Origin: Streptomyces griseomycini
GTDB taxonomy: Bacteria; Actinomycetota; Actinomycetes; Streptomycetales; Streptomycetaceae
NCBI RefSeq assembly: GCF_014203535.1
Contig: NZ_JACHJI010000006.1
Span: 434,001 to 498,000 of the forward strand
Direction: 5' to 3'
DNA length: 64,000 nt
The notes under the pieces are model-generated. The model saw only the letters and a list, made by a program, of their open reading frames with translations, ran no database searches and was not told the origin of the DNA. This document shows, piece by piece, positions 1 to 64,000 of this stretch (positions are counted from its first letter, which is position 1; each line of letters starts with the position of its first letter). The position numbers and the translations under genes were made by a program.

Positions 1-980
1 ACGTGGCCGCGCAGGCCACCACCCTCGGCAAGCGGTTCGCCACCGCCGCCGACGAGCTGCTCGTCGCGTACGGCCGGGTGGAGGAGCTGCTGGGCCGCTA
101 CCCGCTGCGCGGCATCAAGGGCCCGGTGGGGACGGCGCAGGACATGCTGGACCTGCTCGGCGGGGACGCCGCCAAGCTGGCGGAGCTGGAGCGGCGGATC
201 GCCGGGCACCTGGGCTTCTCCGAGGCGTTCACCTCGGTCGGCCAGGTCTACCCGCGCTCGCTGGACTACGAGGTCGTCACCGCGCTGGTGCAGCTGGCGG
301 CGGCGCCGTCGTCGCTGGCGAAGACCATCCGGCTGATGGCCGGGCACGAGCTGGTCACCGAGGGCTTCAAGCCCGGCCAGGTCGGCTCCTCCGCGATGCC
401 GCACAAGATGAACACCCGCTCCTGCGAGCGCGTCAACGGCCTGATGGTGATCCTGCGCGGCTACGCGTCGATGACCGGCGAGCTGGCGGGCGACCAGTGG
501 AACGAGGGCGACGTGTCCTGCTCGGTGGTGCGCCGGGTCGCGCTGCCGGACGCGTTCTTCGCGCTCGACGGCCTGCTGGAGACGTTCCTGACGGTGCTCG
601 ACGAGTTCGGCGCCTTCCCGGCGGTCGTGGCCCGGGAGCTGGACCGCTACCTGCCGTTCCTGGCCACCACCAAGGTGCTGATGGGGGCGGTGCGCGCGGG
701 TGTCGGGCGTGAGGTCGCGCACGAGGCGATCAAGGAGAACGCCGTCGCCACCGCCCTCGCGATGCGTGAGCGGGGTGCCGAGCGCAACGACCTCCTCGAC
801 AAGCTCGCCGCCGACGAGCGGCTGCCGCTCGGCCGGGCCGAGCTGGAGGCGCTGATGGCGGACAAGCTGTCCTTCACGGGCGCCGCGGGCGACCAGGTCG
901 CCACCGTCGTCGGCCGCATCGACGAGATCGTGAAGCGGCACCCGGAGGCCGCCGGTTACACCCCCGGGGCGATCCTCTGA
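1..980 (+). CDS. purB: Adenylosuccinate lyase, C-terminal two thirds (5' truncated by window edge)
   Basis: Cleaves adenylosuccinate (and SAICAR) to release fumarate in cytosolic purine synthesis. The fumarase/aspartase superfamily signature GSSAMPHKMN is encoded near 384-413; the Ser in it is the family's catalytic residue. The frame is open from the first base, so roughly 150 N-terminal residues lie upstream; family members have about 470-480 residues. The GTG at 3 is internal, not a start. The stop TGA (978-980) is overlapped by a possible CTG start of the next gene, so the two are probably co-transcribed. Identity is secure from the signature and overall sequence. Confidence 0.96.
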   Translation, partial: VAAQATTLGKRFATAADELLVAYGRVEELLGRYPLRGIKGPVGTAQDMLDLLGGDAAKLAELERRIAGHLGFSEAFTSVGQVYPRSLDYEVVTALVQLAAAPSSLAKTIRLMAGHELVTEGFKPGQVGSSAMPHKMNTRSCERVNGLMVILRGYASMTGELAGDQWNEGDVSCSVVRRVALPDAFFALDGLLETFLTVLDEFGAFPAVVARELDRYLPFLATTKVLMGAVRAGVGREVAHEAIKENAVATALAMRERGAERNDLLDKLAADERLPLGRAELEALMADKLSFTGAAGDQVATVVGRIDEIVKRHPEAAGYTPGAIL

Positions 981-1522
981 CGCGCTTCACCCCCGAGGAG
1001 TTGCAGGCCGCCCGCGACCGGCTGGTGCCGGACGTGGCCGCGGACGGCCTGCGCGTGCTGTTCTGCGGCATCAACCCGGGCCTGATGACGGCCGCGACGG
1101 GCCACCACTTCGCCCGCCCCGGCAACCGGTTCTGGCCGGCCCTGCACCGCTCCGGCTTCACACCCAGGCTGCTGAAGCCGTCCGAGCAGGAGGAGTTGCT
1201 GTCGTACGGGCTCGGCATCACCAACGTCGTGGCGCGGGCGACCGCGCGGGCCGACAAGCTGAGCGCCGAGGAGTACCGGGAGGGCGGTCGGCTGCTCGCC
1301 CTGAAGGTGGCCCGGCTCCGTCCGCGGTGGCTGGCCGTGCTGGGGGTCACCGCGTACCGGGTCGCGTTCGACGACCGGAAGGCCCGGGTGGGTCCGCAGG
1401 AGCGGACGATCGGTGACACGCGCGTGTGGGTGCTGCCCAATCCGAGCGGGCTGAACGCGCACTGGACGCCGGCGACCCTGGCCGAGGAGTTCGCGCGGCT
1501 GCGGGAGGCGGCCCAGCGGTAG
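977..1522 (+). CDS. mug: G/U mismatch-specific DNA glycosylase (Mug/TDG-type)
   Basis: Base-excision enzyme of the Mug/TDG branch of the uracil-DNA glycosylase superfamily, which removes uracil or thymine from G mismatches. The two hallmark motifs are present: GINPG (about residues 31-35) and NPSGLNAHW near the C terminus. Reading from CTG at 977 gives 181 aa beginning (M)TRFTPEEL, the N terminus I expect for Streptomyces relatives; the first canonical start is TTG at 1001 (173 aa), which would remove eight conserved-looking residues. CTG overlaps the purB stop in a CTGA arrangement, parallel to the common ATGA coupling. The function call is firm; the start is not. Confidence 0.85.
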   Translation: MTRFTPEELQAARDRLVPDVAADGLRVLFCGINPGLMTAATGHHFARPGNRFWPALHRSGFTPRLLKPSEQEELLSYGLGITNVVARATARADKLSAEEYREGGRLLALKVARLRPRWLAVLGVTAYRVAFDDRKARVGPQERTIGDTRVWVLPNPSGLNAHWTPATLAEEFARLREAAQR

Positions 1523-1544
1523 GCGCCGGGCCGCGCCGCGCCGG

Positions 1545-2270
1545 TCAGGCGTCCCTGCGGCGCAGGCTCCACGCCCCCGCCAGCAGCGCCGCGGCCGTCC
1601 ACAGCGCGGTCACCGCGAGCCCCGACCAGGGGCCCAGCGTGCCCTCGTGGTTCTGGTGGATGACGAGCAGCCCGGCCCGGTCGGGCAGGAAATCGACGAC
1701 CGGGCCGGCCGCGTCGCCGATCACGAAGGACACCACGATGATGAAGGGGATCAGCAGGGAGAGGGTGGCCACGCCGCTGCGCAGCAGGGTCGCGAGGCCC
1801 GCGGCGAGCAGGGCCACCAGCGCGAGGTAGACGCCGCAGCCCACGACCGCGCGCACCTGCTCGCCCCCGGTGAGCCCGTCCGCCGCGGACCCCAGCCCCG
1901 CGCGTCCCGCGAGGAGCGCGGCGAGGGAGGTCGGCAGTCCGACGGCGAGCGCCGGCACGGCGATCGCCGTCGCCTTGGCCGCGAACCAGCGGCCGCGCTG
2001 CGGTACCGCCGCCAGGGACACGCGCAGGGCGCCGCCCTGGAACTCCGACGACACGGCCATGGCGCCGAAGGAGATCGCGGCGATCTGGCCCGGCATGACG
2101 CCGGACAGGGCGGTGGACAGCGGGTCGAAGCCGGGGTCCGAGGTGTCCGACGCACCGGCGATCGCGGAGAACGCCGTGGTCGCCGCGAACAGCGCCAGGA
2201 GGGTCCCGAGGAGCGAGCGGAGCGTGGCGATCTTCAGCCACTCGGACCGGAGTACGGGTGCGAACTGCAT
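1545..2270 (-). CDS. ABC-2 type transporter permease
   Basis: Membrane subunit (241 aa) of an ABC exporter. It has about six hydrophobic segments, including one at residues 15-38, one around the AAISFGAMAVSSEFQGG stretch, and a C-terminal anchor before the RRRDA tail. This EFQGG-containing loop is typical of small ABC-2 permeases. The start ATG at 2270 lies two bases after the stop of the upstream ATPase gene, so the pair is translationally linked. The substrate cannot be read from sequence; relatives beside two-component systems often export peptides, drugs or lipids. The operon diverges from the sensor kinase at 3303, suggesting that the kinase-regulator pair controls it. Confidence 0.88.
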   Translation of the reverse strand: MQFAPVLRSEWLKIATLRSLLGTLLALFAATTAFSAIAGASDTSDPGFDPLSTALSGVMPGQIAAISFGAMAVSSEFQGGALRVSLAAVPQRGRWFAAKATAIAVPALAVGLPTSLAALLAGRAGLGSAADGLTGGEQVRAVVGCGVYLALVALLAAGLATLLRSGVATLSLLIPFIIVVSFVIGDAAGPVVDFLPDRAGLLVIHQNHEGTLGPWSGLAVTALWTAAALLAGAWSLRRRDA

Positions 2271-2272
2271 GG

Positions 2273-3193
2273 TCAGACCTCCTGGTGCCGTGCGGTGAAC
2301 TCGGTCTCGGCCGCGGTCAGGTCCAGATAGGCCTGTTCCAGCGTGCCCTCCTCCGCCGCGAGCTCGAGGATCGGCACCCCTGCGGCGGAGGCGAGGCGGC
2401 CGATGTCGTCCACCCGCGCGTCCGGCACGGTCCAGTGCCCGTCCGGGTGTTCCACCACGTCGTGCCCGTGCCGGGCGAGTGCGCTCTCGAGGGCGGCGGG
2501 GTCGGAGGTGCGGACGCGGACGGCGGGCCGCACGCGTGCGTGGATGAACTCCCGCATCGGGGTGTCGGCCAGCAGACGGCCCCGCCCGAGGACGACGAGG
2601 TGGTCGGCGAAGGAGGCGGTCTCGTTCATCAGGTGGCTGGAGACCAGGACGGTCCGCCCCTCGTCCGCGAGCCGGCGCAGCAGGGAGCGGATCCACACGA
2701 TGCCTTCCGGGTCCAGGCCGTTGGAGGGCTCGTCGAGCACGACCACCTCCGGGTCGCCGAGCAGCGCGGCGGCGATGCCCAGCCGCTGGCGCATGCCCAG
2801 GGAGTAGGTCCGCACCCGGCGGCGCGCCACCGGGCCCAGGCCGGTCTCCTCCAGCACCTCGTCGACCCGGCGGTCCGGGAGGCGGTTGCTCGCCGCCAGG
2901 ACGCGCAGGTGGTCGCGGCCGGTGCGGGAACCGTGCGCGGCCTGTGCGTCGAGCAGGGCGCCGACACGGCGCAGGGGGTCCTGGAGGGTGGCGTAGGCGC
3001 GTCCGCCGAGCGTGGCGGAGCCGGACGTCGGGTGGTCGAGGCCGAGCACCAGGCGCATGGTGGTGGACTTGCCGGCGCCGTTGGGGCCGAGGAAGCCGGT
3101 GACCCGGCCGGGCAGGACGCGGAAGGTGAGGTCGTCGACGGCTCGCCGGGTGCCGTACTCCTTGGTGAGGTTCTGGACGTCGATGCTGGTCAT
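2273..3193 (-). CDS. ABC transporter ATP-binding protein
   Basis: Cytoplasmic ATPase (306 aa) powering the adjacent permease. Walker A is GPNGAGKST (residues 36-44). The signature loop reads YSLGMRQRL, a variant of LSGGQ common in the drug/bacitracin-type exporter branch. Walker B is VVVLDEPSNGLD and an H-loop follows (SSHLM). The start ATG at 3193 was chosen because it opens directly into the conserved MTSIDVQNLTKEYG domain start; longer reading frames upstream run into the divergent promoter region. It is the first gene of a two-gene operon reading away from the two-component system. Confidence 0.92.
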   Translation of the reverse strand: MTSIDVQNLTKEYGTRRAVDDLTFRVLPGRVTGFLGPNGAGKSTTMRLVLGLDHPTSGSATLGGRAYATLQDPLRRVGALLDAQAAHGSRTGRDHLRVLAASNRLPDRRVDEVLEETGLGPVARRRVRTYSLGMRQRLGIAAALLGDPEVVVLDEPSNGLDPEGIVWIRSLLRRLADEGRTVLVSSHLMNETASFADHLVVLGRGRLLADTPMREFIHARVRPAVRVRTSDPAALESALARHGHDVVEHPDGHWTVPDARVDDIGRLASAAGVPILELAAEEGTLEQAYLDLTAAETEFTARHQEV

Positions 3194-3221
3194 GGGCGCC
3201 AGCCTGGCCGCCCGGGCGGGT

Positions 3222-3270
3222 CGGGGGCCTCCCCCGGGCGTGGAGACCGCCTCCCCCGTGCGGGGGAGGC
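3222..3270. promoter_or_regulatory. Inverted-repeat cluster between divergent ABC and two-component operons
   Basis: The 109-bp divergent intergenic region holds a perfect 10-bp inverted repeat, GCCTCCCCCG (3249-3258) and CGGGGGAGGC (3261-3270), with a 2-bp spacer. A second copy of GCCTCCCCC lies at 3228-3236 inside another imperfect palindrome. The placement fits a shared operator for the response regulator or an early hairpin in either leader. No consensus is known to me for this sequence. Confidence 0.5.
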
Positions 3271-3302
3271 CGGTGGTCGGGACCGGCTGGCACGATGGCG
3301 CA

Positions 3303-4481
3303 ATGGCCACCGTCCTGCGCCCACTTCTGCGTCCGCTCCTGCGGGGGACGACGTACACCCGTCTGCTGCACCTGTGGGTGCCCGCGCTGCCGTTCAGCGT
3401 GTGGATGTTCATCCATCCGTCGCTGTGGGTGCCCGTGTTCGTGCTGGTCCCTCTGGGGCTGGTCCCGGCGGTGCGCAGGGGCGAGGGCGTGCAGGCCCGG
3501 CTGCTGCTGACGCCCAGTGAGAGGGAGCCGGGGATCTCCGAGGAGCCGTCGGCGACGTGGCGCGACCGGCTGCGGACCGCGCTGTGGCTGGCGGTGCGGG
3601 TGGCGCTGGCGGGGGTGACGACGGTCGCCACGGTCTGGCTGCCGCTCCTGGCGTACTCCTTGGGCGAGGTCGCCGCGGGGGGCGCGCCCGGGGGCGTGCC
3701 CGTGCTGGAGGACGCGCGGCCGCACTGGGCCTACGCCCTGCTGGTGCCGCTCCCCCTGGTCGTGCTGTACGCGGTGGTCGTGGGCCTCGGCGAGCTGGTC
3801 ACCGCCGCCGCGCGCCGGCTGCTCGGCCCCTCCCCCGCCGAGCGCCTGGCCGCCCTGGAGGCCAGGACCGAACAGCTCCTGGAGCGCACCCGCATCGCAC
3901 GCGAGCTGCACGACTCCATCGGCCACGCCCTGACCGTCGCCGTCGTGCAGGCCGGCGCCGCGCGGGCGGCGGGCGATCCCGGCTTCACCGACCGGGCGTT
4001 GGACGCCATCGAGGAGACCGGCCGGGCCGCCCTGGAGGACCTGGAGCGGGTCCTCGGCATCCTGCGCGAGCCGGAGAAACCCGTGAGCGGCCGGCCCACG
4101 CTCGCGGACGCCGACCGGCTGCTGGAGTCCGCCCGGGCCTCCGGGGCCAAGGTCGACGCCGAGGTGACCGGCCCCCTGGACACCGTGTCCGGCCCGGTCT
4201 CCCGCGAGGGCTACCGCATCCTGCAGGAGTCCCTGACCAATGCCCTCCGGCACGCGGGGACGGTCCCCGTGCGGGTCCGGATCCGCGTCGGCGACGGCAC
4301 GCTGTCCCTGGAGATCCGCAATCCGCTGACGGAGGACGACCCCGGCCCCGGGCGCGGCAGCGGGCTGCGCGGCATACGGGAGCGCGCCGCGCTGCTCGGG
4401 GGCCGCGCGCGCACGGGGCCGGACGAGGGCGACTGGGCGGTGCGGGTCGAACTGCCGCTGAGCGGGGCCGAGTCGGGTTGA
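3303..4481 (+). CDS. Two-component sensor histidine kinase (HisKA_3 / NarL-type partner)
   Basis: Membrane sensor kinase of 392 aa. Four hydrophobic segments occupy the first half, roughly residues 20-38, 40-60, 95-122 and 138-165. They are followed by a HisKA_3 dimerisation domain with the phospho-acceptor in RIARELHDSIGHAL (His203) and an HATPase_c domain with the N-box ESLTNALRHA and the G-box GSGLRGIRERAALLGG. No extracytoplasmic sensor domain of size is visible, so it may sense within the membrane, like the kinases paired with ABC exporters. ATG 3303 is used; ATG 3295 is out of frame. It is followed after 14 nt by its response regulator. Confidence 0.93.
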   Translation: MATVLRPLLRPLLRGTTYTRLLHLWVPALPFSVWMFIHPSLWVPVFVLVPLGLVPAVRRGEGVQARLLLTPSEREPGISEEPSATWRDRLRTALWLAVRVALAGVTTVATVWLPLLAYSLGEVAAGGAPGGVPVLEDARPHWAYALLVPLPLVVLYAVVVGLGELVTAAARRLLGPSPAERLAALEARTEQLLERTRIARELHDSIGHALTVAVVQAGAARAAGDPGFTDRALDAIEETGRAALEDLERVLGILREPEKPVSGRPTLADADRLLESARASGAKVDAEVTGPLDTVSGPVSREGYRILQESLTNALRHAGTVPVRVRIRVGDGTLSLEIRNPLTEDDPGPGRGSGLRGIRERAALLGGRARTGPDEGDWAVRVELPLSGAESG

Positions 4482-4483
4482 TC

Positions 4484-4489
4484 TAGGCT
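4484..4489 (+). promoter_or_regulatory. -10 box TAGGCT for a leaderless response-regulator transcript
   Basis: TAGGCT ends six bases before the ATG at 4496, inside the 14-nt gap after the kinase gene. The spacing would start transcription at the ATG, so the regulator may also be made independently of the kinase. No good -35 is visible. Confidence 0.45.
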
Positions 4490-4495
4490 GGCCGG

Positions 4496-5158
4496 ATGCC
4501 GGTCACCGTTCTGCTCGTCGACGACGAACCCCTCGTGCGCGCGGGTCTGCGGGCCGTGCTGGAGGCGCAGCCCGACATCGAGGTGGTCGGGGAGGCGGCC
4601 GACGGGGCGGCGGTGATCCCGCTGGTGCGGCGACTGCGGCCGGACGTGGTCGCCATGGACGTGCGCATGCCGCTGCTGGACGGGATCGAGGCCACGCGCG
4701 CGCTGCTGCGGACGGTCGGGGAGCCGCCGAAGATCCTCGTGGTGACGACGTTCGAGAACGACGAGTACGTCTACGAGGCGCTGCGGGCCGGGGCCGACGG
4801 GTTCCTGCTGAAGCGGGCACGGCCCGCGGAGATCGTGCACGCGGTGCGGCTGGTGGCCGAGGGCGAGTCGCTGCTGTTCCCCGCCTCGGTGCGGCGGCTC
4901 GCGGCCGAGCACGGCGACGGCGGCGGCAACCGCGCGGCGCGGGACGTGCTGGAGCGGGCGCGGCTGACCGAGCGTGAGGCGGAGGTGCTGCGGCTGATGG
5001 CGCGGGGGCTGTCGAACGCGGAGATCGCCGCCCGGCTGGTGGTGGGCACGGAGACGGTGAAGTCGCATGTGAGCGCCGTGCTGGCGAAGCTCGGGGCGCG
5101 GGACCGCACGCAGGCGGTGATCACTGCGTACGAGTCGGGGTTCGTGGCACCGGGGTGA
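4496..5158 (+). CDS. NarL/FixJ-family response regulator
   Basis: Cytosolic DNA-binding regulator of 220 aa. The receiver domain (about 1-120) has acidic residues D9/D10, the phospho-acceptor D55 in AMDVRMP, and the conserved Thr and Lys (VTTFEN, LLKR). A LuxR-type helix-turn-helix fills residues about 157-205 (LTEREAEVL through KLGARDR). It is the cognate partner of the kinase ending at 4481, and the divergent ABC exporter is the obvious target. A -10-like box immediately before the ATG and the lack of a Shine-Dalgarno sequence hint at leaderless translation. Confidence 0.94.
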
Positions 5159-5264
5159 GCCGCGTCCGCGGGGTGGGCCGAGGGCGGCCGGGGCCGGGAG
5201 TCGCCGGGGTGCGCCGTGCCGAGTACCATCCGGCCAACACGCGCATGAGCTGGGAGGACGGACG

Positions 5265-6422
5265 GTGGGTCGGCTGACCGGCGGGGACCCCTCGCTGCTG
5301 CGAAGGATCAACTCCGCGGTGGTGCTGCACGCGTTGCGGGCCACGGACTGCGCGACGCTGACCGAGGTGACCCGGGTGACGGGGCTGTCCCGGCCGACCG
5401 TCGAGGGCGTCGTGGAAGGGCTCATCGAGGCGGGCCTCGTCGTGGAGACGGCGGCCGAGGAGGGGGCCGCGCGGCGTCAGGGAAGACCGGCGCGGCGGTT
5501 CCGGTTCCGCGCGGAGGCCGGGCACCTGCTGGGCCTGGAGATCGGCGCGCACCGGGTGGCCGCGCTGCTGGCCGACCTGGACGGCCGGGTGATCGGCGCC
5601 CAGGCCAGGGACGTCGACGAGACGGTCGAGGCCGGTGAGCGGCTGGAGCGGCTGCGCTCCGCCGTCGCCGAGCTGCTGCGCCGGGCCGGTGTCGCTCGCA
5701 GCTCTCTGCGGGCCGTGGGCGTGGGCACGCCGGGGATCGTCGAGGCCGACGGAACGGTGCGGCTGGGCACGGCGCTGCCCGGCTGGACGGGGCTGGGCCT
5801 CGGAGAGCGCCTGGGCCGGTCCTTCAAGTGCCCGGTGCTGGTGGAGAACGACGCCAACGCGGCGGTCGTCGCCGAGCACTGGAAGGGCTCCGCCAGGGAG
5901 ACCGACGACGTGGTGTTCGTGCTGGCCGGGCTGAGCCCGGGAGCCGGTTCGCTGATCGGCGGGCGGTTGCACCGGGGGTACGGCGGGGCGGCCGGTGAGA
6001 TCGGGGCGCTGCACCTGCTGGGCCGGGAGGCGACCCCGGAGACGCTGCTGTCCACCACGGACGAGCCGCTGCACCCGCTCGACGAGCAGGCGGTCGCCGA
6101 GGTCTTCGCCCAGGCCCGCGAGGGCGACAGGCGGGCGCTCGCGGCGGTGGACCGCTTCATCCGGCGGCTCGTGCACGACGTGGCGGCGCTGGTGCTGGCC
6201 CTCGACCCGGAACTGGTGGTGATCGGCGGCTGGGCGGCCGGCCTGGACGGGGTCCTGGAGCCGCTGCGCCGCGAACTGGCCCGCTACTGCCTGCGTCCGC
6301 CGAAGGTCGCCCTGTCCCTCCTCGGGGAGGCGGCGGTGGCGACGGGCGCGCTGCGGCTCGCCCTGGACCACGTGGAGGAGCAACTCTTCGCGGTGGAGGG
6401 CACGGTGACGGCGCGTCGGTGA
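5265..6422 (+). CDS. ROK-family protein, probable transcriptional regulator
   Basis: 385 aa: an N-terminal winged helix-turn-helix (about 10-75, with TLTEVTRVTGLSRPTVEGVV) followed by a ROK sugar-kinase-like domain with VGVGTPGIV, ENDANAAVVAEHW and GYGGAAGEIGALH. The Cys-x-Cys-Gly zinc motif that normally follows this GH region is missing: none of the three cysteines lies there, and the segment is shortened to LLGREATPETLL. That favours a regulator over a working glucokinase. GTG 5265 is preceded by a good GGAGG about eight bases upstream. A TACCAT -10-like box lies at 5224-5229. The inducing sugar is unknown. Confidence 0.88.
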   Translation: MGRLTGGDPSLLRRINSAVVLHALRATDCATLTEVTRVTGLSRPTVEGVVEGLIEAGLVVETAAEEGAARRQGRPARRFRFRAEAGHLLGLEIGAHRVAALLADLDGRVIGAQARDVDETVEAGERLERLRSAVAELLRRAGVARSSLRAVGVGTPGIVEADGTVRLGTALPGWTGLGLGERLGRSFKCPVLVENDANAAVVAEHWKGSARETDDVVFVLAGLSPGAGSLIGGRLHRGYGGAAGEIGALHLLGREATPETLLSTTDEPLHPLDEQAVAEVFAQAREGDRRALAAVDRFIRRLVHDVAALVLALDPELVVIGGWAAGLDGVLEPLRRELARYCLRPPKVALSLLGEAAVATGALRLALDHVEEQLFAVEGTVTARR

Positions 6423-6450
6423 GGGTCCGGTACGCCGGTGACGGCCCGTC

Positions 6451-6479
6451 GGCCCCGCCGCACCCGAGGGCGGGGGGCC
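6451..6479. terminator. Hairpin between convergent ROK and GntR genes
   Basis: GGCCCCGCC (6451-6459) can pair with GGCGGGGGGCC (6469-6479) with a two-base bulge. It sits between two gene ends facing each other, so it may terminate both. No U-tract, as is usual in Streptomyces. Confidence 0.45.
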
Positions 6480-6494
6480 GGGGCTCCGGGCTCC

Positions 6495-7256
6495 TCAGGA
6501 GGCGGCGCGCTCGGGCCCGTGGTGGATCTCCACGCCGCCGAAGTCGCCGAAGGTCAGCCGGCAGGTGTCCGCGCGGTAGGTGGCCACGGAGAGCGCCGCG
6601 GTGCGGCCCCGGGCGATGAAGCGGGTGGTGACGACGAGGACGGGCGCGCCCGGCAGGCGGTCCAGTTTCCTGGCGTCGTCCGCGCGGGCGGAGCCGAGCT
6701 CCACGGCGTTCTCCTGCCGCTCCAGTTCCAGGCGCTGCAGTTCGCGCAGCACCGCACGCGCGCGCGGCGCGCCGGACGGCGCGTCGATGCCGGAGAGGTC
6801 GGGCACCGAGCCGGCCGGGATGTACAGCAGTTCGGCGGCGACGGGCTGACCGTGCGACACGCGGGAGCGACGCACGGTGTGCACGGGCTCCTCGCGACCG
6901 GTCACCAGGGTTTCGGCGACGGCCGCGGGCGGCACCTCAAGCGTGCAGTCGAGGGCCTGCCAGGCGTCGCCCGGCCCGCCCGGCCAGGCGTGCTGCGCCG
7001 TGCCGACGGACACGCCCATGCGCGGCGGTGCGACGGTCGTGCCCACACCGCGGCGGCGCTGCAGCCTGCCTTCCAGTTCGAGCTGCTCCAGGGCCTGCCG
7101 GAGCGTGGCCCGGGCGACGCCGAAGCGGGCGGCGAGGTCGCGCTCGTTCGGCAGGATCTCTCCCACGGAGAACTCCGAGTCCAGCGCCTCGCTGAGCACG
7201 GTCCTGAGATGCCAGTACTTCGGTTCCGGCACCGTTTCCAGCTGCGTGGTCCCCAC
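6495..7256 (-). CDS. GntR/HutC-family transcriptional regulator
   Basis: 253 aa with an N-terminal GntR winged helix (LPNERDLAARFGVARATLRQALEQLELEG) and a C-terminal UTRA/HutC effector domain (about 95-245). I start at GTG 7256 because GGAGG lies at 7262-7266, five bases upstream, and the protein then begins (M)GTTQLETVPEPKYWHL. The same frame extends to GTG 7322 (275 aa), which lies about ten bases below the predicted -10 and could be a leaderless start. The promoter overlaps a HutC-like palindrome, so negative autoregulation is likely. The ligand is probably a small metabolite such as a sugar phosphate, but cannot be named. Confidence 0.88.
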   Translation of the reverse strand: MGTTQLETVPEPKYWHLRTVLSEALDSEFSVGEILPNERDLAARFGVARATLRQALEQLELEGRLQRRRGVGTTVAPPRMGVSVGTAQHAWPGGPGDAWQALDCTLEVPPAAVAETLVTGREEPVHTVRRSRVSHGQPVAAELLYIPAGSVPDLSGIDAPSGAPRARAVLRELQRLELERQENAVELGSARADDARKLDRLPGAPVLVVTTRFIARGRTAALSVATYRADTCRLTFGDFGGVEIHHGPERAAS

Positions 7257-7331
7257 CCTGTCCTCCACGATCGCCGTGTCCGGCGGCGTTTTAGCGCCCT
7301 TGTTTATTAAAGGTTGTTTCACTTATCAGCG

Positions 7332-7366
7332 ACGATAGGACGCGCCCCACCCTTGGTCAATACCAA
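7332..7366 (-). promoter_or_regulatory. GntR gene promoter with embedded HutC-type operator
   Basis: Reading on the minus strand, -35 TTGACC (7360-7355) and -10 TATCGT (7337-7332) are separated by exactly 17 bp. The -35 overlaps the palindrome TTGGTCAATACCAA (7353-7366), which resembles HutC/DasR-type operators (TGGTCTAGACCA). Binding would block RNA polymerase, which suggests autorepression. This is the best vegetative-type promoter in the window. Confidence 0.7.
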
Positions 7367-7378
7367 TCGGCGCGACGA

Positions 7379-7406
7379 CGAGGCCCCCGTCGCGACGGGG
7401 GCCTCG
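7379..7406. terminator. 28-bp perfect palindrome terminator after sigJ
   Basis: CGAGGCCCCCGTCG is followed directly by its exact reverse complement, giving a 14-bp perfect dyad 21 bp past the sigJ stop. It separates sigJ transcription from the GntR promoter. Confidence 0.75.
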
Positions 7407-7427
7407 GAGGAGGGGTGCGGGCCTCCG

Positions 7428-8315
7428 CTACCCGGCCGCGGCGAGCGGACGCAGCTTGTCGGGGTTGCGGATGACGTACACCGCCTGGACGCGCCCGTCG
7501 GCGACGTCGAGCTGCAGGACGGAGTCGGGCTTGCCGCCGGACAGGACGAGCACCGCGGGGCCGCCGTTGAGCTCCAGGAAGCGGAAGGAGAGGTCCGGAG
7601 CGCCCTTGCGGGCGGCGCCGAGGAGGAAGCGGCCCACCTTGTCGGCGCTCCGCAGGACCCGCAGCGGTGCGCGCGACTTGCCGCCGCTGTCGCCGACGAG
7701 GCGCACGTCCGGCGCGAGCAGTTCCATCAGCGCCTCCAGGTCGCCGCCGGCCGCCGCGGCCAGGAAGCGCTCGGTGAGGTCGCGGCGCCGGGCTGGGTCG
7801 ACCTCGTAGCGCGGGCGCCGCTCCTCGACGTGCTTGCGGGCGCGACCGGCGAGTTGGCGCACGGCGGGTTCGCCGCGGTCGAGCATGGCCGCGATGTCGG
7901 CGTACGGGTAGCCGAACGCCTCCCGCAGCACGAAGACCGCGCGCTCCAGCGGCGACAGGGACTCCAGGACCACGAGGACGGCGAGGGAGACGGAGTCGGC
8001 GAGCACGGCCCGCTCGGCGGTGTCCGGGGCGGTGTCGCCGAAGTCGGTGAGGTACGGCTCGGGCAGCCACGGACCGACGTAGGTCTCCCCGCGTGCCTTG
8101 ATCTGGCGCAGCCGGTCGATGGCGAGGCGGGTGGTGATGCGCACCAGGTAGCCGCGCGGCTCGCGGACCTCGGACCGGTCGCCGCCCGCCCAGCGCAGCC
8201 ACGCGTCCTGGACCACGTCCTCCGCGTCGGCCACCCGGCCCAGCATGCGGTAGGCGACCCCCAGGAGAACGGGACGGTGCTCTTCGAAGACGTCGGTCGC
8301 GGTGTCGGTGGTCAC
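7428..8315 (-). CDS. sigJ: ECF41-type RNA polymerase sigma factor (SigJ-like)
   Basis: 295 aa. The ECF sigma2 and sigma4 regions (about 8-165, including AEDVVQDAWLRW and LSPLERAVFVLREAFGYPY) are joined to a C-terminal SnoaL/NTF2-like domain. That extension carries the ECF41 hallmark motifs: DSGGK (family DGGGK) and NPDKL near the end. In this family the extension acts as a built-in regulator instead of a separate anti-sigma factor, and none is encoded nearby. GTG 8315 was chosen because it starts the conserved TTDTATDVFEEHRPVLL segment. ECF41 genes usually neighbour their target; here the divergent gene is an alpha/beta hydrolase rather than the more typical oxidoreductase or carboxymuconolactone decarboxylase. 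Confidence 0.9.
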   Translation of the reverse strand: MTTDTATDVFEEHRPVLLGVAYRMLGRVADAEDVVQDAWLRWAGGDRSEVREPRGYLVRITTRLAIDRLRQIKARGETYVGPWLPEPYLTDFGDTAPDTAERAVLADSVSLAVLVVLESLSPLERAVFVLREAFGYPYADIAAMLDRGEPAVRQLAGRARKHVEERRPRYEVDPARRRDLTERFLAAAAGGDLEALMELLAPDVRLVGDSGGKSRAPLRVLRSADKVGRFLLGAARKGAPDLSFRFLELNGGPAVLVLSGGKPDSVLQLDVADGRVQAVYVIRNPDKLRPLAAAG

Positions 8316-8422
8316 GGCACCATCCCAGCCGACCCGCGCGGCCGTGTCCAGGCGGAACCGGTGCGTTCCGGTACGGAGGGCCACCGGCCGGTGACGCACG
8401 CGGGAAGCACGGCGAGCAAGGG

Positions 8423-8438
8423 GCTACCCGTGGGTAGC
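8423..8438. promoter_or_regulatory. Perfect palindrome GCTACCCGTGGGTAGC in the sigJ/hydrolase intergenic region
   Basis: A 7-bp inverted repeat with a 2-bp centre lies 70 bp before the hydrolase ATG and 107 bp before sigJ. A closely similar sequence, GTTACCCATGAGTAGC, lies at 39428-39443 over the thioesterase promoter. It is probably a repressor operator, perhaps for a TetR-type protein; the binder is not identified. Confidence 0.5.
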
Positions 8439-8507
8439 AATTGCTGACAAGCTGTCTACGACGCCGGGCGGCGTCCGTTCCCGCGAGTCCAGACGAGGAG
8501 CACCCTC

Positions 8508-9341
8508 ATGTCCGCGACCGTCTCCTTCAAGGTCACCTCTCCCCTCGGCCCGCAGACCGTGACCCTCTCCTACACGCGCGCGGGCCGCGGTGAACCGCTG
8601 CTCCTGCTGCACGGCATCGGTCACCACCGGCAGGCCTGGGACCCGGTGGTGGACATCCTGGCGACCGAGCGCGAGGTGATCGCCGTGGACCTGCCCGGCT
8701 TCGGCGCCTCCCCGTCGCTGCCCGGCGGCCTCACCCACGACCTGCCGACCATGAACGCCGCGCTCGGCGCCCTGTGCACGGCGCTGGAGCTGGACCGGCC
8801 GCACGTCGCGGGCAACTCGCTCGGCGGTCTGCTGGCCCTGGAAATGGGCCGCGAGAAGCTCGTGCGGTCCGTCACCGCGCTGTCCCCGGCCGGTTTCTGG
8901 AGCCGGGCCGAACGGCGGTACGCCTTCGCCGTGCTGGTCGGCATGCGGCGGGCCGCGGAGCGGCTGCCGCTGCCGCTGGTCCGGCGCCTCGCCCGCTCGG
9001 CGGCCGGCCGGGCGGCGCTGACCAGCGCCATCTACGCCCGTCCGGGGCGCCGTTCGCCCGAGGCCGTGGTCGCCGAGACGCTCGCGCTCGCCGGCGCCAC
9101 CGGCTTCGCCGAGACCCTCCGCGCGGGCACCACCGTACGGTTCACCGACGACGTGCCCGGCATCCCCGTGACCGTCGCCTGGGGCGCCCGGGACCGGCTG
9201 CTCGTCCCCCGGCAGGGTGTCCGCGCCAAGCGGACCATCCCCCGGGCCCGGCTGGTCCGGCTGCCCGGCTGCGGCCACGTCCCGATGAACGACGACCCGG
9301 CGCTGGTCGCGCGCGTCATCCTGGACGGCAGCCGCCGCTGA
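8508..9341 (+). CDS. Alpha/beta-fold hydrolase
   Basis: 277 aa, cytosolic. The oxyanion segment HGIGHHRQAW, the nucleophile elbow GNSLGG (Ser104), and the terminal histidine motif GCGHVPMNDDP give a complete esterase/lipase-type triad arrangement, with the acid likely in WGARDRLL. The length is normal for the family. ATG 8508 follows GAGGAG at a suitable distance. Because it is divergent from an ECF41 sigma gene it is a candidate target of that factor, although I do not see a convincing ECF41 promoter (TGTCACA/CGTC). The substrate is unknown. A weak 6-bp stem (9342-9358) follows the stop. Confidence 0.88.
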   Translation: MSATVSFKVTSPLGPQTVTLSYTRAGRGEPLLLLHGIGHHRQAWDPVVDILATEREVIAVDLPGFGASPSLPGGLTHDLPTMNAALGALCTALELDRPHVAGNSLGGLLALEMGREKLVRSVTALSPAGFWSRAERRYAFAVLVGMRRAAERLPLPLVRRLARSAAGRAALTSAIYARPGRRSPEAVVAETLALAGATGFAETLRAGTTVRFTDDVPGIPVTVAWGARDRLLVPRQGVRAKRTIPRARLVRLPGCGHVPMNDDPALVARVILDGSRR

Positions 9342-9398
9342 GGGCCGTGCGGCGGCCCCCGCGCGGCCGGTGGGTGCTCCCTCCCCCACCGCCCCCTC

Positions 9399-9404
9399 TA
9401 GTCT
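9399..9404 (+). promoter_or_regulatory. -10 box TAGTCT, leaderless MocR gene
   Basis: TAGTCT ends seven bases before ATG 9412 and no Shine-Dalgarno sequence lies between, which is the pattern of a leaderless transcript. Confidence 0.5.
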
Positions 9405-9411
9405 CCGTGTC

Positions 9412-10881
9412 ATGACGCCACCGCACACCGCCTCCGGGGGGAATCCGGCCTCCTCCGCCTGGGAGTTGCTCCTGCCCGCCGCCTCCGCACCGGCACGCGC
9501 GCGTGGCCGTTCGCTGCAGGCGGCACTGCGCGAGGCGGTGCGCTCGGGCCGGCTGGCGCCGGGGACCCGGCTGCCGTCGAGCCGTGACCTGGCCGCCGAC
9601 CTCAAGGTGTCGCGCGGGCTGGTCACCGAGGCGTACGAGCAGTTGACGGCGGAGGGCTACCTGCGCTCCGGCCGGGGCGCCGGGACCTGGGTGGGGGACG
9701 CGGTACGGGCCGCCCGGCCGCGCGCGCACGACCTCGCCCCGCGCTCCCCGGGCGCCCGTGCCGACTTCGTCCCCGGCACCCCCGACCTGTCGCTGTTCCC
9801 CCGCTCCGCCTGGGCCGCGGCGCACCGGGCCGTGCTGGAGGACCTTCCGCACCGGGAACTGGGGTACCCCGATCCGCGCGGTCTGCCCCGGCTGCGCACG
9901 GCGCTGGCCGAACTGCTCGCGCGGCGCCGGGGCGTGGTGGCCGATCCCGAGCGGATCGTGGTGGTCTCCGGGGTCGCGCAGGCGACGACGCTGCTCGGAT
10001 TCGTGCTCCACGCGCGCGGGCTGCGCACGGTCGGCGTGGAGGACCCCGGCAGCCCGCAGCACAGCGCCCTGTACGCCTCGGCCGGGCTCACCGCCGTGCC
10101 CGTGCCCGTGGACGGCGAGGGGCTCGCCACGGAGCCGCTGCGGGCGTCGGGGGTGCGGGCGGTCGTCGCGACGCCGGCGCACCAGTTCCCCACCGGCATC
10201 GCGTACTCCGCGCGGCGCCGGGCCGAACTGCTCGACTGGGCGCGGTCCGTGGACGGGATCGTCCTCGAGGACGACTACGACGGCGACTTCCGCTACGACC
10301 GCGCGCCGGTCGGCGCGCTGCAGGGACTCGACCCCGAGCACGTGGCGTACACCGGGTCGGTCAGCAAGTCCCTCGCCCCGGGACTGCGGCTCGGCTGGCT
10401 GCTGGTGCCGCGGTCGTGGGCCGAGGAGGTGGTGGAGCGCAAACGGACCATGGACCTCGGTCATCCGTCCCTGGACCAGGCGCTGTTCGCGCGGTTCCTG
10501 GAGCGCGGCGACTACGACCGTCAGCTGCGCCGCTGTCAGCGCGCCTACCGCGAGCGGCGCGACGCCCTGGTCGCCGCGCTCGGCACGCACTTCCCGGGCA
10601 CCGAGGTGTCCGGGATCGCGGCGGGGCTGCACGCCATCGCCTCGCTGCCGCAGCGGTACGGGCCGCAGGAGCGCTTCCTCGCCCGTGTGGCGGAGGCCGG
10701 TGTGGCGGTGCGTCCACTCGCGGACTACGCGCACGCCGACGCGGCACACGACGGCGGGGCGGACGGCGGGAGGGGCGGCGGGACGGACACGCGCGTGCGG
10801 CTCGTGCTGGGCTACGCACACGTGCCGCCCGCGCGGATCCATGAGAACGTGCGTCTGATGGCCGAGGCCGTCACCGGCTGA
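9412..10881 (+). CDS. MocR/GntR-type regulator with aminotransferase domain
   Basis: 489 aa fusion: an N-terminal GntR winged helix (about 20-90, LPSSRDLAADLKVSRGLVTEAYEQL) followed by a class I/II aminotransferase-like domain (about 110-480). The PLP-binding lysine is in TGSVSKSLAPGLRLGW and the PLP phosphate/ring contacts in LEDDYDGDFRYD. Such proteins control PLP, GABA, ectoine or amino-acid genes. There is no pdxST neighbour, so the target is open. ATG 9412 was preferred to GTG 9370 because of the -10 box just upstream. Residues about 445-460 are Gly/Asp rich, an insertion unlike the usual family. Confidence 0.9.
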   Translation: MTPPHTASGGNPASSAWELLLPAASAPARARGRSLQAALREAVRSGRLAPGTRLPSSRDLAADLKVSRGLVTEAYEQLTAEGYLRSGRGAGTWVGDAVRAARPRAHDLAPRSPGARADFVPGTPDLSLFPRSAWAAAHRAVLEDLPHRELGYPDPRGLPRLRTALAELLARRRGVVADPERIVVVSGVAQATTLLGFVLHARGLRTVGVEDPGSPQHSALYASAGLTAVPVPVDGEGLATEPLRASGVRAVVATPAHQFPTGIAYSARRRAELLDWARSVDGIVLEDDYDGDFRYDRAPVGALQGLDPEHVAYTGSVSKSLAPGLRLGWLLVPRSWAEEVVERKRTMDLGHPSLDQALFARFLERGDYDRQLRRCQRAYRERRDALVAALGTHFPGTEVSGIAAGLHAIASLPQRYGPQERFLARVAEAGVAVRPLADYAHADAAHDGGADGGRGGGTDTRVRLVLGYAHVPPARIHENVRLMAEAVTG

Positions 10882-10919
10882 GGACCGTGCGCGCCGGCTC
10901 CCCGCCCCCGCGATCGGTT

Positions 10920-10941
10920 GTTCACCCGGGGTTCGCGTGCG
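10920..10941 (+). promoter_or_regulatory. PHO-box: two 11-nt direct-repeat units upstream of phoD
   Basis: GTTCACCCGGG (10920-10930) is followed at once by GTTCGCGTGCG (10931-10941). This matches the Streptomyces PhoP binding pattern of 11-nt repeats beginning G(T/G)TCAYY, and a weaker third unit (10942-10952) follows. It lies about 65 bp before the phosphatase start, so PhoR-PhoP induction under phosphate limitation is expected. Confidence 0.7.
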
Positions 10942-11006
10942 GGCCGCGTCACCCGAGTAGGTGTGGCTGCGCACACCGGCCGGATCCCGTCCCTGGAGGC
11001 GCATCC

Positions 11007-12593
11007 ATGTCACACCGTCCGTTCCCGGGCCGTCGCGCGGTCCTGCGCGGCTCCCTCGCGGCCTCGGCGGCCCTGACCCTGCCCACCGCGCTCGGCGCGG
11101 CGCCCGCCTTCGCCCGGTCCGGGCGCCCGCGGGCCGAGTGGGGCGTGCAGACCGGCGACGTGACCCGTGACTCGGGGCTGGTGTGGGTGCGCTCCGACCG
11201 CCCGGCCCGGATGATCGTCGAGACGTCGGCGACCGAGTCGTTCCGGCACCCGCGCAGATGGCACGGTCCGCTGCTCGGCGCGGGCACCGACTTCACCGGC
11301 ACGACCAGGCTGCGCGGGCTGCCGCCCGGCGAGCAGATCCACTACCGGGTGCTGCTCGCCGACCCCGACGACCCGCGCCGTACCGGTGAGCCGGTCACCG
11401 GCACCTTCCGCACGGTGCCGGCCCGGCGGCGCGACGGCGTGCGGTTCGTGTGGTCGGGCGACCTGGCCGGGCAGGGCTGGGGCATCAACCCCGACCTCGG
11501 CGGCTACCGCATCTTCGACGCGATGGCGCGGATCGACCCGGACTTCTTCCTGTTCAGCGGGGACACCGTCTACGCCGACGGGCCCATCGCCGCCACCGCC
11601 GCCCTGCCCGGCGGCGGTGTCTGGCGGAACATCACCACCGAGGAGAAGTCCAAGGTCGCCGAGACCCTCGCCGAGTTCCGGGGCAACTTCCGCTACAACC
11701 TGCTCGACGAGAACCTGCGCCGGTTCAACGCCCGGGTGCCGTCCATCGTGCAGTGGGACGACCACGAGGTGCGCAACAACTGGTACCCCGGCCAGCGGAT
11801 CGCGGACACCGACGCCCGGTACGCGGAGAAGAGCGTCGACGTGCTGGCGGCCCGGGCGCGGCGCGCGTTCGGCGAGTACTTCCCGGTGTCCACGCTGCGG
11901 CCGGGCGCCCGGGAGGGGCGGGTGTACCGGGTGCTGCGGCAGGGGCCGCTGCTCGACGTGTTCGTGCTGGACATGCGGACGTACCGGGGCGCCAACTCCT
12001 CCGGCGACCAGACCGTCGACCCGCAGGGCATCCTCGGGCGCGAGCAACTGGAGTGGCTCAAGCGGGAGCTGGCGCGGTCGCGGGCGGTGTGGAAGGTGAT
12101 CGCCGCCGACATGCCGATCGGCCTCGTCGTGCCCGACACGAGCGAGGGGCAGAAGAACGTCGAGGCGGTGGCCCAGGGCGATCCGGGGGTGCCGCTGGGG
12201 CGGGAGCTGCAGATCGCGGAGCTGCTGCGGTTCGTCAAGCACCGGCGGATCACCGGCACGGTGTGGCTGACGGCCGACGTGCACCACACCTCGGCCCAGC
12301 ACTACCAGCCCTCGCGGGCCGCGTTCGGCGACTTCGAGCCGTTCTGGGAGTTCGTCTCCGGCCCGCTGAACGCGGGTGCCTTCCCGGCCAGTGCGCTGGA
12401 CGGCACCTTCGGTCCGGAGCGGGTGTGGGTGAAGGCGCCGAGCGCCTCGAACGTCTCGCCCGCCGGCGGCTACCAGTTCTTCGGCGAGGTGGACATCGAC
12501 GGCGACAGCGGCGAGCTGACGGTGCGGATGCGGGAGCAGGACGGCACTGTGCTGTTCACGAAGACGCTGCAGCCGGGCCTGGTCGGCCAGTAG
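11007..12593 (+). CDS. phoD: TAT-exported alkaline phosphatase D (PhoD family)
   Basis: 528 aa. The twin-arginine leader GRRAVLRGSLAASAALT is followed by an AFA-type cleavage site near residue 38, so the enzyme is exported folded with its metals. A Fn3-like PhoD_N region precedes the metallophosphatase domain, which carries the metal-ligand motifs SGDTVYADG and QWDDHEVRNNW and later TADVHHTSAQH. PhoD enzymes use Ca and Fe to hydrolyse phosphodiesters and monoesters outside the cell to scavenge phosphate. GGAGG sits at 10995-10999 and the PHO-box upstream agrees with the role. The length is normal. Confidence 0.93.
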   Translation: MSHRPFPGRRAVLRGSLAASAALTLPTALGAAPAFARSGRPRAEWGVQTGDVTRDSGLVWVRSDRPARMIVETSATESFRHPRRWHGPLLGAGTDFTGTTRLRGLPPGEQIHYRVLLADPDDPRRTGEPVTGTFRTVPARRRDGVRFVWSGDLAGQGWGINPDLGGYRIFDAMARIDPDFFLFSGDTVYADGPIAATAALPGGGVWRNITTEEKSKVAETLAEFRGNFRYNLLDENLRRFNARVPSIVQWDDHEVRNNWYPGQRIADTDARYAEKSVDVLAARARRAFGEYFPVSTLRPGAREGRVYRVLRQGPLLDVFVLDMRTYRGANSSGDQTVDPQGILGREQLEWLKRELARSRAVWKVIAADMPIGLVVPDTSEGQKNVEAVAQGDPGVPLGRELQIAELLRFVKHRRITGTVWLTADVHHTSAQHYQPSRAAFGDFEPFWEFVSGPLNAGAFPASALDGTFGPERVWVKAPSASNVSPAGGYQFFGEVDIDGDSGELTVRMREQDGTVLFTKTLQPGLVGQ

Positions 12594-12630
12594 TATCACA
12601 AAACAGACATAGGGAGTCTTTACTCGTCAG

Positions 12631-12673
12631 TCACAGTGCGTTCGTGATCGCGAAACACGGTTCCTTCACAGTG
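12631..12673. promoter_or_regulatory. TCACAGTG direct repeats flanking a near-palindrome, upstream of ACT-GNAT gene
   Basis: TCACAGTG occurs at 12631-12638 and 12666-12673, with TTCGTGATCGCGAA (12641-12654, 12 of 14 bases symmetric) between them. The stretch is AT-richer than its surroundings and lies just before the start at 12679. It looks like a control region; the regulator is unknown. Confidence 0.4.
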
Positions 12674-12678
12674 GCTGC

Positions 12679-13950
12679 ATGAGTCGAGACATGTCTGAAG
12701 TGACACACGCCCGGAACGGACGTCCCGCGCGCCACCGGTGGAGCCCCGCCGGACTGGCCGGGCTGTGCACGGCGGCGTTCCACACCTGGTGGACACGCCG
12801 CCACGGCCACGCACCGCCGGCACTCGATACCGGCGGTGCCCGGCCGCCCTCCGCCCTGGCCGGGGAGAGCGCCCTGTGGCGGATGCGGACGACGGTGAAG
12901 GACGAGCCGGGGTCGCTGGCCGCGCTGTGCACGGCGCTGGCCGAACGGCACGTCGACATCCTCAGCCTGCAGACGCACCCGCTGGGCGGGGGCACGGTGG
13001 ACGAGTTCCTGCTGCGGGTCCCGGCGGGCCTGACCGCGTCCGACCTCACCGGGGCGGTGTCGCGCGCCGGGGGTGCGGACACCTGGACGGAGCGGGCCGA
13101 CGCCCACGACCTGGTGGACGCCCCGACCCGGGTGCTGGGACTGGCCGCCCGCACCGCCCAGGACGCGTCGGAACTGCCGCTGGCGCTGCGCCAGTTGCTG
13201 GGACGGTGCACGATCCGTTCGCTGCCCGCCGCGCCGGCCGTACCGGTGGAGGGAGCCCTGGAGGACACCGTGATGCGGCTGCGCGCCCCGGAGGGCGGGG
13301 TGATCACCGTGGAACGGCCGTACCTGCCGTTCACCCCGACCGAGTTCGCCCGGGCCCGGGCGCTGGTGGACCTGGACGCCCGGCTCGGCCCGAGGATCCC
13401 GCGCGGCCGGGACGTGCTCACGCTGTCCGAGGGCGGCGACGTCTCCGTGCGCCGGGCGGACACCGGCGACCTCCGGGCGGCGCGGGCGATGCACGAGCGG
13501 TGCTCGGAGCGGACCCTGCGCATGCGGTACCACGGGCCGGTCGGCGACGCGGACCGCTATCTGAACCACCTGCTCGGTCCGCGCTTCGGGCGGACCCTCG
13601 CCGCGCAGACGGCCTCCGGCCGCATCGTCGGCCTCGGTCATCTGCTGTGGGACGGCGACGAGACCGAGGTGGCGCTGATCGTGGAGGACGCCTGGCAGCG
13701 CCGGGGCATCGGCGGCGAACTCCTCGCCCGGCTGGTCGCCATGGCCGTCGAGGCCGGCTGCGCCACCGTGTACGCCGTGACGCAGGCGTCCAACACCGGC
13801 ATGGTCGCCGCGATGCGCGGTCTCGGGCTCCCCCTCGACTACCAGATCGAGGAGGGCACCCTGGTCATCACGGCCCGCCTGGACGCCGAGCCGGCCGCGG
13901 GCCGCCTCTCCGCACCGGGCGGCCGGCGGACGGGGACCGGACGGCCGTAG
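12679..13950 (+). CDS. ACT-domain / GNAT acetyltransferase fusion
   Basis: 423 aa. After a basic N-terminal 60 residues, an ACT-like domain (about 66-140, WRMRTTVKDEPGSLAALCTALAE and DILSLQTH) is followed by a linker and a C-terminal GNAT domain (about 253-395). The acetyl-CoA pyrophosphate loop is in AWQRRGIGGELLARL. ACT domains commonly bind amino acids, so an amino-acid-gated protein lysine acetyltransferase is a reasonable guess, like known fused-domain actinobacterial GNATs, but the substrate is unknown. ATG 12679 or ATG 12691 could be the start; neither has a clear ribosome site. It stands alone, followed by a strong terminator. Confidence 0.82.
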   Translation: MSRDMSEVTHARNGRPARHRWSPAGLAGLCTAAFHTWWTRRHGHAPPALDTGGARPPSALAGESALWRMRTTVKDEPGSLAALCTALAERHVDILSLQTHPLGGGTVDEFLLRVPAGLTASDLTGAVSRAGGADTWTERADAHDLVDAPTRVLGLAARTAQDASELPLALRQLLGRCTIRSLPAAPAVPVEGALEDTVMRLRAPEGGVITVERPYLPFTPTEFARARALVDLDARLGPRIPRGRDVLTLSEGGDVSVRRADTGDLRAARAMHERCSERTLRMRYHGPVGDADRYLNHLLGPRFGRTLAAQTASGRIVGLGHLLWDGDETEVALIVEDAWQRRGIGGELLARLVAMAVEAGCATVYAVTQASNTGMVAAMRGLGLPLDYQIEEGTLVITARLDAEPAAGRLSAPGGRRTGTGRP

Positions 13951-13967
13951 CCCCCCGCGCGGCGGCG

Positions 13968-14006
13968 CGCCGGTCCGTCCGGCGGGTTCCGCCGGACGGA
14001 CCGGCG
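13968..14006. terminator. Strong bidirectional terminator
   Basis: An 18-bp perfect stem (13968-13985 with 13989-14006) with a 3-nt loop stands between two convergent genes, 17 bp after one stop and 13 bp after the other. Confidence 0.8.
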
Positions 14007-14019
14007 GGGGTGCGGAGCC

Positions 14020-15207
14020 TCAGCCCTGGGCCAGTGCCTCCGGACGGGCCGTCGCACCGGCCCGCTCCCCCAGGGCCCCGTCCAGGTCGGCCCACAGGTC
14101 CTCGACGTCCTCCAGGCCGACCGAGAGCCGCAGCAGCCGGTCGCTCACCCCGGCGTCCCTGCGGTCGGCGGCGTCGACGATGCGGTGGCTGATGGACGCC
14201 GGGTGCTGGATGAGGGAGTCCACGCTGCCGAGGCTCACCGCCGGGGTGATCAGCCGTACGCCGCCGATCACCTCGTGCGGGTCCCCGTGCACCTCGAAGG
14301 AGACCATCGCCCCGCCGATGCGCGGGTAGTGCACCCGGGCCACGCGCGGATCGGCGGCGAGCCGGCGGGCGAGTTCGGCGGCGTTCGCGGACGCCGCCCG
14401 CACCCGCACCGGCAGGGTCGACAGGCCCCGCAGCAGCAGGTAGCCGGCCAGCGGGTGCAGCACGCCGCCCGTGGCGAACCGCACCTGGCGCAGCCGCCCG
14501 GCGAGCTCCTCGTCGCAGGCCACGACGCCCGCCAGCACGTCCCCGTGCCCGCCGAGGTACTTGGTCGCGCTGTGCAGCACCAGCCGGGCCCCGTGCTCGG
14601 CCGGGCGCTGGAGGACCGGGGTGGCGAAGGTGTTGTCGACGAGCAGCGGCACGGAGCCGCAGGCGTGGGCGACGGCCCGCAGGTCGATCTCGGCGAGCGT
14701 GGGGTTGGCCGGCGACTCGACCAGCACCAGACCGGTGTCCGGGCGCAGCGCGTCGGCGACCCCGGCCGGATCGGTCCAGGTCACCTCGGAGCCGAGCAGT
14801 CCGGCGGTCAGCAGGTGGTCGCTGCACCCGTACAGGGGCCGTACCGCCACCACGTGGCGCAGCCCCGTCGAGCCGCGGACCAGCAGGACGGCGCTGAGCG
14901 CGGCCATGCCGCTGGCGAAGGCGACCGCCGCCTCGGTGCCCTCGAGGCGGGCCAGGGCGGTCTCGAAGCGGGCGACGGTCGGGTTGCCGAGCCGTCCGTA
15001 GACCGGCGGGCCGTCCGGCTCGGCGCCGGTGGCGGCGAACGCGTCGATCCGGTCGGCCTCGCCGCGGCTGTCGTACGAGGGGTAGGTGGTGGACAGGTCG
15101 ATCGGCGGGGCGTGCAGGCCCTGACCGGCGAGGTCGTCGCGGCCGGCGTGCACGGCCTCGGTGGCGAGTGCTCTGGTGGTGCGTCGCGTGTCCATGCCCA
15201 TGTCCAT
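14020..15207 (-). CDS. Cystathionine gamma-lyase / Cys-Met metabolism PLP enzyme
   Basis: 395 aa fold-type I PLP enzyme of the Cys/Met metabolism family. Visible hallmarks are YGRLGNPT, the ring-stacking Tyr in VRPLYGCSDHLL, the Asp in LLVDNTFATP, and the Schiff-base Lys in LHSATKYLGGHGDVLAG. It could be a cystathionine gamma-lyase, gamma-synthase or methionine gamma-lyase; sequence alone does not separate these. Three nearby ATGs (15207, 15201, 15195) encode MDMGMD, and the first is taken. The divergent Lrp regulator is the likely controller, as Lrp proteins respond to amino acids. Confidence 0.87.
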   Translation of the reverse strand: MDMGMDTRRTTRALATEAVHAGRDDLAGQGLHAPPIDLSTTYPSYDSRGEADRIDAFAATGAEPDGPPVYGRLGNPTVARFETALARLEGTEAAVAFASGMAALSAVLLVRGSTGLRHVVAVRPLYGCSDHLLTAGLLGSEVTWTDPAGVADALRPDTGLVLVESPANPTLAEIDLRAVAHACGSVPLLVDNTFATPVLQRPAEHGARLVLHSATKYLGGHGDVLAGVVACDEELAGRLRQVRFATGGVLHPLAGYLLLRGLSTLPVRVRAASANAAELARRLAADPRVARVHYPRIGGAMVSFEVHGDPHEVIGGVRLITPAVSLGSVDSLIQHPASISHRIVDAADRRDAGVSDRLLRLSVGLEDVEDLWADLDGALGERAGATARPEALAQG

Positions 15208-15255
15208 GGACGGAAGGGTGAACACCGACCGGGCTGCCGGAGCCGGTTCCCGTGT

Positions 15256-15261
15256 TACGTT
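15256..15261 (+). promoter_or_regulatory. -10 box TACGTT, leaderless Lrp gene
   Basis: TACGTT ends six bases before GTG 15268 and there is no ribosome-binding sequence between, so the transcript is probably leaderless. Confidence 0.5.
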
Positions 15262-15267
15262 CGCCCC

Positions 15268-15759
15268 GTGGCCGAATCTGTCGTACTGGATCCGGTGGAT
15301 CTCCATCTGCTGCGGCTGCTGCAGAACGACGCCCGGACGACGTACCGGGACCTCGCCGCGCAGGTCGGGGTCGCGCCGTCGACCTGTCTGGACCGGGTGA
15401 CCCGGTTGCGCCGGTCCGGCGTGATCCTCGGGCACCGGCTGAAGCTGGATCCGGCCAAGCTGGGGCGAGGGCTGCAGGCACTGCTGTCGGTACAGGTCAG
15501 GCCGCACCGGCGGGAGCTGGTGGGGCCCTTCGTGGAGCGGATCAGGGCGCTGCCCGAGTCGCTGACCGTGTTCCATCTGACCGGTCCCGACGACTACCTC
15601 GTGCACGTCGCGGTCGCGGACATGGCGGATCTGCAGCGGCTGGTGCTCGACGAGTTCACGGCGCGGCGGGAGGTGGCGCGGGTGGAGACCCGGCTGATCT
15701 TCCAGCAGTGGGACTGCGGACCGCTGCTGCCGCCTTCGCCCTCAGCACAAAGCGGGTGA
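15268..15759 (+). CDS. Lrp/AsnC-family regulator
   Basis: 163 aa: an N-terminal AsnC winged helix (DLHLLRLLQNDARTTYRDLAAQVGVAPSTC spans about 11-40) and a C-terminal RAM/ACT-like ligand domain (about 70-150) with LTGPDDYLVHVAV. Such regulators sense amino acids as octamers. It is divergent from the cystathionine-lyase-type gene with a 60-bp gap, so it probably regulates that gene and itself. GTG 15268 directly opens the conserved domain and fits the -10 box. Confidence 0.92.
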   Translation: MAESVVLDPVDLHLLRLLQNDARTTYRDLAAQVGVAPSTCLDRVTRLRRSGVILGHRLKLDPAKLGRGLQALLSVQVRPHRRELVGPFVERIRALPESLTVFHLTGPDDYLVHVAVADMADLQRLVLDEFTARREVARVETRLIFQQWDCGPLLPPSPSAQSG

Positions 15760-15791
15760 CGTGCGGCGGGCCCCGTACCAGGATGGTCCGC

Positions 15792-17480
15792 ATGTCTCAG
15801 ACCAACAGCGCGCTGCCCCGTCAGGTCGCCGACGCCTACGTCGACGAGCTCGTCGCCCTCGACCCGGTCACCGGAACGTTCCTCGGCGTGAAGGAGAGTT
15901 CCTCCCGTCTGCCCGACCTCTCGCCCGCCGGCCAGGAGGCGCTCGCCGAGCTCAAGCGGGCCACCCTCGCGCGGCTCGACGAGGCCGAGCGCCTCCCCGG
16001 CGCGGACAGCGACGTCGAGCGCCGCTGCGCCCGCCTGCTGCGCGAGCGGCTCACCGCGGAGCTGGCCGTGCACGAGGCCGACGAGGGTCTGCGGTCGGTC
16101 GGCAACCTGGGCACGGTCGCGCACTCGGTGCGCGAGGTGTTCACGGTGACGCCGGCCGAGACGGAGCAGGACTGGACGGCGATCGCCGAGCGGCTGCGCG
16201 CGGTGCCGGCCGCGCTGGCCGGCTACCGGGAGTCCCTGGCGCTCGGCCTGGAGCGCAAGCTGTACGCGGCGCCGCGTCCGACGGCCACGTTCGTCGGGCA
16301 GCTCACCGAGTGGGCGGACACCGGCGAGGGCCGCGGCTGGTTCGAGGACTTCGCCTCGGCCGGTCCGGACGCGCTGCGCGCGGACCTCGACGAGGCGGCC
16401 CGCGGGGCCACCGCCGCCGTGGTGGAGCTGCGGGACTGGATGCGCGACGTGTACGCGCCGGCGATCGAGGGCGCGCCGAACACCGTGGGCCGGGAGCGCT
16501 ACGCCCGCTGGGCCCGTTACTTCAACGGCACCGACCTGGACCTGGACGAGGCGTACGCGTACGGCTGGTCCGAGTACCACCGGCTGCTCGGCGAGATGAG
16601 GAAGGAGGCCGAGAAGATCCTGCCGGGCGCCGGGACGCCGTGGGTCGCGCTGGCGCACCTCGACGAGCACGGCCGGCACATCGAGGGCGTCGACGAGGTC
16701 CGCGACTGGCTCCAGGGCGTGATGGACCGGGCGATCGAGTCCCTGGACGGCACCCACTTCGACCTCGCCGAGCGGGTGCGGAGGGTGGAGTCGCGGATCG
16801 CCCCGCCGGGCAGCGCCGCGGCGCCGTACTACACGCCCCCGTCGGAGGACTTCTCCCGGCCGGGCTGCACCTGGCTGCCCACCATGGGCCTGACCCGCTT
16901 CCCGGTCTACGACCTGGTCTCCACCTGGTACCACGAGGGCGTCCCCGGGCACCACCTCCAGCTGGCGCAGTGGGTGCACGTGGCCGAGGACCTCTCCCGC
17001 TACCAGGCCTCCGTGGGCATGGTCAGCGCCAACGCCGAGGGCTGGGCGCTGTACGCGGAGCGGCTGATGGACGAGCTCGGGTTCCTCGCGGACGCCGAGG
17101 AGCGGCTGGGCTACCTGGACGCGCAGATGATGCGGGCCGCCCGGGTCATCGTCGACATCGGCATGCACCTGGAGCTGGAGATCCCCGCGGACTCGCCGTT
17201 CCACCCGGGCGAGCGCTGGACGCCGGAGCTGGCCGAGGAGTTCTTCGGGGCGCACAGCAGCCGGCCGGCGGACTTCGTGGAGAGCGAGCTGACCCGCTAC
17301 CTGACGATCCCGGGCCAGGCGATCGGCTACAAGCTCGGTGAGCGGGCCTGGCTGCTGGGCCGGGAGAAGGCCCGCGAGCGGCACGGCGACGCCTTCGACC
17401 TCAAGGCCTGGCACATGGCGGCCCTGTCCCAGGGTTCGCTGGGCCTGGACGACCTGGTGGACGAACTGTCGGCGCTGTGA
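15792..17480 (+). CDS. DUF885 family putative zinc metallopeptidase
   Basis: 562 aa DUF885 protein. The probable zinc site is HEGVPGHHLQ in WYHEGVPGHHLQLAQ, with a downstream acidic helix (NAEGWALYAERLMDELG) supplying the third ligand, as in related gluzincin-like families. No signal peptide is present, so it is likely cytosolic. Its substrates are not established. ATG 15792 (MSQTNSALP) was chosen over in-frame ATG 15783; a weak CAGGAT -10-like box (15779-15784) would make it leaderless. It converges with the SDR gene behind it. Confidence 0.82.
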   Translation: MSQTNSALPRQVADAYVDELVALDPVTGTFLGVKESSSRLPDLSPAGQEALAELKRATLARLDEAERLPGADSDVERRCARLLRERLTAELAVHEADEGLRSVGNLGTVAHSVREVFTVTPAETEQDWTAIAERLRAVPAALAGYRESLALGLERKLYAAPRPTATFVGQLTEWADTGEGRGWFEDFASAGPDALRADLDEAARGATAAVVELRDWMRDVYAPAIEGAPNTVGRERYARWARYFNGTDLDLDEAYAYGWSEYHRLLGEMRKEAEKILPGAGTPWVALAHLDEHGRHIEGVDEVRDWLQGVMDRAIESLDGTHFDLAERVRRVESRIAPPGSAAAPYYTPPSEDFSRPGCTWLPTMGLTRFPVYDLVSTWYHEGVPGHHLQLAQWVHVAEDLSRYQASVGMVSANAEGWALYAERLMDELGFLADAEERLGYLDAQMMRAARVIVDIGMHLELEIPADSPFHPGERWTPELAEEFFGAHSSRPADFVESELTRYLTIPGQAIGYKLGERAWLLGREKARERHGDAFDLKAWHMAALSQGSLGLDDLVDELSAL

Positions 17481-17505
17481 GCCGGCCGCGGCTCCGGGGG
17501 GGCCG

Positions 17506-18351
17506 TCAGCGCCGGAAACCGCCCTCCGAGTCGATGACCTGACCGGTGATCCAGTCCGCCTCGTCCGTGGCCAGCCACGCGATGAGGCGGGCGGGGTCGT
17601 CGGGCATGCCCCAGCGCCCGGCGGGGAAGCGCGCGGCGACGGCCTCGTAGTCCTCGCCGGTCATGTAGTCGGTGTCGACCGGGCCGGGGTTCACCGTGTT
17701 CACGGTGACCGCGTGCTCGGCCAGGGCCGTCGACAGCGAGCGGGTGACCGAGGCGAGCGCGCCCTTCTGCAGGGCGTAGGCGATCTCGCCGGGCATGCCG
17801 CTCGCGATGTCCTGCCCGGAGGTCATCATCACCACGCGTCCGCCCGGTGTGCCCGGGGCGAGCGCGGCCCGGTGCCGGGCGTACGCCTGGACGAGCAGCA
17901 GCACCGAGCGGGCGTCGACGGCCCAGTGGGCGTCGAGCATGGCCGCGTCGACGGTGTCGAGGTCGCCGTCGCTGCCGCTGAGGGCGTGGTTGGCGACGAG
18001 GACGTCGAGCCGCCCGCCGAGCGCGTCGACGGCACGGTCGACGAGGGCGCCGGGCACCTCCGGGTCGGCGAGATCGCCCGGCCCGGCGACCACCCGGGCC
18101 TCCGGGTCCGCGAGCGCCTGGCGGACGGAGGCGATCACGTCCTCGATCCGGTCGGCGCCCCAGGGCATGGCGGCGTCGTGCGGCACGTGGTGGTGCAGGT
18201 AGACGCTCGCGCCGTGGGCGGCGAGGCGCCGGGCCACGGCGTGCCCGATGCCGCCGCGTCTGCTGGCCCCGGTGACCAGCGCGGTCCGGCCGCGCAGCGG
18301 CAGGGGGTCACGGCGGAGCGCTTCGGGGGTGGGGTGTGGGAGTCTCGGCAC
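17506..18351 (-). CDS. SDR-family oxidoreductase
   Basis: 281 aa Rossmann short-chain dehydrogenase. The cofactor motif is slightly unusual (TGASRRGGIG, with two extra residues relative to TGxxxGIG). The catalytic residues are Ser in MMTSGQ and the YALQK (YxxxK) motif, with the NPGPVDTDYM loop after it. A 15-residue insertion rich in His and Asp (about 45-60) is also uncommon. The start is GTG 18351 or 18357; a CATCAT -10-like box suggests leaderless expression. The substrate is unknown. Confidence 0.83.
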   Translation of the reverse strand: MPRLPHPTPEALRRDPLPLRGRTALVTGASRRGGIGHAVARRLAAHGASVYLHHHVPHDAAMPWGADRIEDVIASVRQALADPEARVVAGPGDLADPEVPGALVDRAVDALGGRLDVLVANHALSGSDGDLDTVDAAMLDAHWAVDARSVLLLVQAYARHRAALAPGTPGGRVVMMTSGQDIASGMPGEIAYALQKGALASVTRSLSTALAEHAVTVNTVNPGPVDTDYMTGEDYEAVAARFPAGRWGMPDDPARLIAWLATDEADWITGQVIDSEGGFRR

Positions 18352-18434
18352 GATCACCCATGATGGGCGTCCCCGGCGGCTCCGCGCACCCCGATATCCA
18401 CCGGTGCGTGTCCGCGCGGGGTGCGGAGGCGGGT

Positions 18435-18914
18435 TCAGCAACCGCAGTCGCCGCTGTCCACCGGCCCCGTGAGCGGATCGCGGTCGCGGCGTTCACGGCC
18501 CTGCCGGGTGTCGTACCCGAAGCCCTCGCGCACCCAGTACTCGAAGCCGCCGAGCATCTCCTTGACCTGGTAGCCGAGTTCGGCGAGGGCGAGTGCGGCG
18601 CGGGTGCCGCCGTCGCAGGCGGGGCCCCAGCAGTAGGTCACCACGGGCACCGACCTGTCCAGCAGTCGCCCGGCCCGCTCGGGGACGAGCGCCGTGGGCA
18701 GGTGGAGCGCGCCGGGGACGTGGCCCTGGTCCCAGGACTCGGTGGAGCGGGAGTCCACCAGGACGAAACCGGGGTCGCCGTCGGCGGCGAGCGCGGCGGC
18801 CACGTCGGCGACGTCGGTGTGGAAGGAGAGGCGGGCACGGAAGTGGGCGGCGGCCTCGGCCGGGGAGGCGGGGGCGACGCGCAGGACGGGGCTCACGTGG
18901 GCGATGGTCGTCAT
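18435..18914 (-). CDS. Rhodanese-like sulfurtransferase domain protein
   Basis: 159 aa, single rhodanese domain (about 22-135). The active-site loop is VTYCWGPACDGGTRAA, with Cys in the catalytic position and a longer than usual CWGPAC loop; the substrate-binding LVDSRSTESWDQGHVPGAL motif is present. The tail ends GDCGC, a possible second thiol or metal pair. It probably moves sulfane sulfur; physiological acceptors are unknown. It diverges from an Lrp-type regulator with a 94-bp gap, which may control it in response to sulfur amino acids. Confidence 0.87.
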   Translation of the reverse strand: MTTIAHVSPVLRVAPASPAEAAAHFRARLSFHTDVADVAAALAADGDPGFVLVDSRSTESWDQGHVPGALHLPTALVPERAGRLLDRSVPVVTYCWGPACDGGTRAALALAELGYQVKEMLGGFEYWVREGFGYDTRQGRERRDRDPLTGPVDSGDCGC

Positions 18915-18921
18915 GGGAGAA

Positions 18922-18927
18922 AAGCTA
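18922..18927 (-). promoter_or_regulatory. -10 box TAGCTT, leaderless rhodanese gene
   Basis: On the minus strand TAGCTT lies seven bases before ATG 18914, and the intervening bases lack a Shine-Dalgarno sequence. Confidence 0.45.
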
Positions 18928-19008
18928 CGGCTCTTGATCCACTCCCTGAAGTGAGGTTCCCCGGCGTCCGGCTTGATCGGCCGGGGATTCCCCTGCTATT
19001 CCTCGGGC

Positions 19009-19455
19009 GTGACCGCGTATTCCCCGGACGCCACGGACTGGCGCATCCTCGAAGTCCTCCAGCGGGACGGCCGTACCGGCTTCGCCGAGCTGGCCCGTGC
19101 CGTCTCGATGTCCGCGAGCGCGGTCACCGAGCGGGTGCGGCGCATGGAGGAGGCGGGTGTCATCCGGGGCTACACGGCCGTGGTGGACCCGGAGCGGCTC
19201 GGGCTGCCGATCCTGGCCTTCGTCCGGCTGCGCTATCCCACCGGGAACTACAAGCCGTTCCACGACCTCGTCGCCGTGACGCCCGAGATCCTGGAGGCGC
19301 ACCACGTCACGGGCGACGACTGCTTCGTCATCAAGGTCGCCGCTCGCTCCATGCGGCACCTGGAGGAGGTGTCGGGGCGGATCGCGGGGCTCGGCTCGGT
19401 GACCACGAGCGTGGTCTACTCGTCCCCGCTCCCCCGTCGTCCCCTGGCCCGCTGA
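19009..19455 (+). CDS. Lrp/AsnC-family regulator (second)
   Basis: 148 aa, AsnC helix-turn-helix (about 8-65, DWRILEVLQRDGRTGFAELA through SASAVTERVRRMEEAGVI) plus a RAM domain with HHVTGDDCFVIKV. GTG 19009 follows a TATTCC -10-like box by six bases and there is no ribosome site. It is only 94 bp from the divergent rhodanese gene. It is independent of the Lrp protein at 15268, and the shared family reflects two separate divergent regulator-target pairs. Confidence 0.92.
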   Translation: MTAYSPDATDWRILEVLQRDGRTGFAELARAVSMSASAVTERVRRMEEAGVIRGYTAVVDPERLGLPILAFVRLRYPTGNYKPFHDLVAVTPEILEAHHVTGDDCFVIKVAARSMRHLEEVSGRIAGLGSVTTSVVYSSPLPRRPLAR

Positions 19456-19461
19456 CCCGGA

Positions 19462-22458
19462 TCAGCCGATCCCGCGCTGCCGCAGCACCGATCCCGACCG
19501 GCCCTTCACGACCTCCAGTTGGGCGTGGACGCGCCGCCGCAGGTCGGCGACGTGGCTGACGATGCCCACGCTGCGGTCGCGTTCGCGCAGGGAGTCCAGA
19601 ACGTCCAGGACCTCGTCGAGGGTCTGGTCGTCGAGGCTGCCGAAGCCCTCGTCGATGAAGAGGGTATCCAGCCGGACCCCGCCCGCCTCGTCGGTGACGA
19701 CGTCCGCGAGACCGAGCGCGAGGGCGAGCGAGGCGAAGAACGTCTCGCCGCCCGAGAGGGTCGCCGTGTCGCGTTCCCGGCCGGTCCAGGCGTCCACGAC
19801 GTGCAGGCCGAGTCCGCTGCGGCCGCGCCCGGTGCGGTCGTCGGAGTGGACGAGGGTGTAGCGGCCGGAGGACATGCGGTGCAGGCGTACGGTCGCGGCG
19901 GCGGCGACCTGCTCCAGGCGTGCCGCCAGGACGTACGACTCCAGGCGCATCCTGCGTTCGTTGTCGGCCGAGGTCCCCGCGGTGAGGCCGGCCATGCGGG
20001 CCACGCGGTCGTACTCCTCGCGCAGCGGTCCCAGCCGGCGCACCGAGGCGGCGGCCCGTGCGGAGAGCCGGTCGAGCTCGGCGCAGCGGCGGTCGGCGGC
20101 GTCGCACGCGGAGGCCGCCTCGCGCACCCGGCGGGCCGCCTCCTCGGCCGCCCGCCGTGCGGAGGCGAGGTCGGCGGGCGCCTGCCGCGCGGCGGCCGCG
20201 GTCTCCGGCTCGGCGAGGACGGCGCGGACGGCGGCCTCCTCCTGCTGCCGGGCGTCCAGGCGCCGTTGCAGTTCGCGGTGGGCGGTGTCGTCGAGGAGGG
20301 CGTCGGCCGCGGCCTGCGGGGTGTCGAAGCCCGCGCGGAAGGCGGCGTCGGCGAGCCGGGCGTCGGCGTCCTTGAGCCGCTGGGCCGCGTCCTCGGCGGC
20401 ACGGGCGGCGTCGGCGGCGTCCGTGAGCCGGGTGACGCTCCGCTCCAGCTGCTCGGCGCGCGCGGTCACGCTGGTCGCGGTCCCCCGTGCCCGGTCCAGC
20501 TCCTCCTCGAGGGCGGCCCTCTCGCGGTCCAGCCGGTCGCGGTGGCCCACCCGGGCGGCGGCCCGGACCGCCGCCTCCCGCTGGGCGGCGACCCGCAGCC
20601 CGTGCTCGTGCTCCGCCCGGCGCAACTCCTCCTGGGCGGCGTGCAGGACCGAGGCGGCGGCCCGGGCCTCGGCGTACCGGGCCTCCAACTCCTCCACCTC
20701 GTCGGCGAGTCGTCCGGTGGGGGTGTCCCCGGCCTCCGCGCCGGCGGCGGCCAGCGCCTCGCGCACGACGCCGAGGCGCCGCTCGTCCTCGGCGCGCTGT
20801 TCCTCGGCGCGCTGGTGGTCGGCCAGGGCGCGCTCCTCCGCCTCGCGGTCGACGTGTCCGTCGACCCTGCGGGCGGGGGCGGGGTGTTCGGTGGCACCGC
20901 AGACCGCGCAGGGCGCGCCGTCGGTGAGGCCCGCGGCCAGTTCGGCGGCGATGCCGCTCAGCCGCTGTTCCTTGAGGTCGAGCCAGTGCTCGCGGGCCTT
21001 CGCCGCGCGTTCGGCCGAGGCGAGCGCCTTGCGCCGGGCGTCCTCGGTGTCGGCGGCGAGCCGGTCCCGCTGCCGGGCCGCCGCGAGCCGCTGCCGCGCG
21101 GGGTCGCGCTGCACGGCGAGCTGTTCGGCCCGGGTCGTGGCCTGCTGCGCGGAGTCGATACGGGCCTGGAGGACGGCCCTGGTCCCCTCCCAGTGCGCGA
21201 GCCAGCTCTCCGCGTCGTGCAGCACCTCCTCGTCGGCGCGTTCCTGGCGCTCCAACCCGGCCCGTTCCTCGAGGAGTTCCGCCAGCCTCCGCTCGGCCCG
21301 GCGGGCCGACTCCAGCCCGCCCAGTTCCTCGGCGGCGCGGCGTGCGGCGGCCGCGAGCCCGGCCGCTCCCTCGCCCGCGAGGGACGCCGGGAGCAGGGCA
21401 CGCGCGCGCGCCTCGGCGCCGGCCGCCCGGCGGTGCTCCGCGTCGGCGGCGTCCCGCAGCTCCAGGGCGGGGGCGACCGCCTCGGCCCTGCGGGCCCGCT
21501 CCATGCGCGCCTGCGCCTCGCGGTGGTCGCCGGCCCGCTCCTCCAGCCGCGCCGCCCGCTCCCGCGCCTCGGCGAACCGCCGTTGCAGACGGTCCCGTTC
21601 GCGTACGTCGTCCAGGGCCCGGTCGGCGGCGGCCTGGGCGGACTCGGCGGCGGCGAGGCGGCAGCGGGCGACGGCGAGCTGTTCGCGTGCGGTGCTGCGG
21701 GCCACGGCGGCCGCGCTCAGCACCGCATCGGCCAGCCCCGGTTCGCCCGGCGCCAGTTCGGGCAGCTCCATGACGTCCCCCGCCGCCTGCTGCATGCGGT
21801 GCGCGTCGGCCAGCAGGTCGGTGTCGCCGTCCCGTACCCGGGCCTCGGCGGCGCGCCGGCGTTCGGCGAGGCGCTTCTCCACGTCGGCGAAGCGGCGGGT
21901 GTCGAAGAGGCGGCCCAGCAGCTTGCCGCGCGCCTCGGCGTCGGCCCGCAGGAAGCGCGCGAAGTCGCCCTGGGGCAGCAGGACGACCTGGCAGAACTGC
22001 TCCCGGCTCATGCCGAGGAGCTGGGTGATCTCCTCGCCGATCTCCTGGTGCGAGCGGCTGAGGTCCTTCCAGGTGCCCGAGGCCGCGTCACGCTCGCGCA
22101 GCCAGCTCTGGGCCTTGTCCAGCGTGGTGCCCGTGCCGCGCTTCTTCGGGCGCTCCCAGGGCGGTTGCCGGGTGATCTCCAACCGGCGCCCGGCGACGGT
22201 GAGTTCGAGGGTGACCGAGGTGCGGGTCCCCGGTGCGGCGTGGTCGCTGCGCAGGGTCGCGCCCTGGCCGCCGTTCTGCCGGGCCCCGGGGACGGAGCCG
22301 TAGAGGGCGTAGCAGACGGCGTCCAGCACCGACGTCTTCCCGGCGCCGGTGGCGCCGTGCAGCAGGAAGAGCCCGGCGGCGGACAGCTCGTCGAAGTCGA
22401 CGGTCTGGGAGTCCCCGAAGGGCCCGAAGGCGGTGATGTCCAGGCGGTGCAGCCTCAC
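19462..22458 (-). CDS. sbcC: Nuclease SbcCD subunit C (Rad50-like SMC ATPase)
   Basis: 998 aa. Walker A GATGAGKT at residues 35-42, long coiled-coil arms, a zinc hook CAVC (Cys517 and Cys520) at the apex, then the ABC signature LSGGETF and Walker B/D-loop (LDTLFIDEGFGSLD). With SbcD it opens hairpins and protein-blocked ends in double-strand break repair and limits palindromes. The start GTG 22458 overlaps the sbcD stop by four bases (GTGA), which shows translational coupling. The length is typical of actinobacterial SbcC. Confidence 0.95.
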   Translation of the reverse strand: MRLHRLDITAFGPFGDSQTVDFDELSAAGLFLLHGATGAGKTSVLDAVCYALYGSVPGARQNGGQGATLRSDHAAPGTRTSVTLELTVAGRRLEITRQPPWERPKKRGTGTTLDKAQSWLRERDAASGTWKDLSRSHQEIGEEITQLLGMSREQFCQVVLLPQGDFARFLRADAEARGKLLGRLFDTRRFADVEKRLAERRRAAEARVRDGDTDLLADAHRMQQAAGDVMELPELAPGEPGLADAVLSAAAVARSTAREQLAVARCRLAAAESAQAAADRALDDVRERDRLQRRFAEARERAARLEERAGDHREAQARMERARRAEAVAPALELRDAADAEHRRAAGAEARARALLPASLAGEGAAGLAAAARRAAEELGGLESARRAERRLAELLEERAGLERQERADEEVLHDAESWLAHWEGTRAVLQARIDSAQQATTRAEQLAVQRDPARQRLAAARQRDRLAADTEDARRKALASAERAAKAREHWLDLKEQRLSGIAAELAAGLTDGAPCAVCGATEHPAPARRVDGHVDREAEERALADHQRAEEQRAEDERRLGVVREALAAAGAEAGDTPTGRLADEVEELEARYAEARAAASVLHAAQEELRRAEHEHGLRVAAQREAAVRAAARVGHRDRLDRERAALEEELDRARGTATSVTARAEQLERSVTRLTDAADAARAAEDAAQRLKDADARLADAAFRAGFDTPQAAADALLDDTAHRELQRRLDARQQEEAAVRAVLAEPETAAAARQAPADLASARRAAEEAARRVREAASACDAADRRCAELDRLSARAAASVRRLGPLREEYDRVARMAGLTAGTSADNERRMRLESYVLAARLEQVAAAATVRLHRMSSGRYTLVHSDDRTGRGRSGLGLHVVDAWTGRERDTATLSGGETFFASLALALGLADVVTDEAGGVRLDTLFIDEGFGSLDDQTLDEVLDVLDSLRERDRSVGIVSHVADLRRRVHAQLEVVKGRSGSVLRQRGIG

Positions 22459-23618
22459 CGGGCCACCTCCCGCACCGTCTCGTCCGCGCGGACCGCGTCG
22501 AAGGCGTCCCGCAGGACGGCGCGCTCGTGCGCGTCGGGGCCGGCGCCGCGCACATGGGCCACGAAGTCCTCGGCGATCTGCTGGTCGCCGCGGCCGGCGA
22601 GGCGGCGGGCGTAGGAGACCCCGGGGTCGTCCGCCGGCCGGTCCGGGGCGAAGACCAGGCTGAGGGTGTGCGGGAAGCGCCCGGTCAGCCGGGCCATGGG
22701 GTCGGCCGGGCGGACCGGGTCGGTGAGCGTCGCCTCGACCCACGCCTCCTCGTGCCGCGCCAGGGCGGGATCGGCGAGCAGTTCCTCCAGGGTGCCGCGG
22801 ATCCGGGCCAGGGGGCGCGGCACCGGGCAGTCGACGCGCTCCGCGGTGACGGCCCCGTCGGCGTCGAGGTCGACGAGCCACATGCTCTTGCGGTGGTCGG
22901 CCTCCGAGAAGGAGTACGGCAGCGGGGAGCCGGAGTAGCGCACCCGCTCGGTGAGGGTCTGGCAGCCGTGCAGATGCCCGAGGGCCACGTAGTCGACGCC
23001 GTCGAACACCCCGGCGGGCACGGCGGCCACTCCCCCGACGGTGATGTCCCGCTCACTGTCGCTGGGTCGGCCGCCGGTGACGAAGGCGTGCGCGAGGACG
23101 ACGGAGCGGGTGCCCGGCGCACGGTCGGCGAGGTCGGCGCGGACCCGGTCCATGGCGGCGGCGAGCACCGTCTCGTGACCGGCCCTCTCCACGCCGAACT
23201 CGTCCTTCACCAGGGCGGGTTCGAGGTACGGCAGCCCGTAGAGGGCGACGTCTCCGTGGGCGTCGGACAGCACCACGGGCGTGCCGCACGCGGACGGTTC
23301 GGTGCGCAGGTGGATGCCCGCGCGCCCGATGAGTCCGGCGCCGACGCCGAGGCGGCGGGCGGAGTCGTGGTTCCCGGAGATCATCACGGTCGGCACGCCC
23401 AGGCCGGCGAGGCGGTGCAGGGCGTCGTCGAACAGCTCGACCGCGGCGAGCGGCGGCACCGCTCGGTCGTACACGTCTCCCGACACGAGCACCGCGTCCA
23501 CGTCGCGCTCCCGCACGGTGGTGACGAGGTGGTCGACGAACGCGGCCTGGGCACCGAGCATGTTGACCCGGTGGAACGCCCGGCCGAGGTGCCAGTCGGA
23601 AGTGTGCAGCAGTCTCAT
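22455..23618 (-). CDS. sbcD: Nuclease SbcCD subunit D (Mre11-like)
   Basis: 387 aa metallophosphoesterase-type nuclease. Metal-binding motifs are all present: TSDWHLGR (D8, H10), SGDVYDR, SGNHDS and ALGHLH. A capping domain occupies the C-terminal third. It is the first gene of the sbcDC operon. ATG 23618 is taken at the start of the conserved MRLLHTSDWH; a longer frame upstream has no support. The upstream 129 bp contain only GC-rich hairpin-prone sequence. Confidence 0.95.
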   Translation of the reverse strand: MRLLHTSDWHLGRAFHRVNMLGAQAAFVDHLVTTVRERDVDAVLVSGDVYDRAVPPLAAVELFDDALHRLAGLGVPTVMISGNHDSARRLGVGAGLIGRAGIHLRTEPSACGTPVVLSDAHGDVALYGLPYLEPALVKDEFGVERAGHETVLAAAMDRVRADLADRAPGTRSVVLAHAFVTGGRPSDSERDITVGGVAAVPAGVFDGVDYVALGHLHGCQTLTERVRYSGSPLPYSFSEADHRKSMWLVDLDADGAVTAERVDCPVPRPLARIRGTLEELLADPALARHEEAWVEATLTDPVRPADPMARLTGRFPHTLSLVFAPDRPADDPGVSYARRLAGRGDQQIAEDFVAHVRGAGPDAHERAVLRDAFDAVRADETVREVAR

Positions 23619-23747
23619 GATTCCCGCAGGGTATCCGCCGGGGCTCACAGCACGGGCGGTCACTCCCGCATCCCGCTCCGTCGCGGTCCGGCCCGGTCGC
23701 TCCCGCCGCGCGCCCGGAGGCGGGCGGACGGGCACGGCCGGCGCGCG

Positions 23748-24374
23748 TCACGCGTCCCCGTACGCCTCTCCGCCGAGCTCGAACCCGGCCGTGCCCGCGG
23801 TCGCGTCGGCGAGCCAGGAGCGGAAGGAGTCCACGTCGGCGTCCGGGAGGCCGATCTCGATCGTGACCTCCTCGCCGTAGCGCACGTCCCGCACCTCGCG
23901 GCCGGTGGCGCGCAGGTCGTTCTCGACCTTGCCGGCCCGCTGGTGGTCGACGGTCACCGTGGCCAGCCGGAAGCGGCGCCGGGTGATGGTGCCGAGGGTG
24001 TCCAGGGCCTCGCCGACGGCGCCGCCGTACGCGCGGATGAGGCCGCCGGCGCCGAGCTTGACGCCGCCGTAGTAGCGGGTGACGACGGCGACGACGTACC
24101 GCATGTCGCGGCGGAGCAGCATCTGGAGCATGGGGACGCCGGCGGTGCCGCCGGGCTCGCCGTCGTCACTGGCCTTCTGGGTCGAGGCGTCGGCGCCGAT
24201 GACGTACGCCCAGCAGTTGTGGGTGGCGTCGGCGTGCTCCTTGCGCACGGCGGCGACGAAGTCCTGTGCCTCCTGCTCGGTGGCCGCCGGTGCGAGGGCG
24301 CACAGGAAGCGGGAGCGGTTGATCTCGATCTCGTGCACACCCGCGCGCGCGACCGTGCGGTACTCGTCCTGCAT
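23748..24374 (-). CDS. YigZ/IMPACT family protein
   Basis: 208 aa. The N-terminal UPF0029/IMPACT domain carries the family motifs SDDGEPGGTAG and RYYGGVKLGAGGL; a C-terminal DUF1949 region (about 135-200) follows. The biochemical role is unresolved in bacteria; structural work suggests RNA or nucleic-acid interaction. The length matches E. coli YigZ. It is transcribed in the same direction as sixA upstream, with a 41-bp gap, so it may share a message. Confidence 0.9.
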   Translation of the reverse strand: MQDEYRTVARAGVHEIEINRSRFLCALAPAATEQEAQDFVAAVRKEHADATHNCWAYVIGADASTQKASDDGEPGGTAGVPMLQMLLRRDMRYVVAVVTRYYGGVKLGAGGLIRAYGGAVGEALDTLGTITRRRFRLATVTVDHQRAGKVENDLRATGREVRDVRYGEEVTIEIGLPDADVDSFRSWLADATAGTAGFELGGEAYGDA

Positions 24375-24415
24375 CCGGCCAGCCTATGCGCCGCCGTGCG
24401 GGCCGGCCGCCCCGG

Positions 24416-24958
24416 TCACCGCTTCCCGCCCCGGGGCACGGCCACCCACGTCAGCAGCGCGGCGCCGGGGGCGAGGTCGCGCCAGTCGGCGCCGCGCCAG
24501 GACAGGACGGCGACGGCGGAGGTGGGGAACTTCCCGCGGACGCGGTCCAGGGTGTCGTCCAGGCCGTCGCCGGCCAGCGTCAGGACGAGGTCCTCCAGGC
24601 CGGGGTTGTGGCCGATCAGCAGCAGCGTCTCGACGTCGGCCGGCGCCTCGTGCACCACGGCCAGCAGCTCGGGGACGCCGGCCGCGTACAGACGCCGGTC
24701 GAAGCGCACGGGCGGCGGTGTGCCCCACTGGGCGGCGGCCAGCTCCCAGGTCCGGCGGGCCCGTACGGCGGTGGAGCACAGTGCGAGGCCCGGCAGGCAG
24801 TCGGCCTCGGCGAGCGCGCGTCCGGCGGCGGGGGCGTCCCTGCGGCCGCGCGGGGCGAGGGGGCGTTCGTGGTCGGCGACGCCCTCCGGCCGGGCGGACT
24901 TGGCGTGGCGCAGGACGACCAGGCGGCGCAGCGGTCCCGCCCCGGCACGCTCGATCAT
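24416..24958 (-). CDS. sixA: SixA-type phosphohistidine phosphatase (histidine phosphatase superfamily)
   Basis: 180 aa. The RHG-type motif is VVLRHAKSARPE, with the catalytic His in RHAKS, the SixA/branch-1 form of the motif. The second conserved His is in LLIGHNPGLEDL. SixA enzymes dephosphorylate phosphohistidines on phosphotransfer proteins, including the PTS NPr protein in E. coli. Its ATG overlaps the upstream stop (ATGA, 24955-24958), so it is translationally coupled to the CysRS/MshC-like protein. That linkage is its most unusual feature. Confidence 0.87.
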   Translation of the reverse strand: MIERAGAGPLRRLVVLRHAKSARPEGVADHERPLAPRGRRDAPAAGRALAEADCLPGLALCSTAVRARRTWELAAAQWGTPPPVRFDRRLYAAGVPELLAVVHEAPADVETLLLIGHNPGLEDLVLTLAGDGLDDTLDRVRGKFPTSAVAVLSWRGADWRDLAPGAALLTWVAVPRGGKR

Positions 24959-25719
24959 GCCGGGGTCCCCAGGTCGCGGGTGAGGTCGAGGCCGAGCAGC
25001 CGGTCCGCGTAGGCGTACGTCTCGAAGCGAGCGCCGTCCGCCAGGTCCGGGGCGGTCGCCACCGCGTGCAGGACGCGGAGCACGCCGGCCGCGTCCAGAT
25101 CGTCCTCCCACGCGGCCCGCAGGTCCGCACGCACCCGGTCGGGGATGGGGCGTGAGGGCCGGCGCGCCCAGGCGGCGACCGCGCGGCGCCACCGGGCGAG
25201 GGTGTCGCCGGCGTCGCCCAGGTCGGCCGTGCCGACCCGCAGGGGGGTGCTTCTGGGAGGCGCGAGCAGGGCGAGGCGCAGCACGGCGGGGTCGGTGTCG
25301 CCGGGCGGGGCGGCGGTCTCCCAGTGGACGGGGGCCGCGGCGACGCGCACTCCGTCGGGTTCCGCTCCGTCCTCGCTCACCACGTGCAGGATCTGTGCCT
25401 CGCCCAGGCCGGTGTCCGCCTCCCGGCCGTCCTCGAAGGGCCGGACGCCGAGGGCCGCGCCCGCCGCGCGCAGTTGCGCCTGCTGCCGCTCGCCGGTGAG
25501 CAGCGCCCACACCGGCGTGCCGCCGAGCTCCAGGGCGCGCACGAGCAGGTCGGCGACGAGCAGCACACGCAGGTCCGTCGGGTCGGACCCGCACGTGTGG
25601 GCCTGGACGCGGGTCAGGCCCCGCCGGGCGGGGGCGGCGTCCACGAGTCGGCCGGTCCGGGCGTCGGTGATGCGCAGCACGAGGCGAGCGTAGGCGCGCG
25701 GGCGGTCGGACGCGGGCAT
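24955..25719 (-). CDS. Degenerate CysRS/MshC-like protein of unknown function
   Basis: 254 aa. The first 60 residues (LRITDARTGRLVDAAP then HTCGSDPTDLRVLLVADLLVRALELGG) resemble the opening of cysteinyl-tRNA synthetase and the mycothiol ligase MshC, where a zinc Cys and HIGH motif belong; here TCGSDPTDLR replaces them and no HIGH or KMSKS is present. The C terminus (about 205-250, AAWEDDLDAAGVLRVLHAVA and YAYADRLLGLDL) resembles the CysRS helical region. It is much shorter than MshC (about 410 aa). I infer a catalytically dead or repurposed paralogue. It is coupled by a 4-nt overlap to sixA. The start may be ATG 25719 or GTG 25680; the latter follows a TACGCT box. Confidence 0.6.
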   Translation of the reverse strand: MPASDRPRAYARLVLRITDARTGRLVDAAPARRGLTRVQAHTCGSDPTDLRVLLVADLLVRALELGGTPVWALLTGERQQAQLRAAGAALGVRPFEDGREADTGLGEAQILHVVSEDGAEPDGVRVAAAPVHWETAAPPGDTDPAVLRLALLAPPRSTPLRVGTADLGDAGDTLARWRRAVAAWARRPSRPIPDRVRADLRAAWEDDLDAAGVLRVLHAVATAPDLADGARFETYAYADRLLGLDLTRDLGTPA

Positions 25720-25726
25720 CTCGCAC

Positions 25727-25780
25727 GCTTTCGGGCCGCCGTGGCGGACCGGCGCCCGGCTTTCGGGCCGCCGTGGCGGA
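25727..25780. repeat. 22-bp perfect direct repeat with internal dyad
   Basis: Two identical 22-bp units, 25727-25748 and 25759-25780, are separated by 10 bp just upstream of the CysRS/MshC-like gene. Each contains CCGCCGTGGCGG, itself an inverted repeat, so tandem hairpins could form. They may be protein-binding sites for the upstream promoter or part of the btuD 3' terminator region. Confidence 0.6.
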
Positions 25781-25892
25781 TCCGGGTGCCCGGTGCCCCC
25801 CCGGAGGCCGGGCACGGTCCGCCGCCCCGGTCCGCCGGGCGGCCCCCGCGGCACCGCGAGCCGTCCCTCCGGTGTCCCTTCTTCTCCCGTCC

Positions 25893-26708
25893 TCAGTCCA
25901 CCGTCCCCAGGAACCGCACATGCGGCCTCCCCTCCGCCCCCTCCCTGTCGACGGCGGCCCGCACCCCGTACACGTCCGCGATGAGCCGTTCCGTGAGGAC
26001 CTCGCCGACGGGCCCGGCCGCCACGACGCGGCCCCCGCTCAGGACGACGACCCGGTCGCAGTGCATCGCCGCCAGGTTGAGGTCGTGCAGGGCGACGACG
26101 GTGGTCAGCGGGAGGCCGGCGACCAGGGTGAGCAGGGCGAGCTGGTGGCGGATGTCGAGGTGGTTCGTGGGTTCGTCGAGGAGGAGCTCGCGGGGCTCCT
26201 GGGCGAGTGCGCGGGCGATCTGCACCCGCTGGCGCTCGCCGCCGGACAGGGTGTGCCAGGGCTGGTCGGCGCGGTCGGTCAGACCGGTGCGGGCCAGGGC
26301 GTCGCGCACGGCCCGCTCGTCGTCGGCGGAGGCGGGCGCGAAGGCGCGTCGGTGCGGGACGCGGCCCAGCCGTACGACGTCCAGGACCGTCAACGCGACC
26401 TGGGTGTCCGCTTGCTGTTCGACCACGGCGAGCCGGCGGGCGACCGTGCGGCGGGGCAGGTCGGCCAGCGGGGTGCCGTCGAGGGTGACGATCCCGGCCG
26501 TCGGTGTGAGCAGCCCGGCGAGCAGCCGCAGCAGGGTGGACTTGCCCGAGCCGTTGGGGCCGAGGAGACCGACGGTCGAGCCGGGCCGGGGCGCGAGGCC
26601 GACGCCGTCGAGGATGAGGCGGCCGTCGGCGCACCGGGTGACCCGCTCGGCCCGCAGTCCCGCGGGGGCCGTGTCCCGGTCCGCCTCCGGGCGGAACGTG
26701 TCCGTCAT
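25893..26708 (-). CDS. btuD: Cobalamin ABC transporter ATP-binding protein
   Basis: 271 aa FecE/BtuD-type ATPase: Walker A LLGPNGSGKSTLLRLLAG, signature LSGGERQRVQIARALAQ, Walker B ELLLDEPTNHLD, H-loop VVALHDLNLA. Its ATG (26708) overlaps the permease stop by four bases, and the permease overlaps the binding protein likewise, making one tightly coupled operon. The corrinoid assignment comes from the riboswitch upstream of the operon, since the ATPase itself is similar in haem and siderophore systems. Confidence 0.88.
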   Translation of the reverse strand: MTDTFRPEADRDTAPAGLRAERVTRCADGRLILDGVGLAPRPGSTVGLLGPNGSGKSTLLRLLAGLLTPTAGIVTLDGTPLADLPRRTVARRLAVVEQQADTQVALTVLDVVRLGRVPHRRAFAPASADDERAVRDALARTGLTDRADQPWHTLSGGERQRVQIARALAQEPRELLLDEPTNHLDIRHQLALLTLVAGLPLTTVVALHDLNLAAMHCDRVVVLSGGRVVAAGPVGEVLTERLIADVYGVRAAVDREGAEGRPHVRFLGTVD

Positions 26709-27718
26709 CGCGCCCCCCTCGTGCGGTACAGCACCAGCACGAACGCCGGTACGCCGATCAGCGAGGTCACGACGCCCACGGGCACCTCCTGCGGGTCGAG
26801 GACGGTGCGGGCCAGGGTGTCCGCCCACACCATGAACACCGCGCCGGCCAGTCCGGCGGCCGGCAGCAGCCGGGTGTGGCCGGAGCCGGCCAGGGCGCGG
26901 GCGGCGTGCGGCAGGACGAGACCGACGAAGCCGATCGCCCCGGCCGAGCTCACCAGGGCCGCCGTGAGCAGGGCGGTGGCGCACAGCAGCACGAGGCGGG
27001 TGCGGGCCACGAAGACGCCGAGGGCGGCTGCCGCGTCGGGGCCGAAGGCGAAGGCGTCGAGGGTGCGGGCGTGGGCCAGGCACACCGCCAGCGTCACGGC
27101 CAGCACGGCCGCGCACAGCCACACGTCGGTCCAGCCGGCCCCGCCGAGCGAGCCGAGCAGCCAGAACAGCACGCCCCGGGTGGTCTCGGCGTCGGCGGTG
27201 GTCAGCACGATGAAGGAGGTGAGCGCGGAGAACAGCTGCATGGCGGCGACGCCCGCGAGCACGACCCGGTCGGTGGTGCCGCCGAGGATGTGGCTGAGCA
27301 GCAGCACCAGCGCGAAGGAGACCAGCGCGCCCACGAACGCGCCCGCGGACAGGGAGACAGCGCCGCCGCCGGCCCCCAGCACGACCACGGCGACCGCTCC
27401 GGTGGAAGCGCCCGAGGAGACGCCGAGGACGAACGGGTCGGCGAGCGGGTTGCGCAGCAGCGACTGCATCACCGCACCGCACACCGCGAGCCCGGCGCCG
27501 CAGACCGCCGCGAGGAGGGCGCGCGGCAGTCGCAGCTGCCACACGATGCCGTCCCGGACCGGCGTCAGGTCCGAGGTGCCGAGGCCGAGGCGGGCCGCCA
27601 CGACGGACCACACGTCGCCGACGCGGATGTCGGCCGGGCCGACGGTGACGGCCGCCGCGAGGGAGAGGACCAGTGCGAGTGCCCCGGCCGCGCCGAGCGC
27701 GAGCCCGCGCGGACTCAC
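26705..27718 (-). CDS. btuC: Cobalamin ABC transporter permease (FecCD/BtuC family)
   Basis: 337 aa, about nine to ten hydrophobic helices as in BtuC/FecCD permeases, with the family motif RLPRALLAAVCGAGLAVCG and GFVGLVLPHAAR. The GTG start at 27718 overlaps the stop of the binding-protein gene (GTGA). It forms the membrane channel for the substrate delivered by the lipoprotein encoded upstream. Specificity for cobalamin is inferred from the riboswitch. Confidence 0.88.
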   Translation of the reverse strand: MSPRGLALGAAGALALVLSLAAAVTVGPADIRVGDVWSVVAARLGLGTSDLTPVRDGIVWQLRLPRALLAAVCGAGLAVCGAVMQSLLRNPLADPFVLGVSSGASTGAVAVVVLGAGGGAVSLSAGAFVGALVSFALVLLLSHILGGTTDRVVLAGVAAMQLFSALTSFIVLTTADAETTRGVLFWLLGSLGGAGWTDVWLCAAVLAVTLAVCLAHARTLDAFAFGPDAAAALGVFVARTRLVLLCATALLTAALVSSAGAIGFVGLVLPHAARALAGSGHTRLLPAAGLAGAVFMVWADTLARTVLDPQEVPVGVVTSLIGVPAFVLVLYRTRGAR

Positions 27719-28737
27719 TCGGCCGGCCCGAACGCGCGCAGCCCCGCGGCGACCCGTTCCACGCCCTCGACGGTGCGGACGGTCGGGTTCATGGCCTGCC
27801 CGCTCAGCAGCACGTACCGCTTGCGCCGGACCGCGTCCATGGTCCTGGTGACGGGATGGGATTCCAGGAACGCGATCTTCCGCTCGGCCGTCTCCGCGGT
27901 CTGGGACCTGCGCGTGAGGTCGCCGATGACGAGCACGTCGGGGTCGCGGTCGGCGACCGTCTCCCAGTTGATCTGCGGCCACTCCTCGTGCGTGTCGTCG
28001 AAGACGTTCTTCGCGCCGAGGGCGCGGGTGATGATCCCGGGGGCGCCGCAGCAGCCCGCCATGTAGGGCGACTCGGAGTTCGCGAACCAGTAGAGGAGCG
28101 TCACGCCGGAGGCGTCGACGTCCGACACCGCCCGCGCCATGCGCTTCTCGAGCGACGCCACCAGTTCCTCCCCGCGCTTCTCGACTCCGAACACGGCCGC
28201 CAGGTCGCGGACTTCGCGGTACACGGCGTCCATGCCGAGCGCCGTGGCACGGGTGCCGTCCCCGTCCCCGGTGTTGTCCTTGCCGACGCAGTCGGAGGGG
28301 GAGACGTAGGTGGGCACACCGAGTTGCTCGAACCGGTCCCGGGTGGCGACCCCGCCCTTCCCGAGGGTGGAGACGAAGGACGCCGCGACGAAGTCGGGAC
28401 CGGCGTCCAGGACCCGTTCGAAGGACGGGCTGCCGTCGGCGATCCGGGGCACCTCGGCGTTCGCCTTCTCCAGTCCCTCCATCACGGGGTCGGTCCAGGT
28501 GGCCGTCCCGGCCATGCGGTCGGCGAGGCCGAGGGAGAGCATGATCTCCGTCGTGCCCTGGTCGAGGGAGACGGCGCGCTGCGGCGGCTCCTGCACACGG
28601 ACGGTCCGGCCGCAGTTGTCGAGGGTGACGGCGGCCCGCGCACCGGGCGCGCCGGTGTCACCGCAGGCGGTCAGGGCCAGGGACGCGGCCGCGAGCAGGG
28701 CGGCGGCACGAGCAGGGCGTGCGAGGGGCACGGACAC
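27715..28737 (-). CDS. btuF: Cobalamin-binding lipoprotein (periplasmic-binding-protein-like)
   Basis: 340 aa. GTG 28737 begins a short signal peptide ending in the lipobox LTAC (Cys25), so it is lipid-anchored outside the membrane. A class III binding fold (Fe3+/B12 type) follows, with two lobes around residues 45-160 and 190-335 and the familiar PQRAVSLDQGTTEIML start. A GCCGAPG segment with two adjacent cysteines is distinctive. It is the first gene of btuFCD, controlled by the cobalamin riboswitch immediately upstream. Confidence 0.87.
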   Translation of the reverse strand: MSVPLARPARAAALLAAASLALTACGDTGAPGARAAVTLDNCGRTVRVQEPPQRAVSLDQGTTEIMLSLGLADRMAGTATWTDPVMEGLEKANAEVPRIADGSPSFERVLDAGPDFVAASFVSTLGKGGVATRDRFEQLGVPTYVSPSDCVGKDNTGDGDGTRATALGMDAVYREVRDLAAVFGVEKRGEELVASLEKRMARAVSDVDASGVTLLYWFANSESPYMAGCCGAPGIITRALGAKNVFDDTHEEWPQINWETVADRDPDVLVIGDLTRRSQTAETAERKIAFLESHPVTRTMDAVRRKRYVLLSGQAMNPTVRTVEGVERVAAGLRAFGPAE

Positions 28738-28799
28738 CAGTCCTCTGTCGTCGAGGGCTCGAACGCGGAGCCCGGTCGTACGGTGCTCCCCCGCCGCCT

Positions 28800-28992
28800 C
28801 GTCGGGCCGCGGGGGCCGCCAGCAGGTCTTCGGACTCGGGTTCGTCCGGATCGGGGCGCCTTCCCGGACGGTGTGTCGCCGTCCAGTGGCCGAGGCCCCG
28901 CCCGTCCCCCTCACCGCTGCGCGTCAGTTCCGGATTCGCACCGGATTCCCTGACCCACGTACATGGGTTCGACTGGCGTCGGCAAGCTATCA
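28800..28992 (-). promoter_or_regulatory. Cobalamin riboswitch upstream of btuFCD
   Basis: On the minus strand the leader contains the class-I cobalamin riboswitch landmarks in order: a GGAATCCGGTGCGAATCCGG core followed by AACTGACGCGCAGCGGTGA (around 28918-28955), a variable arm, then the B12-box AGTCCGAAGACCTGCTGGC (about 28835-28818). When B12 is plentiful the element should shut off the transporter. The 336-bp gene-free gap is mostly filled by it; the remaining 63 bp to btuF should hold the expression platform. Confidence 0.9.
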
Positions 28993-29073
28993 CGGCGAGG
29001 GGCGGGAATCGTCCGGCGCCCTGGGGCGTTGTGCCGGGGAGCAGCTCTTTCACGACCCCCCGGGAGGCCGACT

Positions 29074-29481
29074 GTGCACGGCGACGACGCGACGGTCCGC
29101 AAGATCCTCACCGAGCTCGGCGACACCTGGGCCGTGGTGGGCCTGTCGTCGAACCGGCAGCGCGCGGCGTACGGCGTCGCCCAGGTGCTGCAGCGCTTCG
29201 GCAAGCGCGTGGTGCCGGTGCACCCGAAGGCCGAGACGGTGCACGGCGAACGGGGTTACGCCTCGCTCGCGGACATCCCCTTCGACGTGGACGTCGTGGA
29301 CGTGTTCGTCAACAGCGACCTGGCCGGAGCCGTCGCGGACGAGGCGGTGGCCAAGGGCGCCGACGCGGTGTGGTTCCAGCTCGACGTCATCGACGAGGCG
29401 GCCTACGAGCGCACCCGCGCGGCGGGCCTGGAGATGGTCATGGACCGCTGTCCGGCGATCGAGATACCCCGGCTCCGCTAG
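29074..29481 (+). CDS. CoA-binding domain protein (YccU-like)
   Basis: 135 aa, a single CoA_binding Rossmann domain: AVVGLSSNRQRAAYGVAQVLQ, VVPVHPKAET, FVNSDLAGAV and VWFQLDVIDEAA are the usual blocks. It corresponds to free-standing YccU-type proteins of unknown function that bind CoA or a related nucleotide. GTG 29074 has GGGAGG six to seven bases upstream. It diverges from the B12 operon, but its promoter region is separate and it has no riboswitch of its own. Confidence 0.88.
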   Translation: MHGDDATVRKILTELGDTWAVVGLSSNRQRAAYGVAQVLQRFGKRVVPVHPKAETVHGERGYASLADIPFDVDVVDVFVNSDLAGAVADEAVAKGADAVWFQLDVIDEAAYERTRAAGLEMVMDRCPAIEIPRLR

Positions 29482-29530
29482 GGTCTGCCGCCTGTCCGGA
29501 GGAGGGGCCCTGTACGGCCCGAGGTCCTGT

Positions 29531-29556
29531 GCGGCGCGGTGCCGCGCCGCCATAAT
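29531..29556 (+). promoter_or_regulatory. pobA -10 box (CATAAT) with adjoining palindrome
   Basis: CATAAT (29551-29556) lies six bases before ATG 29563, suggesting a leaderless message. GCGGCGCGG and CCGCGCCGC (29531-29539, 29542-29550) form a 9-bp inverted repeat that abuts it in the spacer, where a repressor would block transcription. Confidence 0.5.
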
Positions 29557-29562
29557 GACCCG

Positions 29563-30786
29563 ATGGACCAGGCCGCCTCCCCCTCCGACTCGCCTTCCGG
29601 GCAACGCTTTCCGGTCGTCGTCGTGGGCGCCGGACCCGCCGGGCTCACCGTCGGGAACATCCTGCGGGCGGCCGGCCTGGACTGCCTGGTCCTGGAGGCC
29701 GAGACCCGGGAGTTCGTCGAGCGGCGGCCCCGCGCCGGCGTGATCGAGGAACGGGCGGTGCGCGGTCTGGAACGGCGGGGCCTCGCGCGGAACCTGCTGG
29801 AGCGGGCGGAGCTGCACACCGCGTGCGAGTTCCGCTTCGACGGGGAGCGGTACCGGTTCCCCTACCAGGAGCTGACGGGGAGTCACCACTGGGTCTATCC
29901 GCAGCCGTTGCTGGTGACGGACCTGGTGCGCGAGTACGCGGACGTCCGCGGCGGCCGGATCCGGTTCGGCGTGCGCGACGTGCGGCTGCACGATCTGGAC
30001 GGCGACCGGCCGTCGGTGTCGTACGTCTGCCCGGAGACCGGACGGCGGCAGGCCGTCGGGTGCGACTTCGTCGCGGGATGCGACGGCGCCCGCGGGGTGA
30101 CCAGGACCTTCGTCGCGCCGGAGCGGGCCCGCGTCGCACGGCACGACTACGGCATCGGCTGGCTGGCCCTGCTCGCCGAGGCGCCGCCGTCCGCCGACTG
30201 CGTGCTGTTCGGCTGCCATCCGGACGGCTTCGCCGGGCAGATGCCCCGCAGCCCCGAGGTGACCCGCTACTACCTCCAGTGCCCGCCCGGCGACGACCCG
30301 GACGACTGGCCGCACGAGCGCGTCTGGGCACAGCTGCGGCGCCGGCTCGGGGCGGCCGGGGCGGCCCCGCCGACCGAGGGGCCGCTGATCGAGAAGCGCG
30401 TGCTGGACATGCACGACTACGTCACCGAGCCGATGGCGTTCGGGCGGCTCTTCCTGGCCGGGGACGCGGCCCACCTGGTCGCGCCGATCGCCGCCAAGGG
30501 CATGAACCTCGCCCTGCACGACGCCTTCCTGCTCGGGGACGCGCTGGCCGCCCGGCTCACGAAGGGCGACGGCGGCGAACTGGCCGGCTACTCGGCGGCC
30601 TGCCTGCGACGCGTGTGGGACTACCAGGAGTTCTCGCAGTGGCTGTCCGAGCTGTACCACGGCGCCGCGGCGAAGGACCCGTTCCGCGCCGGCACCACGC
30701 TCGCCCGGCTGCGCCGGCTGTTCACCTCCCCCAGCGCCGCCGCCGCCTTCGCGGAGCAGTACCTGGGCACGGCCGCGCGGTACTGA
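29563..30786 (+). CDS. pobA: 4-Hydroxybenzoate 3-monooxygenase
   Basis: 407 aa class A flavoprotein hydroxylase. FAD motifs: GAGPAGLTVGNIL at the N terminus, the CDGARG NAD(P)H/FAD motif, and GDAAHLVAPIAAKGMNLALHD. Residue patterns such as RRPRAGVIE and the length (about 395-410 aa) fit PobA, which turns 4-hydroxybenzoate into protocatechuate for the beta-ketoadipate pathway. No pca genes or PobR are adjacent; the nearest regulator, at 30793, is an ArsR protein facing it. It is a single gene with its own promoter. Confidence 0.9.
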   Translation: MDQAASPSDSPSGQRFPVVVVGAGPAGLTVGNILRAAGLDCLVLEAETREFVERRPRAGVIEERAVRGLERRGLARNLLERAELHTACEFRFDGERYRFPYQELTGSHHWVYPQPLLVTDLVREYADVRGGRIRFGVRDVRLHDLDGDRPSVSYVCPETGRRQAVGCDFVAGCDGARGVTRTFVAPERARVARHDYGIGWLALLAEAPPSADCVLFGCHPDGFAGQMPRSPEVTRYYLQCPPGDDPDDWPHERVWAQLRRRLGAAGAAPPTEGPLIEKRVLDMHDYVTEPMAFGRLFLAGDAAHLVAPIAAKGMNLALHDAFLLGDALAARLTKGDGGELAGYSAACLRRVWDYQEFSQWLSELYHGAAAKDPFRAGTTLARLRRLFTSPSAAAAFAEQYLGTAARY

Positions 30787-30792
30787 GCCCCG

Positions 30793-31152
30793 TCAGTCGT
30801 GCGGCGGCCGGCCGTCGAGCCGGTGGCCGGCCACGTTCAGCGCCTCGTCCACCAGGCGGCGCAGATGGCCGTCGCGCAGGGAGTAGACCACCCGGCGGCC
30901 CTCCTTGCGCGTGTCCACCAGCCCCGCGAGGCGCAGCCGCGCCAGATGCTGGCTGACCGCCGGCCGCGCCGCGCCGCACGCCTCGGTGAGCGTGGTGACG
31001 TCGGCCTCGCCGCCGGTCAGGGCGTGCAGCAGGGCCAGCCGGGTGCGGTCGCCGAGCAGCGCGAGGAGTTCCGCCGCGAGCGCGAACTGCTCCTCGCCCG
31101 GAGTGCGTGGGTGCGCATCCTGCGCAGGTGACAGGTGCATGCGTGCGCTCAT
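30793..31152 (-). CDS. ArsR/SmtB-family metalloregulator
   Basis: 119 aa winged-helix repressor: LALLGDRTRLALLHALTG, LTEACGAARPAVSQHLARLRLAGLV, RKEGRRVVYSLRDGHLRRLV. C-terminal H/D residues (DGHLRRLVDEAL, AGHRLDGRPPHD) could form an alpha5-type metal site as in CzrA/SmtB, while Cys is limited to EACGA. The start ATG 31152 follows CATTAT by six bases. It is divergent from a cation diffusion facilitator, the classic repressor-exporter pair for Zn, Co or Ni. Confidence 0.92.
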   Translation of the reverse strand: MSARMHLSPAQDAHPRTPGEEQFALAAELLALLGDRTRLALLHALTGGEADVTTLTEACGAARPAVSQHLARLRLAGLVDTRKEGRRVVYSLRDGHLRRLVDEALNVAGHRLDGRPPHD

Positions 31153-31164
31153 ACGCACATAATG
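31140..31164 (-). promoter_or_regulatory. ArsR gene -10 box and probable operator
   Basis: The -10 box CATTAT (31164-31159) precedes the start by six bases. The inverted repeat TGCGT-N8-ACGCA (31140-31144, 31153-31157) covers the start, where an ArsR dimer could bind and repress both divergent genes. Confidence 0.5.
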
Positions 31165-31213
31165 GCTCCCTGGGTGCCACCACGTCCACCCCGCGCACCG
31201 GAAGGGGACCCGC

Positions 31214-32269
31214 ATGAGCCGGCAGCACGCACACCACCACGAGCCCGGACCGGAGCACGGGCACGACCACCCGCACCCCCGCGCGTCCCTGCGCCACCGC
31301 CTCGCCCACCTCCTCACCCCCCACTCCCACGAGAGCGCCGGCAGAGTCGACTCCGCCCTGGAGTCCTCCGCCCGCGGCCTGCGCGCGCTGTGGGTCTCGC
31401 TGGCGGTGCTCGGCGTGACCGCGCTGGCGCAGGCGGCCGTGGTGGTCGCCTCGGGATCGGTGGCGCTGCTCGGCGACACGGTGCACAACGCGGCGGACGC
31501 GCTCACCGCCGTACCGCTGGGCATCGCCTTCGTCCTGGGGAGGCGCGCCGCCACCCGCCGCTTCACCTACGGCTACGGGCGGGCCGAGGACCTGGCCGGC
31601 GTCGCCGTCGTGCTGACCATCGCCGCCTCCGCGGCCTTCGCCGGCTGGACCGCGCTCGGCCGGCTCCTCGACCCGCGCCCCGTCGAGCACGTGCCGGCGG
31701 TCGCCGTCGCGGCGCTCGTCGGGTTCGCGGGCAACGAGTGGGTGGCCCGGTACCGCATCCGCGTCGGGCGTGCCATCGGCTCGGCCGCGCTGGTCGCCGA
31801 CGGACTGCACGCCCGCACGGACGGGTTCACCTCGCTGGCCGTGCTGCTGGGCGCCGGCGGCGCGGCCCTCGGGTGGCGGTTCGCGGACCCGGTCGTGGGG
31901 CTGGCGATCACCGCGGCGATCGCGCTGGTCCTGCGGGACGCCGCGCGGGAGGTGTTCCGGCGGGTGATGGACGCCGTCGACCCGGCGCTGGTCGACCGGG
32001 CCGAGCGGGCGCTGGCGCGGGTTCCGGGGGTGCGCGGGGTGGGCGAGCTGCGGCTGCGCTGGATCGGTCACCGGCTGCGCGCGGAGGTGGCGGTCGTGGT
32101 GGACGGCGGGGCGACGGTGCGCGAGGCCCACCGCATCGCGGTCGACGCGGAACACGCCCTGCTGCACGCCGTACCGCGCCTCACCGCGGCCCTGGTCCAC
32201 GCCGATCCGGAACCGGTGCCGGGCGAGACGGATCCGCACCTGGCCCTGGCCCACCACGCGGCGGGGTGA
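31214..32269 (+). CDS. Cation diffusion facilitator (CDF) metal exporter
   Basis: 351 aa. A His-rich N terminus (HAHHHEP, HGHDHPH) is followed by six transmembrane helices (about 55-240) and a cytosolic C-terminal ferredoxin-like domain. The intramembrane metal site is GDTVHNAADA in helix II and ADGLHARTDGF in helix V, the H/D pairs typical of Zn2+ or Co2+ transporters. It exports metal by proton exchange and is probably derepressed by the divergent ArsR protein. Confidence 0.93.
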   Translation: MSRQHAHHHEPGPEHGHDHPHPRASLRHRLAHLLTPHSHESAGRVDSALESSARGLRALWVSLAVLGVTALAQAAVVVASGSVALLGDTVHNAADALTAVPLGIAFVLGRRAATRRFTYGYGRAEDLAGVAVVLTIAASAAFAGWTALGRLLDPRPVEHVPAVAVAALVGFAGNEWVARYRIRVGRAIGSAALVADGLHARTDGFTSLAVLLGAGGAALGWRFADPVVGLAITAAIALVLRDAAREVFRRVMDAVDPALVDRAERALARVPGVRGVGELRLRWIGHRLRAEVAVVVDGGATVREAHRIAVDAEHALLHAVPRLTAALVHADPEPVPGETDPHLALAHHAAG

Positions 32270-32272
32270 CCG

Positions 32273-32830
32273 TCAGGCCACGCCCAGCCCCTCCAGTACG
32301 ACCGCTCCCGGCAGCTCCGCGAACGCCTTGCCCGGCACCAGCAGTTTGCCCCGGCGCCGGCCGCTGCCCACGAGCACGTACGGCAGGTCGACGACGGCCG
32401 CGTCCACCAGCACCGGCCAGTCGCCGGGCAGCCCGATCGGGGTGATGCCGCCGTACTCCATGCCGGTCTCCCCCGTCGCCGTGTCCATCGGGGCGAAGGA
32501 CGCCTTGCGGGCGCCGAGCCGGCGGCGCACGACCCCGTTGACGTCGACCCGGGTGGTGGACAGCACCACGCAGGCGGCCAGCGTGCTCTCGCCGCCGCGC
32601 CTGCCCGCGACCACCACGCAGTTCGCCGACCGCTCCAGCAGCTCCCGGCCGTAGTGCTCCACGAAGACGGCGGTGTCGGCCCAGCGCGGGTCGGTGTCGA
32701 CGTAGAGGATCTGCTCGGCGGGGACGCTGCCGCTCCAGCCGCGGACGGCGCCGGCCACCGCGGGGATGAGCTCGTCGAGGCGGTCGGGGGCGGGGGTGGC
32801 GTGGTCGAAGTCTCCGATGGGTGCGCGCAT
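32273..32830 (-). CDS. YbaK/ProX-type aminoacyl-tRNA deacylase
   Basis: 185 aa with a YbaK/EbsC-like editing domain (about 45-180). The conserved Lys is in RLGARKASFAPMDTATGETGMEYGGITPIGLP; the GxxPxG-type loop GGITPIG is also visible. Relatives hydrolyse mischarged tRNAs such as Ala- or Cys-tRNA(Pro). It is 43 bp downstream of the XRE-cupin gene in the same orientation, so the two are probably co-transcribed, a pairing that suggests an amino-acid stress function. Confidence 0.86.
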   Translation of the reverse strand: MRAPIGDFDHATPAPDRLDELIPAVAGAVRGWSGSVPAEQILYVDTDPRWADTAVFVEHYGRELLERSANCVVVAGRRGGESTLAACVVLSTTRVDVNGVVRRRLGARKASFAPMDTATGETGMEYGGITPIGLPGDWPVLVDAAVVDLPYVLVGSGRRRGKLLVPGKAFAELPGAVVLEGLGVA

Positions 32831-32873
32831 GGCCGCACCGTAACAGCCGTTCCGCGGCCGCCCGAGGGGCGTC

Positions 32874-33446
32874 TCAGTGCACGGGCGGCACCGAGACGGT
32901 CATGATCATCTCCATCGGGACGTCGCCCCGATTTCCGTAGGTGTGCGCGGTGTTGGCCTCGAAGGAGGCGCTCGCGCCGGCCGGCACGCGGTGCTCCACC
33001 CCGTCGACGGTGAGCGTCAGCTCCCCGGACGTGACGTGGACGAGTTCGACCGTGCCGGCGGGGTGCGGGTCGGAGTCGCTGCTCTCGCCCGGCACGAGCC
33101 GCCAGTCCCACATCTCCAGCGGGCCGGGGGCCTCGGTGCCCGCGAGCAGCCGGTTGTAGCTGCCGGCCCCGGTGTGCCAGAGCCGTACGGCCTGGTCGGC
33201 GGGGACGATCCGGACCTTCGGGCCCCGCTCGTAGTCGAGCAGGGTGGTGATGCTGACCCCGAGCGCGTCACCGATCTTGACGACCGTGCCGATGCTCGGG
33301 TTGGTGCGGGCCTGTTCGATCTGGATGAGCATGCCGCGGCTGACGCCCGCCCGCGCCGCCAGCGCGTCCAGGGTGAAGCCGCGCTCGGTGCGCCAGCGCT
33401 TGACGTTGCGCGCCAGGGACCGGGTCAGCAGGTCGAGGTCCGACAC
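32874..33446 (-). CDS. XRE-family regulator with C-terminal cupin
   Basis: 190 aa. N-terminal XRE helix-turn-helix (about 9-65, TLDALAARAGVSRGMLIQIEQ) and C-terminal cupin (about 110-185, PAGTVELVHVTSGELTLTV, AHTYGN). GTG 33446 was chosen because GGAAGGGA lies about nine bases upstream; ATG 33488 in frame would add 14 residues. An inverted repeat CCGCA-N6-TGCGG (33525-33540) upstream is a possible operator. Members often regulate amino-acid or putrescine use; no effector can be assigned. Confidence 0.87.
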   Translation of the reverse strand: MSDLDLLTRSLARNVKRWRTERGFTLDALAARAGVSRGMLIQIEQARTNPSIGTVVKIGDALGVSITTLLDYERGPKVRIVPADQAVRLWHTGAGSYNRLLAGTEAPGPLEMWDWRLVPGESSDSDPHPAGTVELVHVTSGELTLTVDGVEHRVPAGASASFEANTAHTYGNRGDVPMEMIMTVSVPPVH

Positions 33447-33613
33447 GTTCCGTCCCTTCCGCTCGGTGGAGTGGGTCCCATGGTCCATTTCGTTCGGCTA
33501 CGGCGTGGTGCACCCGATCGTTCACCGCACTGTACTGCGGGGCCCGCCGTGGCGGCGCTCCTCGCCCCGGCCGGCGGCAGCCGCCCGCGGCTCCCCCGGT
33601 GAGCTGCCGTGTC

Positions 33614-34411
33614 TCAGCTCCCCGGCTCCAGCTCGGCGAGCCGCGCCGCGCCGTCCCCGGCCGGCTCCGCGAGCCGGGCGGCGCTCTCCTCGTCCAGTTC
33701 CGACAGGGCCCGCAACTGCTCCGGGGTGACGCCCTCCGGGATCGGTACGGGTGCCGGGGTGCGCAGCGGCGGCTGCCAGCCGTCGGCGGGCGTCCAGCGG
33801 CGCACGACCCGGGCCGGGGCGCCCGCGACCACGGCGTGGTCGGGCACCGTGCCCCGGACCACCGCGCCCGCGGCCACCACCACGTTCCGTCCGATCCGCG
33901 CCCCCGGCAGGATCACCGCACCGGTGCCGATCCAGCACCCGGGGCCGATCCGCACCGGCTCCATCCGCGGCCACTGCTTGCCGATGGGCTCGTGCGGATC
34001 GTCGTAGGAGTGGTTGGTGGAGGTGACGTAGACGTACGGCCCGAAGTAGCAGTCGCTGCCGATGGTGACGGTCGTGTCGGCGATGACGTGGCTGCCGCGG
34101 CCCAGGACGACCCCGTCGCCGATGCGCAGGATCGGGTCGGGACCGAGGTCGAGGCCGGGCATCAGGCCGGCGGTGAGGGTGACCTGTTCGCCGACGATGC
34201 AGTGGGCGCCGACGTGGATCCAGGGTTCGCCGAAGATCGTGCCGAGCGGGAAGGCGAGCCTGGTACCCGTTCCCATGGAACCGAAGCGGAAGCGGCCGGG
34301 GTGCTCGGCGGTCACCGAACCCGTGCGCTGCACCCAGGACCAGCCCGCGTGGACCGCGCGCTGCGCGAGGCGGCGCGACCAGGACGAGAACGTGTTCTTG
34401 CTCTTCGGCAC
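33614..34411 (-). CDS. Left-handed beta-helix acyltransferase
   Basis: 265 aa; repeated hexapeptides (for example IGDGVVLGRGSHVIAD, IGPGCWIGTGAVILPGARIGRNVVVAAG) form a beta-helix of LbH type. The STNHSYDDP loop carries the catalytic-type His of the WcaF/NodL/maltose acetyltransferase group. The acyl acceptor is unknown, perhaps a sugar or surface glycan. A 50-residue Pro/Glu-rich tail follows the helix. ATG 34411 begins MPKSKNTFSSW. It diverges from the carbonic anhydrase, another beta-helix protein. Confidence 0.85.
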   Translation of the reverse strand: MPKSKNTFSSWSRRLAQRAVHAGWSWVQRTGSVTAEHPGRFRFGSMGTGTRLAFPLGTIFGEPWIHVGAHCIVGEQVTLTAGLMPGLDLGPDPILRIGDGVVLGRGSHVIADTTVTIGSDCYFGPYVYVTSTNHSYDDPHEPIGKQWPRMEPVRIGPGCWIGTGAVILPGARIGRNVVVAAGAVVRGTVPDHAVVAGAPARVVRRWTPADGWQPPLRTPAPVPIPEGVTPEQLRALSELDEESAARLAEPAGDGAARLAELEPGS

Positions 34412-34518
34412 CCGCTCACCGTAGTCGGCGGGCGCGGCGCCGGCGGGCCGGTGCCCCTGTGATCTTCACCCCATGGTGGTGGCGTACGGTGCCTCCATCA
34501 CCCGACGAGGAGGCGACG

Positions 34519-35052
34519 ATGACGCACCAGGCGCTGATCACCGGCATCGGCGGCAAGGAGCCGCGCGTGGAGGAGGAGGCGTTCGTGGCGCCCACGGCCG
34601 CGGTGATCGGGGACGTGACGCTGCACGCGGGCGCGAGCGTCTGGTACGGGGCCGTGCTGCGCGGTGACGTCGAGCGGATCTCCGTCGGCGCGGACAGCAA
34701 CGTCCAGGACAACTGCACGCTCCACGCCGACCCCGGCTTCCCGGTCAGCGTGGGCGAGCGCGTCTCCATCGGGCACAACGCCGTGGTGCACGGCGCGACC
34801 GTCGGGGACGACTGTCTGATCGGCATGGGGGCCACGGTGCTCAACGGCGCGGTGATCGGCGCGGGCTCCCTCGTCGCCGCGCAGGCGCTGGTGCCGCAGG
34901 GCATGGAGGTGCCGCCGGGGTCGCTCGTCGCGGGGGTGCCGGCGAAGGTGCGGCGGGAGCTGACCGAGGAGGAGCGCCGGGGGCTGACGCTCAACGGCAC
35001 CATGTACGCGGAGCTGGCGAAGGCCCACCGCGACGCGCACGGCAGGCCGTGA
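34519..35052 (+). CDS. Gamma-carbonic anhydrase family protein
   Basis: 177 aa hexapeptide-repeat protein. The gamma-CA landmarks are VLRGDVERISVGADSNVQDN and two histidines, CTLHAD and SIGHNAVVHGA, which with a third at the subunit interface bind zinc. It is similar to Cam/YrdA/PaaY proteins; activity in hydrating CO2 is uncertain for this subgroup. ATG 34519 has GAGGAGG a suitable distance upstream. A TACGGT -10-like box lies at 34484-34489. Confidence 0.9.
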   Translation: MTHQALITGIGGKEPRVEEEAFVAPTAAVIGDVTLHAGASVWYGAVLRGDVERISVGADSNVQDNCTLHADPGFPVSVGERVSIGHNAVVHGATVGDDCLIGMGATVLNGAVIGAGSLVAAQALVPQGMEVPPGSLVAGVPAKVRRELTEEERRGLTLNGTMYAELAKAHRDAHGRP

Positions 35053-35062
35053 CGCCCGGTCG

Positions 35063-35089
35063 GCGCCGGGGTCGGACGGTGCCCGGCGC
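35063..35089. terminator. Hairpin between convergent carbonic anhydrase and phosphoketolase
   Basis: GCGCCGGG (35063-35070) pairs with CCCGGCGC (35082-35089), directly touching the phosphoketolase stop. Confidence 0.5.
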
Positions 35090-37468
35090 TCACGCGTTCC
35101 AGCTCCACCCGGCGACCTCCGGCAGGTCGGTGCCGTGCTCGCGGATCCAGGCGTGGTGCCGGGTGCGCGCGTCGGCCATCCGCTGACGCACGGCGGCGGC
35201 CCGCACCGCGAGGCCGGGGACGCGGTCGATGACGTCCATGACCAGCCGGTAGCGGTCGAGGTCGTTGCGGACGACCATGTCGAAGGGCGTGGTCGTGGTG
35301 CCGGACTCCTTGTACCCGCGCACGTGCAGGTTCGGGTGGCCGTTGCGGCGGTAGGCCAGGCGGTGGATCAGCCACGGATAGCCGTGGTAGGCGAAGATCA
35401 CCGGCTTGTCGGCGGTGAACAGGCCGTCGTACTCGAAGTCGGTCATGCCGTGCGGGTGCTCCCCGCGGGGCAGCAGCCGGGCGATGTCGACGACGTTCAC
35501 CACCCGGACCGCCAGCTCCGGCAGGTGGCGGCGCAGCAGCTGCGCGGCGGCCAGCACCTCCTGGGTCGGCACATCGCCGGCGCAGCCCAGCACCACGTCG
35601 GGTGCGCCGCCGTCCTCGGTGCCGGCCCATTCCCAGATGCCGGCGCCGCGCGCGCAGTGGACGCGCGCCTCGTCGATCGGCAGCCAGTCGAAGCAGGGCT
35701 GCTTGCCGGCCACGATCACGTTGACGTGGTCGCGGCTGCGCAGCGCGTGGTCGGCGACCGACAGCAGGGTGTTGGCGTCCGGTGGCAGGTAGACCCGTAC
35801 GACCTCGGGGCTCTTGTTCAGCACGTGGTCGACGAAGCCGGGGTCCTGGTGGGAGAAGCCGTTGTGGTCCTGGCGCCACACGTGCGAGGTGAGCAGGTAG
35901 TTGAGCGAGGCGACGGGCGCGCGCCAGGGCAGCTCCCGCGAGGTCTTCAGCCACTTGATGTGCTGGTTGACCATGGAGTCGACGATGTGCACGAACGCCT
36001 CGTAGCAGGAGAACAGCCCGTGCCTGCCGGTGAGGAGGTAGCCCTCCAGCCAGCCCTGGCAGAGGTGTTCGGAGAGGATCTCCATCACCCGGCCGTGCCG
36101 GTCGAGGTGCTCGTCGACGTCGAGGACGCCGGCCTGCCAGGCCTTGCCGCTGGCGTCGAACACGGCCTGCAGCCGGTTGGAGGCGGTCTCGTCCGGGCCC
36201 ACGAGCCGGAAGTCCCGCCGGTCCGCGGTGTCCTTCATGATCCGTTCGAGGAGGTCGCCGAGGACCCGGGTGGGCTCGTGCAGCGTGGCGCCGGGCTTGT
36301 CGACCGGGACGGCGAAGCCGTCGAGGGAGGGCATCGGCAGCTCGCGCACCAGCAGCCCGCCGTTGGCGTACGGGGTGGCGCCGAGGCGCCGGGCGCCCTC
36401 CGGGACGCAGGCGAGGACGTCCGCGGCGGGCCGGCCCGCGTCGTCGAACAGCTCCTCGGGCCGGTACGACTTCAGCCAGGCCTCCAGCTGCCGCAGGTGC
36501 TCCGGGTCGTCGCGGACGCCGGCGAGCGGCACCTGGTGGGCGCGCCAGGTGCCCTCGACGGGCTTCCCGTCCACCTCGGCGGGGCCGGTCCAGCCCTTCG
36601 GGGTGCGCAGCACGATCACCGGCGTGCGCGTCCGCTCGGTCGCGCCGTCCTCGCGGGCGGCGCGCTGCGCCTCGGCGATGCGGTCCAGCGCGGTGTCCAT
36701 GGCCTGCGCCATCGCCCGGTGGACGGTGGCCGGGTCGTCGCCGCTCACGTGGATCGGCTCGTGGCCGTAGCCGCGCAGCAGGGCGTCGAGTTCGGCCTCG
36801 GGCAGGCGGGCCAGGACGGTCGGGTTGGCGATCTTGTAGCCGTTGAGGTGCAGGATCGGCAGGACGGCGCCGTCGTGGACCGGGTCGAGGAACTTGTTGG
36901 AGTGCCAGGACGCGGCCAGCGGCCCGGTCTCCGCCTCGCCGTCCCCGATCACGCAGGCGACCAGCAGGCCGGGGTGGTCGAGCGCGGCGCCGTAGGCGTG
37001 GGCGAGGGAGTAGCCGAGCTCGCCGCCCTCGTGGATGGAGCCGGGCACCTCGGGGGCCACGTGGCTGGGCACGCCGCCGGGGAACGAGAACTGCCGGAAC
37101 AGCCGCTCCATGCCCGCCGCGTCCCGGCCGACGTCCGGGTACGTCTCGGTGTAGCTGCCCTCCAGCCAGGAGTTGGCCAGCACGGAGGGGCCGCCGTGGC
37201 CCGGCCCCCAGACGCACAGGGCGTCCAGTCCGCGGGCCGCGATCACCCGGTTGAGGTGGGTGTGCACCAGGTTCAGTCCGGGTGAGGTGCCCCAGTGCCC
37301 GAGCAGCCGGGGCTTGATGTGCTCGGGCCGGAGGGGTTCGGTCAGCAGCGGGTTCGCCAGCAGGTAGATCTGGCCCGCCGCAAGGTAGTTGGCGGCCCGC
37401 CAGTGGGCGTCCAGCGTGCGCACTTCCTCGTCGCTCAGTACGGTCCGGGTGTCCAGGTCCTCGGGCAT
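35090..37468 (-). CDS. xfp: Xylulose-5-phosphate/fructose-6-phosphate phosphoketolase
   Basis: 792 aa TPP enzyme that splits xylulose-5-P or fructose-6-P with phosphate to give acetyl phosphate. The full family length is present. TPP-binding motif [21 protein letters not shown]-terminal [18 protein letters not shown] and [20 protein letters not shown], and [10 protein letters not shown] later are family blocks. It offers ATP via acetyl phosphate without oxygen, fitting the neighbouring CBS and cyclic-nucleotide-domain genes that recall hypoxia/dormancy clusters. ATG 37468 starts MPEDLDTRT. Confidence 0.95.
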
Positions 37469-37777
37469 GGATGACTCCGTGGGTGGTCGACGTGGGTGAT
37501 CGTGCGGTGGCCGCGGGGCGGCGCACGTCGCGTTCCGCGTCGGGCGTCAGGACGGGGTACCAGTCTCGTGCGCCTCGACACCCCTCGCACAGCCGGACGG
37601 CGGCATGTGGCGCAATCGGCGCGCGGACGCACGGGGCGGCACGGGCCGCCGCGCGGCGGCGGCCGGGCAGGGCCGGACGTCCTCCCACCAGGGCCGTAAG
37701 GCCCATGGCCCGGGACGCGGTGCCGCAGGAGGCTGGAAGCGCAGCAACAGACCGTGACGTCGTCCGGGAGGCCCGCC
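37469..37777. other. 309-bp divergent control region, no gene
   Basis: No convincing ORF lies here. It contains GGGCC-GTAA-GGCCC (37691-37704) running into GGCC-CAT-GGCC (37700-37710), overlapping dyads that could be a regulator site for the two divergent genes. It is also rich in GC hairpins around 37620-37670. Confidence 0.5.
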
Positions 37778-38236
37778 GTGTTCGCTCCCCCGTCCCCCGG
37801 CATGCCGCGCGCCCTGCCCGCCGAGCACCGGGCGCGGCTCCTGCGGACCGCCCACGAGGTGTCCTTCCCGCAAGGGACCCGGCTGTTCGAGGAGGGCGGC
37901 CGCGCGGACCGGTTCTGGGTGATCCGCACCGGCTGCGTCGAGCTCGACATGCATGTGCCCGGCCGCCGTGCCGCCGTCATCGAACGCCTCGGGCACAACG
38001 AACTCGTGGGCTGGTCCTGGCTGTTCGCCCCGCACGTCTGGCACCTGGGCGCGGAGGCGGCCACGTTGGTGCGGGCCCACGAGTTCGACGCCGCGGCGGT
38101 GCGCGCGCTGTGCCGGGACGACCCCGGGTTCGGCCGGGACGTCACCCGGTGGGTCGGCGACGTGGTCGCCCACCGGCTGCACGCCGCCCGGGTCCGGCTG
38201 CTGGACCTGTACGGCCCGTACGGGGCCGGAGCCTGA
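37778..38236 (+). CDS. Cyclic nucleotide-binding domain protein
   Basis: 152 aa, one cNMP-binding beta-roll (about 12-130; FPQGTRLFEEGGRADRFWVIRTGCVELDM, GHNELVGWSWLF). There is no helix-turn-helix after it, so it is not a Crp-type DNA-binding regulator; the PGE-R-A phosphate-binding cassette is not obvious, so ligand binding is doubtful. GTG 37778 is preceded by GGGAGG at six bases and is preferred to GTG 37754. It is the likely first gene of an operon with the CBS-BON gene. Confidence 0.82.
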   Translation: MFAPPSPGMPRALPAEHRARLLRTAHEVSFPQGTRLFEEGGRADRFWVIRTGCVELDMHVPGRRAAVIERLGHNELVGWSWLFAPHVWHLGAEAATLVRAHEFDAAAVRALCRDDPGFGRDVTRWVGDVVAHRLHAARVRLLDLYGPYGAGA

Positions 38237-38252
38237 GGAACGGGGAGGGACC

Positions 38253-38920
38253 GTGCACGGTGCGCCGCACGTCGTCGGTGACGTCATGACCCGGTCGGTG
38301 GTCTCCGTCGGACGGAGGACCGCGTTCAAGGAGGTCGTCCGGCTGCTGCGGGGCCGGAGGGTGAGCGCCGTGCCCGTGCGGAGGGAGGGGGCCGGGTCGT
38401 CGGCGTCGTGTCCGAGGCGGACCTGCTGCCCGAGCAGGAGTTCCGGGACAGCGACCCCGACCGGCGGACTCGGTCGCGCCGCCTCCAGGACCTGCGGAAG
38501 GCGGGGGCGTTGACCGCAAAGGAGCTGATGACCTCCCCGGCCGTCACGGTCCGGGCCGGCGTGACGCTCGCGGACGCCGCCGGCCTCATGGCCCGCCACC
38601 GGGTGAAGCGGCTGCCGGTGGTGGACGAACGGGGTGTGCTGGAGGGCGTGGTCAGCCGTGCCGACCTGCTCGAGGTGTTCCTGCGCGACGACGAGGAACT
38701 GGCCGAGCAGGTACGGCGGGAGGTGGTGGCGCGCCTGTTCCCCGGGCCGGGGTCGGCGGTGTGGGTGGAGGTGCGCGACGGTGTGGTCCGGCTGGTGGGC
38801 CGGGTCCGGGACACCTCGCTGGTGCCCGCGGCGGCCCGGCTGATCCGGGCCGTGGAGGGCGTCGTCGACGTGGAGTTCGCCCCGACGGAGGCGGTGTCCT
38901 CCGCCCCGGTCCGGCCGTAG
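38253..38920 (+). pseudogene. CBS-domain/BON protein with -1 frameshift
   Basis: A two-CBS plus BON-domain protein is split between frames. Frame one from GTG 38253 (GGGAGGG just upstream) encodes HGAPHVVGDVMTRSVVSVGR and LLRGRRVSAVPV; then, after a run of five G at 38387-38391, the remainder (VSEADLLPEQEF, ELMTSPAVTVRAG, the second CBS, and a C-terminal BON region WVEVRDGVVRLVGRVRDT) reads in another frame to 38920. One extra G there would restore a 222-aa protein. Either a sequencing error in the G-run or a true inactivation. A start at 38408 would give only 170 aa lacking half of CBS1. Confidence 0.8.
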
Positions 38921-38943
38921 CGGGGCGTCCGGCGCCGCCCCGC
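38920..38943. terminator. Hairpin after CBS-BON gene
   Basis: GCGGGGCG (38920-38927) pairs with CGCCCCGC (38936-38943). It lies between two convergent genes. Confidence 0.55.
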
Positions 38944-38966
38944 GGGATCCGCGGCGGGGAGGACGG

Positions 38967-39419
38967 TCAGCCGTTGGGGCGCAGGGTCCACACCACGGTC
39001 ATCTCGCCGGTGACCGCCCCGTCCTCGCGGCGGATGGCGATCGACACCGGGAACTCGGGGCGGCGGCCCGCGTCCAGTTCGGCCACGACCTCCGCGGCCG
39101 GACGGCCGAGGGTCGCGGTGGCGGTGACGGGACCCATCGCCAGCTTCCTGTAGGAGATCTCGGCGCGGACGGCCAGCGGCACGGCGCGCGAGAGCTGGTC
39201 CCCGAACGCGGCGAGCACGATGGCGCCGCTCGCCGACTCGCCGAGCGTGAACATCGCACCGGCGTGCGGCCCGCCCACGTGGTTGTGGTACTCGCCCTGG
39301 TCCGGCAGGGCCACCACGGCCCGCTCCGGTGTGGTCTCCAGGAACTGGAGGTTGAGGGTCCGGGCCATGGGCACCGTGGCGGCGAGCATGTCGCCGACGG
39401 ACATCTGGTCTGCGCTCAT
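38967..39419 (-). CDS. Hot-dog fold thioesterase (DUF4442/PaaI-like)
   Basis: 150 aa. The pattern YHNHVGGPHAGAMFTLGESASG is the hot-dog helix with a PHAG active-site-like motif, as in PaaI and YiiD-type thioesterases or DUF4442. It probably hydrolyses an acyl-CoA; the substrate is unknown. ATG 39419 is preceded by TAACGT at six bases, so leaderless expression is likely, and a palindrome-like element overlaps that promoter. Confidence 0.85.
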   Translation of the reverse strand: MSADQMSVGDMLAATVPMARTLNLQFLETTPERAVVALPDQGEYHNHVGGPHAGAMFTLGESASGAIVLAAFGDQLSRAVPLAVRAEISYRKLAMGPVTATATLGRPAAEVVAELDAGRRPEFPVSIAIRREDGAVTGEMTVVWTLRPNG

Positions 39420-39425
39420 GCCCGT

Positions 39426-39443
39426 ACGTTACCCATGAGTAGC
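39426..39443 (-). promoter_or_regulatory. Thioesterase -10 box overlapped by a TACCC-TG-GTAGC operator-like element
   Basis: On the minus strand the -10 TAACGT (39431-39426) overlaps GTTACCCATGAGTAGC (39428-39443), which resembles the palindrome at 8423. This placement suits repression. Confidence 0.45.
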
Positions 39444-39543
39444 ATCCGCTGACCAGATCCGGGGACGCCCGCCGTTCCGCGTCGCGTCCGAGTTGCTACG
39501 CCCCCGTCAAAGGGCGGTGACCGAATCGTGTCCCGCGCACGGC

Positions 39544-39549
39544 TAGGGT
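39544..39549 (+). promoter_or_regulatory. -10 box TAGGGT, leaderless 39558 gene
   Basis: TAGGGT lies eight bases before ATG 39558, with no ribosome-binding site between. Confidence 0.4.
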
Positions 39550-39557
39550 TGCTGCCC

Positions 39558-40568
39558 ATGTGGCCAGGACAGCAGCCGCCCGGGGGCGAGCAGAACCCGC
39601 AGTCGAACAACCCGTACCAGCAGCCGGGGTACCAGCAGCCGAATCCGTACCAGCAGCCCGGCTACCAGCAGCCGAACCCGTACGCACAGCAGCAGCAGTG
39701 GGGAGCGCCGTCCACGGCGGGCGCGCCCCAGCCGCCGCAGGGCGGGGGCGGCGGGAACCGGACGAAGCTGGTGGCGATCGTGGCGGCGACGGCCGTCGTC
39801 GTGGCCGCCGGCGTCACCGGGTTCCTGGTGCTCGGCGGCGACAAGGAGGACGAGGCCGACGGCGGCAAGAACACCAAGCCGTCCAAGAGCGCGTCGCCGA
39901 GCACGTCCGCCGAGCCGAGCGCGTCCGGCTCCGCGGACAACCCCCGGGGCGGCGAGGAACTGAAGGCGACGATTCCCGGCTGGCAGGTCGTCGTCAACAC
40001 GCGCTTCGGCACCATGTTCGACGTCCCCGCCGACTGGGAGATCGAGACCCCCAACACCAGCGTGGGCTTCGAGTGGGAGGAGAAGAACGGCGAGATGGGC
40101 CGCACCACCGTCACCGCCCCGGCCTACCTGAAGTCCAAGTGGTGCACCAGCGACGACGACAAGGACGGCCGCGAGGAGGACACCGCCCTCGTCACCGCCG
40201 GGACCCGGGGTGAGAACGGCGCCAAGGACACGGACATGGCGGCCGAGACCCGGGTGCCGTGGTGGATCTACGGCGGGTACACGCAGCCCGACAAGAAGAG
40301 CGTGAAGTACGACAAGCCGGAGCCGTACACCACCACGTCGGGCATCAAGGGCAGCGTCGCCAGGGCGCGCTCGGAGAACACGCCGCAGGACGGCAAGTGC
40401 GACAGCGAGGGCAAGGCGGTCACCTTCGCGTTCAAGAACGCCGCCGGGGACTTCGTCACCTGGAACCTGTACGGCGCCAAGGGCGTCAAGGAGGAGATCC
40501 CCGACGCGACCGTGGAGAAGATCCTCAGCACGGTGCGCCTCACCGAGGAACCGCCGACGGAGTCGTGA
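39558..40568 (+). CDS. Membrane-anchored protein with Pro/Gln/Tyr repeat N terminus
   Basis: 336 aa. The N-terminal 65 residues are low complexity with an 11-residue unit NPYQQPGYQQP present twice and partly a third time (DNA 39609-39690). A transmembrane helix (about 70-92, VAIVAATAVVVAAGVTGFLV) precedes an acidic Ser/Thr/Lys linker and an extracytoplasmic domain with a conserved-looking core (IPGWQVVVNTRFGTMFDVPADWEIE) and two Cys (KWCTSDDD, GKCDSEG) that may be disulfide-bonded. I do not recognise the domain; many Streptomyces have similar uncharacterised proteins. It is followed by a terminator. Confidence 0.75.
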   Translation: MWPGQQPPGGEQNPQSNNPYQQPGYQQPNPYQQPGYQQPNPYAQQQQWGAPSTAGAPQPPQGGGGGNRTKLVAIVAATAVVVAAGVTGFLVLGGDKEDEADGGKNTKPSKSASPSTSAEPSASGSADNPRGGEELKATIPGWQVVVNTRFGTMFDVPADWEIETPNTSVGFEWEEKNGEMGRTTVTAPAYLKSKWCTSDDDKDGREEDTALVTAGTRGENGAKDTDMAAETRVPWWIYGGYTQPDKKSVKYDKPEPYTTTSGIKGSVARARSENTPQDGKCDSEGKAVTFAFKNAAGDFVTWNLYGAKGVKEEIPDATVEKILSTVRLTEEPPTES

Positions 40569-40572
40569 CGGG

Positions 40573-40615
40573 CCGGGGGCGGGGAAGCGGGTTTGGCAAG
40601 TCGACCCCGCCCCGG
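40573..40615 (+). terminator. Hairpin after 39558 gene
   Basis: CCGGGGGCGGGG (40573-40584) pairs with CCCCGCCCCGG (40605-40615) with one bulged G. It lies a few bases after the stop and just before the MFS promoter. Confidence 0.55.
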
Positions 40616-40616
40616 A

Positions 40617-40622
40617 GATAGT
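40617..40622 (+). promoter_or_regulatory. -10-like box GATAGT, MFS gene
   Basis: GATAGT ends six bases before GTG 40629, consistent with a leaderless transcript starting just after the preceding terminator. Confidence 0.4.
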
Positions 40623-40628
40623 CACGGG

Positions 40629-41927
40629 GTGCCGACCACAGCCTCCCTCCGCCGCCCCGCCTGGGCGGGCCGCAACTACACCCTGCTGACCGCCGCCGCC
40701 GTGGTGACCAACCTCGGCAGCCACGGCGCGCTGATCGCCGCCGCCTTCGCCGTGCTGGGTGCGGGCGGCGACGGCGGCGACGTGGGACTGGTGGCCGCCG
40801 CCCGCACCCTGCCCCTGGTGCTGTTCCTGCTGATCGGCGGTGCCGTCGCGGACCGCCTCCCGCGCCACCGGGTGATGGTCGCGGCCAACGCGCTGAACTG
40901 CGTCTCGCAGGCCGTGTTCGCGGCGCTGGTCCTGACCGGCGAGGCGCGGTTGTGGCAGATGATGCTGCTCAGCGCGCTGGGCGGCACCGGTCAGGCGTTC
41001 TTCAACCCGGCCGCCGAGGGCATGCTGCTGTCCTCGGTCGACGGCGAGCAGGCCGGCCGGGCGTTCGCGGTGTTCCGGATGGCGATGCACGGGGCGACCC
41101 TGGGCGGGGCCGCGCTCGGCGGGGCCATGGTCGCCGCGATCGGGCCGGGCTGGGTGCTCGCGGCGGACGCGGCGGCCTTCGCCCTCGCCGCGGCCCTGCG
41201 GGCCCTGCTCGACGTGAAGCACATACCGCCGCGCGCCCCGGGCGGCGGCATGCTCGCCGACCTGAAGGAGGGCTGGCGGGAGTTCACCGGCCGGCCCTGG
41301 CTGTGGGGCATCGTCATCCAGTTCTCCGTCGCCAACGCGGTCGTCGGCGCCGCCGACGCGGTCTACGGGCCGCTGGTCGCCCGCGACCACCTGGGCGGCG
41401 CCGCGCCGTGGGGCCTGGCCCTGGCCTTCTTCGGCGCGGGCACGGTGGTGGGCGCGCTGCTGATGACCCGCTGGCAACCGCGCCGTCTGCTGTTCGTCGG
41501 CACCCTGTGCGTGTTCCCGCTGGCCCTGCCGTCCGCCGCGCTCGCCGTGCCGGTGCCGGTCGGTGTGCTGTGCGCGGTGATGTTCGTGACCGGCGTGACC
41601 CTCGAGGTGTTCGGCGTCTCCTGGATGACCGCGCTGCACCAGGAGATCCCGGAGGAGAAGCTGTCCCGGGTCTCGGCGTACGACTGGTTCGGCTCGGTCG
41701 CGCTCGTGCCGGCGGCGATGGCGCTGGCGGGCCCGGCCGAGACGGCGTTCGGGCGCCCGGAGGCGCTGTGGGGCTGTGCCGCGCTGGTCGTGGTGGTCAC
41801 GGCGGCGGTGCTGTGCGTGCCGGACGTGCGGAACCTGCGCCGCCGCACCCGGCACGTCACCGGGACGGCGCCGGAGGCGGACCGCGGGTCAGCCGATGCC
41901 GAACGCCCCGTCGGGGGGCTCGGGTGA
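40629..41927 (+). CDS. MFS transporter (EntS-like exporter family)
   Basis: 432 aa, about twelve hydrophobic helices. The inter-helix 2-3 motif GGAVADRLPRHRVM is the MFS motif A type, and the overall layout matches the EntS/DHA3 branch of drug or siderophore exporters. The substrate is unknown. GTG 40629 is the start just before VPTTASLRRPAWAG. Its C-terminal 39 bases overlap the convergent spermidine-synthase-like gene. Confidence 0.87.
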   Translation: MPTTASLRRPAWAGRNYTLLTAAAVVTNLGSHGALIAAAFAVLGAGGDGGDVGLVAAARTLPLVLFLLIGGAVADRLPRHRVMVAANALNCVSQAVFAALVLTGEARLWQMMLLSALGGTGQAFFNPAAEGMLLSSVDGEQAGRAFAVFRMAMHGATLGGAALGGAMVAAIGPGWVLAADAAAFALAAALRALLDVKHIPPRAPGGGMLADLKEGWREFTGRPWLWGIVIQFSVANAVVGAADAVYGPLVARDHLGGAAPWGLALAFFGAGTVVGALLMTRWQPRRLLFVGTLCVFPLALPSAALAVPVPVGVLCAVMFVTGVTLEVFGVSWMTALHQEIPEEKLSRVSAYDWFGSVALVPAAMALAGPAETAFGRPEALWGCAALVVVVTAAVLCVPDVRNLRRRTRHVTGTAPEADRGSADAERPVGGLG

Positions 41928-42740
41928 CGGTACGGCGTCCTCGTCCCGTACCGGCCGCGCACCGCGGACGAAGTCCCGCAGGGCCGTGCCGTGTTCCACC
42001 CGGGCGGGGAAGGCGTCGGCCGCGGTGAGCCGGGCCAGGGCGGCGGTGTCGAGGGGGCGGTGCGCGGCGGCCAGCACCGCGTTGCCGAACCGCCGCCCGC
42101 GCAGCACGCCCGGTTCGGCGATGAGCACCAGCTCCTCGAACTCCGTGGCGAGCGTGGCGAGCTGCGAGCGCAGGAAGGCGAACGGGGCCGCGTCCGGGAG
42201 GTTGGCGAGGTACGCCCCGCCGTCCCGCAGGACCCGCGCCGCCTCACGGACGTAGGTGACGGAGGTGAGGTGCGCCGGGACCCGTGAGCCGCCGAAGACG
42301 TCGGCGACCAGGACGTCCGCCGAGTCCGCGGGCGCGGCCTCCAGCCAGGCGCGGGCGTCCGCCGCGTGCAGCGCGACGCGGGCGCCCTCGGGCAGCGGCA
42401 GGTGCTCGGCGACCAGCTCCAGCAGGGCCCGGTCGGCCTCGACGACGTCCTGCCGGGAGCCGGGCCGGGTGGCGGCCAGGTAGCGGGGCAGGGTGAGCGC
42501 GCCGCCGCCCAGGTGCAGCACGTCCAGCGGGCGTCCCGGCTCGGCGAGGGTGTCCAGGACGTGTCCGAGCCGCCGGGCGTACTCGAACTCCAGGTGGGTC
42601 GGCTCGTCCAGGTCGACGTACGACTGCGGCGCCCCGTCGACCGTCAGCAGCCAGGCTCGCTCCCGGTCGACGTCGGGCATCAGCTTGGCGGTGCCGTGAT
42701 CGACGGCGCGGGTCACGGGAAGGGGCTCGGGCTCGTGCAC
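41889..42740 (-). CDS. Spermidine-synthase-like SAM-dependent protein
   Basis: 283 aa Rossmann fold: glycine loop LDVLHLGGGALTLPRYLA, acidic residue VVEADRALLELV, and ADVLVADVFGGSRVPAHLTS. It resembles the spermine/spermidine synthase domain of fused-type proteins. The D(D/E)xxYxE polyamine site is not obvious, so it may be a methyltransferase. Residues 1-60 (TAKLMPDVDRERAWLLTVDGAPQSYVDLDEP) match the N-terminal tetramer region of spermidine synthases. The stop lies inside the MFS gene. Confidence 0.8.
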   Translation of the reverse strand: MHEPEPLPVTRAVDHGTAKLMPDVDRERAWLLTVDGAPQSYVDLDEPTHLEFEYARRLGHVLDTLAEPGRPLDVLHLGGGALTLPRYLAATRPGSRQDVVEADRALLELVAEHLPLPEGARVALHAADARAWLEAAPADSADVLVADVFGGSRVPAHLTSVTYVREAARVLRDGGAYLANLPDAAPFAFLRSQLATLATEFEELVLIAEPGVLRGRRFGNAVLAAAHRPLDTAALARLTAADAFPARVEHGTALRDFVRGARPVRDEDAVPSPEPPDGAFGIG

Positions 42741-42845
42741 GGGCCCATTCTGCCGGGACGCGCGCCGGCGGGTTCACGCCCGGGTGCGGGCGGCGCGCAG
42801 CTCCTCGGCGGCGGGCCGGCCCACCGCGGCGCGGTCCCGTGACGG

Positions 42846-42884
42846 CCGGGCCGGGACCCGCCCCCCGGACGGGTCCCGGCCCGG
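42846..42884 (-). terminator. tuf3 terminator
   Basis: A 15-bp perfect stem (42846-42860 with 42870-42884, 9-nt loop) lies six bases beyond the EF-Tu stop. Confidence 0.8.
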
Positions 42885-42890
42885 GCCGGT

Positions 42891-44060
42891 TCAGTCCACC
42901 GCTGTCACCGTGCCGGCCCCGACCGTCCGCCCGCCCTCACGGACGGCGAAGCCGAGCCCGGGCTCCAGCGGCACCTCTCGCCCCAGTTCCACGGTCATGG
43001 TGACCGTGTCCCCGGGCCGGGCGACGGCCGCCTCGCCGAGGTCGACGTCGCCGACCACGTCCGCGGTGCGGATGTAGAACTGCGGCCGGTAGCCGGTCGA
43101 CACCGGGGTCGTGCGGCCGCCCTCGCGGGCCGACAGCACGTACACCTGCGCCGTGAAGCGCCGGCTCGGCACCACGCTGCCCGGCGCGGCCACCACGTGC
43201 CCGCGGCGCACCGCGTCGCGCGGCACCCCGCGCAGCAGCAGCGCCACGTTGTCCCCGGCCTGCGCCTCCGCCATGGGCTTGCCGAAGGTCTCGAGGCCGG
43301 TCACGACGGTCTCCACCCCGGCGCCGAGCACCTCGACCCGGTCGCCCACGCGGATCGTGCCGCGCTCCACCGCGCCGGTCACCACGGTGCCCCGGCCGGT
43401 GATGGTGAGCACGTTCTCCACCGGCAGCAGGAACGGCGCGTCCAGGTACCGCTCGGGCATGGGCACATAGGTGTCCACCGCGTCGAGCAGCGCGTCGATC
43501 GACGCGGTCCAGCGCGGGTCGCCCTCCAGGGCCTTCAGCCCGGAGACCCGGACGACGGGCGCGGAGTCACCGCCGTAGCCGTGCGCGGACAGCAGGTCGC
43601 GGACCTCCAGCTCGACCAGGTCGGTGAGCTCCTCGTCGCCCGCGTCGGCCTTGTTGAGGGCGACGACGATGTGGTCGACGCCCACCTGACGGGCGAGCAG
43701 GACGTGCTCGGCGGTCTGCGGCATGATCCCGTCGAGCGCGGAGACGACGAGGATCGCCCCGTCGAGCTGCGCGGCGCCGGTGACCATGTTCTTGACGTAG
43801 TCGGCGTGGCCGGGCATGTCGACGTGCGCGTAGTGCCGGGTGTCGGTCTCGTACTCGACGTGCGCGATGTTGATGGTGATGCCGCGCGCCGCCTCCTCGG
43901 GCGCCCGGTCGATGCGGTCGAACGGCACGAAACTGCCGCTGCCGCGCGCGGCGAGGACCTTGGTGATGGCGGCGGTCAGGGTGGTCTTGCCGTGGTCGAC
44001 GTGGCCCATCGTGCCGATGTTCAGATGCGGTTTGGTGCGGACGTACGCCGTCTTGGACAT
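42891..44060 (-). CDS. tuf3: Elongation factor Tu, divergent third copy
   Basis: 389 aa, three EF-Tu domains. G1 GHVDHGKT, G3 DMPGH, G4 NKAD are present, and [19 protein letters not shown] lies in domain III. The usual DCPGH and NKCD cysteines are Met and Ala here and the whole protein has no cysteine. The gene stands alone with its own terminator and is not in an rpsL-fusA operon, as for the tuf3 genes of S. coelicolor and S. ramocissimus, whose products are diverged and conditionally expressed. It delivers aminoacyl-tRNA in a stress role presumably. GAGGTACC precedes the ATG. Confidence 0.92.
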
Positions 44061-44156
44061 GGCGGTACCTCGAAGCCTCTCGGTGAATGGCGCGTGATCG
44101 CCCCGCCGCGCGGCGGATGCCGCGGACGGCGGGACGGGGACCCCCGGGAAGGTGCC

Positions 44157-44199
44157 GACCCTCCCCCTGCGGGGTCCGCCGGACGATCCGGGGAGGGTC
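44157..44199 (-). terminator. Hairpin following the tiny ORF (or alkD)
   Basis: GACCCTCCCC (44157-44166) pairs with GGGGAGGGTC (44190-44199). It overlaps the stop codon of the possible small gene and lies 163 bp downstream of the alkD stop. Confidence 0.6.
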
Positions 44200-44299
44200 A
44201 GCTTCGGGCGCCGTCGACGGCGGCCGGGAACGTGGGAACGGCAGCCTTCGGGGCATCCGCGGGGGCGGATGCAGCGAGGTGGAAGGCGTACCGGAACAT
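44198..44299 (-). CDS. Possible 33-aa leaderless small protein
   Basis: A short frame begins [20 protein letters not shown] and ends at TGA 44198-44200 exactly at a strong hairpin. A plausible promoter fits: TTCGAC, 18-bp spacer, GATGAT (44312-44307), then seven bases to ATG 44299. In-frame ATG 44311 would make it 37 aa. Third positions are mostly G or C, as in real genes here. Not recognised; it could be a peptide or chance. Confidence 0.35.
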
Positions 44300-44361
44300 G
44301 GCGTCGATCATCGCCGACGATCCGCCCGGCGTCGAATGGTTTTCGGAGCCGGACCGGGTCG

Positions 44362-45102
44362 CTACGCGCCGATGTTCCTCAGCGCCTCCCGCACCGACAG
44401 CGGCGCGAACCGCCCTCGTTCCCGTGCCAGGAAGGCCCGTACGGCGTCGGGGTCGGTCTTGGCGTACTCGCGCAGGCACCAGCCGATGGCCTTGCGGACG
44501 AAGAAGTCCGGGTGCCCGGACTGGCGCCGGCAGTAGTCGAACAGGCGCCCGGTGTCGGTGCGCTCCTTGAAGCGCAGCTGGTGGAGCAGGGCGGTGCGGA
44601 CGAGCCACCGGTCGTCGGCGCCGCTCCAGTCGTCCATGTCCGCCGTGAGCTCCGGACCGGCGGCGACGAGCGCGCCGACGACGTGCGCGGCGAGCAGGTC
44701 GACGGTGTCCCACCACGGGGCGGTGGTGACGAGGTGCCGGGCGACGGGCAGGAATCCGGAGGAGCAGTGGCGCACGTGGCGGCGCAGGTAGTCCACGGCG
44801 AAGTACTGGTACTCGCGCTCGGGCAGCGCCCAGCAGCGCAGGGCGATCGCGGTGCAGTCGGCCTCGCCGGGGCGGGGCAGACCGTCGACGACGGTGCGGG
44901 ACAGGGCCCTGCGGACCGGCGTGGTCAGGCCCAGGAAGGGCGCCACGTCCTTCATGTACGCCCGCATGGCCACGGCCCGCTGCGGATCTGCGGCGGGCCC
45001 GTAGGCGGCGGTGAGCCGCTGCAGCACGGCGTCCGCGAGCGGACTGTCCGGCGCCTGCGGACCGTCCGGCGCCTGGGGTGTCGGGGCCTTCGTGACGCGC
45101 AT
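44362..45102 (-). CDS. DNA alkylation repair protein (AlkC/AlkD-like HEAT-repeat glycosylase)
   Basis: 246 aa all-helical ALK/HEAT-like protein. The block [69 protein letters not shown] is characteristic of AlkD-type DNA glycosylases that excise 3- and 7-alkylpurines. The conserved WD-T-D and R residues in WWDTVD are visible. ATG 45102 is preceded by TAGGGT at seven bases, so leaderless translation is likely and the GTG at 45111 is not used. It diverges from the TVP38 gene. Confidence 0.9.
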
Positions 45103-45109
45103 GAGACGC

Positions 45110-45115
45110 ACCCTA
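45110..45115 (-). promoter_or_regulatory. -10 box TAGGGT, leaderless alkD-like gene
   Basis: TAGGGT (45115-45110 on the minus strand) ends seven bases before ATG 45102. Confidence 0.5.
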
Positions 45116-45139
45116 CGGCGATCACACGCATTTGTCGGT

Positions 45140-45145
45140 TAGTGT
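45140..45145 (+). promoter_or_regulatory. -10 box TAGTGT, leaderless TVP38 gene
   Basis: TAGTGT ends six bases before ATG 45152. The divergent alkD promoter lies only 25 bp away. Confidence 0.5.
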
Positions 45146-45151
45146 CACCGG

Positions 45152-45955
45152 ATGCTCGATGCCACCAACCGCTCTGGGGGCACCGCCACGGCCCCTCCCC
45201 GGGCCACCGCCACGGACCTCGCGGTCGCCGTCCCCACGGCCGCGCCCCCGTCCGCTCCTCCGCCCGCCGTCGCCGCGACGGGTGTCGCCGCCCGCTGTGC
45301 CAGAGTCCTGCTGTCGCCGTGGTCACGGCTGTCCCTGCTCGTCGTGCTGCTCGTCTCCGCGGCGTCGACGATGCTGCTCCTCGAGCCGCAGCGGCTGCTG
45401 ACCGACGGCTGGCCGGCGCAGCTCGGCGGGGCCGCGGCGGTGGTGGCGTACGCGGTGGCCTACGGGGTGTGCACGGTGGCGTTCGTGCCGCGTCCGCTGC
45501 TGAACCTCGCCGCGGGCGCGCTGTTCGGCTCCCAGCTGGGTCTGGGTGCCGCGCTGGGCGGCACGGTGCTCGGCGCCGGGCTGGCCTTCTGCCTGGGGCG
45601 GGCGCTCGGCCAGGACGCGCTGCGTCCGCTGCTGCGCGGACGCTGGCTGAAGGCCGCGGACCGCCAGCTGAGCCGGCACGGCTTCCGCTCCGTGCTGGCG
45701 GCCCGGCTGTTCCCGGGCATCCCGTTCGCCGCCTCGAACTACTGCGCCGCCGTCTCCCGCATGGGCCTGCTGCCGTTCCTGCTGGCGACGGCGCTCGGTT
45801 CGATCCCGAACACCGCCGCCTACGCCGTGGCCGGCGCCCGCGCCTCGACGCCGACCTCCCCGGCCTTCCTGCTCGCGCTGGCCTGCATCGCCGTACCGGG
45901 CCTGGCGGGCGCGGCGGTGGCGTGGCGCAGGCGGCATCAGCTGCGCGGGCGCTGA
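45152..45955 (+). CDS. TVP38/TMEM64 (SNARE-associated/DedA-like) membrane protein
   Basis: 267 aa with a 45-residue Pro/Ala-rich cytosolic N terminus and about five hydrophobic helices. The family block VPRPLLNLAAGALFGSQLGLGAALGGTVLGAG, and then RLFPGIPFAASNYCAAVSRM (with the conserved Phe-Pro and Asn), is typical of DedA/VTT proteins implicated in lipid translocation and envelope integrity. The substrate is not known. It stands alone with a leaderless-type promoter. Confidence 0.87.
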   Translation: MLDATNRSGGTATAPPRATATDLAVAVPTAAPPSAPPPAVAATGVAARCARVLLSPWSRLSLLVVLLVSAASTMLLLEPQRLLTDGWPAQLGGAAAVVAYAVAYGVCTVAFVPRPLLNLAAGALFGSQLGLGAALGGTVLGAGLAFCLGRALGQDALRPLLRGRWLKAADRQLSRHGFRSVLAARLFPGIPFAASNYCAAVSRMGLLPFLLATALGSIPNTAAYAVAGARASTPTSPAFLLALACIAVPGLAGAAVAWRRRHQLRGR

Positions 45956-45962
45956 CGGCCCG

Positions 45963-47132
45963 TCACACCGATTCTAGGATCATCGCGTTGGCGAGTCCGC
46001 CCGCCTCGCACATGGTCTGCAGGGCGTACCGCGCGCCGCGTTCGCGCATCGCGTGGACCAGGGTCGTGGTCAGCCGGGTGCCGCTGGCGCCCAGCGGGTG
46101 GCCGAGGGCGACGGCGCCGCCGTGCACGTTGACCTTGGCGAGGTCGGCTCCGGTCTCCTGCTGCCAGGCCAGGACCACGCTCGAGAACGCCTCGTTGACC
46201 TCGAACAGGTCGATGTCGTCGAGCGACAGGGAGGCCCGGCGCAGCACCTTCTCGGTCGCCGGGACGACACCGGTGAGCATCAGCAGCGGGTCGGAGCCGG
46301 TGACCGCGAAGCTGTGCAGCCGGGCGAGCGGCCGCAGCCCGAGCCGGGCCGCGGTCTCGCCGGAGGCGATGAGCACGGCGGAGGCGCCGTCGTTGAGCGG
46401 GCTGGCGTTGCCCGCGGTGACGTTCCACTCGATCTGCGGGAAGCGCTCGGCGAGGACCGGGTCGTGGTAGGCGGGCCTCAGGCCGGCCAGGGTCTCGGTG
46501 GTGCTGCCCGGCCGGACGCACTCGTCGCGGGTCACCCCCTCCAGGGGCGCGACCTCGGCGTCGAACAGACCGGCGTCCCACGCCGCGGCGGCCTTGCGGT
46601 GCGAGGAGACGGCGAAGGCGTCCATCCGCTCGCGGGTGATCGACCACTTCGCGGCGATGAGCTCGGCGCTGATGCCCTGCGGGACGAGCCCGTCCGGATA
46701 GCGCCCGGCGACTCCGGGGCCGAACGGGTCCTTGCCGGGAGGGACGTTGGACCACATCGGCACCCGGCTCATGGACTCCACCCCGCAGGCGACGACGAGG
46801 TCGTACGCGCCGGAGACGACGCCCTGTGCCGCGAAGTGCACGGCCTGCTGGGAGGAGCCGCACTGGCGGTCCACGGTGGTCGCCGGCACCGACTCGGGCA
46901 GGCCGGCGGACAGCACGGCGTAACGCGTGGTGTTCATGGCCTGCTCGCCGACCTGGTCGACGGTTCCCCCGATGACGTCGTCGATCAGTTCCGGGTCGAC
47001 GCCGGACCGCTCGACGAGGGTGCGCAGGGTGTGGGCGAGGAGCTCGACGGGGTGGACGTGGGCGAGGGCGCCGCCCGGCTTTCCCTTGCCGATGGGGGTG
47101 CGTACGGCTTCGACGACGACTGCGTCACGCAT
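45963..47132 (-). CDS. Acetyl-CoA acetyltransferase (thiolase)
   Basis: 389 aa thiolase with the acyl-accepting Cys in VDRQCGSSQQA, the His motif GGAVALGHPLGASGTR, NEAF in FEVNEAFSSV, and the C-terminal CEAGGLANA Cys-Gly. It carries out thiolysis or condensation in fatty-acid or butyryl-CoA metabolism. ATG 47132 has GGAGG upstream. It shares a 126-bp divergent region with an HxlR repressor, so it probably responds to that regulator. Confidence 0.93.
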   Translation of the reverse strand: MRDAVVVEAVRTPIGKGKPGGALAHVHPVELLAHTLRTLVERSGVDPELIDDVIGGTVDQVGEQAMNTTRYAVLSAGLPESVPATTVDRQCGSSQQAVHFAAQGVVSGAYDLVVACGVESMSRVPMWSNVPPGKDPFGPGVAGRYPDGLVPQGISAELIAAKWSITRERMDAFAVSSHRKAAAAWDAGLFDAEVAPLEGVTRDECVRPGSTTETLAGLRPAYHDPVLAERFPQIEWNVTAGNASPLNDGASAVLIASGETAARLGLRPLARLHSFAVTGSDPLLMLTGVVPATEKVLRRASLSLDDIDLFEVNEAFSSVVLAWQQETGADLAKVNVHGGAVALGHPLGASGTRLTTTLVHAMRERGARYALQTMCEAGGLANAMILESV

Positions 47133-47187
47133 GGTGCGGCCTCCTCGGTCTCCTCGGCCACCCGGGCGGCGACCGGGACGATTACCA

Positions 47188-47226
47188 GTGAGTAGGAAAT
47201 CCGAACTCACCTTAGCGCGGTGAGTT
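47188..47226. promoter_or_regulatory. HxlR-type operator between thiolase and hxlR genes
   Basis: GTGAGT (47188-47193) and ACTCAC (47205-47210) form an inverted repeat with an 11-bp spacer. A further half-site, GGTGAGTT, lies at 47219-47226, about one turn further on, upstream of the hxlR -10. Confidence 0.6.
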
Positions 47227-47245
47227 GGAAAAACAAACCCTCCCC

Positions 47246-47251
47246 TAGACT
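47246..47251 (+). promoter_or_regulatory. -10 box TAGACT, leaderless hxlR
   Basis: TAGACT ends seven bases before ATG 47259; no ribosome site lies between. Confidence 0.55.
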
Positions 47252-47258
47252 TGGCCGT

Positions 47259-47729
47259 ATGGCCGCCTCCAAAGACCCGCGCCCCTGCTCGATCGCCGAC
47301 ACCCTGGCCCTCGTCGGCGAGAAGTACTCCCTGCTCGTGCTGCGCGAGGTGTGCCTCGGCAACGGCCGTTTCGACCAGCTGGTGCGCAACATCGGGGCTC
47401 CGCGCGACATCCTGGCCACGCGGCTGAAGCGGCTGGTCGACGCCGGGATCCTGACCAAGCGTCCCTACAGCGAACGCCCGCAGCGCTTCGAGTACCGCCC
47501 CACCCGGGCGGGGCTGGAGCTGGAGCCCGTGCTGCTGATCCTGAAGGAGTGGGGCGACCGCCATCTGCGCCAGGGCAGCGACCTGCCCATGGCGCTCGAG
47601 CACGCCTGCGGCGACGAGCTCGTCCCGGTCGTCACCTGCCGGGCCTGTGGCGACCGGGTGCGCCACGAGGACCTGACGCCCCGTCCGCAGACCCCGGGGT
47701 GGACGGTGAGCGGCCCGACGGCGGCCTGA
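47259..47729 (+). CDS. HxlR-family regulator
   Basis: 156 aa winged-helix of HxlR type (about 9-105; LALVGEKYSLLVLREVCLGN, RFDQLVRNIGAPRDILATRLKRL, GLELEPVLLILKEWGDRHL). A C-terminal extension has two CxxC-like groups (VVTCRACGDRVRHED), a possible zinc knuckle or redox sensor, that most short HxlR proteins lack. ATG 47259 fits the upstream -10. The divergent thiolase is the likely target. A 9-bp stem terminator follows. Confidence 0.88.
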   Translation: MAASKDPRPCSIADTLALVGEKYSLLVLREVCLGNGRFDQLVRNIGAPRDILATRLKRLVDAGILTKRPYSERPQRFEYRPTRAGLELEPVLLILKEWGDRHLRQGSDLPMALEHACGDELVPVVTCRACGDRVRHEDLTPRPQTPGWTVSGPTAA

Positions 47730-47745
47730 GCCGCCGCCGTCCGGA

Positions 47746-47766
47746 GCCCGCCGGACCCCGGCGGGC
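47746..47766 (+). terminator. hxlR terminator
   Basis: A 9-bp GC stem (47746-47754 with 47758-47766) with a 3-nt loop lies 16 bp beyond the stop. Confidence 0.6.
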
Positions 47767-47903
47767 CGTGAAACCCCTGTGCCGGATCCGTCATCTTGGG
47801 GCGCTACGCTTCGCCTCGGCGCACCCGATCATCGATCGCCGCACGCCGCGGTCCGGTGTGCCCTTCGCCCGTTGCACGATCGGCACTTGGACTCCGCTAC
47901 CTC

Positions 47904-48779
47904 ATGTCTTGGTTTGAATCCCTCATCCTCGGACTCGTCCAGGGGCTGACCGAGTTCCTCCCCGTCTCCTCCAGCGCGCACCTGCGGCTGACCGCGGCCT
48001 TCTCCGGCTGGGAGGACCCGGGCGCGGCCTTCACCGCGATCACCCAGATCGGCACGGAGACCGCGGTGCTGATCTACTTCCGCAAGGACATCGGGCGGAT
48101 CCTGTCGGCCTGGACCCGCTCGCTGACGAACAAGGAGATGCGCCGGGACCAGGACGCGCGCATGGGCTGGCTCGTCATCGTCGGCTCGATCCCGATCGGC
48201 GTGCTCGGGGTGACGCTCAAGGAACAGATCGAGGGCCCGTTCCGCGATCTGCGGCTCACTGCGGCGATGCTGATCGGCATGGGCGTCGTCCTCGGCATCG
48301 CCGACCGCCTCGCGGCACGGGACGAGAGCGGCGGCCGGCACCGCGCGGCCAAGCAGCGCAAGGAACTCGGGGACCTGACCGTCAAGGACGGCCTGATCTA
48401 CGGCGTCTGCCAGGCCATGGCCCTCATCCCGGGCGTCTCCCGCTCCGGCGCCACCATCAGCGGCGGCCTGTTCATGGGGTACCGGCGCGAGGCCGCGGCC
48501 CGCTACTCCTTCCTGCTCGCCATCCCCGCGGTGCTGGCCTCCGGCCTGTTCGAGCTCAAGGACGCCGCGGAGGGCGGACACGTCTCCTGGGGCCCGACGG
48601 TCTTCGCGACGATCATCGCCTTCGCGGTCGGGTACGCCGTGATCGCCTGGTTCATGAAGTTCATCTCGACCAAGAGCTTCATGCCGTTCGTCTGGTACCG
48701 CATCATCCTGGGAATCGTCATCATCGTGCTGGTCGGCGCGGGTGTGCTGAGTCCCGACGCCGGCGAGCCGGCGCACTGA
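47904..48779 (+). CDS. uppP: Undecaprenyl-diphosphatase
   Basis: 291 aa, about eight transmembrane segments. The family active-site motifs are LVQGLTEFLPVSSSAHL and PGVSRSGATI. It recycles undecaprenyl pyrophosphate to the monophosphate carrier at the membrane for peptidoglycan and teichoic acid synthesis and confers bacitracin tolerance. ATG 47904 begins MSWFESLILG. It is not in an obvious operon; the next gene has its own promoter. Confidence 0.94.
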   Translation: MSWFESLILGLVQGLTEFLPVSSSAHLRLTAAFSGWEDPGAAFTAITQIGTETAVLIYFRKDIGRILSAWTRSLTNKEMRRDQDARMGWLVIVGSIPIGVLGVTLKEQIEGPFRDLRLTAAMLIGMGVVLGIADRLAARDESGGRHRAAKQRKELGDLTVKDGLIYGVCQAMALIPGVSRSGATISGGLFMGYRREAAARYSFLLAIPAVLASGLFELKDAAEGGHVSWGPTVFATIIAFAVGYAVIAWFMKFISTKSFMPFVWYRIILGIVIIVLVGAGVLSPDAGEPAH

Positions 48780-48832
48780 CCGGCCCCCCGGGACGCGTGG
48801 CCGTCCGGTAGCGCGCCGTCAGTGTCCGGCCC

Positions 48833-48838
48833 TAGGCT
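48833..48838 (+). promoter_or_regulatory. -10 box TAGGCT, leaderless 59-aa protein gene
   Basis: TAGGCT ends seven bases before ATG 48846 with no ribosome site, the same arrangement as other leaderless genes in the window. Confidence 0.5.
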
Positions 48839-48845
48839 TGTCCGC

Positions 48846-49025
48846 ATGTCCCCCGATTTAACGACCCCTGGTTCCGTGCGGTCCGCCGCCGAGGTCAACG
48901 AGCAGATCCGCGCACTGTGGCTGCGCGCGGGCGGCTCCCTGTCGGACCGGGAGCGCGAGACGTACGAACTGCTGGTGGTCGAGTGGGCGGCGGCCGTCCG
49001 CGACGAGGTCGTCGAGGCGGCCTGA
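48846..49025 (+). CDS. Small conserved-looking hypothetical protein (59 aa)
   Basis: 59 aa, acidic, predicted two amphipathic helices (AAEVNEQIRALWLRAGG and SDRERETYELLVVEWAAAVRDEVVEAA). Its pattern looks like a short soluble helical hairpin; I do not recognise the family. Good -10 box, no neighbour in operon, convergent with the SDR gene behind it. A real gene by composition and promoter, with unknown function. Confidence 0.7.
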   Translation: MSPDLTTPGSVRSAAEVNEQIRALWLRAGGSLSDRERETYELLVVEWAAAVRDEVVEAA

Positions 49026-49050
49026 CCCTTCCGCTCCCCGGCGGTACGCC

Positions 49051-49791
49051 TCAGCGTCCGCCCGCCACCCGCAGCACCGTCCCCGTGGTGTACGAGGCGT
49101 CCGGCGACATCAGCCACGCCACGGCCGCCGCGACCTCCTCCGCCCGCCCCGCGCGTCGCAGCGGAATCGCCGGCGCCATCCGCCGGACCCGGTCCGGAGC
49201 GCCCATGGCGGCGTGCATCTCCGTGTCGATCAGGCCCGGGGCGACCGCGTTGACGCGGATGCCGTCCGGACCGAGCTCCTTGGCCAGCCCCAGCGTCAGC
49301 GCGTCCACGGCGGCCTTGGTCGCCGCGTAGTGCACGTACTCGTCCGGGCTGCCCAGCGTCGCGGCCCCGGACGAGACGTTCACGATCACTCCCTCGCCCC
49401 GGGGCGTCATGAGCTGCGCGGCCCGCCGCGCGCACAGCAGCGTCCCCATGAGGTTGACGTCCACGACCCGGCGCAGGGTCGCGGTGTCGACCTCGGCGAA
49501 CCGCCCCAGCGGCCCGGTCACCGCCGCGTTGTTCACCAGCCCCGTCACCGGCCCCAGCTCCCGCTCCGCCACCTCGAAGAGCCGCTCGACGTCCGCCTCG
49601 ACGGACGTGTCCGCCCGCACGGTCGCGGCCCGCGCCCCGGCCGCCCGCACGCCCTTCGCCACCTCCTCGGCGGCCGCGGAGTCCCGGACGTAGTTCACCA
49701 CCACGTCGTGTCCCTGAGCCGCGAGCCGCAGACAGGTCGCGGCACCGATCCCCCGGCTGCCGCCGGTGACCACGGTGACGAGACGCTTCAT
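49051..49791 (-). CDS. SDR-family oxidoreductase (FabG-like)
   Basis: 246 aa with TGGSRGIGAAT, NNAAVTG, Ser in IVNVSSGAA, catalytic YAATKAAV and NAVAPGLIDTEM. Classical NAD(P)-dependent short-chain dehydrogenase; the TGGSRGIG loop and R-rich neighbours suggest NADP. It is the last gene read before the DUF4291 gene, 35 bp apart in the same direction and probably co-transcribed. The substrate cannot be assigned. Confidence 0.88.
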   Translation of the reverse strand: MKRLVTVVTGGSRGIGAATCLRLAAQGHDVVVNYVRDSAAAEEVAKGVRAAGARAATVRADTSVEADVERLFEVAERELGPVTGLVNNAAVTGPLGRFAEVDTATLRRVVDVNLMGTLLCARRAAQLMTPRGEGVIVNVSSGAATLGSPDEYVHYAATKAAVDALTLGLAKELGPDGIRVNAVAPGLIDTEMHAAMGAPDRVRRMAPAIPLRRAGRAEEVAAAVAWLMSPDASYTTGTVLRVAGGR

Positions 49792-49826
49792 GAGTTCCTC
49801 CTGACGAAGAGCGGAAACGAAGATCC

Positions 49827-50438
49827 TCAGGCTCGCAGATGTGCGAGCACCTCGTCGTCGAGGGGGTACGGCCGCTCCTCCGGCAGCAACCCGGCCGCAC
49901 GGTCGAGCTCCCCCTCACGCACCAGGCCGCGGATCTCCGTGGCGAGCGGCGTCACGTCCTCGATGCCCACGATCCACTCGTCGGCGTACCGGGCGGCCGC
50001 CTCCCCCGCGAGCCCCAGCTGGAGCGAGCGGTACGGCAGCGGGTCGAGGCGCAGGTCCCGCTCCGGGTCCCACTGCACCCGCGCGGGCGCCCGCCGCAGC
50101 TCCCGTCTCCAGGCGGCCGCGTCGCCGTGCAGGGCGGGGACGTGGTGCGACAGGCACGCGTTCCGCAGGGCCCGGACGAACCCCTCGCGGCTGATCTCCA
50201 CGGCCAGCACGGTCTCCTGGTCCTTCTTCGTGCCCCAGCCGCAGCGGTACATCATCCACAGGAACGACGGCTTGACCCAGGTCATGCGCTCCCGGCTCCA
50301 GGTCGACGGGAAGCGGCCGTCGCGCGCCGCGGCGCGGCCGATCTCCGGCCGGTAGGCCTGGTAGACGGTGACGGTGGACCCGGTGTGGCGGGCACGCACC
50401 TCGAACCTGGGGCGCGTCCCGGTCTGCTGATCGTTCAC
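49827..50438 (-). CDS. DUF4291 family protein
   Basis: 203 aa. The family block VTVYQAYRPEIGRAA and RMTWVKPSFLWMMYRCGWGTKKDQETVLAVEI is unmistakable. No function is established. It is predicted to be a cytosolic single domain. ATG 50438 begins MNDQQTGTRPRFEVRA. It is upstream of the SDR gene in the same orientation. Confidence 0.86.
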   Translation of the reverse strand: MNDQQTGTRPRFEVRARHTGSTVTVYQAYRPEIGRAAARDGRFPSTWSRERMTWVKPSFLWMMYRCGWGTKKDQETVLAVEISREGFVRALRNACLSHHVPALHGDAAAWRRELRRAPARVQWDPERDLRLDPLPYRSLQLGLAGEAAARYADEWIVGIEDVTPLATEIRGLVREGELDRAAGLLPEERPYPLDDEVLAHLRA

Positions 50439-50530
50439 GGCACCCAGCCTCGGCCCCGTCGCACGCGAAGGCCAGCGAATATCCGCGCACGCCCCTTGGC
50501 TCCGCCCGTCGCACGGCCGGCACCGAGCCG

Positions 50531-50921
50531 ATGACGCAGCGTGCGGAGCTCGCGGCCGTGAGGGACCGGCCGGCCGTCGGCGGGCTCGTCACCGAGTACG
50601 CGGTGGCCGTGGACGACGGTGACGGGGAGGCGTACCGAGGGCTGTTCACGGCGCAGGGACGGGTGGACTACCGCTCGGCCGGCGGGATCGAGGGGAGCGC
50701 CGGGCAGGTGGCCGGGTGGCTCGCGGAGCATCTGGGGACGTCTCCCGTGCGGCAGCACCTGTTCGTCAGCCGGCGGGTCCGCTTCGCCGGACCTCGTGTA
50801 CGGCGGGCGGTGCGCGTTCGCCGTGCTGCGCACGGACGACGGCTGGCGGCTGAGCGAGGTGGTCGTGCGGGAGAAGTGGCGCCGCCTTCCCGGCCCGCGG
50901 ACGGCTCCTGTGATCGACTGA
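50531..50921 (+). pseudogene. NTF2-like (SnoaL_4) protein, internally deleted and frameshifted
   Basis: The first frame from ATG 50531 encodes the start of an NTF2-like domain (VTEYAVAVDDGDGEAYRGLF, VDYRSAGGIEGSAGQVAGWLAE, VRQHLFVSRRVRF). After about 50790 the expected later part (PDLVYGGRCAFAVLRTDDGW, LSEVVVREKWRRL) is read in another frame ending at 50921. The middle segment expected between these, around 20-30 residues, is missing. It is thus a decayed gene with deletion plus frame change, and the remaining protein is unlikely to fold normally. Confidence 0.75.
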
Positions 50922-50990
50922 GCCGGCGCGCACTGTTCCGGATCGTCTCCGGGACGGACACTGGGGGGCACCACGGGGTAGGAGGCGCCC

Positions 50991-52598
50991 ATGAAGACGC
51001 TCGACCACCGGTTCACCTCCCCGTGGCGGCGCTCGGCCGCCGCCGCGGTCGCGGGTGCCCTGCCCGTCCTGGCCTTTCCCGCCCCGTCCCTGTGGTGGTT
51101 CGCCTACGTCGCCCTGGTCCCCTGGATCCTGCTGGCCCGCGCCGCGCCGACGGGGAGGCGGGCGGCCTGCGACGGCTGGTGGGGCGGGTTCGGCTTCATG
51201 CTGGCCATGCACCACTGGCTGCTGCCGAACCTGCACGTGTTCACGTTCGTCATCGCCGCCCTGCTCGGCGCGTTGTGGGCGCCGTGGGGCTGGCTGGTGC
51301 GCCGCCTGCTCGGCGGGGTCCCGTCACGGGGCCGGGTCCTGGCGGCGCTCGTCGTGCTGCCGTCGGGCTGGCTGGCCGTGGAACTCGTCCGTTCCTGGGA
51401 GGGGCTCGGCGGCCCCTGGGGCGTGCTCGGCGCGAGCCAGTGGCAGGTGGAGGCGGCGCTGCGGCTGGCGTCGGTCGGCGGGGTGTGGCTGCTCAGCTTC
51501 CTGGTGGTGGCGCTGAACGTCGCCGTGGCGGTGCTGGTCGCGGTCCGGCGGGCCCGCGTGCCCGCCGTGGCGGGGCTGGTCGCGGTCCGGCGGGCCCGCG
51601 TGCCCGCCGTGGCGGGGCTGGTCGCCGCGGCCGCCGCGACCGGCGCCGCGTGGGTGTGGTCGCCCCGGCCGGACACCGGCGACCGGGTCGGGATCGCGGT
51701 CGTGCAGCCGGGCGTCGTCTCCGGGCGCGACAGCCCCGACCGCCGGTTCGACCTCGAGGAGCGGCTCACCCGTGAACTCGTCGGCCGGGACGTCGCCCTG
51801 GTCGTCTGGGGCGAGAGCAGCGTCGGCTTCGACCTCGGGGACCGGCCCGACCTCGCGCGGCGGCTCGCGGCCCTGTCCCGCGAGACGGGCGCCGGGATCC
51901 TGGTCAACGTGGACGCCCGGGGCTCCGACCGGCCCGGCATCCACAAGAGCTCGGTGCTGGTCGGTCCGGACGGTCCGACCGGTGACCGGTACGACAAGAT
52001 GCGGCTGGTCCCGTTCGGCGAGTACGTGCCGGCCCGTTCCCTGCTGGGCTGGGCGACCTCCGTCGGCGAGGCGGCCGGCGAGGACCGCAGGCGCGGCTCG
52101 CGGCAGGTGGTGATGGACACAGCGGACGGGCTGCGGATCGGTCCGATGGTGTGCTTCGAGACCGCGTTCCCCGACATGAGCCGGCATCTCGCCGAGGACG
52201 GCGCCGACGTCCTGCTCGCCCAGTCCTCCACCTCGACGTTCCAGCAGAGCTGGGCTCCCGGGCAGCACGCCTCGCTCGCCGCGCTGCGCGCCGCCGAGAC
52301 CGGCCGTCCGATGGTGCACGCGACCCTGACGGGCGTGTCCGCCGTGTACGGGCCGGGCGGGGAGCGCGTCGGCCCGTGGCTCGGCACGGACACCGGCGCC
52401 GCGCGGGTGTACGAGGTCCCGCTGGCGCACGGCACCACGCCCTACGTCCGCTTCGGCGACTGGCCGCTGTACGGCGCGCCGCTGGCCCTGGCCGCCTGGG
52501 CCGTCACCGAGGCGTTGCGCCTCAGGCGGAGCGCTCGTGGATCGCGCGTACCACCCGCTCGCACAGCTCATGGGTCGCCAGCGCGTCCCGGGCGCTGA
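50991..52598 (+). CDS. lnt: Apolipoprotein N-acyltransferase
   Basis: 535 aa: about seven hydrophobic helices then a nitrilase-like CN_hydrolase domain (about 230-480). The catalytic triad is visible: Glu in VVWGESSVGF, Lys in YDKMRLVPFGEYVP and Cys in GPMVCFETAFPD. It attaches the third acyl chain to lipoproteins at the outer face. A perfect 42-bp in-frame duplication (51537-51620) inserts 14 residues near the last membrane helix. The C-terminal 77 bases overlap the convergent oxidoreductase gene. Confidence 0.9.
   Translation: MKTLDHRFTSPWRRSAAAAVAGALPVLAFPAPSLWWFAYVALVPWILLARAAPTGRRAACDGWWGGFGFMLAMHHWLLPNLHVFTFVIAALLGALWAPWGWLVRRLLGGVPSRGRVLAALVVLPSGWLAVELVRSWEGLGGPWGVLGASQWQVEAALRLASVGGVWLLSFLVVALNVAVAVLVAVRRARVPAVAGLVAVRRARVPAVAGLVAAAAATGAAWVWSPRPDTGDRVGIAVVQPGVVSGRDSPDRRFDLEERLTRELVGRDVALVVWGESSVGFDLGDRPDLARRLAALSRETGAGILVNVDARGSDRPGIHKSSVLVGPDGPTGDRYDKMRLVPFGEYVPARSLLGWATSVGEAAGEDRRRGSRQVVMDTADGLRIGPMVCFETAFPDMSRHLAEDGADVLLAQSSTSTFQQSWAPGQHASLAALRAAETGRPMVHATLTGVSAVYGPGGERVGPWLGTDTGAARVYEVPLAHGTTPYVRFGDWPLYGAPLALAAWAVTEALRLRRSARGSRVPPARTAHGSPARPGR
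51537..51620 (+). repeat. 42-bp perfect tandem duplication inside lnt
   Basis: Unit 1 is 51537-51578 and unit 2 is 51579-51620, identical base for base. Each encodes VAVRRARVPAVAGL, so the frame is kept and the protein carries two copies of the Arg-rich loop. Confidence 0.9.
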
Positions 52599-53427
52599 GC
52601 ACCCTGCCCGCGCGCACCGCGTCCAGGAAGGCGAGCACCGCCTGCTCGATGCCGCGCTGCCGGGACACCGGCACCCAGTCGCCGCGCCGGCGCACGGTCG
52701 GCTGCCCCTTGTGGTCGATCACCTCGGCGAGGTTGACCACCTGGCGCTTGGTGTCCTGCCCGGAGACCTCGAGGATCTCCTCGGCCGATCCGCTGAGCCG
52801 GTTCATCACGCCGAGCGCGGTGAAGCCGTCCCCGGCGAGCTGGAGCACCACGTGGTGCAGCAGCCCGCCCTCGGTGCGGGCGCGCACGGTCACGTCGTCG
52901 ACCGGGCCGGGCACCAGGAAGCGCAGGGTGTCGACGACGTGGATGAAGTCGTCGAGGATCATCGTGCGCGGATCCTCCGGCAGTCCGATCCGGTTCTTCT
53001 GCATGAGGATCAGTTCGCGCGGGTGGTCGGCGCACTGGGCGTAGCCCGGGGCGAAGCGCCGGTTGAAGCCGACGGCGAGGCTCGTCCCGCGCTCCTCGGC
53101 GAGCGCCACGAGACGCGCGGAGTCGTCGAGTTCGTAGGCGAGCGGCTTGTCGACGTACGTCGGTACGCCCGCTTCGAGGAGGCGCGTCACGATCTCCGGG
53201 TGGACCTGCGTCGGCGCGTGCACGAAGGCGGCGTCGAGGCCCTGGGCGAGCAGCGCGGCGAGGTCCGCGTGGCGCTGTCCGGGCGGGAGGTGGAGGCTGT
53301 CGGCGACCCTCTCGAGGGTGGCGGGGGTGCGGGTCTGCAGGTGCAGTTCGACTCCGGGTTGGACGGCGAGCACCGGGAGGTAGGCCTTCTGCGCGATGTC
53401 GCCGAGTCCGATGCAGCCGACCTTCAC
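52522..53427 (-). CDS. Gfo/Idh/MocA-family oxidoreductase
   Basis: 301 aa. N-terminal Rossmann domain with VGCIGLGDIAQKAYLPVL, DAAFVHAPTQVHPEI and YVDKPLAYELDDSARLV (the Gfo/Idh Glu-Lys-Pro motif is here DKP), followed by the C-terminal alpha/beta domain. Acts on a sugar, cyclitol or similar alcohol with NAD(P). GTG 53427 was chosen with GAGGAG about eight bases upstream. It is 13 bp downstream of the flavin monooxygenase gene, so the two form a TetR-controlled operon. Confidence 0.87.
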   Translation of the reverse strand: MKVGCIGLGDIAQKAYLPVLAVQPGVELHLQTRTPATLERVADSLHLPPGQRHADLAALLAQGLDAAFVHAPTQVHPEIVTRLLEAGVPTYVDKPLAYELDDSARLVALAEERGTSLAVGFNRRFAPGYAQCADHPRELILMQKNRIGLPEDPRTMILDDFIHVVDTLRFLVPGPVDDVTVRARTEGGLLHHVVLQLAGDGFTALGVMNRLSGSAEEILEVSGQDTKRQVVNLAEVIDHKGQPTVRRRGDWVPVSRQRGIEQAVLAFLDAVRAGRVLSARDALATHELCERVVRAIHERSA

Positions 53428-53440
53428 GGGGTGTTCTCCT

Positions 53441-54712
53441 CTAGCCATCGCCTGCCGTGGTCTGCCGCGAGCATACGGCCTCCCCGCTCGCGGCTTCGCC
53501 CGAGCGGGCGGTGTCCCCGGGCGGCCGCCAGTCGGCGATCCCGTCGAAGCCGCGCAGGAGCAGCGCCGGTCCGGCCTTCGACAGCGCGGCGATCGCGTTG
53601 TCGCGCACGGCGGAGGCGAACCGGCCGGTCATCATGTTCAGGCGGGCCACCCTGACCGCCTGGCGGGCGATCGCGGTGGTGCGGGGCAGCCGGGCCGCGG
53701 TGTAGGCGGGCAGGTCCTCGACGACGGGGGTCCCCCCGCCCGAGCGCATGCGGGCGCGGGGGAGGGCGAGGGTGATCGCGTCCTCGATGGCCTGGTTGCC
53801 GCCCTGGCCGAGGGTCGGCGGCATGGCGTGCGCGGCGTCGCCGACCAGGGCCACCCGGCCGCGGTGGTAAGCGGGCAGCGGCTCGGCGATGTGGTGGACG
53901 TCGTGGCGGAGCACGTCGCCGGGGCGGGCGGCGGCCAGCACCGCGGGGATCGGGTCGTGCCAGTCGCCGTAGAGCCGCAGCAGTTCGGCCCTCTCGTCGT
54001 CCGGGGCCCGCTCCCCCGCGGGAACCACGGCGGCGGCGTAGGCGTAGACCCGGCCGTCCTTGAGCGGGTGCGTGCCCCAGATGCGGCCCCGGCCCCAGGT
54101 CTCGTGCGAGGCGAACTCCACGCCGGGCAGCGGGATCACGACCCGCCAGGTGGTGAACCCGGAGTACACGGGCCCGGGATGGTCCGGGAAGAGCGCGCGG
54201 CGCGCCGCGGAGTGGATGCCGTCGGCGGCCACCACCAGGTCGGCCTCCCACTCGCCGTCGGGGGTGCCGACACGGGCCGGACGGCCGGGGTCACCGGGGC
54301 CTCCGGGATTTCCGGGGTCGACGACGTGCGCGGCGGCGGCCGTGCGGACGGCGCCTGCCGGGAGCCGTGCGGCCAGGTGGTCGACGAGGGTGGCCCGGTG
54401 GAGCAGGACCAGGGGGCCGCCGAAGCGCTCCTCCGCGGCCGCGGCACTGGACCGGGACAGCCACCGGCCGCTCGGCGCGCGCAGCCCTCCGTCGCCCTGC
54501 CAGGCGGACAGGGCGCGGATGTCGTCGCCGAGCCCGATGACGTCCAGTCCGCGCAGCGCGTTGGGCGCCAGCGAGATGGCCGCGCCGACCGGTTCCAGGG
54601 AGCCGGCCCGCTCCAGCACCGTCACCCGCACACCGCGCCGGTGCAGGGCGACCGCCGCGGTCAGACCGCCGATCCCCCCGCCGATCACGACCGCCCGCTC
54701 GACCCGCCTCAT
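53441..54712 (-). CDS. FAD-dependent monooxygenase
   Basis: 423 aa class A flavoprotein hydroxylase. FAD GGGIGGLTAAVAL at the N terminus, VAADGIHSAARRALF (DG motif), GDAAHAMPPTLGQGGNQAIEDA. It hydroxylates an unknown aromatic or polyketide-type substrate. ATG 54712 has GGAGGAG upstream. The two palindromes between it and the divergent TetR gene imply that an aromatic or antibiotic-like inducer switches the operon on. Confidence 0.9.
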   Translation of the reverse strand: MRRVERAVVIGGGIGGLTAAVALHRRGVRVTVLERAGSLEPVGAAISLAPNALRGLDVIGLGDDIRALSAWQGDGGLRAPSGRWLSRSSAAAAEERFGGPLVLLHRATLVDHLAARLPAGAVRTAAAAHVVDPGNPGGPGDPGRPARVGTPDGEWEADLVVAADGIHSAARRALFPDHPGPVYSGFTTWRVVIPLPGVEFASHETWGRGRIWGTHPLKDGRVYAYAAAVVPAGERAPDDERAELLRLYGDWHDPIPAVLAAARPGDVLRHDVHHIAEPLPAYHRGRVALVGDAAHAMPPTLGQGGNQAIEDAITLALPRARMRSGGGTPVVEDLPAYTAARLPRTTAIARQAVRVARLNMMTGRFASAVRDNAIAALSKAGPALLLRGFDGIADWRPPGDTARSGEAASGEAVCSRQTTAGDG

Positions 54713-54731
54713 GGCTCCTCCTCGCACCGTA

Positions 54732-54779
54732 ACTACACCTGTAGTGTGCGTACGGCTCCGACTGTACTACAGCTGTAGT
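54732..54779. promoter_or_regulatory. Two TetR operators, ACTACACCTGTAGT and ACTACAGCTGTAGT
   Basis: The second site (54766-54779) is a perfect 14-bp palindrome and the first (54732-54745) differs from it at one central base. Their centres are 34 bp apart. They fill the divergent promoter region of the monooxygenase operon and the TetR gene, the usual place for autorepression and target control. Confidence 0.8.
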
Positions 54780-54787
54780 GCGGAAGG

Positions 54788-54793
54788 TAGTTT
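54788..54793 (+). promoter_or_regulatory. -10 box TAGTTT, leaderless tetR
   Basis: TAGTTT ends seven bases before ATG 54801, immediately beyond the second operator. Confidence 0.5.
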
Positions 54794-54800
54794 GGCCTCC

Positions 54801-55394
54801 ATGTCCGAACGCACCGCAGGCGCGTCCCGCGCCGACCTCGTCGCCGACGCCGCCCTCGCCCTGCTCGCCGAGCGCGGGATGCGCGGGCTCACCCACCGGG
54901 CGGTCGACCAGGCGGCCGGACTCCCCCAGGGGTCCACCTCGAACCTGGCGCGCACCCGCCAGGCGCTGCTGGAGCTGGCGGTGCGGCGGCTCGCCGAACG
55001 GGAGGCACGCGTCCTCGCGCTGCACGAGATGCCCGACCCGCGGGCCGGCGCCGACTCCCTGGTGGACGCCCTGGCCCTGGCCGCCCACCGTGCGCTGACC
55101 CGCAATCGCGAACTCACCGTCGCCCGTTACGAACTGGCCCTGGAGGCCACCCGCCGCCCCGAGCTGCGGGCGTACTTCGACGCGGCCGGCGCACGCTTCC
55201 GCGACCAGCTCACCGCCCTGGTCACCGGGCTGGGCTCCACGGAACCGGACCGGCACTCGCTGTCGCTGATCGCCTGGGCGGACGGGCTGATGTTCTCCTG
55301 CGTGGCCGGGTCCTTCAGCGCACGCGTGCCGAGCCTCGCGGAAGTGCGCGCGGATCTGCGGGAGTTGCTGGCCGGGATGCTCGGCCGTCCTTGA
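54801..55394 (+). CDS. TetR-family repressor
   Basis: 197 aa. N-terminal helix-turn-helix (about 10-58: LVADAALALLAERGMRGLTHRAVDQAAGLPQGS) and a C-terminal ligand-binding bundle. The twin palindromes in its own promoter fit a repressor of itself and of the divergent flavin monooxygenase. ATG 54801 follows a good -10. The inducer is unknown. Confidence 0.92.
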   Translation: MSERTAGASRADLVADAALALLAERGMRGLTHRAVDQAAGLPQGSTSNLARTRQALLELAVRRLAEREARVLALHEMPDPRAGADSLVDALALAAHRALTRNRELTVARYELALEATRRPELRAYFDAAGARFRDQLTALVTGLGSTEPDRHSLSLIAWADGLMFSCVAGSFSARVPSLAEVRADLRELLAGMLGRP

Positions 55395-55436
55395 AGCGCC
55401 TGGCGGGCGAGGGCGGCAGTGGGCAAGGATGCCCTC

Positions 55437-55949
55437 ATGACGACCGAACGCCGCGAGCCCGACCGCAACGCCGACGAACGCACCATGCTGGAGGGCTGGC
55501 TCGACTACCACCGCCGCACCCTCGCCCTGAAGTGCGAGGGGCTGACCGACGACCAGCTGCGCACCGCGTCGGTGCCGCCCTCGGAGCTGTCCCTGATGGG
55601 GCTGGTGCGGCACATGGCGGAGGTGGAGCGGTCCTGGTTCCGCAGGGTGCTCACGGGCGAGGACGCCGGCCCGATCTACTACAGCGAGGCCGACCGGGAC
55701 GGCGAGTTCCACCTCACCGAGGCGGACACCTGGCAGGAGGCGTACGCCACCTGGCAGGCCGAGATCGACGCGGCCCGGCGCAACGCGGCCGGCTTCGCGC
55801 TGGACGACCTGTCCCGGGCCCCGGGCAGGGCCGGCGGCGAACCGTTCAGCCTGCGCTGGATCCACACCCACATGATCGAGGAGTACGCGCGTCACAACGG
55901 CCACGCCGACCTGATCCGCGAGCGGCTCGACGGCACCACCGGCGACTGA
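55437..55949 (+). CDS. DinB-family protein (DUF664)
   Basis: 170 aa four-helix DinB/DUF664 domain: TMLEGWLDYHRRTLALKCEGLTDDQL, LVRHMAEVERSWFRRVL, and WIHTHMIEEYARHNGHADLIRE carry the metal-binding His pattern (H-x-x-E and HNGH). These act as thiol-dependent enzymes or unknown metalloproteins. ATG 55437 follows AAGGAT by six bases, so leaderless is possible. It has no operon partner. Confidence 0.85.
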   Translation: MTTERREPDRNADERTMLEGWLDYHRRTLALKCEGLTDDQLRTASVPPSELSLMGLVRHMAEVERSWFRRVLTGEDAGPIYYSEADRDGEFHLTEADTWQEAYATWQAEIDAARRNAAGFALDDLSRAPGRAGGEPFSLRWIHTHMIEEYARHNGHADLIRERLDGTTGD

Positions 55950-56062
55950 CGTCACCCACGGCACGTCCACGACCCTCCGTACGGGGCCGGAGATCACCCG
56001 TGCGGGGCATGCTCCGCCTGTCCGCCGTCCCCCGGGCCGCCGGAGCCAGCAGAGTGACACGG

Positions 56063-56533
56063 GTGCATCGAAAGACGACCACAGCAACACTTCTGCTGAC
56101 CGTGGCGGTCTCGGCCCTCTCGGGCTGCGTGACGGTCAAGCGTCCTGCCGTGCCCGGCCCGCCGGCGGCACCGTCCCAGCCGTCCGAGGGGCGTCCGGTC
56201 GTGCAGGCACCGGCGCGCGAGGCCCTGGAGATGGTCGGCCCGTCCCGGCCCACGAAGGCGTCCGGGGCCCCGTCGCGCCGCGCCGCCCCCACGGCCGCCG
56301 CACCGGAGCGGAAGGCGCCGTCCGGCGACCGGGACGGGCAGGCGCGGCCGGCCCGCCCGCAGCCGAGGGCGTCCGTCCCCCCGCAGCGGCCCAGGATCCT
56401 CCCCGAGGTCCCGGAACCGACGCGCCGTGCCGAAGGCGGTGGTGCGGGACTCTGCGAGCTGGGCAGGATGTACGGCGGCTGGCACCCGGACAGCCCGGAG
56501 GCGACCATCTGCGAGGGGGCGTACGGAGGATGA
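56063..56533 (+). CDS. Hypothetical lipoprotein
   Basis: 156 aa. A signal peptide ends in the lipobox LSGC (basic HRK, then a hydrophobic ATLLLTVAVSAL). A Pro/Ala/Ser/Arg-rich linker of about 100 residues follows, then a short Cys pair in GLCELGRMYGGWHPDSPEATICEGAYGG. The two Cys suggest a disulfide-bonded surface peptide. Start GTG 56063 keeps the signal compact; GTG 56054 or ATG 56009 in frame are possible. Function unknown. Confidence 0.7.
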   Translation: MHRKTTTATLLLTVAVSALSGCVTVKRPAVPGPPAAPSQPSEGRPVVQAPAREALEMVGPSRPTKASGAPSRRAAPTAAAPERKAPSGDRDGQARPARPQPRASVPPQRPRILPEVPEPTRRAEGGGAGLCELGRMYGGWHPDSPEATICEGAYGG

Positions 56534-56570
56534 TCCGGCCGCCGGGCGGACGGAAGGCCGGCGACAGGCC

Positions 56571-57119
56571 CTAGGGACGCTGCCTCGGCGGCCTCCGGCC
56601 GCCGGGCGCCCCGCCCTCGCCCAGCCGGAGCTCCAGCCGCCGGATGGCGGCCCGCACGCCCTCGCCGTAGCTGTCGTCGGCGAGGGTGCGGGCCGCGCCC
56701 CGGGCCCGGTGGAGGTGGCTGCGGGCGGCGTCGGGGCGGCCGAGGCGAGCGTAGTCGGCGGCCAGGTTCAGGTGCAGCGACGGGTAGAGGGCCCGCACGG
56801 CGAGGGCCCCTTCGTACGCGGCGGGCATGTCCCCGACGACCTCCTCCGCCGCCGTCAGCGCCCGCAGGTCCCAGGCCAGTTCGTCCTCGGGGTCGTCCTG
56901 GGTGTCGGCGAGGTAGTGGGCCAGGGTGCAGCGGTGCAGCGGGTCGCCGTACACGCCGATCTCCGCCCACAGGCCGAGGAGGCGGTGCCGGGCCTCCTCG
57001 CGGTCGCCCGCGTGGTGCAGCATCACGACCTGCCCGATCCGTGTCAGTACGGCGTCCGGCGACGCCTGCTCCTGTCGCTCCGCCACCACGCCCTCCGCAC
57101 CGCTCGCCGGCTGTCGCAC
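56571..57119 (-). CDS. TPR-like hypothetical protein
   Basis: 182 aa helical protein with TPR-type repeats (LHHAGDREEARHRLLGLWAEIG, LHRCTLAHYLADTQDDPEDELAWDLRAL, LHLNLAADYARLGRPDAARSHLHRARGA). No catalytic signature. GTG 57119 was taken; GTGs at 57089 and 57086, close behind GGAGGG, could also be the start. The gene converges on the lipoprotein. Role unknown, presumably protein-protein interaction. Confidence 0.72.
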   Translation of the reverse strand: MRQPASGAEGVVAERQEQASPDAVLTRIGQVVMLHHAGDREEARHRLLGLWAEIGVYGDPLHRCTLAHYLADTQDDPEDELAWDLRALTAAEEVVGDMPAAYEGALAVRALYPSLHLNLAADYARLGRPDAARSHLHRARGAARTLADDSYGEGVRAAIRRLELRLGEGGAPGGRRPPRQRP

Positions 57120-57181
57120 CCGACGCTAACGGCAGGCGGGGCCGATACCGGGCAAGCCGCTCCGTGGCACCCGGGCGGCCG

Positions 57182-57213
57182 GGGTGCGGGAACCGGTGGG
57201 CCGGCCCGCACCC
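57182..57213 (-). terminator. ung terminator
   Basis: GGGTGCGGG (57182-57190) pairs with CCCGCACCC (57205-57213), 11 bp past the ung stop. Confidence 0.65.
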
Positions 57214-57224
57214 TCGGCGACGCG

Positions 57225-57908
57225 TCAGCCCAGGTTCGGGATCGTCCAGTCGATCGGCTCGTGGCCCTGCGCGGCCACCGCCTCGTTGATCTGCGTGAAC
57301 GGACGGGAGCCGAAGAACTTCTTCGCCGACAGCGGCGAGGGGTGCGCGCCCTTGACCACCGCGTGCCGGGTCTCGTCGATCAGCGGCAGCTTCTTCTGCG
57401 CGTAGTTCCCCCACAGCACGAAGACCGCCGGGTCGGGACGGTCGGCCACCGCGCGGATGACGGCGTCGGTGAACCTCTCCCAGCCGCGGCCCTTGTGCGA
57501 GTTGGCCTCGCCGCCGCGGACCGTGAGCACCGCGTTGAGCAGCAGCACGCCCTGCTCGGCCCACGGCATCAGGTAGCCGTTGTCCGGGATGGGCGTGCCC
57601 AGCTCCGCGTGCATCTCCTTGTAGATGTTCCGCAGCGACGGCGGGATCCGCACCCCGGGCCGGACCGAGAAGCACAGACCGTGCCCCTGTCCCTCGCCGT
57701 GGTAGGGGTCCTGCCCGAGGATCAGGACCTTCACCTTGTCGTACGGCGTGGCGTCCAGCGCCGCGAAGACCTCCTCGCGGGGCGGGTAGACGGGACCCTT
57801 CGCCCGCTCCTCCTCGACGAACTCGGTCAGCTCCTCGAAGTAGGGCTGCTGCAGTTCGTCGCCCAGGACCCCGCGCCAGGACTCGGGCAGCATGGCGATG
57901 TCGGTCAC
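57225..57908 (-). CDS. ung: Uracil-DNA glycosylase (family 1)
   Basis: 227 aa. The activating motif is LILGQDPYHGEG (Asp in GQDPYH) and the leucine-loop motif is AHPSPLSAKKFFG. It removes uracil from DNA in base-excision repair. Length is normal. GTG 57908 has AAGGACA upstream. Together with the Mug-type glycosylase at 977 and the AlkD-like gene it makes three DNA base-repair enzymes in this window. Confidence 0.95.
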   Translation of the reverse strand: MTDIAMLPESWRGVLGDELQQPYFEELTEFVEEERAKGPVYPPREEVFAALDATPYDKVKVLILGQDPYHGEGQGHGLCFSVRPGVRIPPSLRNIYKEMHAELGTPIPDNGYLMPWAEQGVLLLNAVLTVRGGEANSHKGRGWERFTDAVIRAVADRPDPAVFVLWGNYAQKKLPLIDETRHAVVKGAHPSPLSAKKFFGSRPFTQINEAVAAQGHEPIDWTIPNLG

Positions 57909-57997
57909 GTCATTGTCCTTACGTGTGCGGTCACTTCCAGGCTCCAGAACCTACAGGTGACCACTGACAACCGGTCCCGCGGGCGGCCGTGTCCGGC

Positions 57998-59584
57998 CTA
58001 CCAGCTGGTCTTCCGGGAGAGCTCCCACATCATCATGATCGTCGACGGGTCCAGCGCCCGCTCCGCTCCCGAGATGTCCCGGCTCGCGGCCACGTACTGC
58101 CGTCCCTGCCACAGCGGCAGCAGCCGCACGTCGTCGACGAGGACCTGCTGGGCCTCCTCGAACTGCTTCACCACGTTGCCGCGGTCGCTCTCGCGGCGGG
58201 AACTGGGCAGCAGGTCGTTCGTGATCTCGGGGGCCTCGTAGGGCGTGCCGAGCGCGTTCTGCTTGCCGACGAACGGGGCGATGAAGTTGTCCGCGTCCGG
58301 GAAGTCGGGGAACCAGCCGCGCCCGAACACCGGGTACTCGCCCTTCTGGTAGCCCTCGACGTACGTCTTCCAGGGGCGGCTCTTGAGCGTGACGTCGAAC
58401 AGCTTCGAGGCCTCCAGCTGCCGCTCGAGCTCCTTGAACTCGAGCGCGGTCTCGGAGCCGTAGCGGTCCGTGGTGTACCAGAGGGTGAGCGGTACCGGCT
58501 CGGTGATGCCCGCCGAGGTGAGGATCTGCCGGGCCTTGTCGGCGCTGGGCTCGCCGTAGTCGTCGAAGAAGCCGGTGGTGTGGCCGGTCAGGCCCTTGGG
58601 GACCATGGAGTACAGCGGCTCGACCGTGTCCTTGTAGACCTTGTGCGCGATCGCCCCGCGGTCGACGAGCTGGGCGACGGCCCGGCGCACCGCCTTCTTG
58701 CCGGCCCACGGGTCCTCCGGGTTGAACACCAGGTAGCTGATGTCGGTCCCGGTGCCCTCGACCAGCTGGAGCTCCTCCTCCTTGGAGGTCCTGCCCTGGA
58801 GGTCGATGATGTCGCCGGCGGCCAGACCGCGGTAGGTCAGGTCGATCCGCTTGTCCCGCAGCGCCTCGACCATGGTGCCGGAGTCCTGGAAGTAGCGGAT
58901 GGTCACCGCGCTGTTCCGGCGCTCGGCGTAGCCCTTGTAGTGGTCGTTGCGGACGAGCTCGGCCTCCTTGCCCTCCTCGTACGACCGGAGGGCGTACGGC
59001 CCGGAACCGATGACGCCGCCCTCCTCGCGCAGGGCGTCGGCCGGGTAGGCGTCGGGGTCGACGATCGACATGGCGGGCGTGGCGAGCACGAACGGGAAGG
59101 TGGCGTCCGGCTTGTTGAGGTAGAAGACCACCTCGCGCTCGCTCGGCGCCTGGACCCGCTCGAGGCTGCCCAGCAGACCGGCGGGACCACCGTTGACGTT
59201 GATCTCGCGGACCCGGTCGATGGAGTGCTTGACGGCCTTGGCGTCGAGCGTGCCGCCGTCGGAGAACTTCAGGCCCTCGCGCAGTTCGCAGCGGAACACC
59301 TGGTTGGAGCTGTCGGAGAACTCGCAGCTCTCGGCCGCGTCCGGCTGGGGCGTGCTCGCGCCGACGGGGTAACTCAACAGCGTCTGGTAGATGTTGCGGA
59401 ACAGCTCCCAGGAACTGTCCCAGGAGGCGGCAGGATCCAGTGTGCTGGGGGAACTGGTGGTTCCCACGACGATGGGGCCCTCGTCCTCCGGGCTGCCGGA
59501 CGACAGGACGCCGCATCCGGTCACCAGGGACGATATGGACGCGATGGCCGCCACCCGCCGCAGGCATCGGTTCCGGTTGAACAC
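57998..59584 (-). CDS. Peptide/nickel-type ABC substrate-binding lipoprotein (SBP_bac_5)
   Basis: 528 aa. Signal peptide and lipobox LVTGC (Cys24), then an extracytoplasmic SBP_bac_5 fold with VVGTTSSPSTLDPA, LREGLKFSDGGTLDAKAVKHSIDRV and IGSGPYALRSYEEGKEAEL. Such proteins bind oligopeptides or other small ligands for an ABC importer; no permease or ATPase is adjacent, so it is an orphan. GTG 59584 follows GAGGAG by seven bases, better than GTG 59590. GGTATGG direct repeats upstream may be an operator. Confidence 0.87.
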   Translation of the reverse strand: MFNRNRCLRRVAAIASISSLVTGCGVLSSGSPEDEGPIVVGTTSSPSTLDPAASWDSSWELFRNIYQTLLSYPVGASTPQPDAAESCEFSDSSNQVFRCELREGLKFSDGGTLDAKAVKHSIDRVREINVNGGPAGLLGSLERVQAPSEREVVFYLNKPDATFPFVLATPAMSIVDPDAYPADALREEGGVIGSGPYALRSYEEGKEAELVRNDHYKGYAERRNSAVTIRYFQDSGTMVEALRDKRIDLTYRGLAAGDIIDLQGRTSKEEELQLVEGTGTDISYLVFNPEDPWAGKKAVRRAVAQLVDRGAIAHKVYKDTVEPLYSMVPKGLTGHTTGFFDDYGEPSADKARQILTSAGITEPVPLTLWYTTDRYGSETALEFKELERQLEASKLFDVTLKSRPWKTYVEGYQKGEYPVFGRGWFPDFPDADNFIAPFVGKQNALGTPYEAPEITNDLLPSSRRESDRGNVVKQFEEAQQVLVDDVRLLPLWQGRQYVAASRDISGAERALDPSTIMMMWELSRKTSW

Positions 59585-59606
59585 GCGCACGCTCCTCGAT
59601 CTGCCA

Positions 59607-59633
59607 TACCAAGGGTCGGCAGACCATACCGCA
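59607..59633. repeat. Direct repeats CCATACC upstream of the binding-protein gene
   Basis: CCATACC lies about 20 bp upstream of the start and again one helical turn-pair further (near 59604-59610 and 59624-59630), spaced 20 bp. The copy nearer the far side forms part of a possible -10 TATGGT on the minus strand. Confidence 0.3.
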
Positions 59634-59726
59634 GTGTTCCGCCCCGTGGACCTCCCCTGCACACCCCTTGAGACCGACCTGCCGATGACTACGTTGTCAG
59701 CGGGCCCCGGCCCCCCGGAACGCCGA

Positions 59727-59759
59727 CACGGGCGCCGTTCTCGTCAACGGACGCCCGTG
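59727..59759 (-). terminator. Terminator after SDR 59776
   Basis: CACGGGCG-CCGTT pairs with AACGG-A-CGCCCGTG (59727-59739 with 59746-59759; one bulged A), 17 bp beyond the SDR stop. Confidence 0.7.
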
Positions 59760-59775
59760 CCGGGGTCACCGCACG

Positions 59776-60534
59776 TCAGGCCACGCCGGCGTTCAGGAAG
59801 ATGCCGCCGTCGACGACCAGGGTCTGGCCGGTGACCCAGTCCGACTGGTCCGAGGTGAGGAACGCGGCCGCACCGCCGATGTCGGACGGCACGCCGAGCC
59901 GGCCCAGCGGGTAGGCCGCGGCGGCCTCCGCCTCCCGGCCCTCGTACAGCGCCTGGGCGAACTTGGTCTTCACCACGGCCGGGGCGATGGCGTTGACCCG
60001 CACCCCGGGCGCGAACTCGTGCGCGAGCTGCACGGTCAGGTTGATCAGCGCGGCCTTGCTGACGCCGTACGCGCCGATGAAGGGCGAGGGCGCGAGGCCC
60101 GCGACGGAGGCGATGTTGACGATCGCGCCGCCGTTGTCCTTCTGCCAGGCGTGCCAGGTGCGCTGGGCGAAGCCGAGCGCCGAGACCACGTTGGTCTCGA
60201 ACACCTTGCGCGCGACGTTCAGGTCGAGGTCGGCGATCGGCCCGAACACCGGGTTGGTCCCGGCGTTGTTGACCAGGTAGTCGACCCGGCCGAAGGCCTC
60301 CATGGTGCGCTCGACGGCGGCGGCCTGGTGGGCCTCGTCGTGCGCCTTGCCCGCGACGTAGATCGCGCGGTCGGCGCCGAGCTTCTCGACGGCCTCCTTG
60401 AGGGCGTCCTCGCCCCGGCCGGTGATGCACACCCGGTCGCCGCGTGCGACCAGCGCCTCGGCGACGCCGTAGCCGATGCCGCGGCTGGCGCCGGTGACCA
60501 GGGCGACCTTGCCCGAGAGTTCCACTGCAGTCAT
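59776..60534 (-). CDS. SDR oxidoreductase
   Basis: 252 aa. TGASRGIGYGVAEAL, NNAGTNP, Ser in VNIASVAG, YGVSKAAL and NAIAPAVVKTKF are classical SDR motifs. It is 22 bp from the upstream fabG-like gene in the same orientation, forming a two-gene operon of related dehydrogenases, which I recall from S. coelicolor as the fabG3 neighbourhood. Likely acts on an acyl or hydroxyacyl thioester. Confidence 0.88.
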   Translation of the reverse strand: MTAVELSGKVALVTGASRGIGYGVAEALVARGDRVCITGRGEDALKEAVEKLGADRAIYVAGKAHDEAHQAAAVERTMEAFGRVDYLVNNAGTNPVFGPIADLDLNVARKVFETNVVSALGFAQRTWHAWQKDNGGAIVNIASVAGLAPSPFIGAYGVSKAALINLTVQLAHEFAPGVRVNAIAPAVVKTKFAQALYEGREAEAAAAYPLGRLGVPSDIGGAAAFLTSDQSDWVTGQTLVVDGGIFLNAGVA

Positions 60535-60556
60535 GTCCCGTGTTCCCCAGTCGTCC

Positions 60557-61318
60557 CTAGTCGAGCGGTCCGCCGGCGACGTACAGCACCTGGCCGGAGA
60601 CGAAGCCGGCCGCCTCGCCGGTGAAGAAGGCGATGGCGTTGGCGATGTCCTCGGGCTCACCGACGCGGTTCACCGGGATCTGGGTGGCGGCGGCGGCCTT
60701 GAAGTCCTCGAAGCCCATGCCGACGCGGTCCGCGGTGGCCTTGGTCATCTCGGTGGCGATGAAGCCGGGGGCGACGGCGTTGGCGGTGACGCCGAACTTG
60801 CCGAGCTCCTTGGCGAGGGTCTTGGTGAAGCCCTGCAGACCCGCCTTGGCGGCCGAGTAGTTGACCTGGCCGCGGTTGCCGAGCGCGGAGGAGGAGGACA
60901 GGTTGACGATCCGGCCGAAGCCGGCGTCCACCATGTGCTTCTGGCAGGCCCGGGACATCAGGAAGGCGCCGCGCAGGTGCACGTTCATGACGGTGTCCCA
61001 GTCGGAGACGCTCATCTTGAACAGCAGGTTGTCGCGCAGCACGCCCGCGTTGTTGACCAGGATGACCGGCGCGCCGAGTTCCTCGGCGATCCGCGCGACG
61101 GCGGCCTCGACCTGCGCCTCGTCGGAGACGTCGCAGCCGACCGCGATCGCCTTGCCACCCGCGGCGGTGATCTTCTCGACGGTGTCCTTGCAGGCGGCCT
61201 CGTCGAGGTCGATCACGGCGACCGCGCGGCCCTCGGCGGCCAGTCGTACGGCGGTGGCGGCGCCGATGCCGCGCGCGGCACCGGTGACGACCGCGACCCG
61301 CTGCTCAGTGGTGGACAT
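60557..61318 (-). CDS. fabG: 3-oxoacyl-[acyl-carrier-protein] reductase-like SDR
   Basis: 253 aa. TGAARGIGAATAVRLAAEG, NNAGVLRDNLLFKM (a FabG hallmark), IVNLSSSSALGNRGQVNYSAAKAG (YxxxK), NAVAPGFIATEMT. It reduces 3-oxoacyl thioesters with NADPH. ATG 61318 has GAGGAG upstream. A motif TAAGCGGTTGCTCA upstream could be an operator. It is not in a fab cluster, so it is an additional paralogue. Confidence 0.86.
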   Translation of the reverse strand: MSTTEQRVAVVTGAARGIGAATAVRLAAEGRAVAVIDLDEAACKDTVEKITAAGGKAIAVGCDVSDEAQVEAAVARIAEELGAPVILVNNAGVLRDNLLFKMSVSDWDTVMNVHLRGAFLMSRACQKHMVDAGFGRIVNLSSSSALGNRGQVNYSAAKAGLQGFTKTLAKELGKFGVTANAVAPGFIATEMTKATADRVGMGFEDFKAAAATQIPVNRVGEPEDIANAIAFFTGEAAGFVSGQVLYVAGGPLD

Positions 61319-61618
61319 TGCTGCTTCTCCTCGCCCTTGGGATGCGGCTCCTGCGGCCTGCCCGATGAATGAGCAACCGCTTAGTACCTTCAGCAGACGT
61401 GACGCTAGAAGCCCTGGCACCCGGTGTCAACGGCACACCGCGCGGGTGTGATCCATTCCCCCGCACGACCGGCTCCGCGACAGGCCGCGTCCCGCCCGTC
61501 GCCGGCCCGCGCCGGCCCCCGCGCGGAGCACCCGATCGGCCCAGCGCTGCGCGCCCCCGTCCCGGGCGGCCCCTAGCGTCGAAGCGCGAGCCACCCGTGA
61601 CCGGAAAGGAGGCGCTCC
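61319..61618. other. 300-bp divergent region between fabG and the Excalibur-like gene
   Basis: No gene seen. On the minus strand TAAGCGGTTGCTCA (around 61370-61383) precedes fabG by about 50 bp and resembles TetR-type half-site pairs seen at fatty-acid genes. On the plus strand TAGCGT (61574-61579) is a -10 candidate for the gene at 61619. Confidence 0.5.
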
Positions 61619-62179
61619 ATGCGCCGTCGCACCGGTGCCATAGGCGCGCTGATCGCGCTCACCGCGATCGTGCCGTCGGCCGACACCGCTCACGCCCAGG
61701 ATCTGGACTGCCGCGACTTCGCCTTCCAGGAGGACGCGCAGCACCTGCTCGGCACGGACCCGGGTGACCCCCACCGGCTCGACGAGGAGCTGGGACCGGA
61801 CGACGGAGTGGCCTGCGAGGAGCTCCCCCGGCGCGGTCTCACCTCGTCCACCACCCGGCCCAGGACGCCCGCCCCCGCTCTGACACCCGCCCCAGCTCTG
61901 ACGCCCGCCCCCGCTCCCACCGGCCCGACCGCGCCCACGACACTTGCGACCGGGTTCGCGCCCCCTGCCCCCGTCCCTTCCGCCGGAACCACGACCCCCG
62001 CCCCTCCTCCCGCCGCGTCCGCGACTCCCGCCACCGCCGCACCGACGCGCGGCGTGCAGGGCGGCACGGGCGGCTCGTCGGGCACCGGACCGAGCGGCTG
62101 GGACGTGGGGATCGGCGCGACGTTCGTGACGGGCGCCCTCCTCGCGACCGCCTACCTGGTGAAACGCCGCCGGCCGTGA
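61619..62179 (+). CDS. Secreted Excalibur-like, C-terminally anchored protein
   Basis: 186 aa. Signal peptide ending AHA, then CRDFAFQEDAQHLLGTDPGD and LGPDDGVACEELP, resembling an Excalibur-type calcium-binding region. A Pro/Ala/Thr-rich linker with PAPALTPAPAL repeats follows, then a C-terminal transmembrane helix (about 160-180) and RRRP. There is no LPxTG motif, so it is membrane anchored. GGAGG precedes ATG 61619. Confidence 0.72.
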   Translation: MRRRTGAIGALIALTAIVPSADTAHAQDLDCRDFAFQEDAQHLLGTDPGDPHRLDEELGPDDGVACEELPRRGLTSSTTRPRTPAPALTPAPALTPAPAPTGPTAPTTLATGFAPPAPVPSAGTTTPAPPPAASATPATAAPTRGVQGGTGGSSGTGPSGWDVGIGATFVTGALLATAYLVKRRRP

Positions 62180-62251
62180 CGGGGTCACCGGCGGTGACGG
62201 TGCCGCCGGCGGTGACGGCCGGGGCGGTGGCCCCACCGGGGGCCGGCCGGG

Positions 62252-62635
62252 TCATCGCACGAGCAGGTCGAGCAGCCGTTCCACCTCCGCCGCCGGATCG
62301 GCGGTGAGCCCGGTGTGCACGGGGCCCGGCTGGACGATGGTGGAGCGGGGCGCGATCAGCCAGCGGAAGCGCCGCCCGGCGTCGTCGTGCGCGGCCTGCC
62401 CCGCCGCGTCACCGCCCGCGCAGACGTCCTCGACGGCGCGCAGCGCGGCCCGCACGCCGGGCAGGTCGACCTCCGGGTCGAGGGCCAGCAGCCGCGCCTC
62501 GTCGAGGTGCGTTCGGGCCGCGACGAACGACTCGGGGCGGCAGTACACGAGCACTCCCGCGTTGACGCACTCACCGCGTTCGACGCGCGGCACCACCCGC
62601 AGCAGCGCGTACTCGAAGACGTGCCGGTCGCTCAC
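62252..62635 (-). CDS. DUF3037 protein
   Basis: 127 aa. Recognised from VFEYALLRVVPRVERGECVNAGVLVYCRPESF and a C-terminal FRWLIAPRSTIVQPGPVHTGLT block. Function unknown. GTG 62635 overlaps the upstream HipA-like stop by four bases (GTGA), so the two are translationally coupled, and this pairing recurs in other genomes as far as I recall. It might modify or be modified by the kinase. Confidence 0.82.
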   Translation of the reverse strand: MSDRHVFEYALLRVVPRVERGECVNAGVLVYCRPESFVAARTHLDEARLLALDPEVDLPGVRAALRAVEDVCAGGDAAGQAAHDDAGRRFRWLIAPRSTIVQPGPVHTGLTADPAAEVERLLDLLVR

Positions 62636-63396
62636 TGGTCCCCCTCGAGGCCGTGGATGCGCTGGTGGACGGTGGCCGCGCGGGCGAGCAGCGGCCGGAC
62701 GTAGGCCCGCCGGAGCTCGTCCGGCGCGTCGAAGCCGGGCTCGCCGGTCAGCCACACGTCGGGGATCTCCGCGGTGACCTCGGCGAGCAGCTCCGCGGTG
62801 ACCTGCGGCGCCAGTTCCGCGGCGGCGGCGGCCACGTCCGGCGCGAAGGGCTTCAGGGCGTGGTCGGAGGCGTCGTAGGGGCGCGCGGCGGAGTTCGCGG
62901 CACCGGGCCAGTTGTGGTGCCAGATCATGGTCGCCCCGTGGTCGATGAGCCAGAGCTCGCCGCGCAGGCGGAGCAGGTTGGGGTTGCGCCAGGAGCGGTC
63001 GACGTTGTTCACCAGCGCGTCGAACCAGACGATCCGCCCGGCCTCCTCGGGGCTCACCTCGAAGGCGAGCGGGTCGAAGCCGAGGGCGCCGGAGAGGAAG
63101 GCCATGCCGAGGTTGGTGCCGCCGCTGGACTTCAGCAGCTCCTGCACCTCCTGGTCGGGCTCGCCCAGCCCCAGCACGGGGTCGAGTGCGACGGTGACCA
63201 GGCGCGGCACCCTCAGCCCCAGCCGACGGGCGAGTTCCCCGCAGACCACCTCGGCGACCAGCGTCTTGCGGCCCTGTCCCGCGCCGGTGAACTTCAGGAC
63301 GTAGGTCCCGAGGTCGTCGGCCTCGATCAGTCCCGGCAGCGAGCCGCCCTCGCGCAGGGGGGTGATGTAGCGGGTGGCGGTGACCTCGGTCAGCAT
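62632..63396 (-). CDS. HipA-like protein kinase
   Basis: 254 aa. HipA_C-like blocks: YVLKFTGAGQGRKTLVAEVVCGELARRLGL (nucleotide side), FDALVNNVDRSWRNPNLL (catalytic Asp and Asn) and WLIDHGATM (metal-binding Asp). It is shorter than E. coli HipA (440 aa) and lacks the N-terminal HipA_N domain. No HipB-like antitoxin is adjacent; the coupled partner is DUF3037. Known relatives phosphorylate proteins such as GltX; the target here is unknown. Confidence 0.82.
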   Translation of the reverse strand: MLTEVTATRYITPLREGGSLPGLIEADDLGTYVLKFTGAGQGRKTLVAEVVCGELARRLGLRVPRLVTVALDPVLGLGEPDQEVQELLKSSGGTNLGMAFLSGALGFDPLAFEVSPEEAGRIVWFDALVNNVDRSWRNPNLLRLRGELWLIDHGATMIWHHNWPGAANSAARPYDASDHALKPFAPDVAAAAAELAPQVTAELLAEVTAEIPDVWLTGEPGFDAPDELRRAYVRPLLARAATVHQRIHGLEGDQ

Positions 63397-63637
63397 TTCC
63401 CCAGGCTACGCGATCCCTTGATCTTGCAATCCACGACCTTGTGGAAGCCCCGCCTCCGCCGGTGGGAGGTGGCCCCGGTGCGGAACGACGTGCAGGGGCT
63501 GGCCCGTGCGCCCGGCGCACGCGTCGGGAGCGCGGCGGGACCGCGGTGGCGGGAAGCGGACGGCCGCTCGGTCCCGATGCGCGTCGGCCGGAGACGCCGG
63601 GGGAAGCAGTCGCGCAGGACCCTCCGGTTCTCCGGTC

Positions 63638-63682
63638 GGGCCGGGGCCTGTCCGGCGGATCCCGCCGGACAGGCCCCGGCCC
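63638..63682 (-). terminator. Strong terminator of the DUF1062 gene
   Basis: A stem of 21 base pairs (63638-63658 with 63662-63682, 3-nt loop) lies 10 bp beyond the stop at 63693. The remaining bases back to 63397 show no gene. Confidence 0.8.
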
Positions 63683-63692
63683 CGAGGAGGGC

Positions 63693-64000
63693 TCAGCGCT
63701 TGAGCGTGAAGGCGAAGTCGCCGGAGAGCCTGCCGTTCAGCCGGACTGCCGAGACGAGTCCCCCCTCCCTGATCAGTCTCTCGACCCCGGCCCGTGGGAG
63801 ACCGCAGCCTTCGGCGATCAGCCGCACCGGCCGGACGGGGATCCGCGCCGCGAAGCGGACCGAGACGTCGATCACCTCACGGTCCAGGTGATCCGGTCCG
63901 CCGGTGTCGAGGCGCCAGGCGTTGTCCCAGTCGAGGGCGATGCGGTTGCGGCGCTGCACGACCGGGTCCTGGAGCAGCTCGGCCGTCAGGCCGGGGTCGT
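63693..64000 (-). CDS. DUF1062 family protein, 3' part (5' end beyond window)
   Basis: About 102 C-terminal residues are in the window. RRNRIALDWDNAWRLDTGG, VSVRFAARIPVRPVRLIAEG, and NGRLSGDFAFTLKR are the DUF1062 C-terminal blocks I recognise. The open frame continues past the edge; the GTG at 63959 is internal. Full length is usually near 180-200 aa with a Cys-rich N terminus. Function unknown. Confidence 0.75.
   Translation of the reverse strand, partial: DPGLTAELLQDPVVQRRNRIALDWDNAWRLDTGGPDHLDREVIDVSVRFAARIPVRPVRLIAEGCGLPRAGVERLIREGGLVSAVRLNGRLSGDFAFTLKR

Follow-up and report, generated by a model that had tools for sequence, protein, structure and literature searches.

Relatives of aminoacyl-tRNA synthetases (aaRS) that have turned into regulators are already known in class II, where HisZ, a HisRS-like protein of class II fold, is the regulatory subunit of ATP phosphoribosyltransferase and has HisG as its partner. 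HisZ is presumably not homologous to the protein described here, which we designate T, and the likeness lies in the working mode that we propose for T, that of an aaRS-like regulatory partner of another enzyme. Among the class I synthetases, the offshoots named in the cited passages are MshC, the CDPSs and CysRS* (PMC2922099, PMC9437257). CysRS* of Desulfobacterales is described there as a noncanonical cysteinyl-tRNA synthetase (CysRS) that lacks the anticodon domain, is active and charges SelC* (PMC9437257). Like T, it is a CysRS paralogue without that domain; unlike T, which has no catalytic motifs, it is active on its substrate. CysRS itself (TIGR00435; PDB 3sp1, 1li5 and 1u0b) shares its whole-body fold with residues 1–241 of T (Z 20.8–23.1), but T is without HIGH, KMSKS, the zinc ligands, the CP or middle region and the anticodon-binding domain. 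MshC (TIGR03447; PDB 3c8z and 8hfm) also has a CysRS-type body without a C-terminal anticodon domain (Z 22.1). It belongs to another lineage, however, the active site is absent from T, and T scores 26.2 bits against a family cut-off of 485.1.

The gene behind T encodes a SixA-like protein. The targets listed for E. coli SixA are NPr, Ndk, PfkA and, in vitro, ArcB; the same passages call the determinant of its specificity unclear and report that PGAM5 requires an extra N-terminal domain for NDPK-B (PMC12934123). An aaRS-like partner, the point of difference from the pair described here, is not mentioned in those passages. The function of SixA in Streptomyces is stated to be unknown in the cited part of PMC9739823. 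In the open-licence PMC literature we found no description of a stripped CysRS, of a second actinomycete CysRS (CysRS2, see below) near mshB, or of an aaRS-SixA pair, and T is apparently an undescribed example among the non-catalytic aaRS paralogues.

The window analyzed here is a stretch of 64,000 nucleotides from Streptomyces griseomycini, and the features of the locus are listed in Table 1. A preliminary description, made from the letters of the window alone, had given T a length of 254 aa from an ATG at 25719. This start is not conserved, as other loci read ATA, CTG, ACG and the like at this position, and in two loci an in-frame stop lies just downstream of it. The GTG at 25680, on the other hand, is identical in 81 of 81 sequences (80 Streptomyces loci and the window). 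Since the GTG is invariant and the ATG variable, T is taken to be 241 aa long. In an alignment of the 81 upstream regions, a conserved block, CGCCTACGCTC, abuts the GTG. It contains TACGCT, which may be a −10 box and would then imply a leaderless T transcript; the CCTGCG-like block is a possible, putative −35. The overlap of the T stop with the sixA start that the preliminary description had pointed out is present in the window, and the stop of T is contained in an NTGA in 80 of 80 Streptomyces relative loci. The frame opened by the overlapping start is that of sixA in 76 of the 79 Streptomyces loci with a sixA match. Downstream of the pair lie yigZ and sbcD.

Table 1. Features of the T-sixA locus, in coordinates of the window.
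Feature	Position	Strand	Remarks
yigZ/IMPACT (UPF0029)	23748..24374	minus	PF01205, 129 bits; neighbour of the core Streptomyces locus
SixA-like histidine phosphatase (putative), 180 aa	24416..24958	minus	PF00300; RHAKS and GHNP motifs present
T, predicted stripped CysRS2 descendant, 241 aa	24955..25680	minus	GTG start; stop TGA 24957-24955
ATGA stop/start overlap of T and sixA	24955..24958	minus	TGA of T over sixA ATG (24958-24956); predicted translational coupling, from the sequence and relatives
Codons of the predicted helical bundle, T residues 128–241	24958..25299	minus	CysRS2-type end GARFETYAYADRLLGLDLTRDLG
HTCGSDPTDLR codons, T residues 28–38	25567..25599	minus	Stands where the HIGH loop and the first zinc Cys would be
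TACGCT, conserved −10-like box	25687..25692	minus	Alignment of 81 upstream regions; ends 6 nt before the GTG
CCTGCG-like weaker conserved block	25711..25716	minus	Lies 18 nt upstream of the −10-like box; from the same alignment

The identity of T was examined by profile searches and structure prediction. There was no match to T in Pfam or, with phmmer, in the PDB. Its sole NCBIfam match was MshC (E 3e-6), and the cysS profile (TIGR00435, cut-off 340 bits) left it unmatched at E up to 10. The model predicted from an alignment of 29 sequences (pLDDT 86.9, pTM 0.88) matched CysRS 3sp1 best in the PDB, with Z 23.1 and an rmsd of 2.7 over 236 residues, and MshC 8hfm second, over T residues 1–233. 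All of the top 14 matches were CysRS or MshC, and the next was LeuRS with Z 16.1. The predicted model thus has the class I CysRS body fold and not an unrelated one, and the near full-length structural matches suggest that T is an entire CysRS body in shrunken form, with a Rossmann shell and a helical bundle. The earlier assignment of T as a degenerate CysRS- or MshC-type protein is backed by the alignment, the predicted model and the PDB matches alike.

In the genome of the window, MshC is complete (671 bits), and a CysRS is also encoded, scoring 450 bits with cysS. When 394 genomes of the class were searched with a profile from the T alignment, frames of about 450–540 aa were detected beyond Streptomyces at E of about 1e-30. 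The 24 fetched frames taken as intact are complete second synthetases, here named CysRS2 (L106–L112, L114–L116, L120, L121, L124, L125, L131, L136–L138 and L140–L145). HxGN and PHHE are present in all 24, CGPTVY and KMxKS in 23 and HIECSA in 21, and two of them, those of L106 (366 bits) and L120 (387 bits), exceed the NCBIfam cysS cut-off. As read from the tables, a full CysRS2 accompanies the canonical CysRS (CysRS1) in 16 of the 28 genomes searched with cysS; CysRS1 was whole or nearly so in those genomes, G278 excepted. CysRS2 was noted across numerous families of actinomycetes, its usual place lying between dapC-fdxA and mshB, and the tested genomes also carry an ordinary CysRS.

Both profile scores and phylogeny place T nearest to CysRS2. 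The T HMM gave 65–127 bits for CysRS2 (five rows tested), 24–46 for MshC (11 of 16 rows; the other 5 were unmatched), 19–27 for a third CysRS-like type (2 of 3 rows) and at most 17 for CysRS1. In a tree of 99 rows, a branch with support of 100 parted MshC, CysRS1 and the third type from CysRS2 and the eroded rows, T included, so that T falls outside the MshC clade. This tree took 21 of the 24 intact rows (without L112, L142 and L143) and 19 of the 27 CysRS1 loci, and omitted L113 and L161. It is therefore well supported by sequence comparison that T descends from CysRS2, and not from MshC or the ordinary CysRS, and T is very probably a pseudo-synthetase, a CysRS2 stripped of its catalytic parts. 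The preliminary description had held that relatives with intact active sites would speak against a degenerate protein; such relatives were found in the more distant CysRS2, which indicates where T came from and not that T is active. The third CysRS-like type (L228–L230 in G282, G215 and G463, family f17) consists of frames of 446–458 aa related to the ordinary CysRS, whose cysS match ends at position 399–427 of 466. A second MshC-like clade (L220, L226 and L227 in G282, G254 and G237; frames of 393–440 aa) stands well apart from the main MshC clade.

The comparison with CysRS2 also defines what has been lost. CGPTVY, HxGN, HIECSA, PHHE and KM[AS]KS were each found in 0 of the 81 core T members. 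The HIGH and KMSKS signatures (HxGN and KMxKS) and the zinc-ligand motifs (CGPTVY, HIECSA and PHHE) are thus gone, and the loss of HIGH, KMSKS and the middle of the protein stands as first described. Two of the 37 other Streptomycetaceae rows contain PHHE, by chance and within the bundle. The anticodon-binding domain, judged from the number of residues that follow LGLDL (22 rows), is missing as well: T ends 8 residues past LGLDL, where the nine intact forms measured continue for 57–61. Eight residues (D44, R48, R135, W164, R165, W171, E220 and D226 in T numbering) are retained in both intact and eroded forms, in a comparison of 21 intact and 49 eroded rows. They fall outside the lost motifs and may hold shell and bundle together.

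Erosion of CysRS2 can be followed in its own chromosomal slot. In this slot, dapC-fdxA lies on the opposite strand on one side, and genes for VanW, MshB (TIGR03445, 360 bits), a flavin-reductase-like protein or CheY lie on the other. The order was seen in families f5, f7, f8, f9, f11, f14, f25, f34 and f35, with not every flank falling within every fetched stretch. Eroded copies occupy the same slot, between dapC-fdxA and VanW-mshB. Both flanks are seen in f13 (L126, L127), f31 (L130) and genus g138 of family f1, that of the window (L239, L240); one flank is seen in part of f17 (L129, L132, L139) and in genus g141 of the window's family (L241, L242). The T copy of the window lies elsewhere, and the CysRS2 slot of its genome is empty of it; a search of that whole genome with the T alignment found only T and MshC. 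The slot itself (G000:C2:281401-286200; L238, 9402-14200) is taken up by two genes, one MarR-like and one MFS-like, as read from the protein starts. In alignment the forms are graded, from complete (L107, L120) through those with broken motifs and mostly kept length (L119, L122, L128 and L123, the last with the C-terminal part still there) to those that have lost the middle (L133–L135) and short ones (L118, L139, L130 and T).

Elsewhere in f17, one further gene order is common to intact (L120, L121, L124, L125) and eroded copies, namely a helicase-like gene, an HTH protein gene, CysRS2 or its remnant, and often GNAT and acylase genes. A tree of the bundle only (114 columns, 80 rows) took in 9 of the 20 loci from the family's other genera and every fourth row of MshC, CysRS1 and the third type. 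It put the eroded copies of this order among the intact f17 ones with support of 97. The remaining eroded copies, T included, fell in another clade (97), and three changes are needed. This tree, too, sets T with CysRS2 and apart from MshC and CysRS1. The 99-row tree described above, which has 400 columns, united all 40 eroded rows (99) and attached them weakly to the intact L120 (32). Since eroded rows share gaps and long branches, this union was not used as evidence for a single erosion. When the 114 bundle columns were put to an AU test, one erosion alone was compatible with the data (p 0.226). With that value in mind, gene order and the bundle tree make two or more separate erosions likely.

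The 180-aa protein encoded behind T passes PF00300 (30 bits, cut-off 21.7) and misses the cut-off of the sixA family TIGR00249 (28.7 vs 74.5 bits). Its earlier naming as a SixA phosphatase holds for the superfamily and not for the family; 'SixA-like' is the safe name, and phosphohistidine phosphatase activity is putative. Of 200 Streptomyces genomes, 79 carry core T, 91 carry SixA of the type linked to T and 73 carry both. The two genes are adjacent on the same strand in 72 of these; in G106 they are parted by contig ends. Matches to T under about 52 bits, the level of MshC, and to SixA under 165 bits were excluded, and core and divergent T were separated by hand. The co-occurrence has a Fisher p of 9e-30, a value that ignores shared ancestry. 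The phosphatase gene is directly behind T in 72 of the 79 genomes, and the translational coupling proposed in the preliminary description is conserved.

The pairing has exceptions. In six of the 79 core genomes (G074, G188, G183, G129, G112 and G087; loci L165 and L210–L214), T is without a T-type SixA and stays before yigZ, which is retained where sixA has been lost. T-type SixA lacks an adjacent T in 15 of the 200 genomes, and sixA follows only 3 of the 17 divergent Streptomyces copies of T, the other 14 being non-adjacent. In other genera of the family, a T-like match of at least 64 bits was found in 40 of 111 genomes by hand count. At 20 such loci in 19 genomes, sixA was directly downstream in 4, on the opposite strand in 1, 1.5 kb upstream in 1 and nowhere on the stretch in 10, and 4 copies sat at the ancestral slot without it. 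Every T copy fetched from outside the family (L106–L145) is without sixA. L003 (6759-6980) likewise looks devoid of sixA, and its T stop still reads GTGA, like a relic of the coupling site.

The pair is also found at seven further loci with different nearest predicted neighbours (L249, L250, L255, L256, L154, L156 and L159), the neighbours at relative loci being those of a simple gene caller. Its recurrence among differing neighbours looks as if it had moved as a two-gene unit. In a SixA tree of 48 rows, which sampled 11 of the 72 adjacent core SixA, all 18 T-linked SixA (11 core and 7 other) fell in one clade together with 15 orphans and 2 near ones, apart from 13 general Streptomyces SixA with support of 100. 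The strict [GA]H[NE]P motif is missing in 3 of the 18 (L249, L272 and L273, the latter two reading GHSP), so some partners of T are possibly not intact phosphatases. No T-SixA fusion was found among 276 loci. The simplest history would be one pairing after T had left its old slot, followed by moves and separations.

T very probably arose from an actinomycete CysRS2 located between dapC-fdxA and mshB. In some lineages this gene was reduced to its N-terminal Rossmann shell and its helical bundle, with the loss of the catalytic loops, the zinc site, the anticodon-binding domain and most of the middle. The stripped gene of Streptomyces left the slot and is now joined in a unit of two genes to SixA-like phosphatases of a single clade. 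We propose that T would act as a non-catalytic binding partner of this phosphatase and be co-produced with it through translational coupling. In the most likely mode, T would work in trans as an adaptor, for docking or for specificity, and deliver a phosphohistidine protein to the phosphatase; candidate targets, taken from E. coli, are a PTS phosphocarrier and Ndk. Alternatively, T might restrain the phosphatase until T meets a ligand of its own. As its motifs are gone, T is not expected to activate cysteine or charge tRNA. A protein-protein role is favoured because selection holds the shell and the bundle and because the only repeated partner is the coupled SixA-like phosphatase. An adaptor is plausible given the unexplained specificity of SixA and the need of PGAM5 for an extra domain, as stated in the cited passages of PMC12934123. 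Counted against the partner role are T copies without sixA in the core, the divergent group, the slot and outside the family, T-type SixA without T, the lack of a fusion, the weaker selection on T and the three linked SixA without the strict motif. Paired genes need not mean interacting proteins, and a role of T as partner of the phosphatase is slightly less than an even bet; we give the reading as a whole, pseudo-synthetase and phosphatase partner together, a probability of roughly 0.43.

It is also conceivable that a CysRS2 function linked to RNA or thiols survives in T, in contact with tRNA-Cys, CysRS1 or MshC, and that sixA is a mere co-transcribed neighbour. Most of the positions conserved from intact to eroded forms are in the bundle, the ancestral locus is near mshB, and T persists in lineages without sixA, all of which would suit such a role. 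Against it, T has no anticodon domain, a scan of 49 loci detected no tRNA gene beside CysRS2 or T, and coincidence would have to account for the recurrent association with a single SixA clade. The core T proteins are, moreover, acidic (median pI 5.07 and median net charge −9 in 81 members), although four of the five intact bundles tested are acidic too. We regard this explanation as unlikely.

T might also be a relic on its way out, with no selected function of its own. The graded erosion series and the patchy presence of core T in 79 of 200 Streptomyces genomes would fit this, as would the variable length of T across relatives, with inserts in the middle. The median dN/dS was 0.40 for T, about three times the 0.14 of yigZ, and 0.31 for sixA (81, 80 and 80 sequences and 2893, 3154 and 2704 pairs for T, yigZ and sixA, respectively, restricted to pairs with dS of 0.05–0.6); since the GC content makes dS difficult to estimate, the comparison among genes carries more weight than the absolute values. 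These ratios indicate that T is under purifying selection, and that this selection is weaker than on its neighbours sixA and yigZ. Against a relic stand a dN/dS below 1, invariant positions throughout T, the conserved GTG and upstream block, the high-confidence predicted fold and the kept coupling. All 81 core frames are open from the GTG and, together with the upstream block and the purifying selection, they indicate that T is more than a chance frame. The relic explanation is, in our estimate, slightly less likely still.

Two other properties of T were noted. Long inserts occur in some core T proteins (302 aa in L074, 6037-6942). Two-piece matches in 14 genomes break near model positions 104–128 in 12 and 63–69 in two, where the synthetase middle was lost. 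A lysine-poor T that evades pupylation was considered, as 64 of the 81 core members have no lysine, and rejected. Lysine-free proteins also occur generally (5 of 58 predicted window proteins of at least 150 aa; 11 of 63 predicted proteins of 200–300 aa in 20 named loci, T included), so the lack of lysine was taken as ordinary high-GC composition.

The preliminary description had suggested a cysteine- or mycothiol-sensing module. On this reading, T would still bind cysteine, an adenylate or GlcN-Ins and signal through the phosphatase. The Rossmann shell is still predicted, and the ancestor lay near mshB, the only hint towards thiols and a historical one. The pocket motifs and zinc ligands, however, are missing in 81 of 81 core members, and the retained residues lie outside them. 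The segment TCGSDPTDLR does replace the zinc/HIGH site, as had been noted, but its Cys is no conserved zinc ligand: it is unique to the window within the 29-sequence alignment, and 71 of the 81 core members have no Cys whatsoever. A sensor of this kind has no support and is very improbable. That T is a degenerate MshC, as its sole NCBIfam match and the second place of 8hfm by fold might suggest, can hardly be right, as the T HMM scores CysRS2 far above MshC, the tree places T with CysRS2, eroded relatives occupy the CysRS2 slot and the window genome has a full MshC of its own.

The preferred reading of T as a pseudo-synthetase partnering a SixA-like phosphatase supplies a Streptomyces protein that has no Pfam match with a probable origin and a predicted fold. 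A class I CysRS hollowed out stepwise, with intact, intermediate and stripped forms in one chromosomal slot, is in our judgement a rare transformation series. If T steers its phosphatase, it would offer a handle on the question of SixA specificity stated in the cited part of PMC12934123. A broader and more doubtful extension is that the CysRS2 shell has a binding function independent of its chemistry, that it was stripped independently in several actinomycete lineages, and that in Streptomyces it has become the trans-acting specificity subunit of a phosphohistidine phosphatase. If this were true, a dead class I aaRS would be a regulator of histidine-phosphate signalling.
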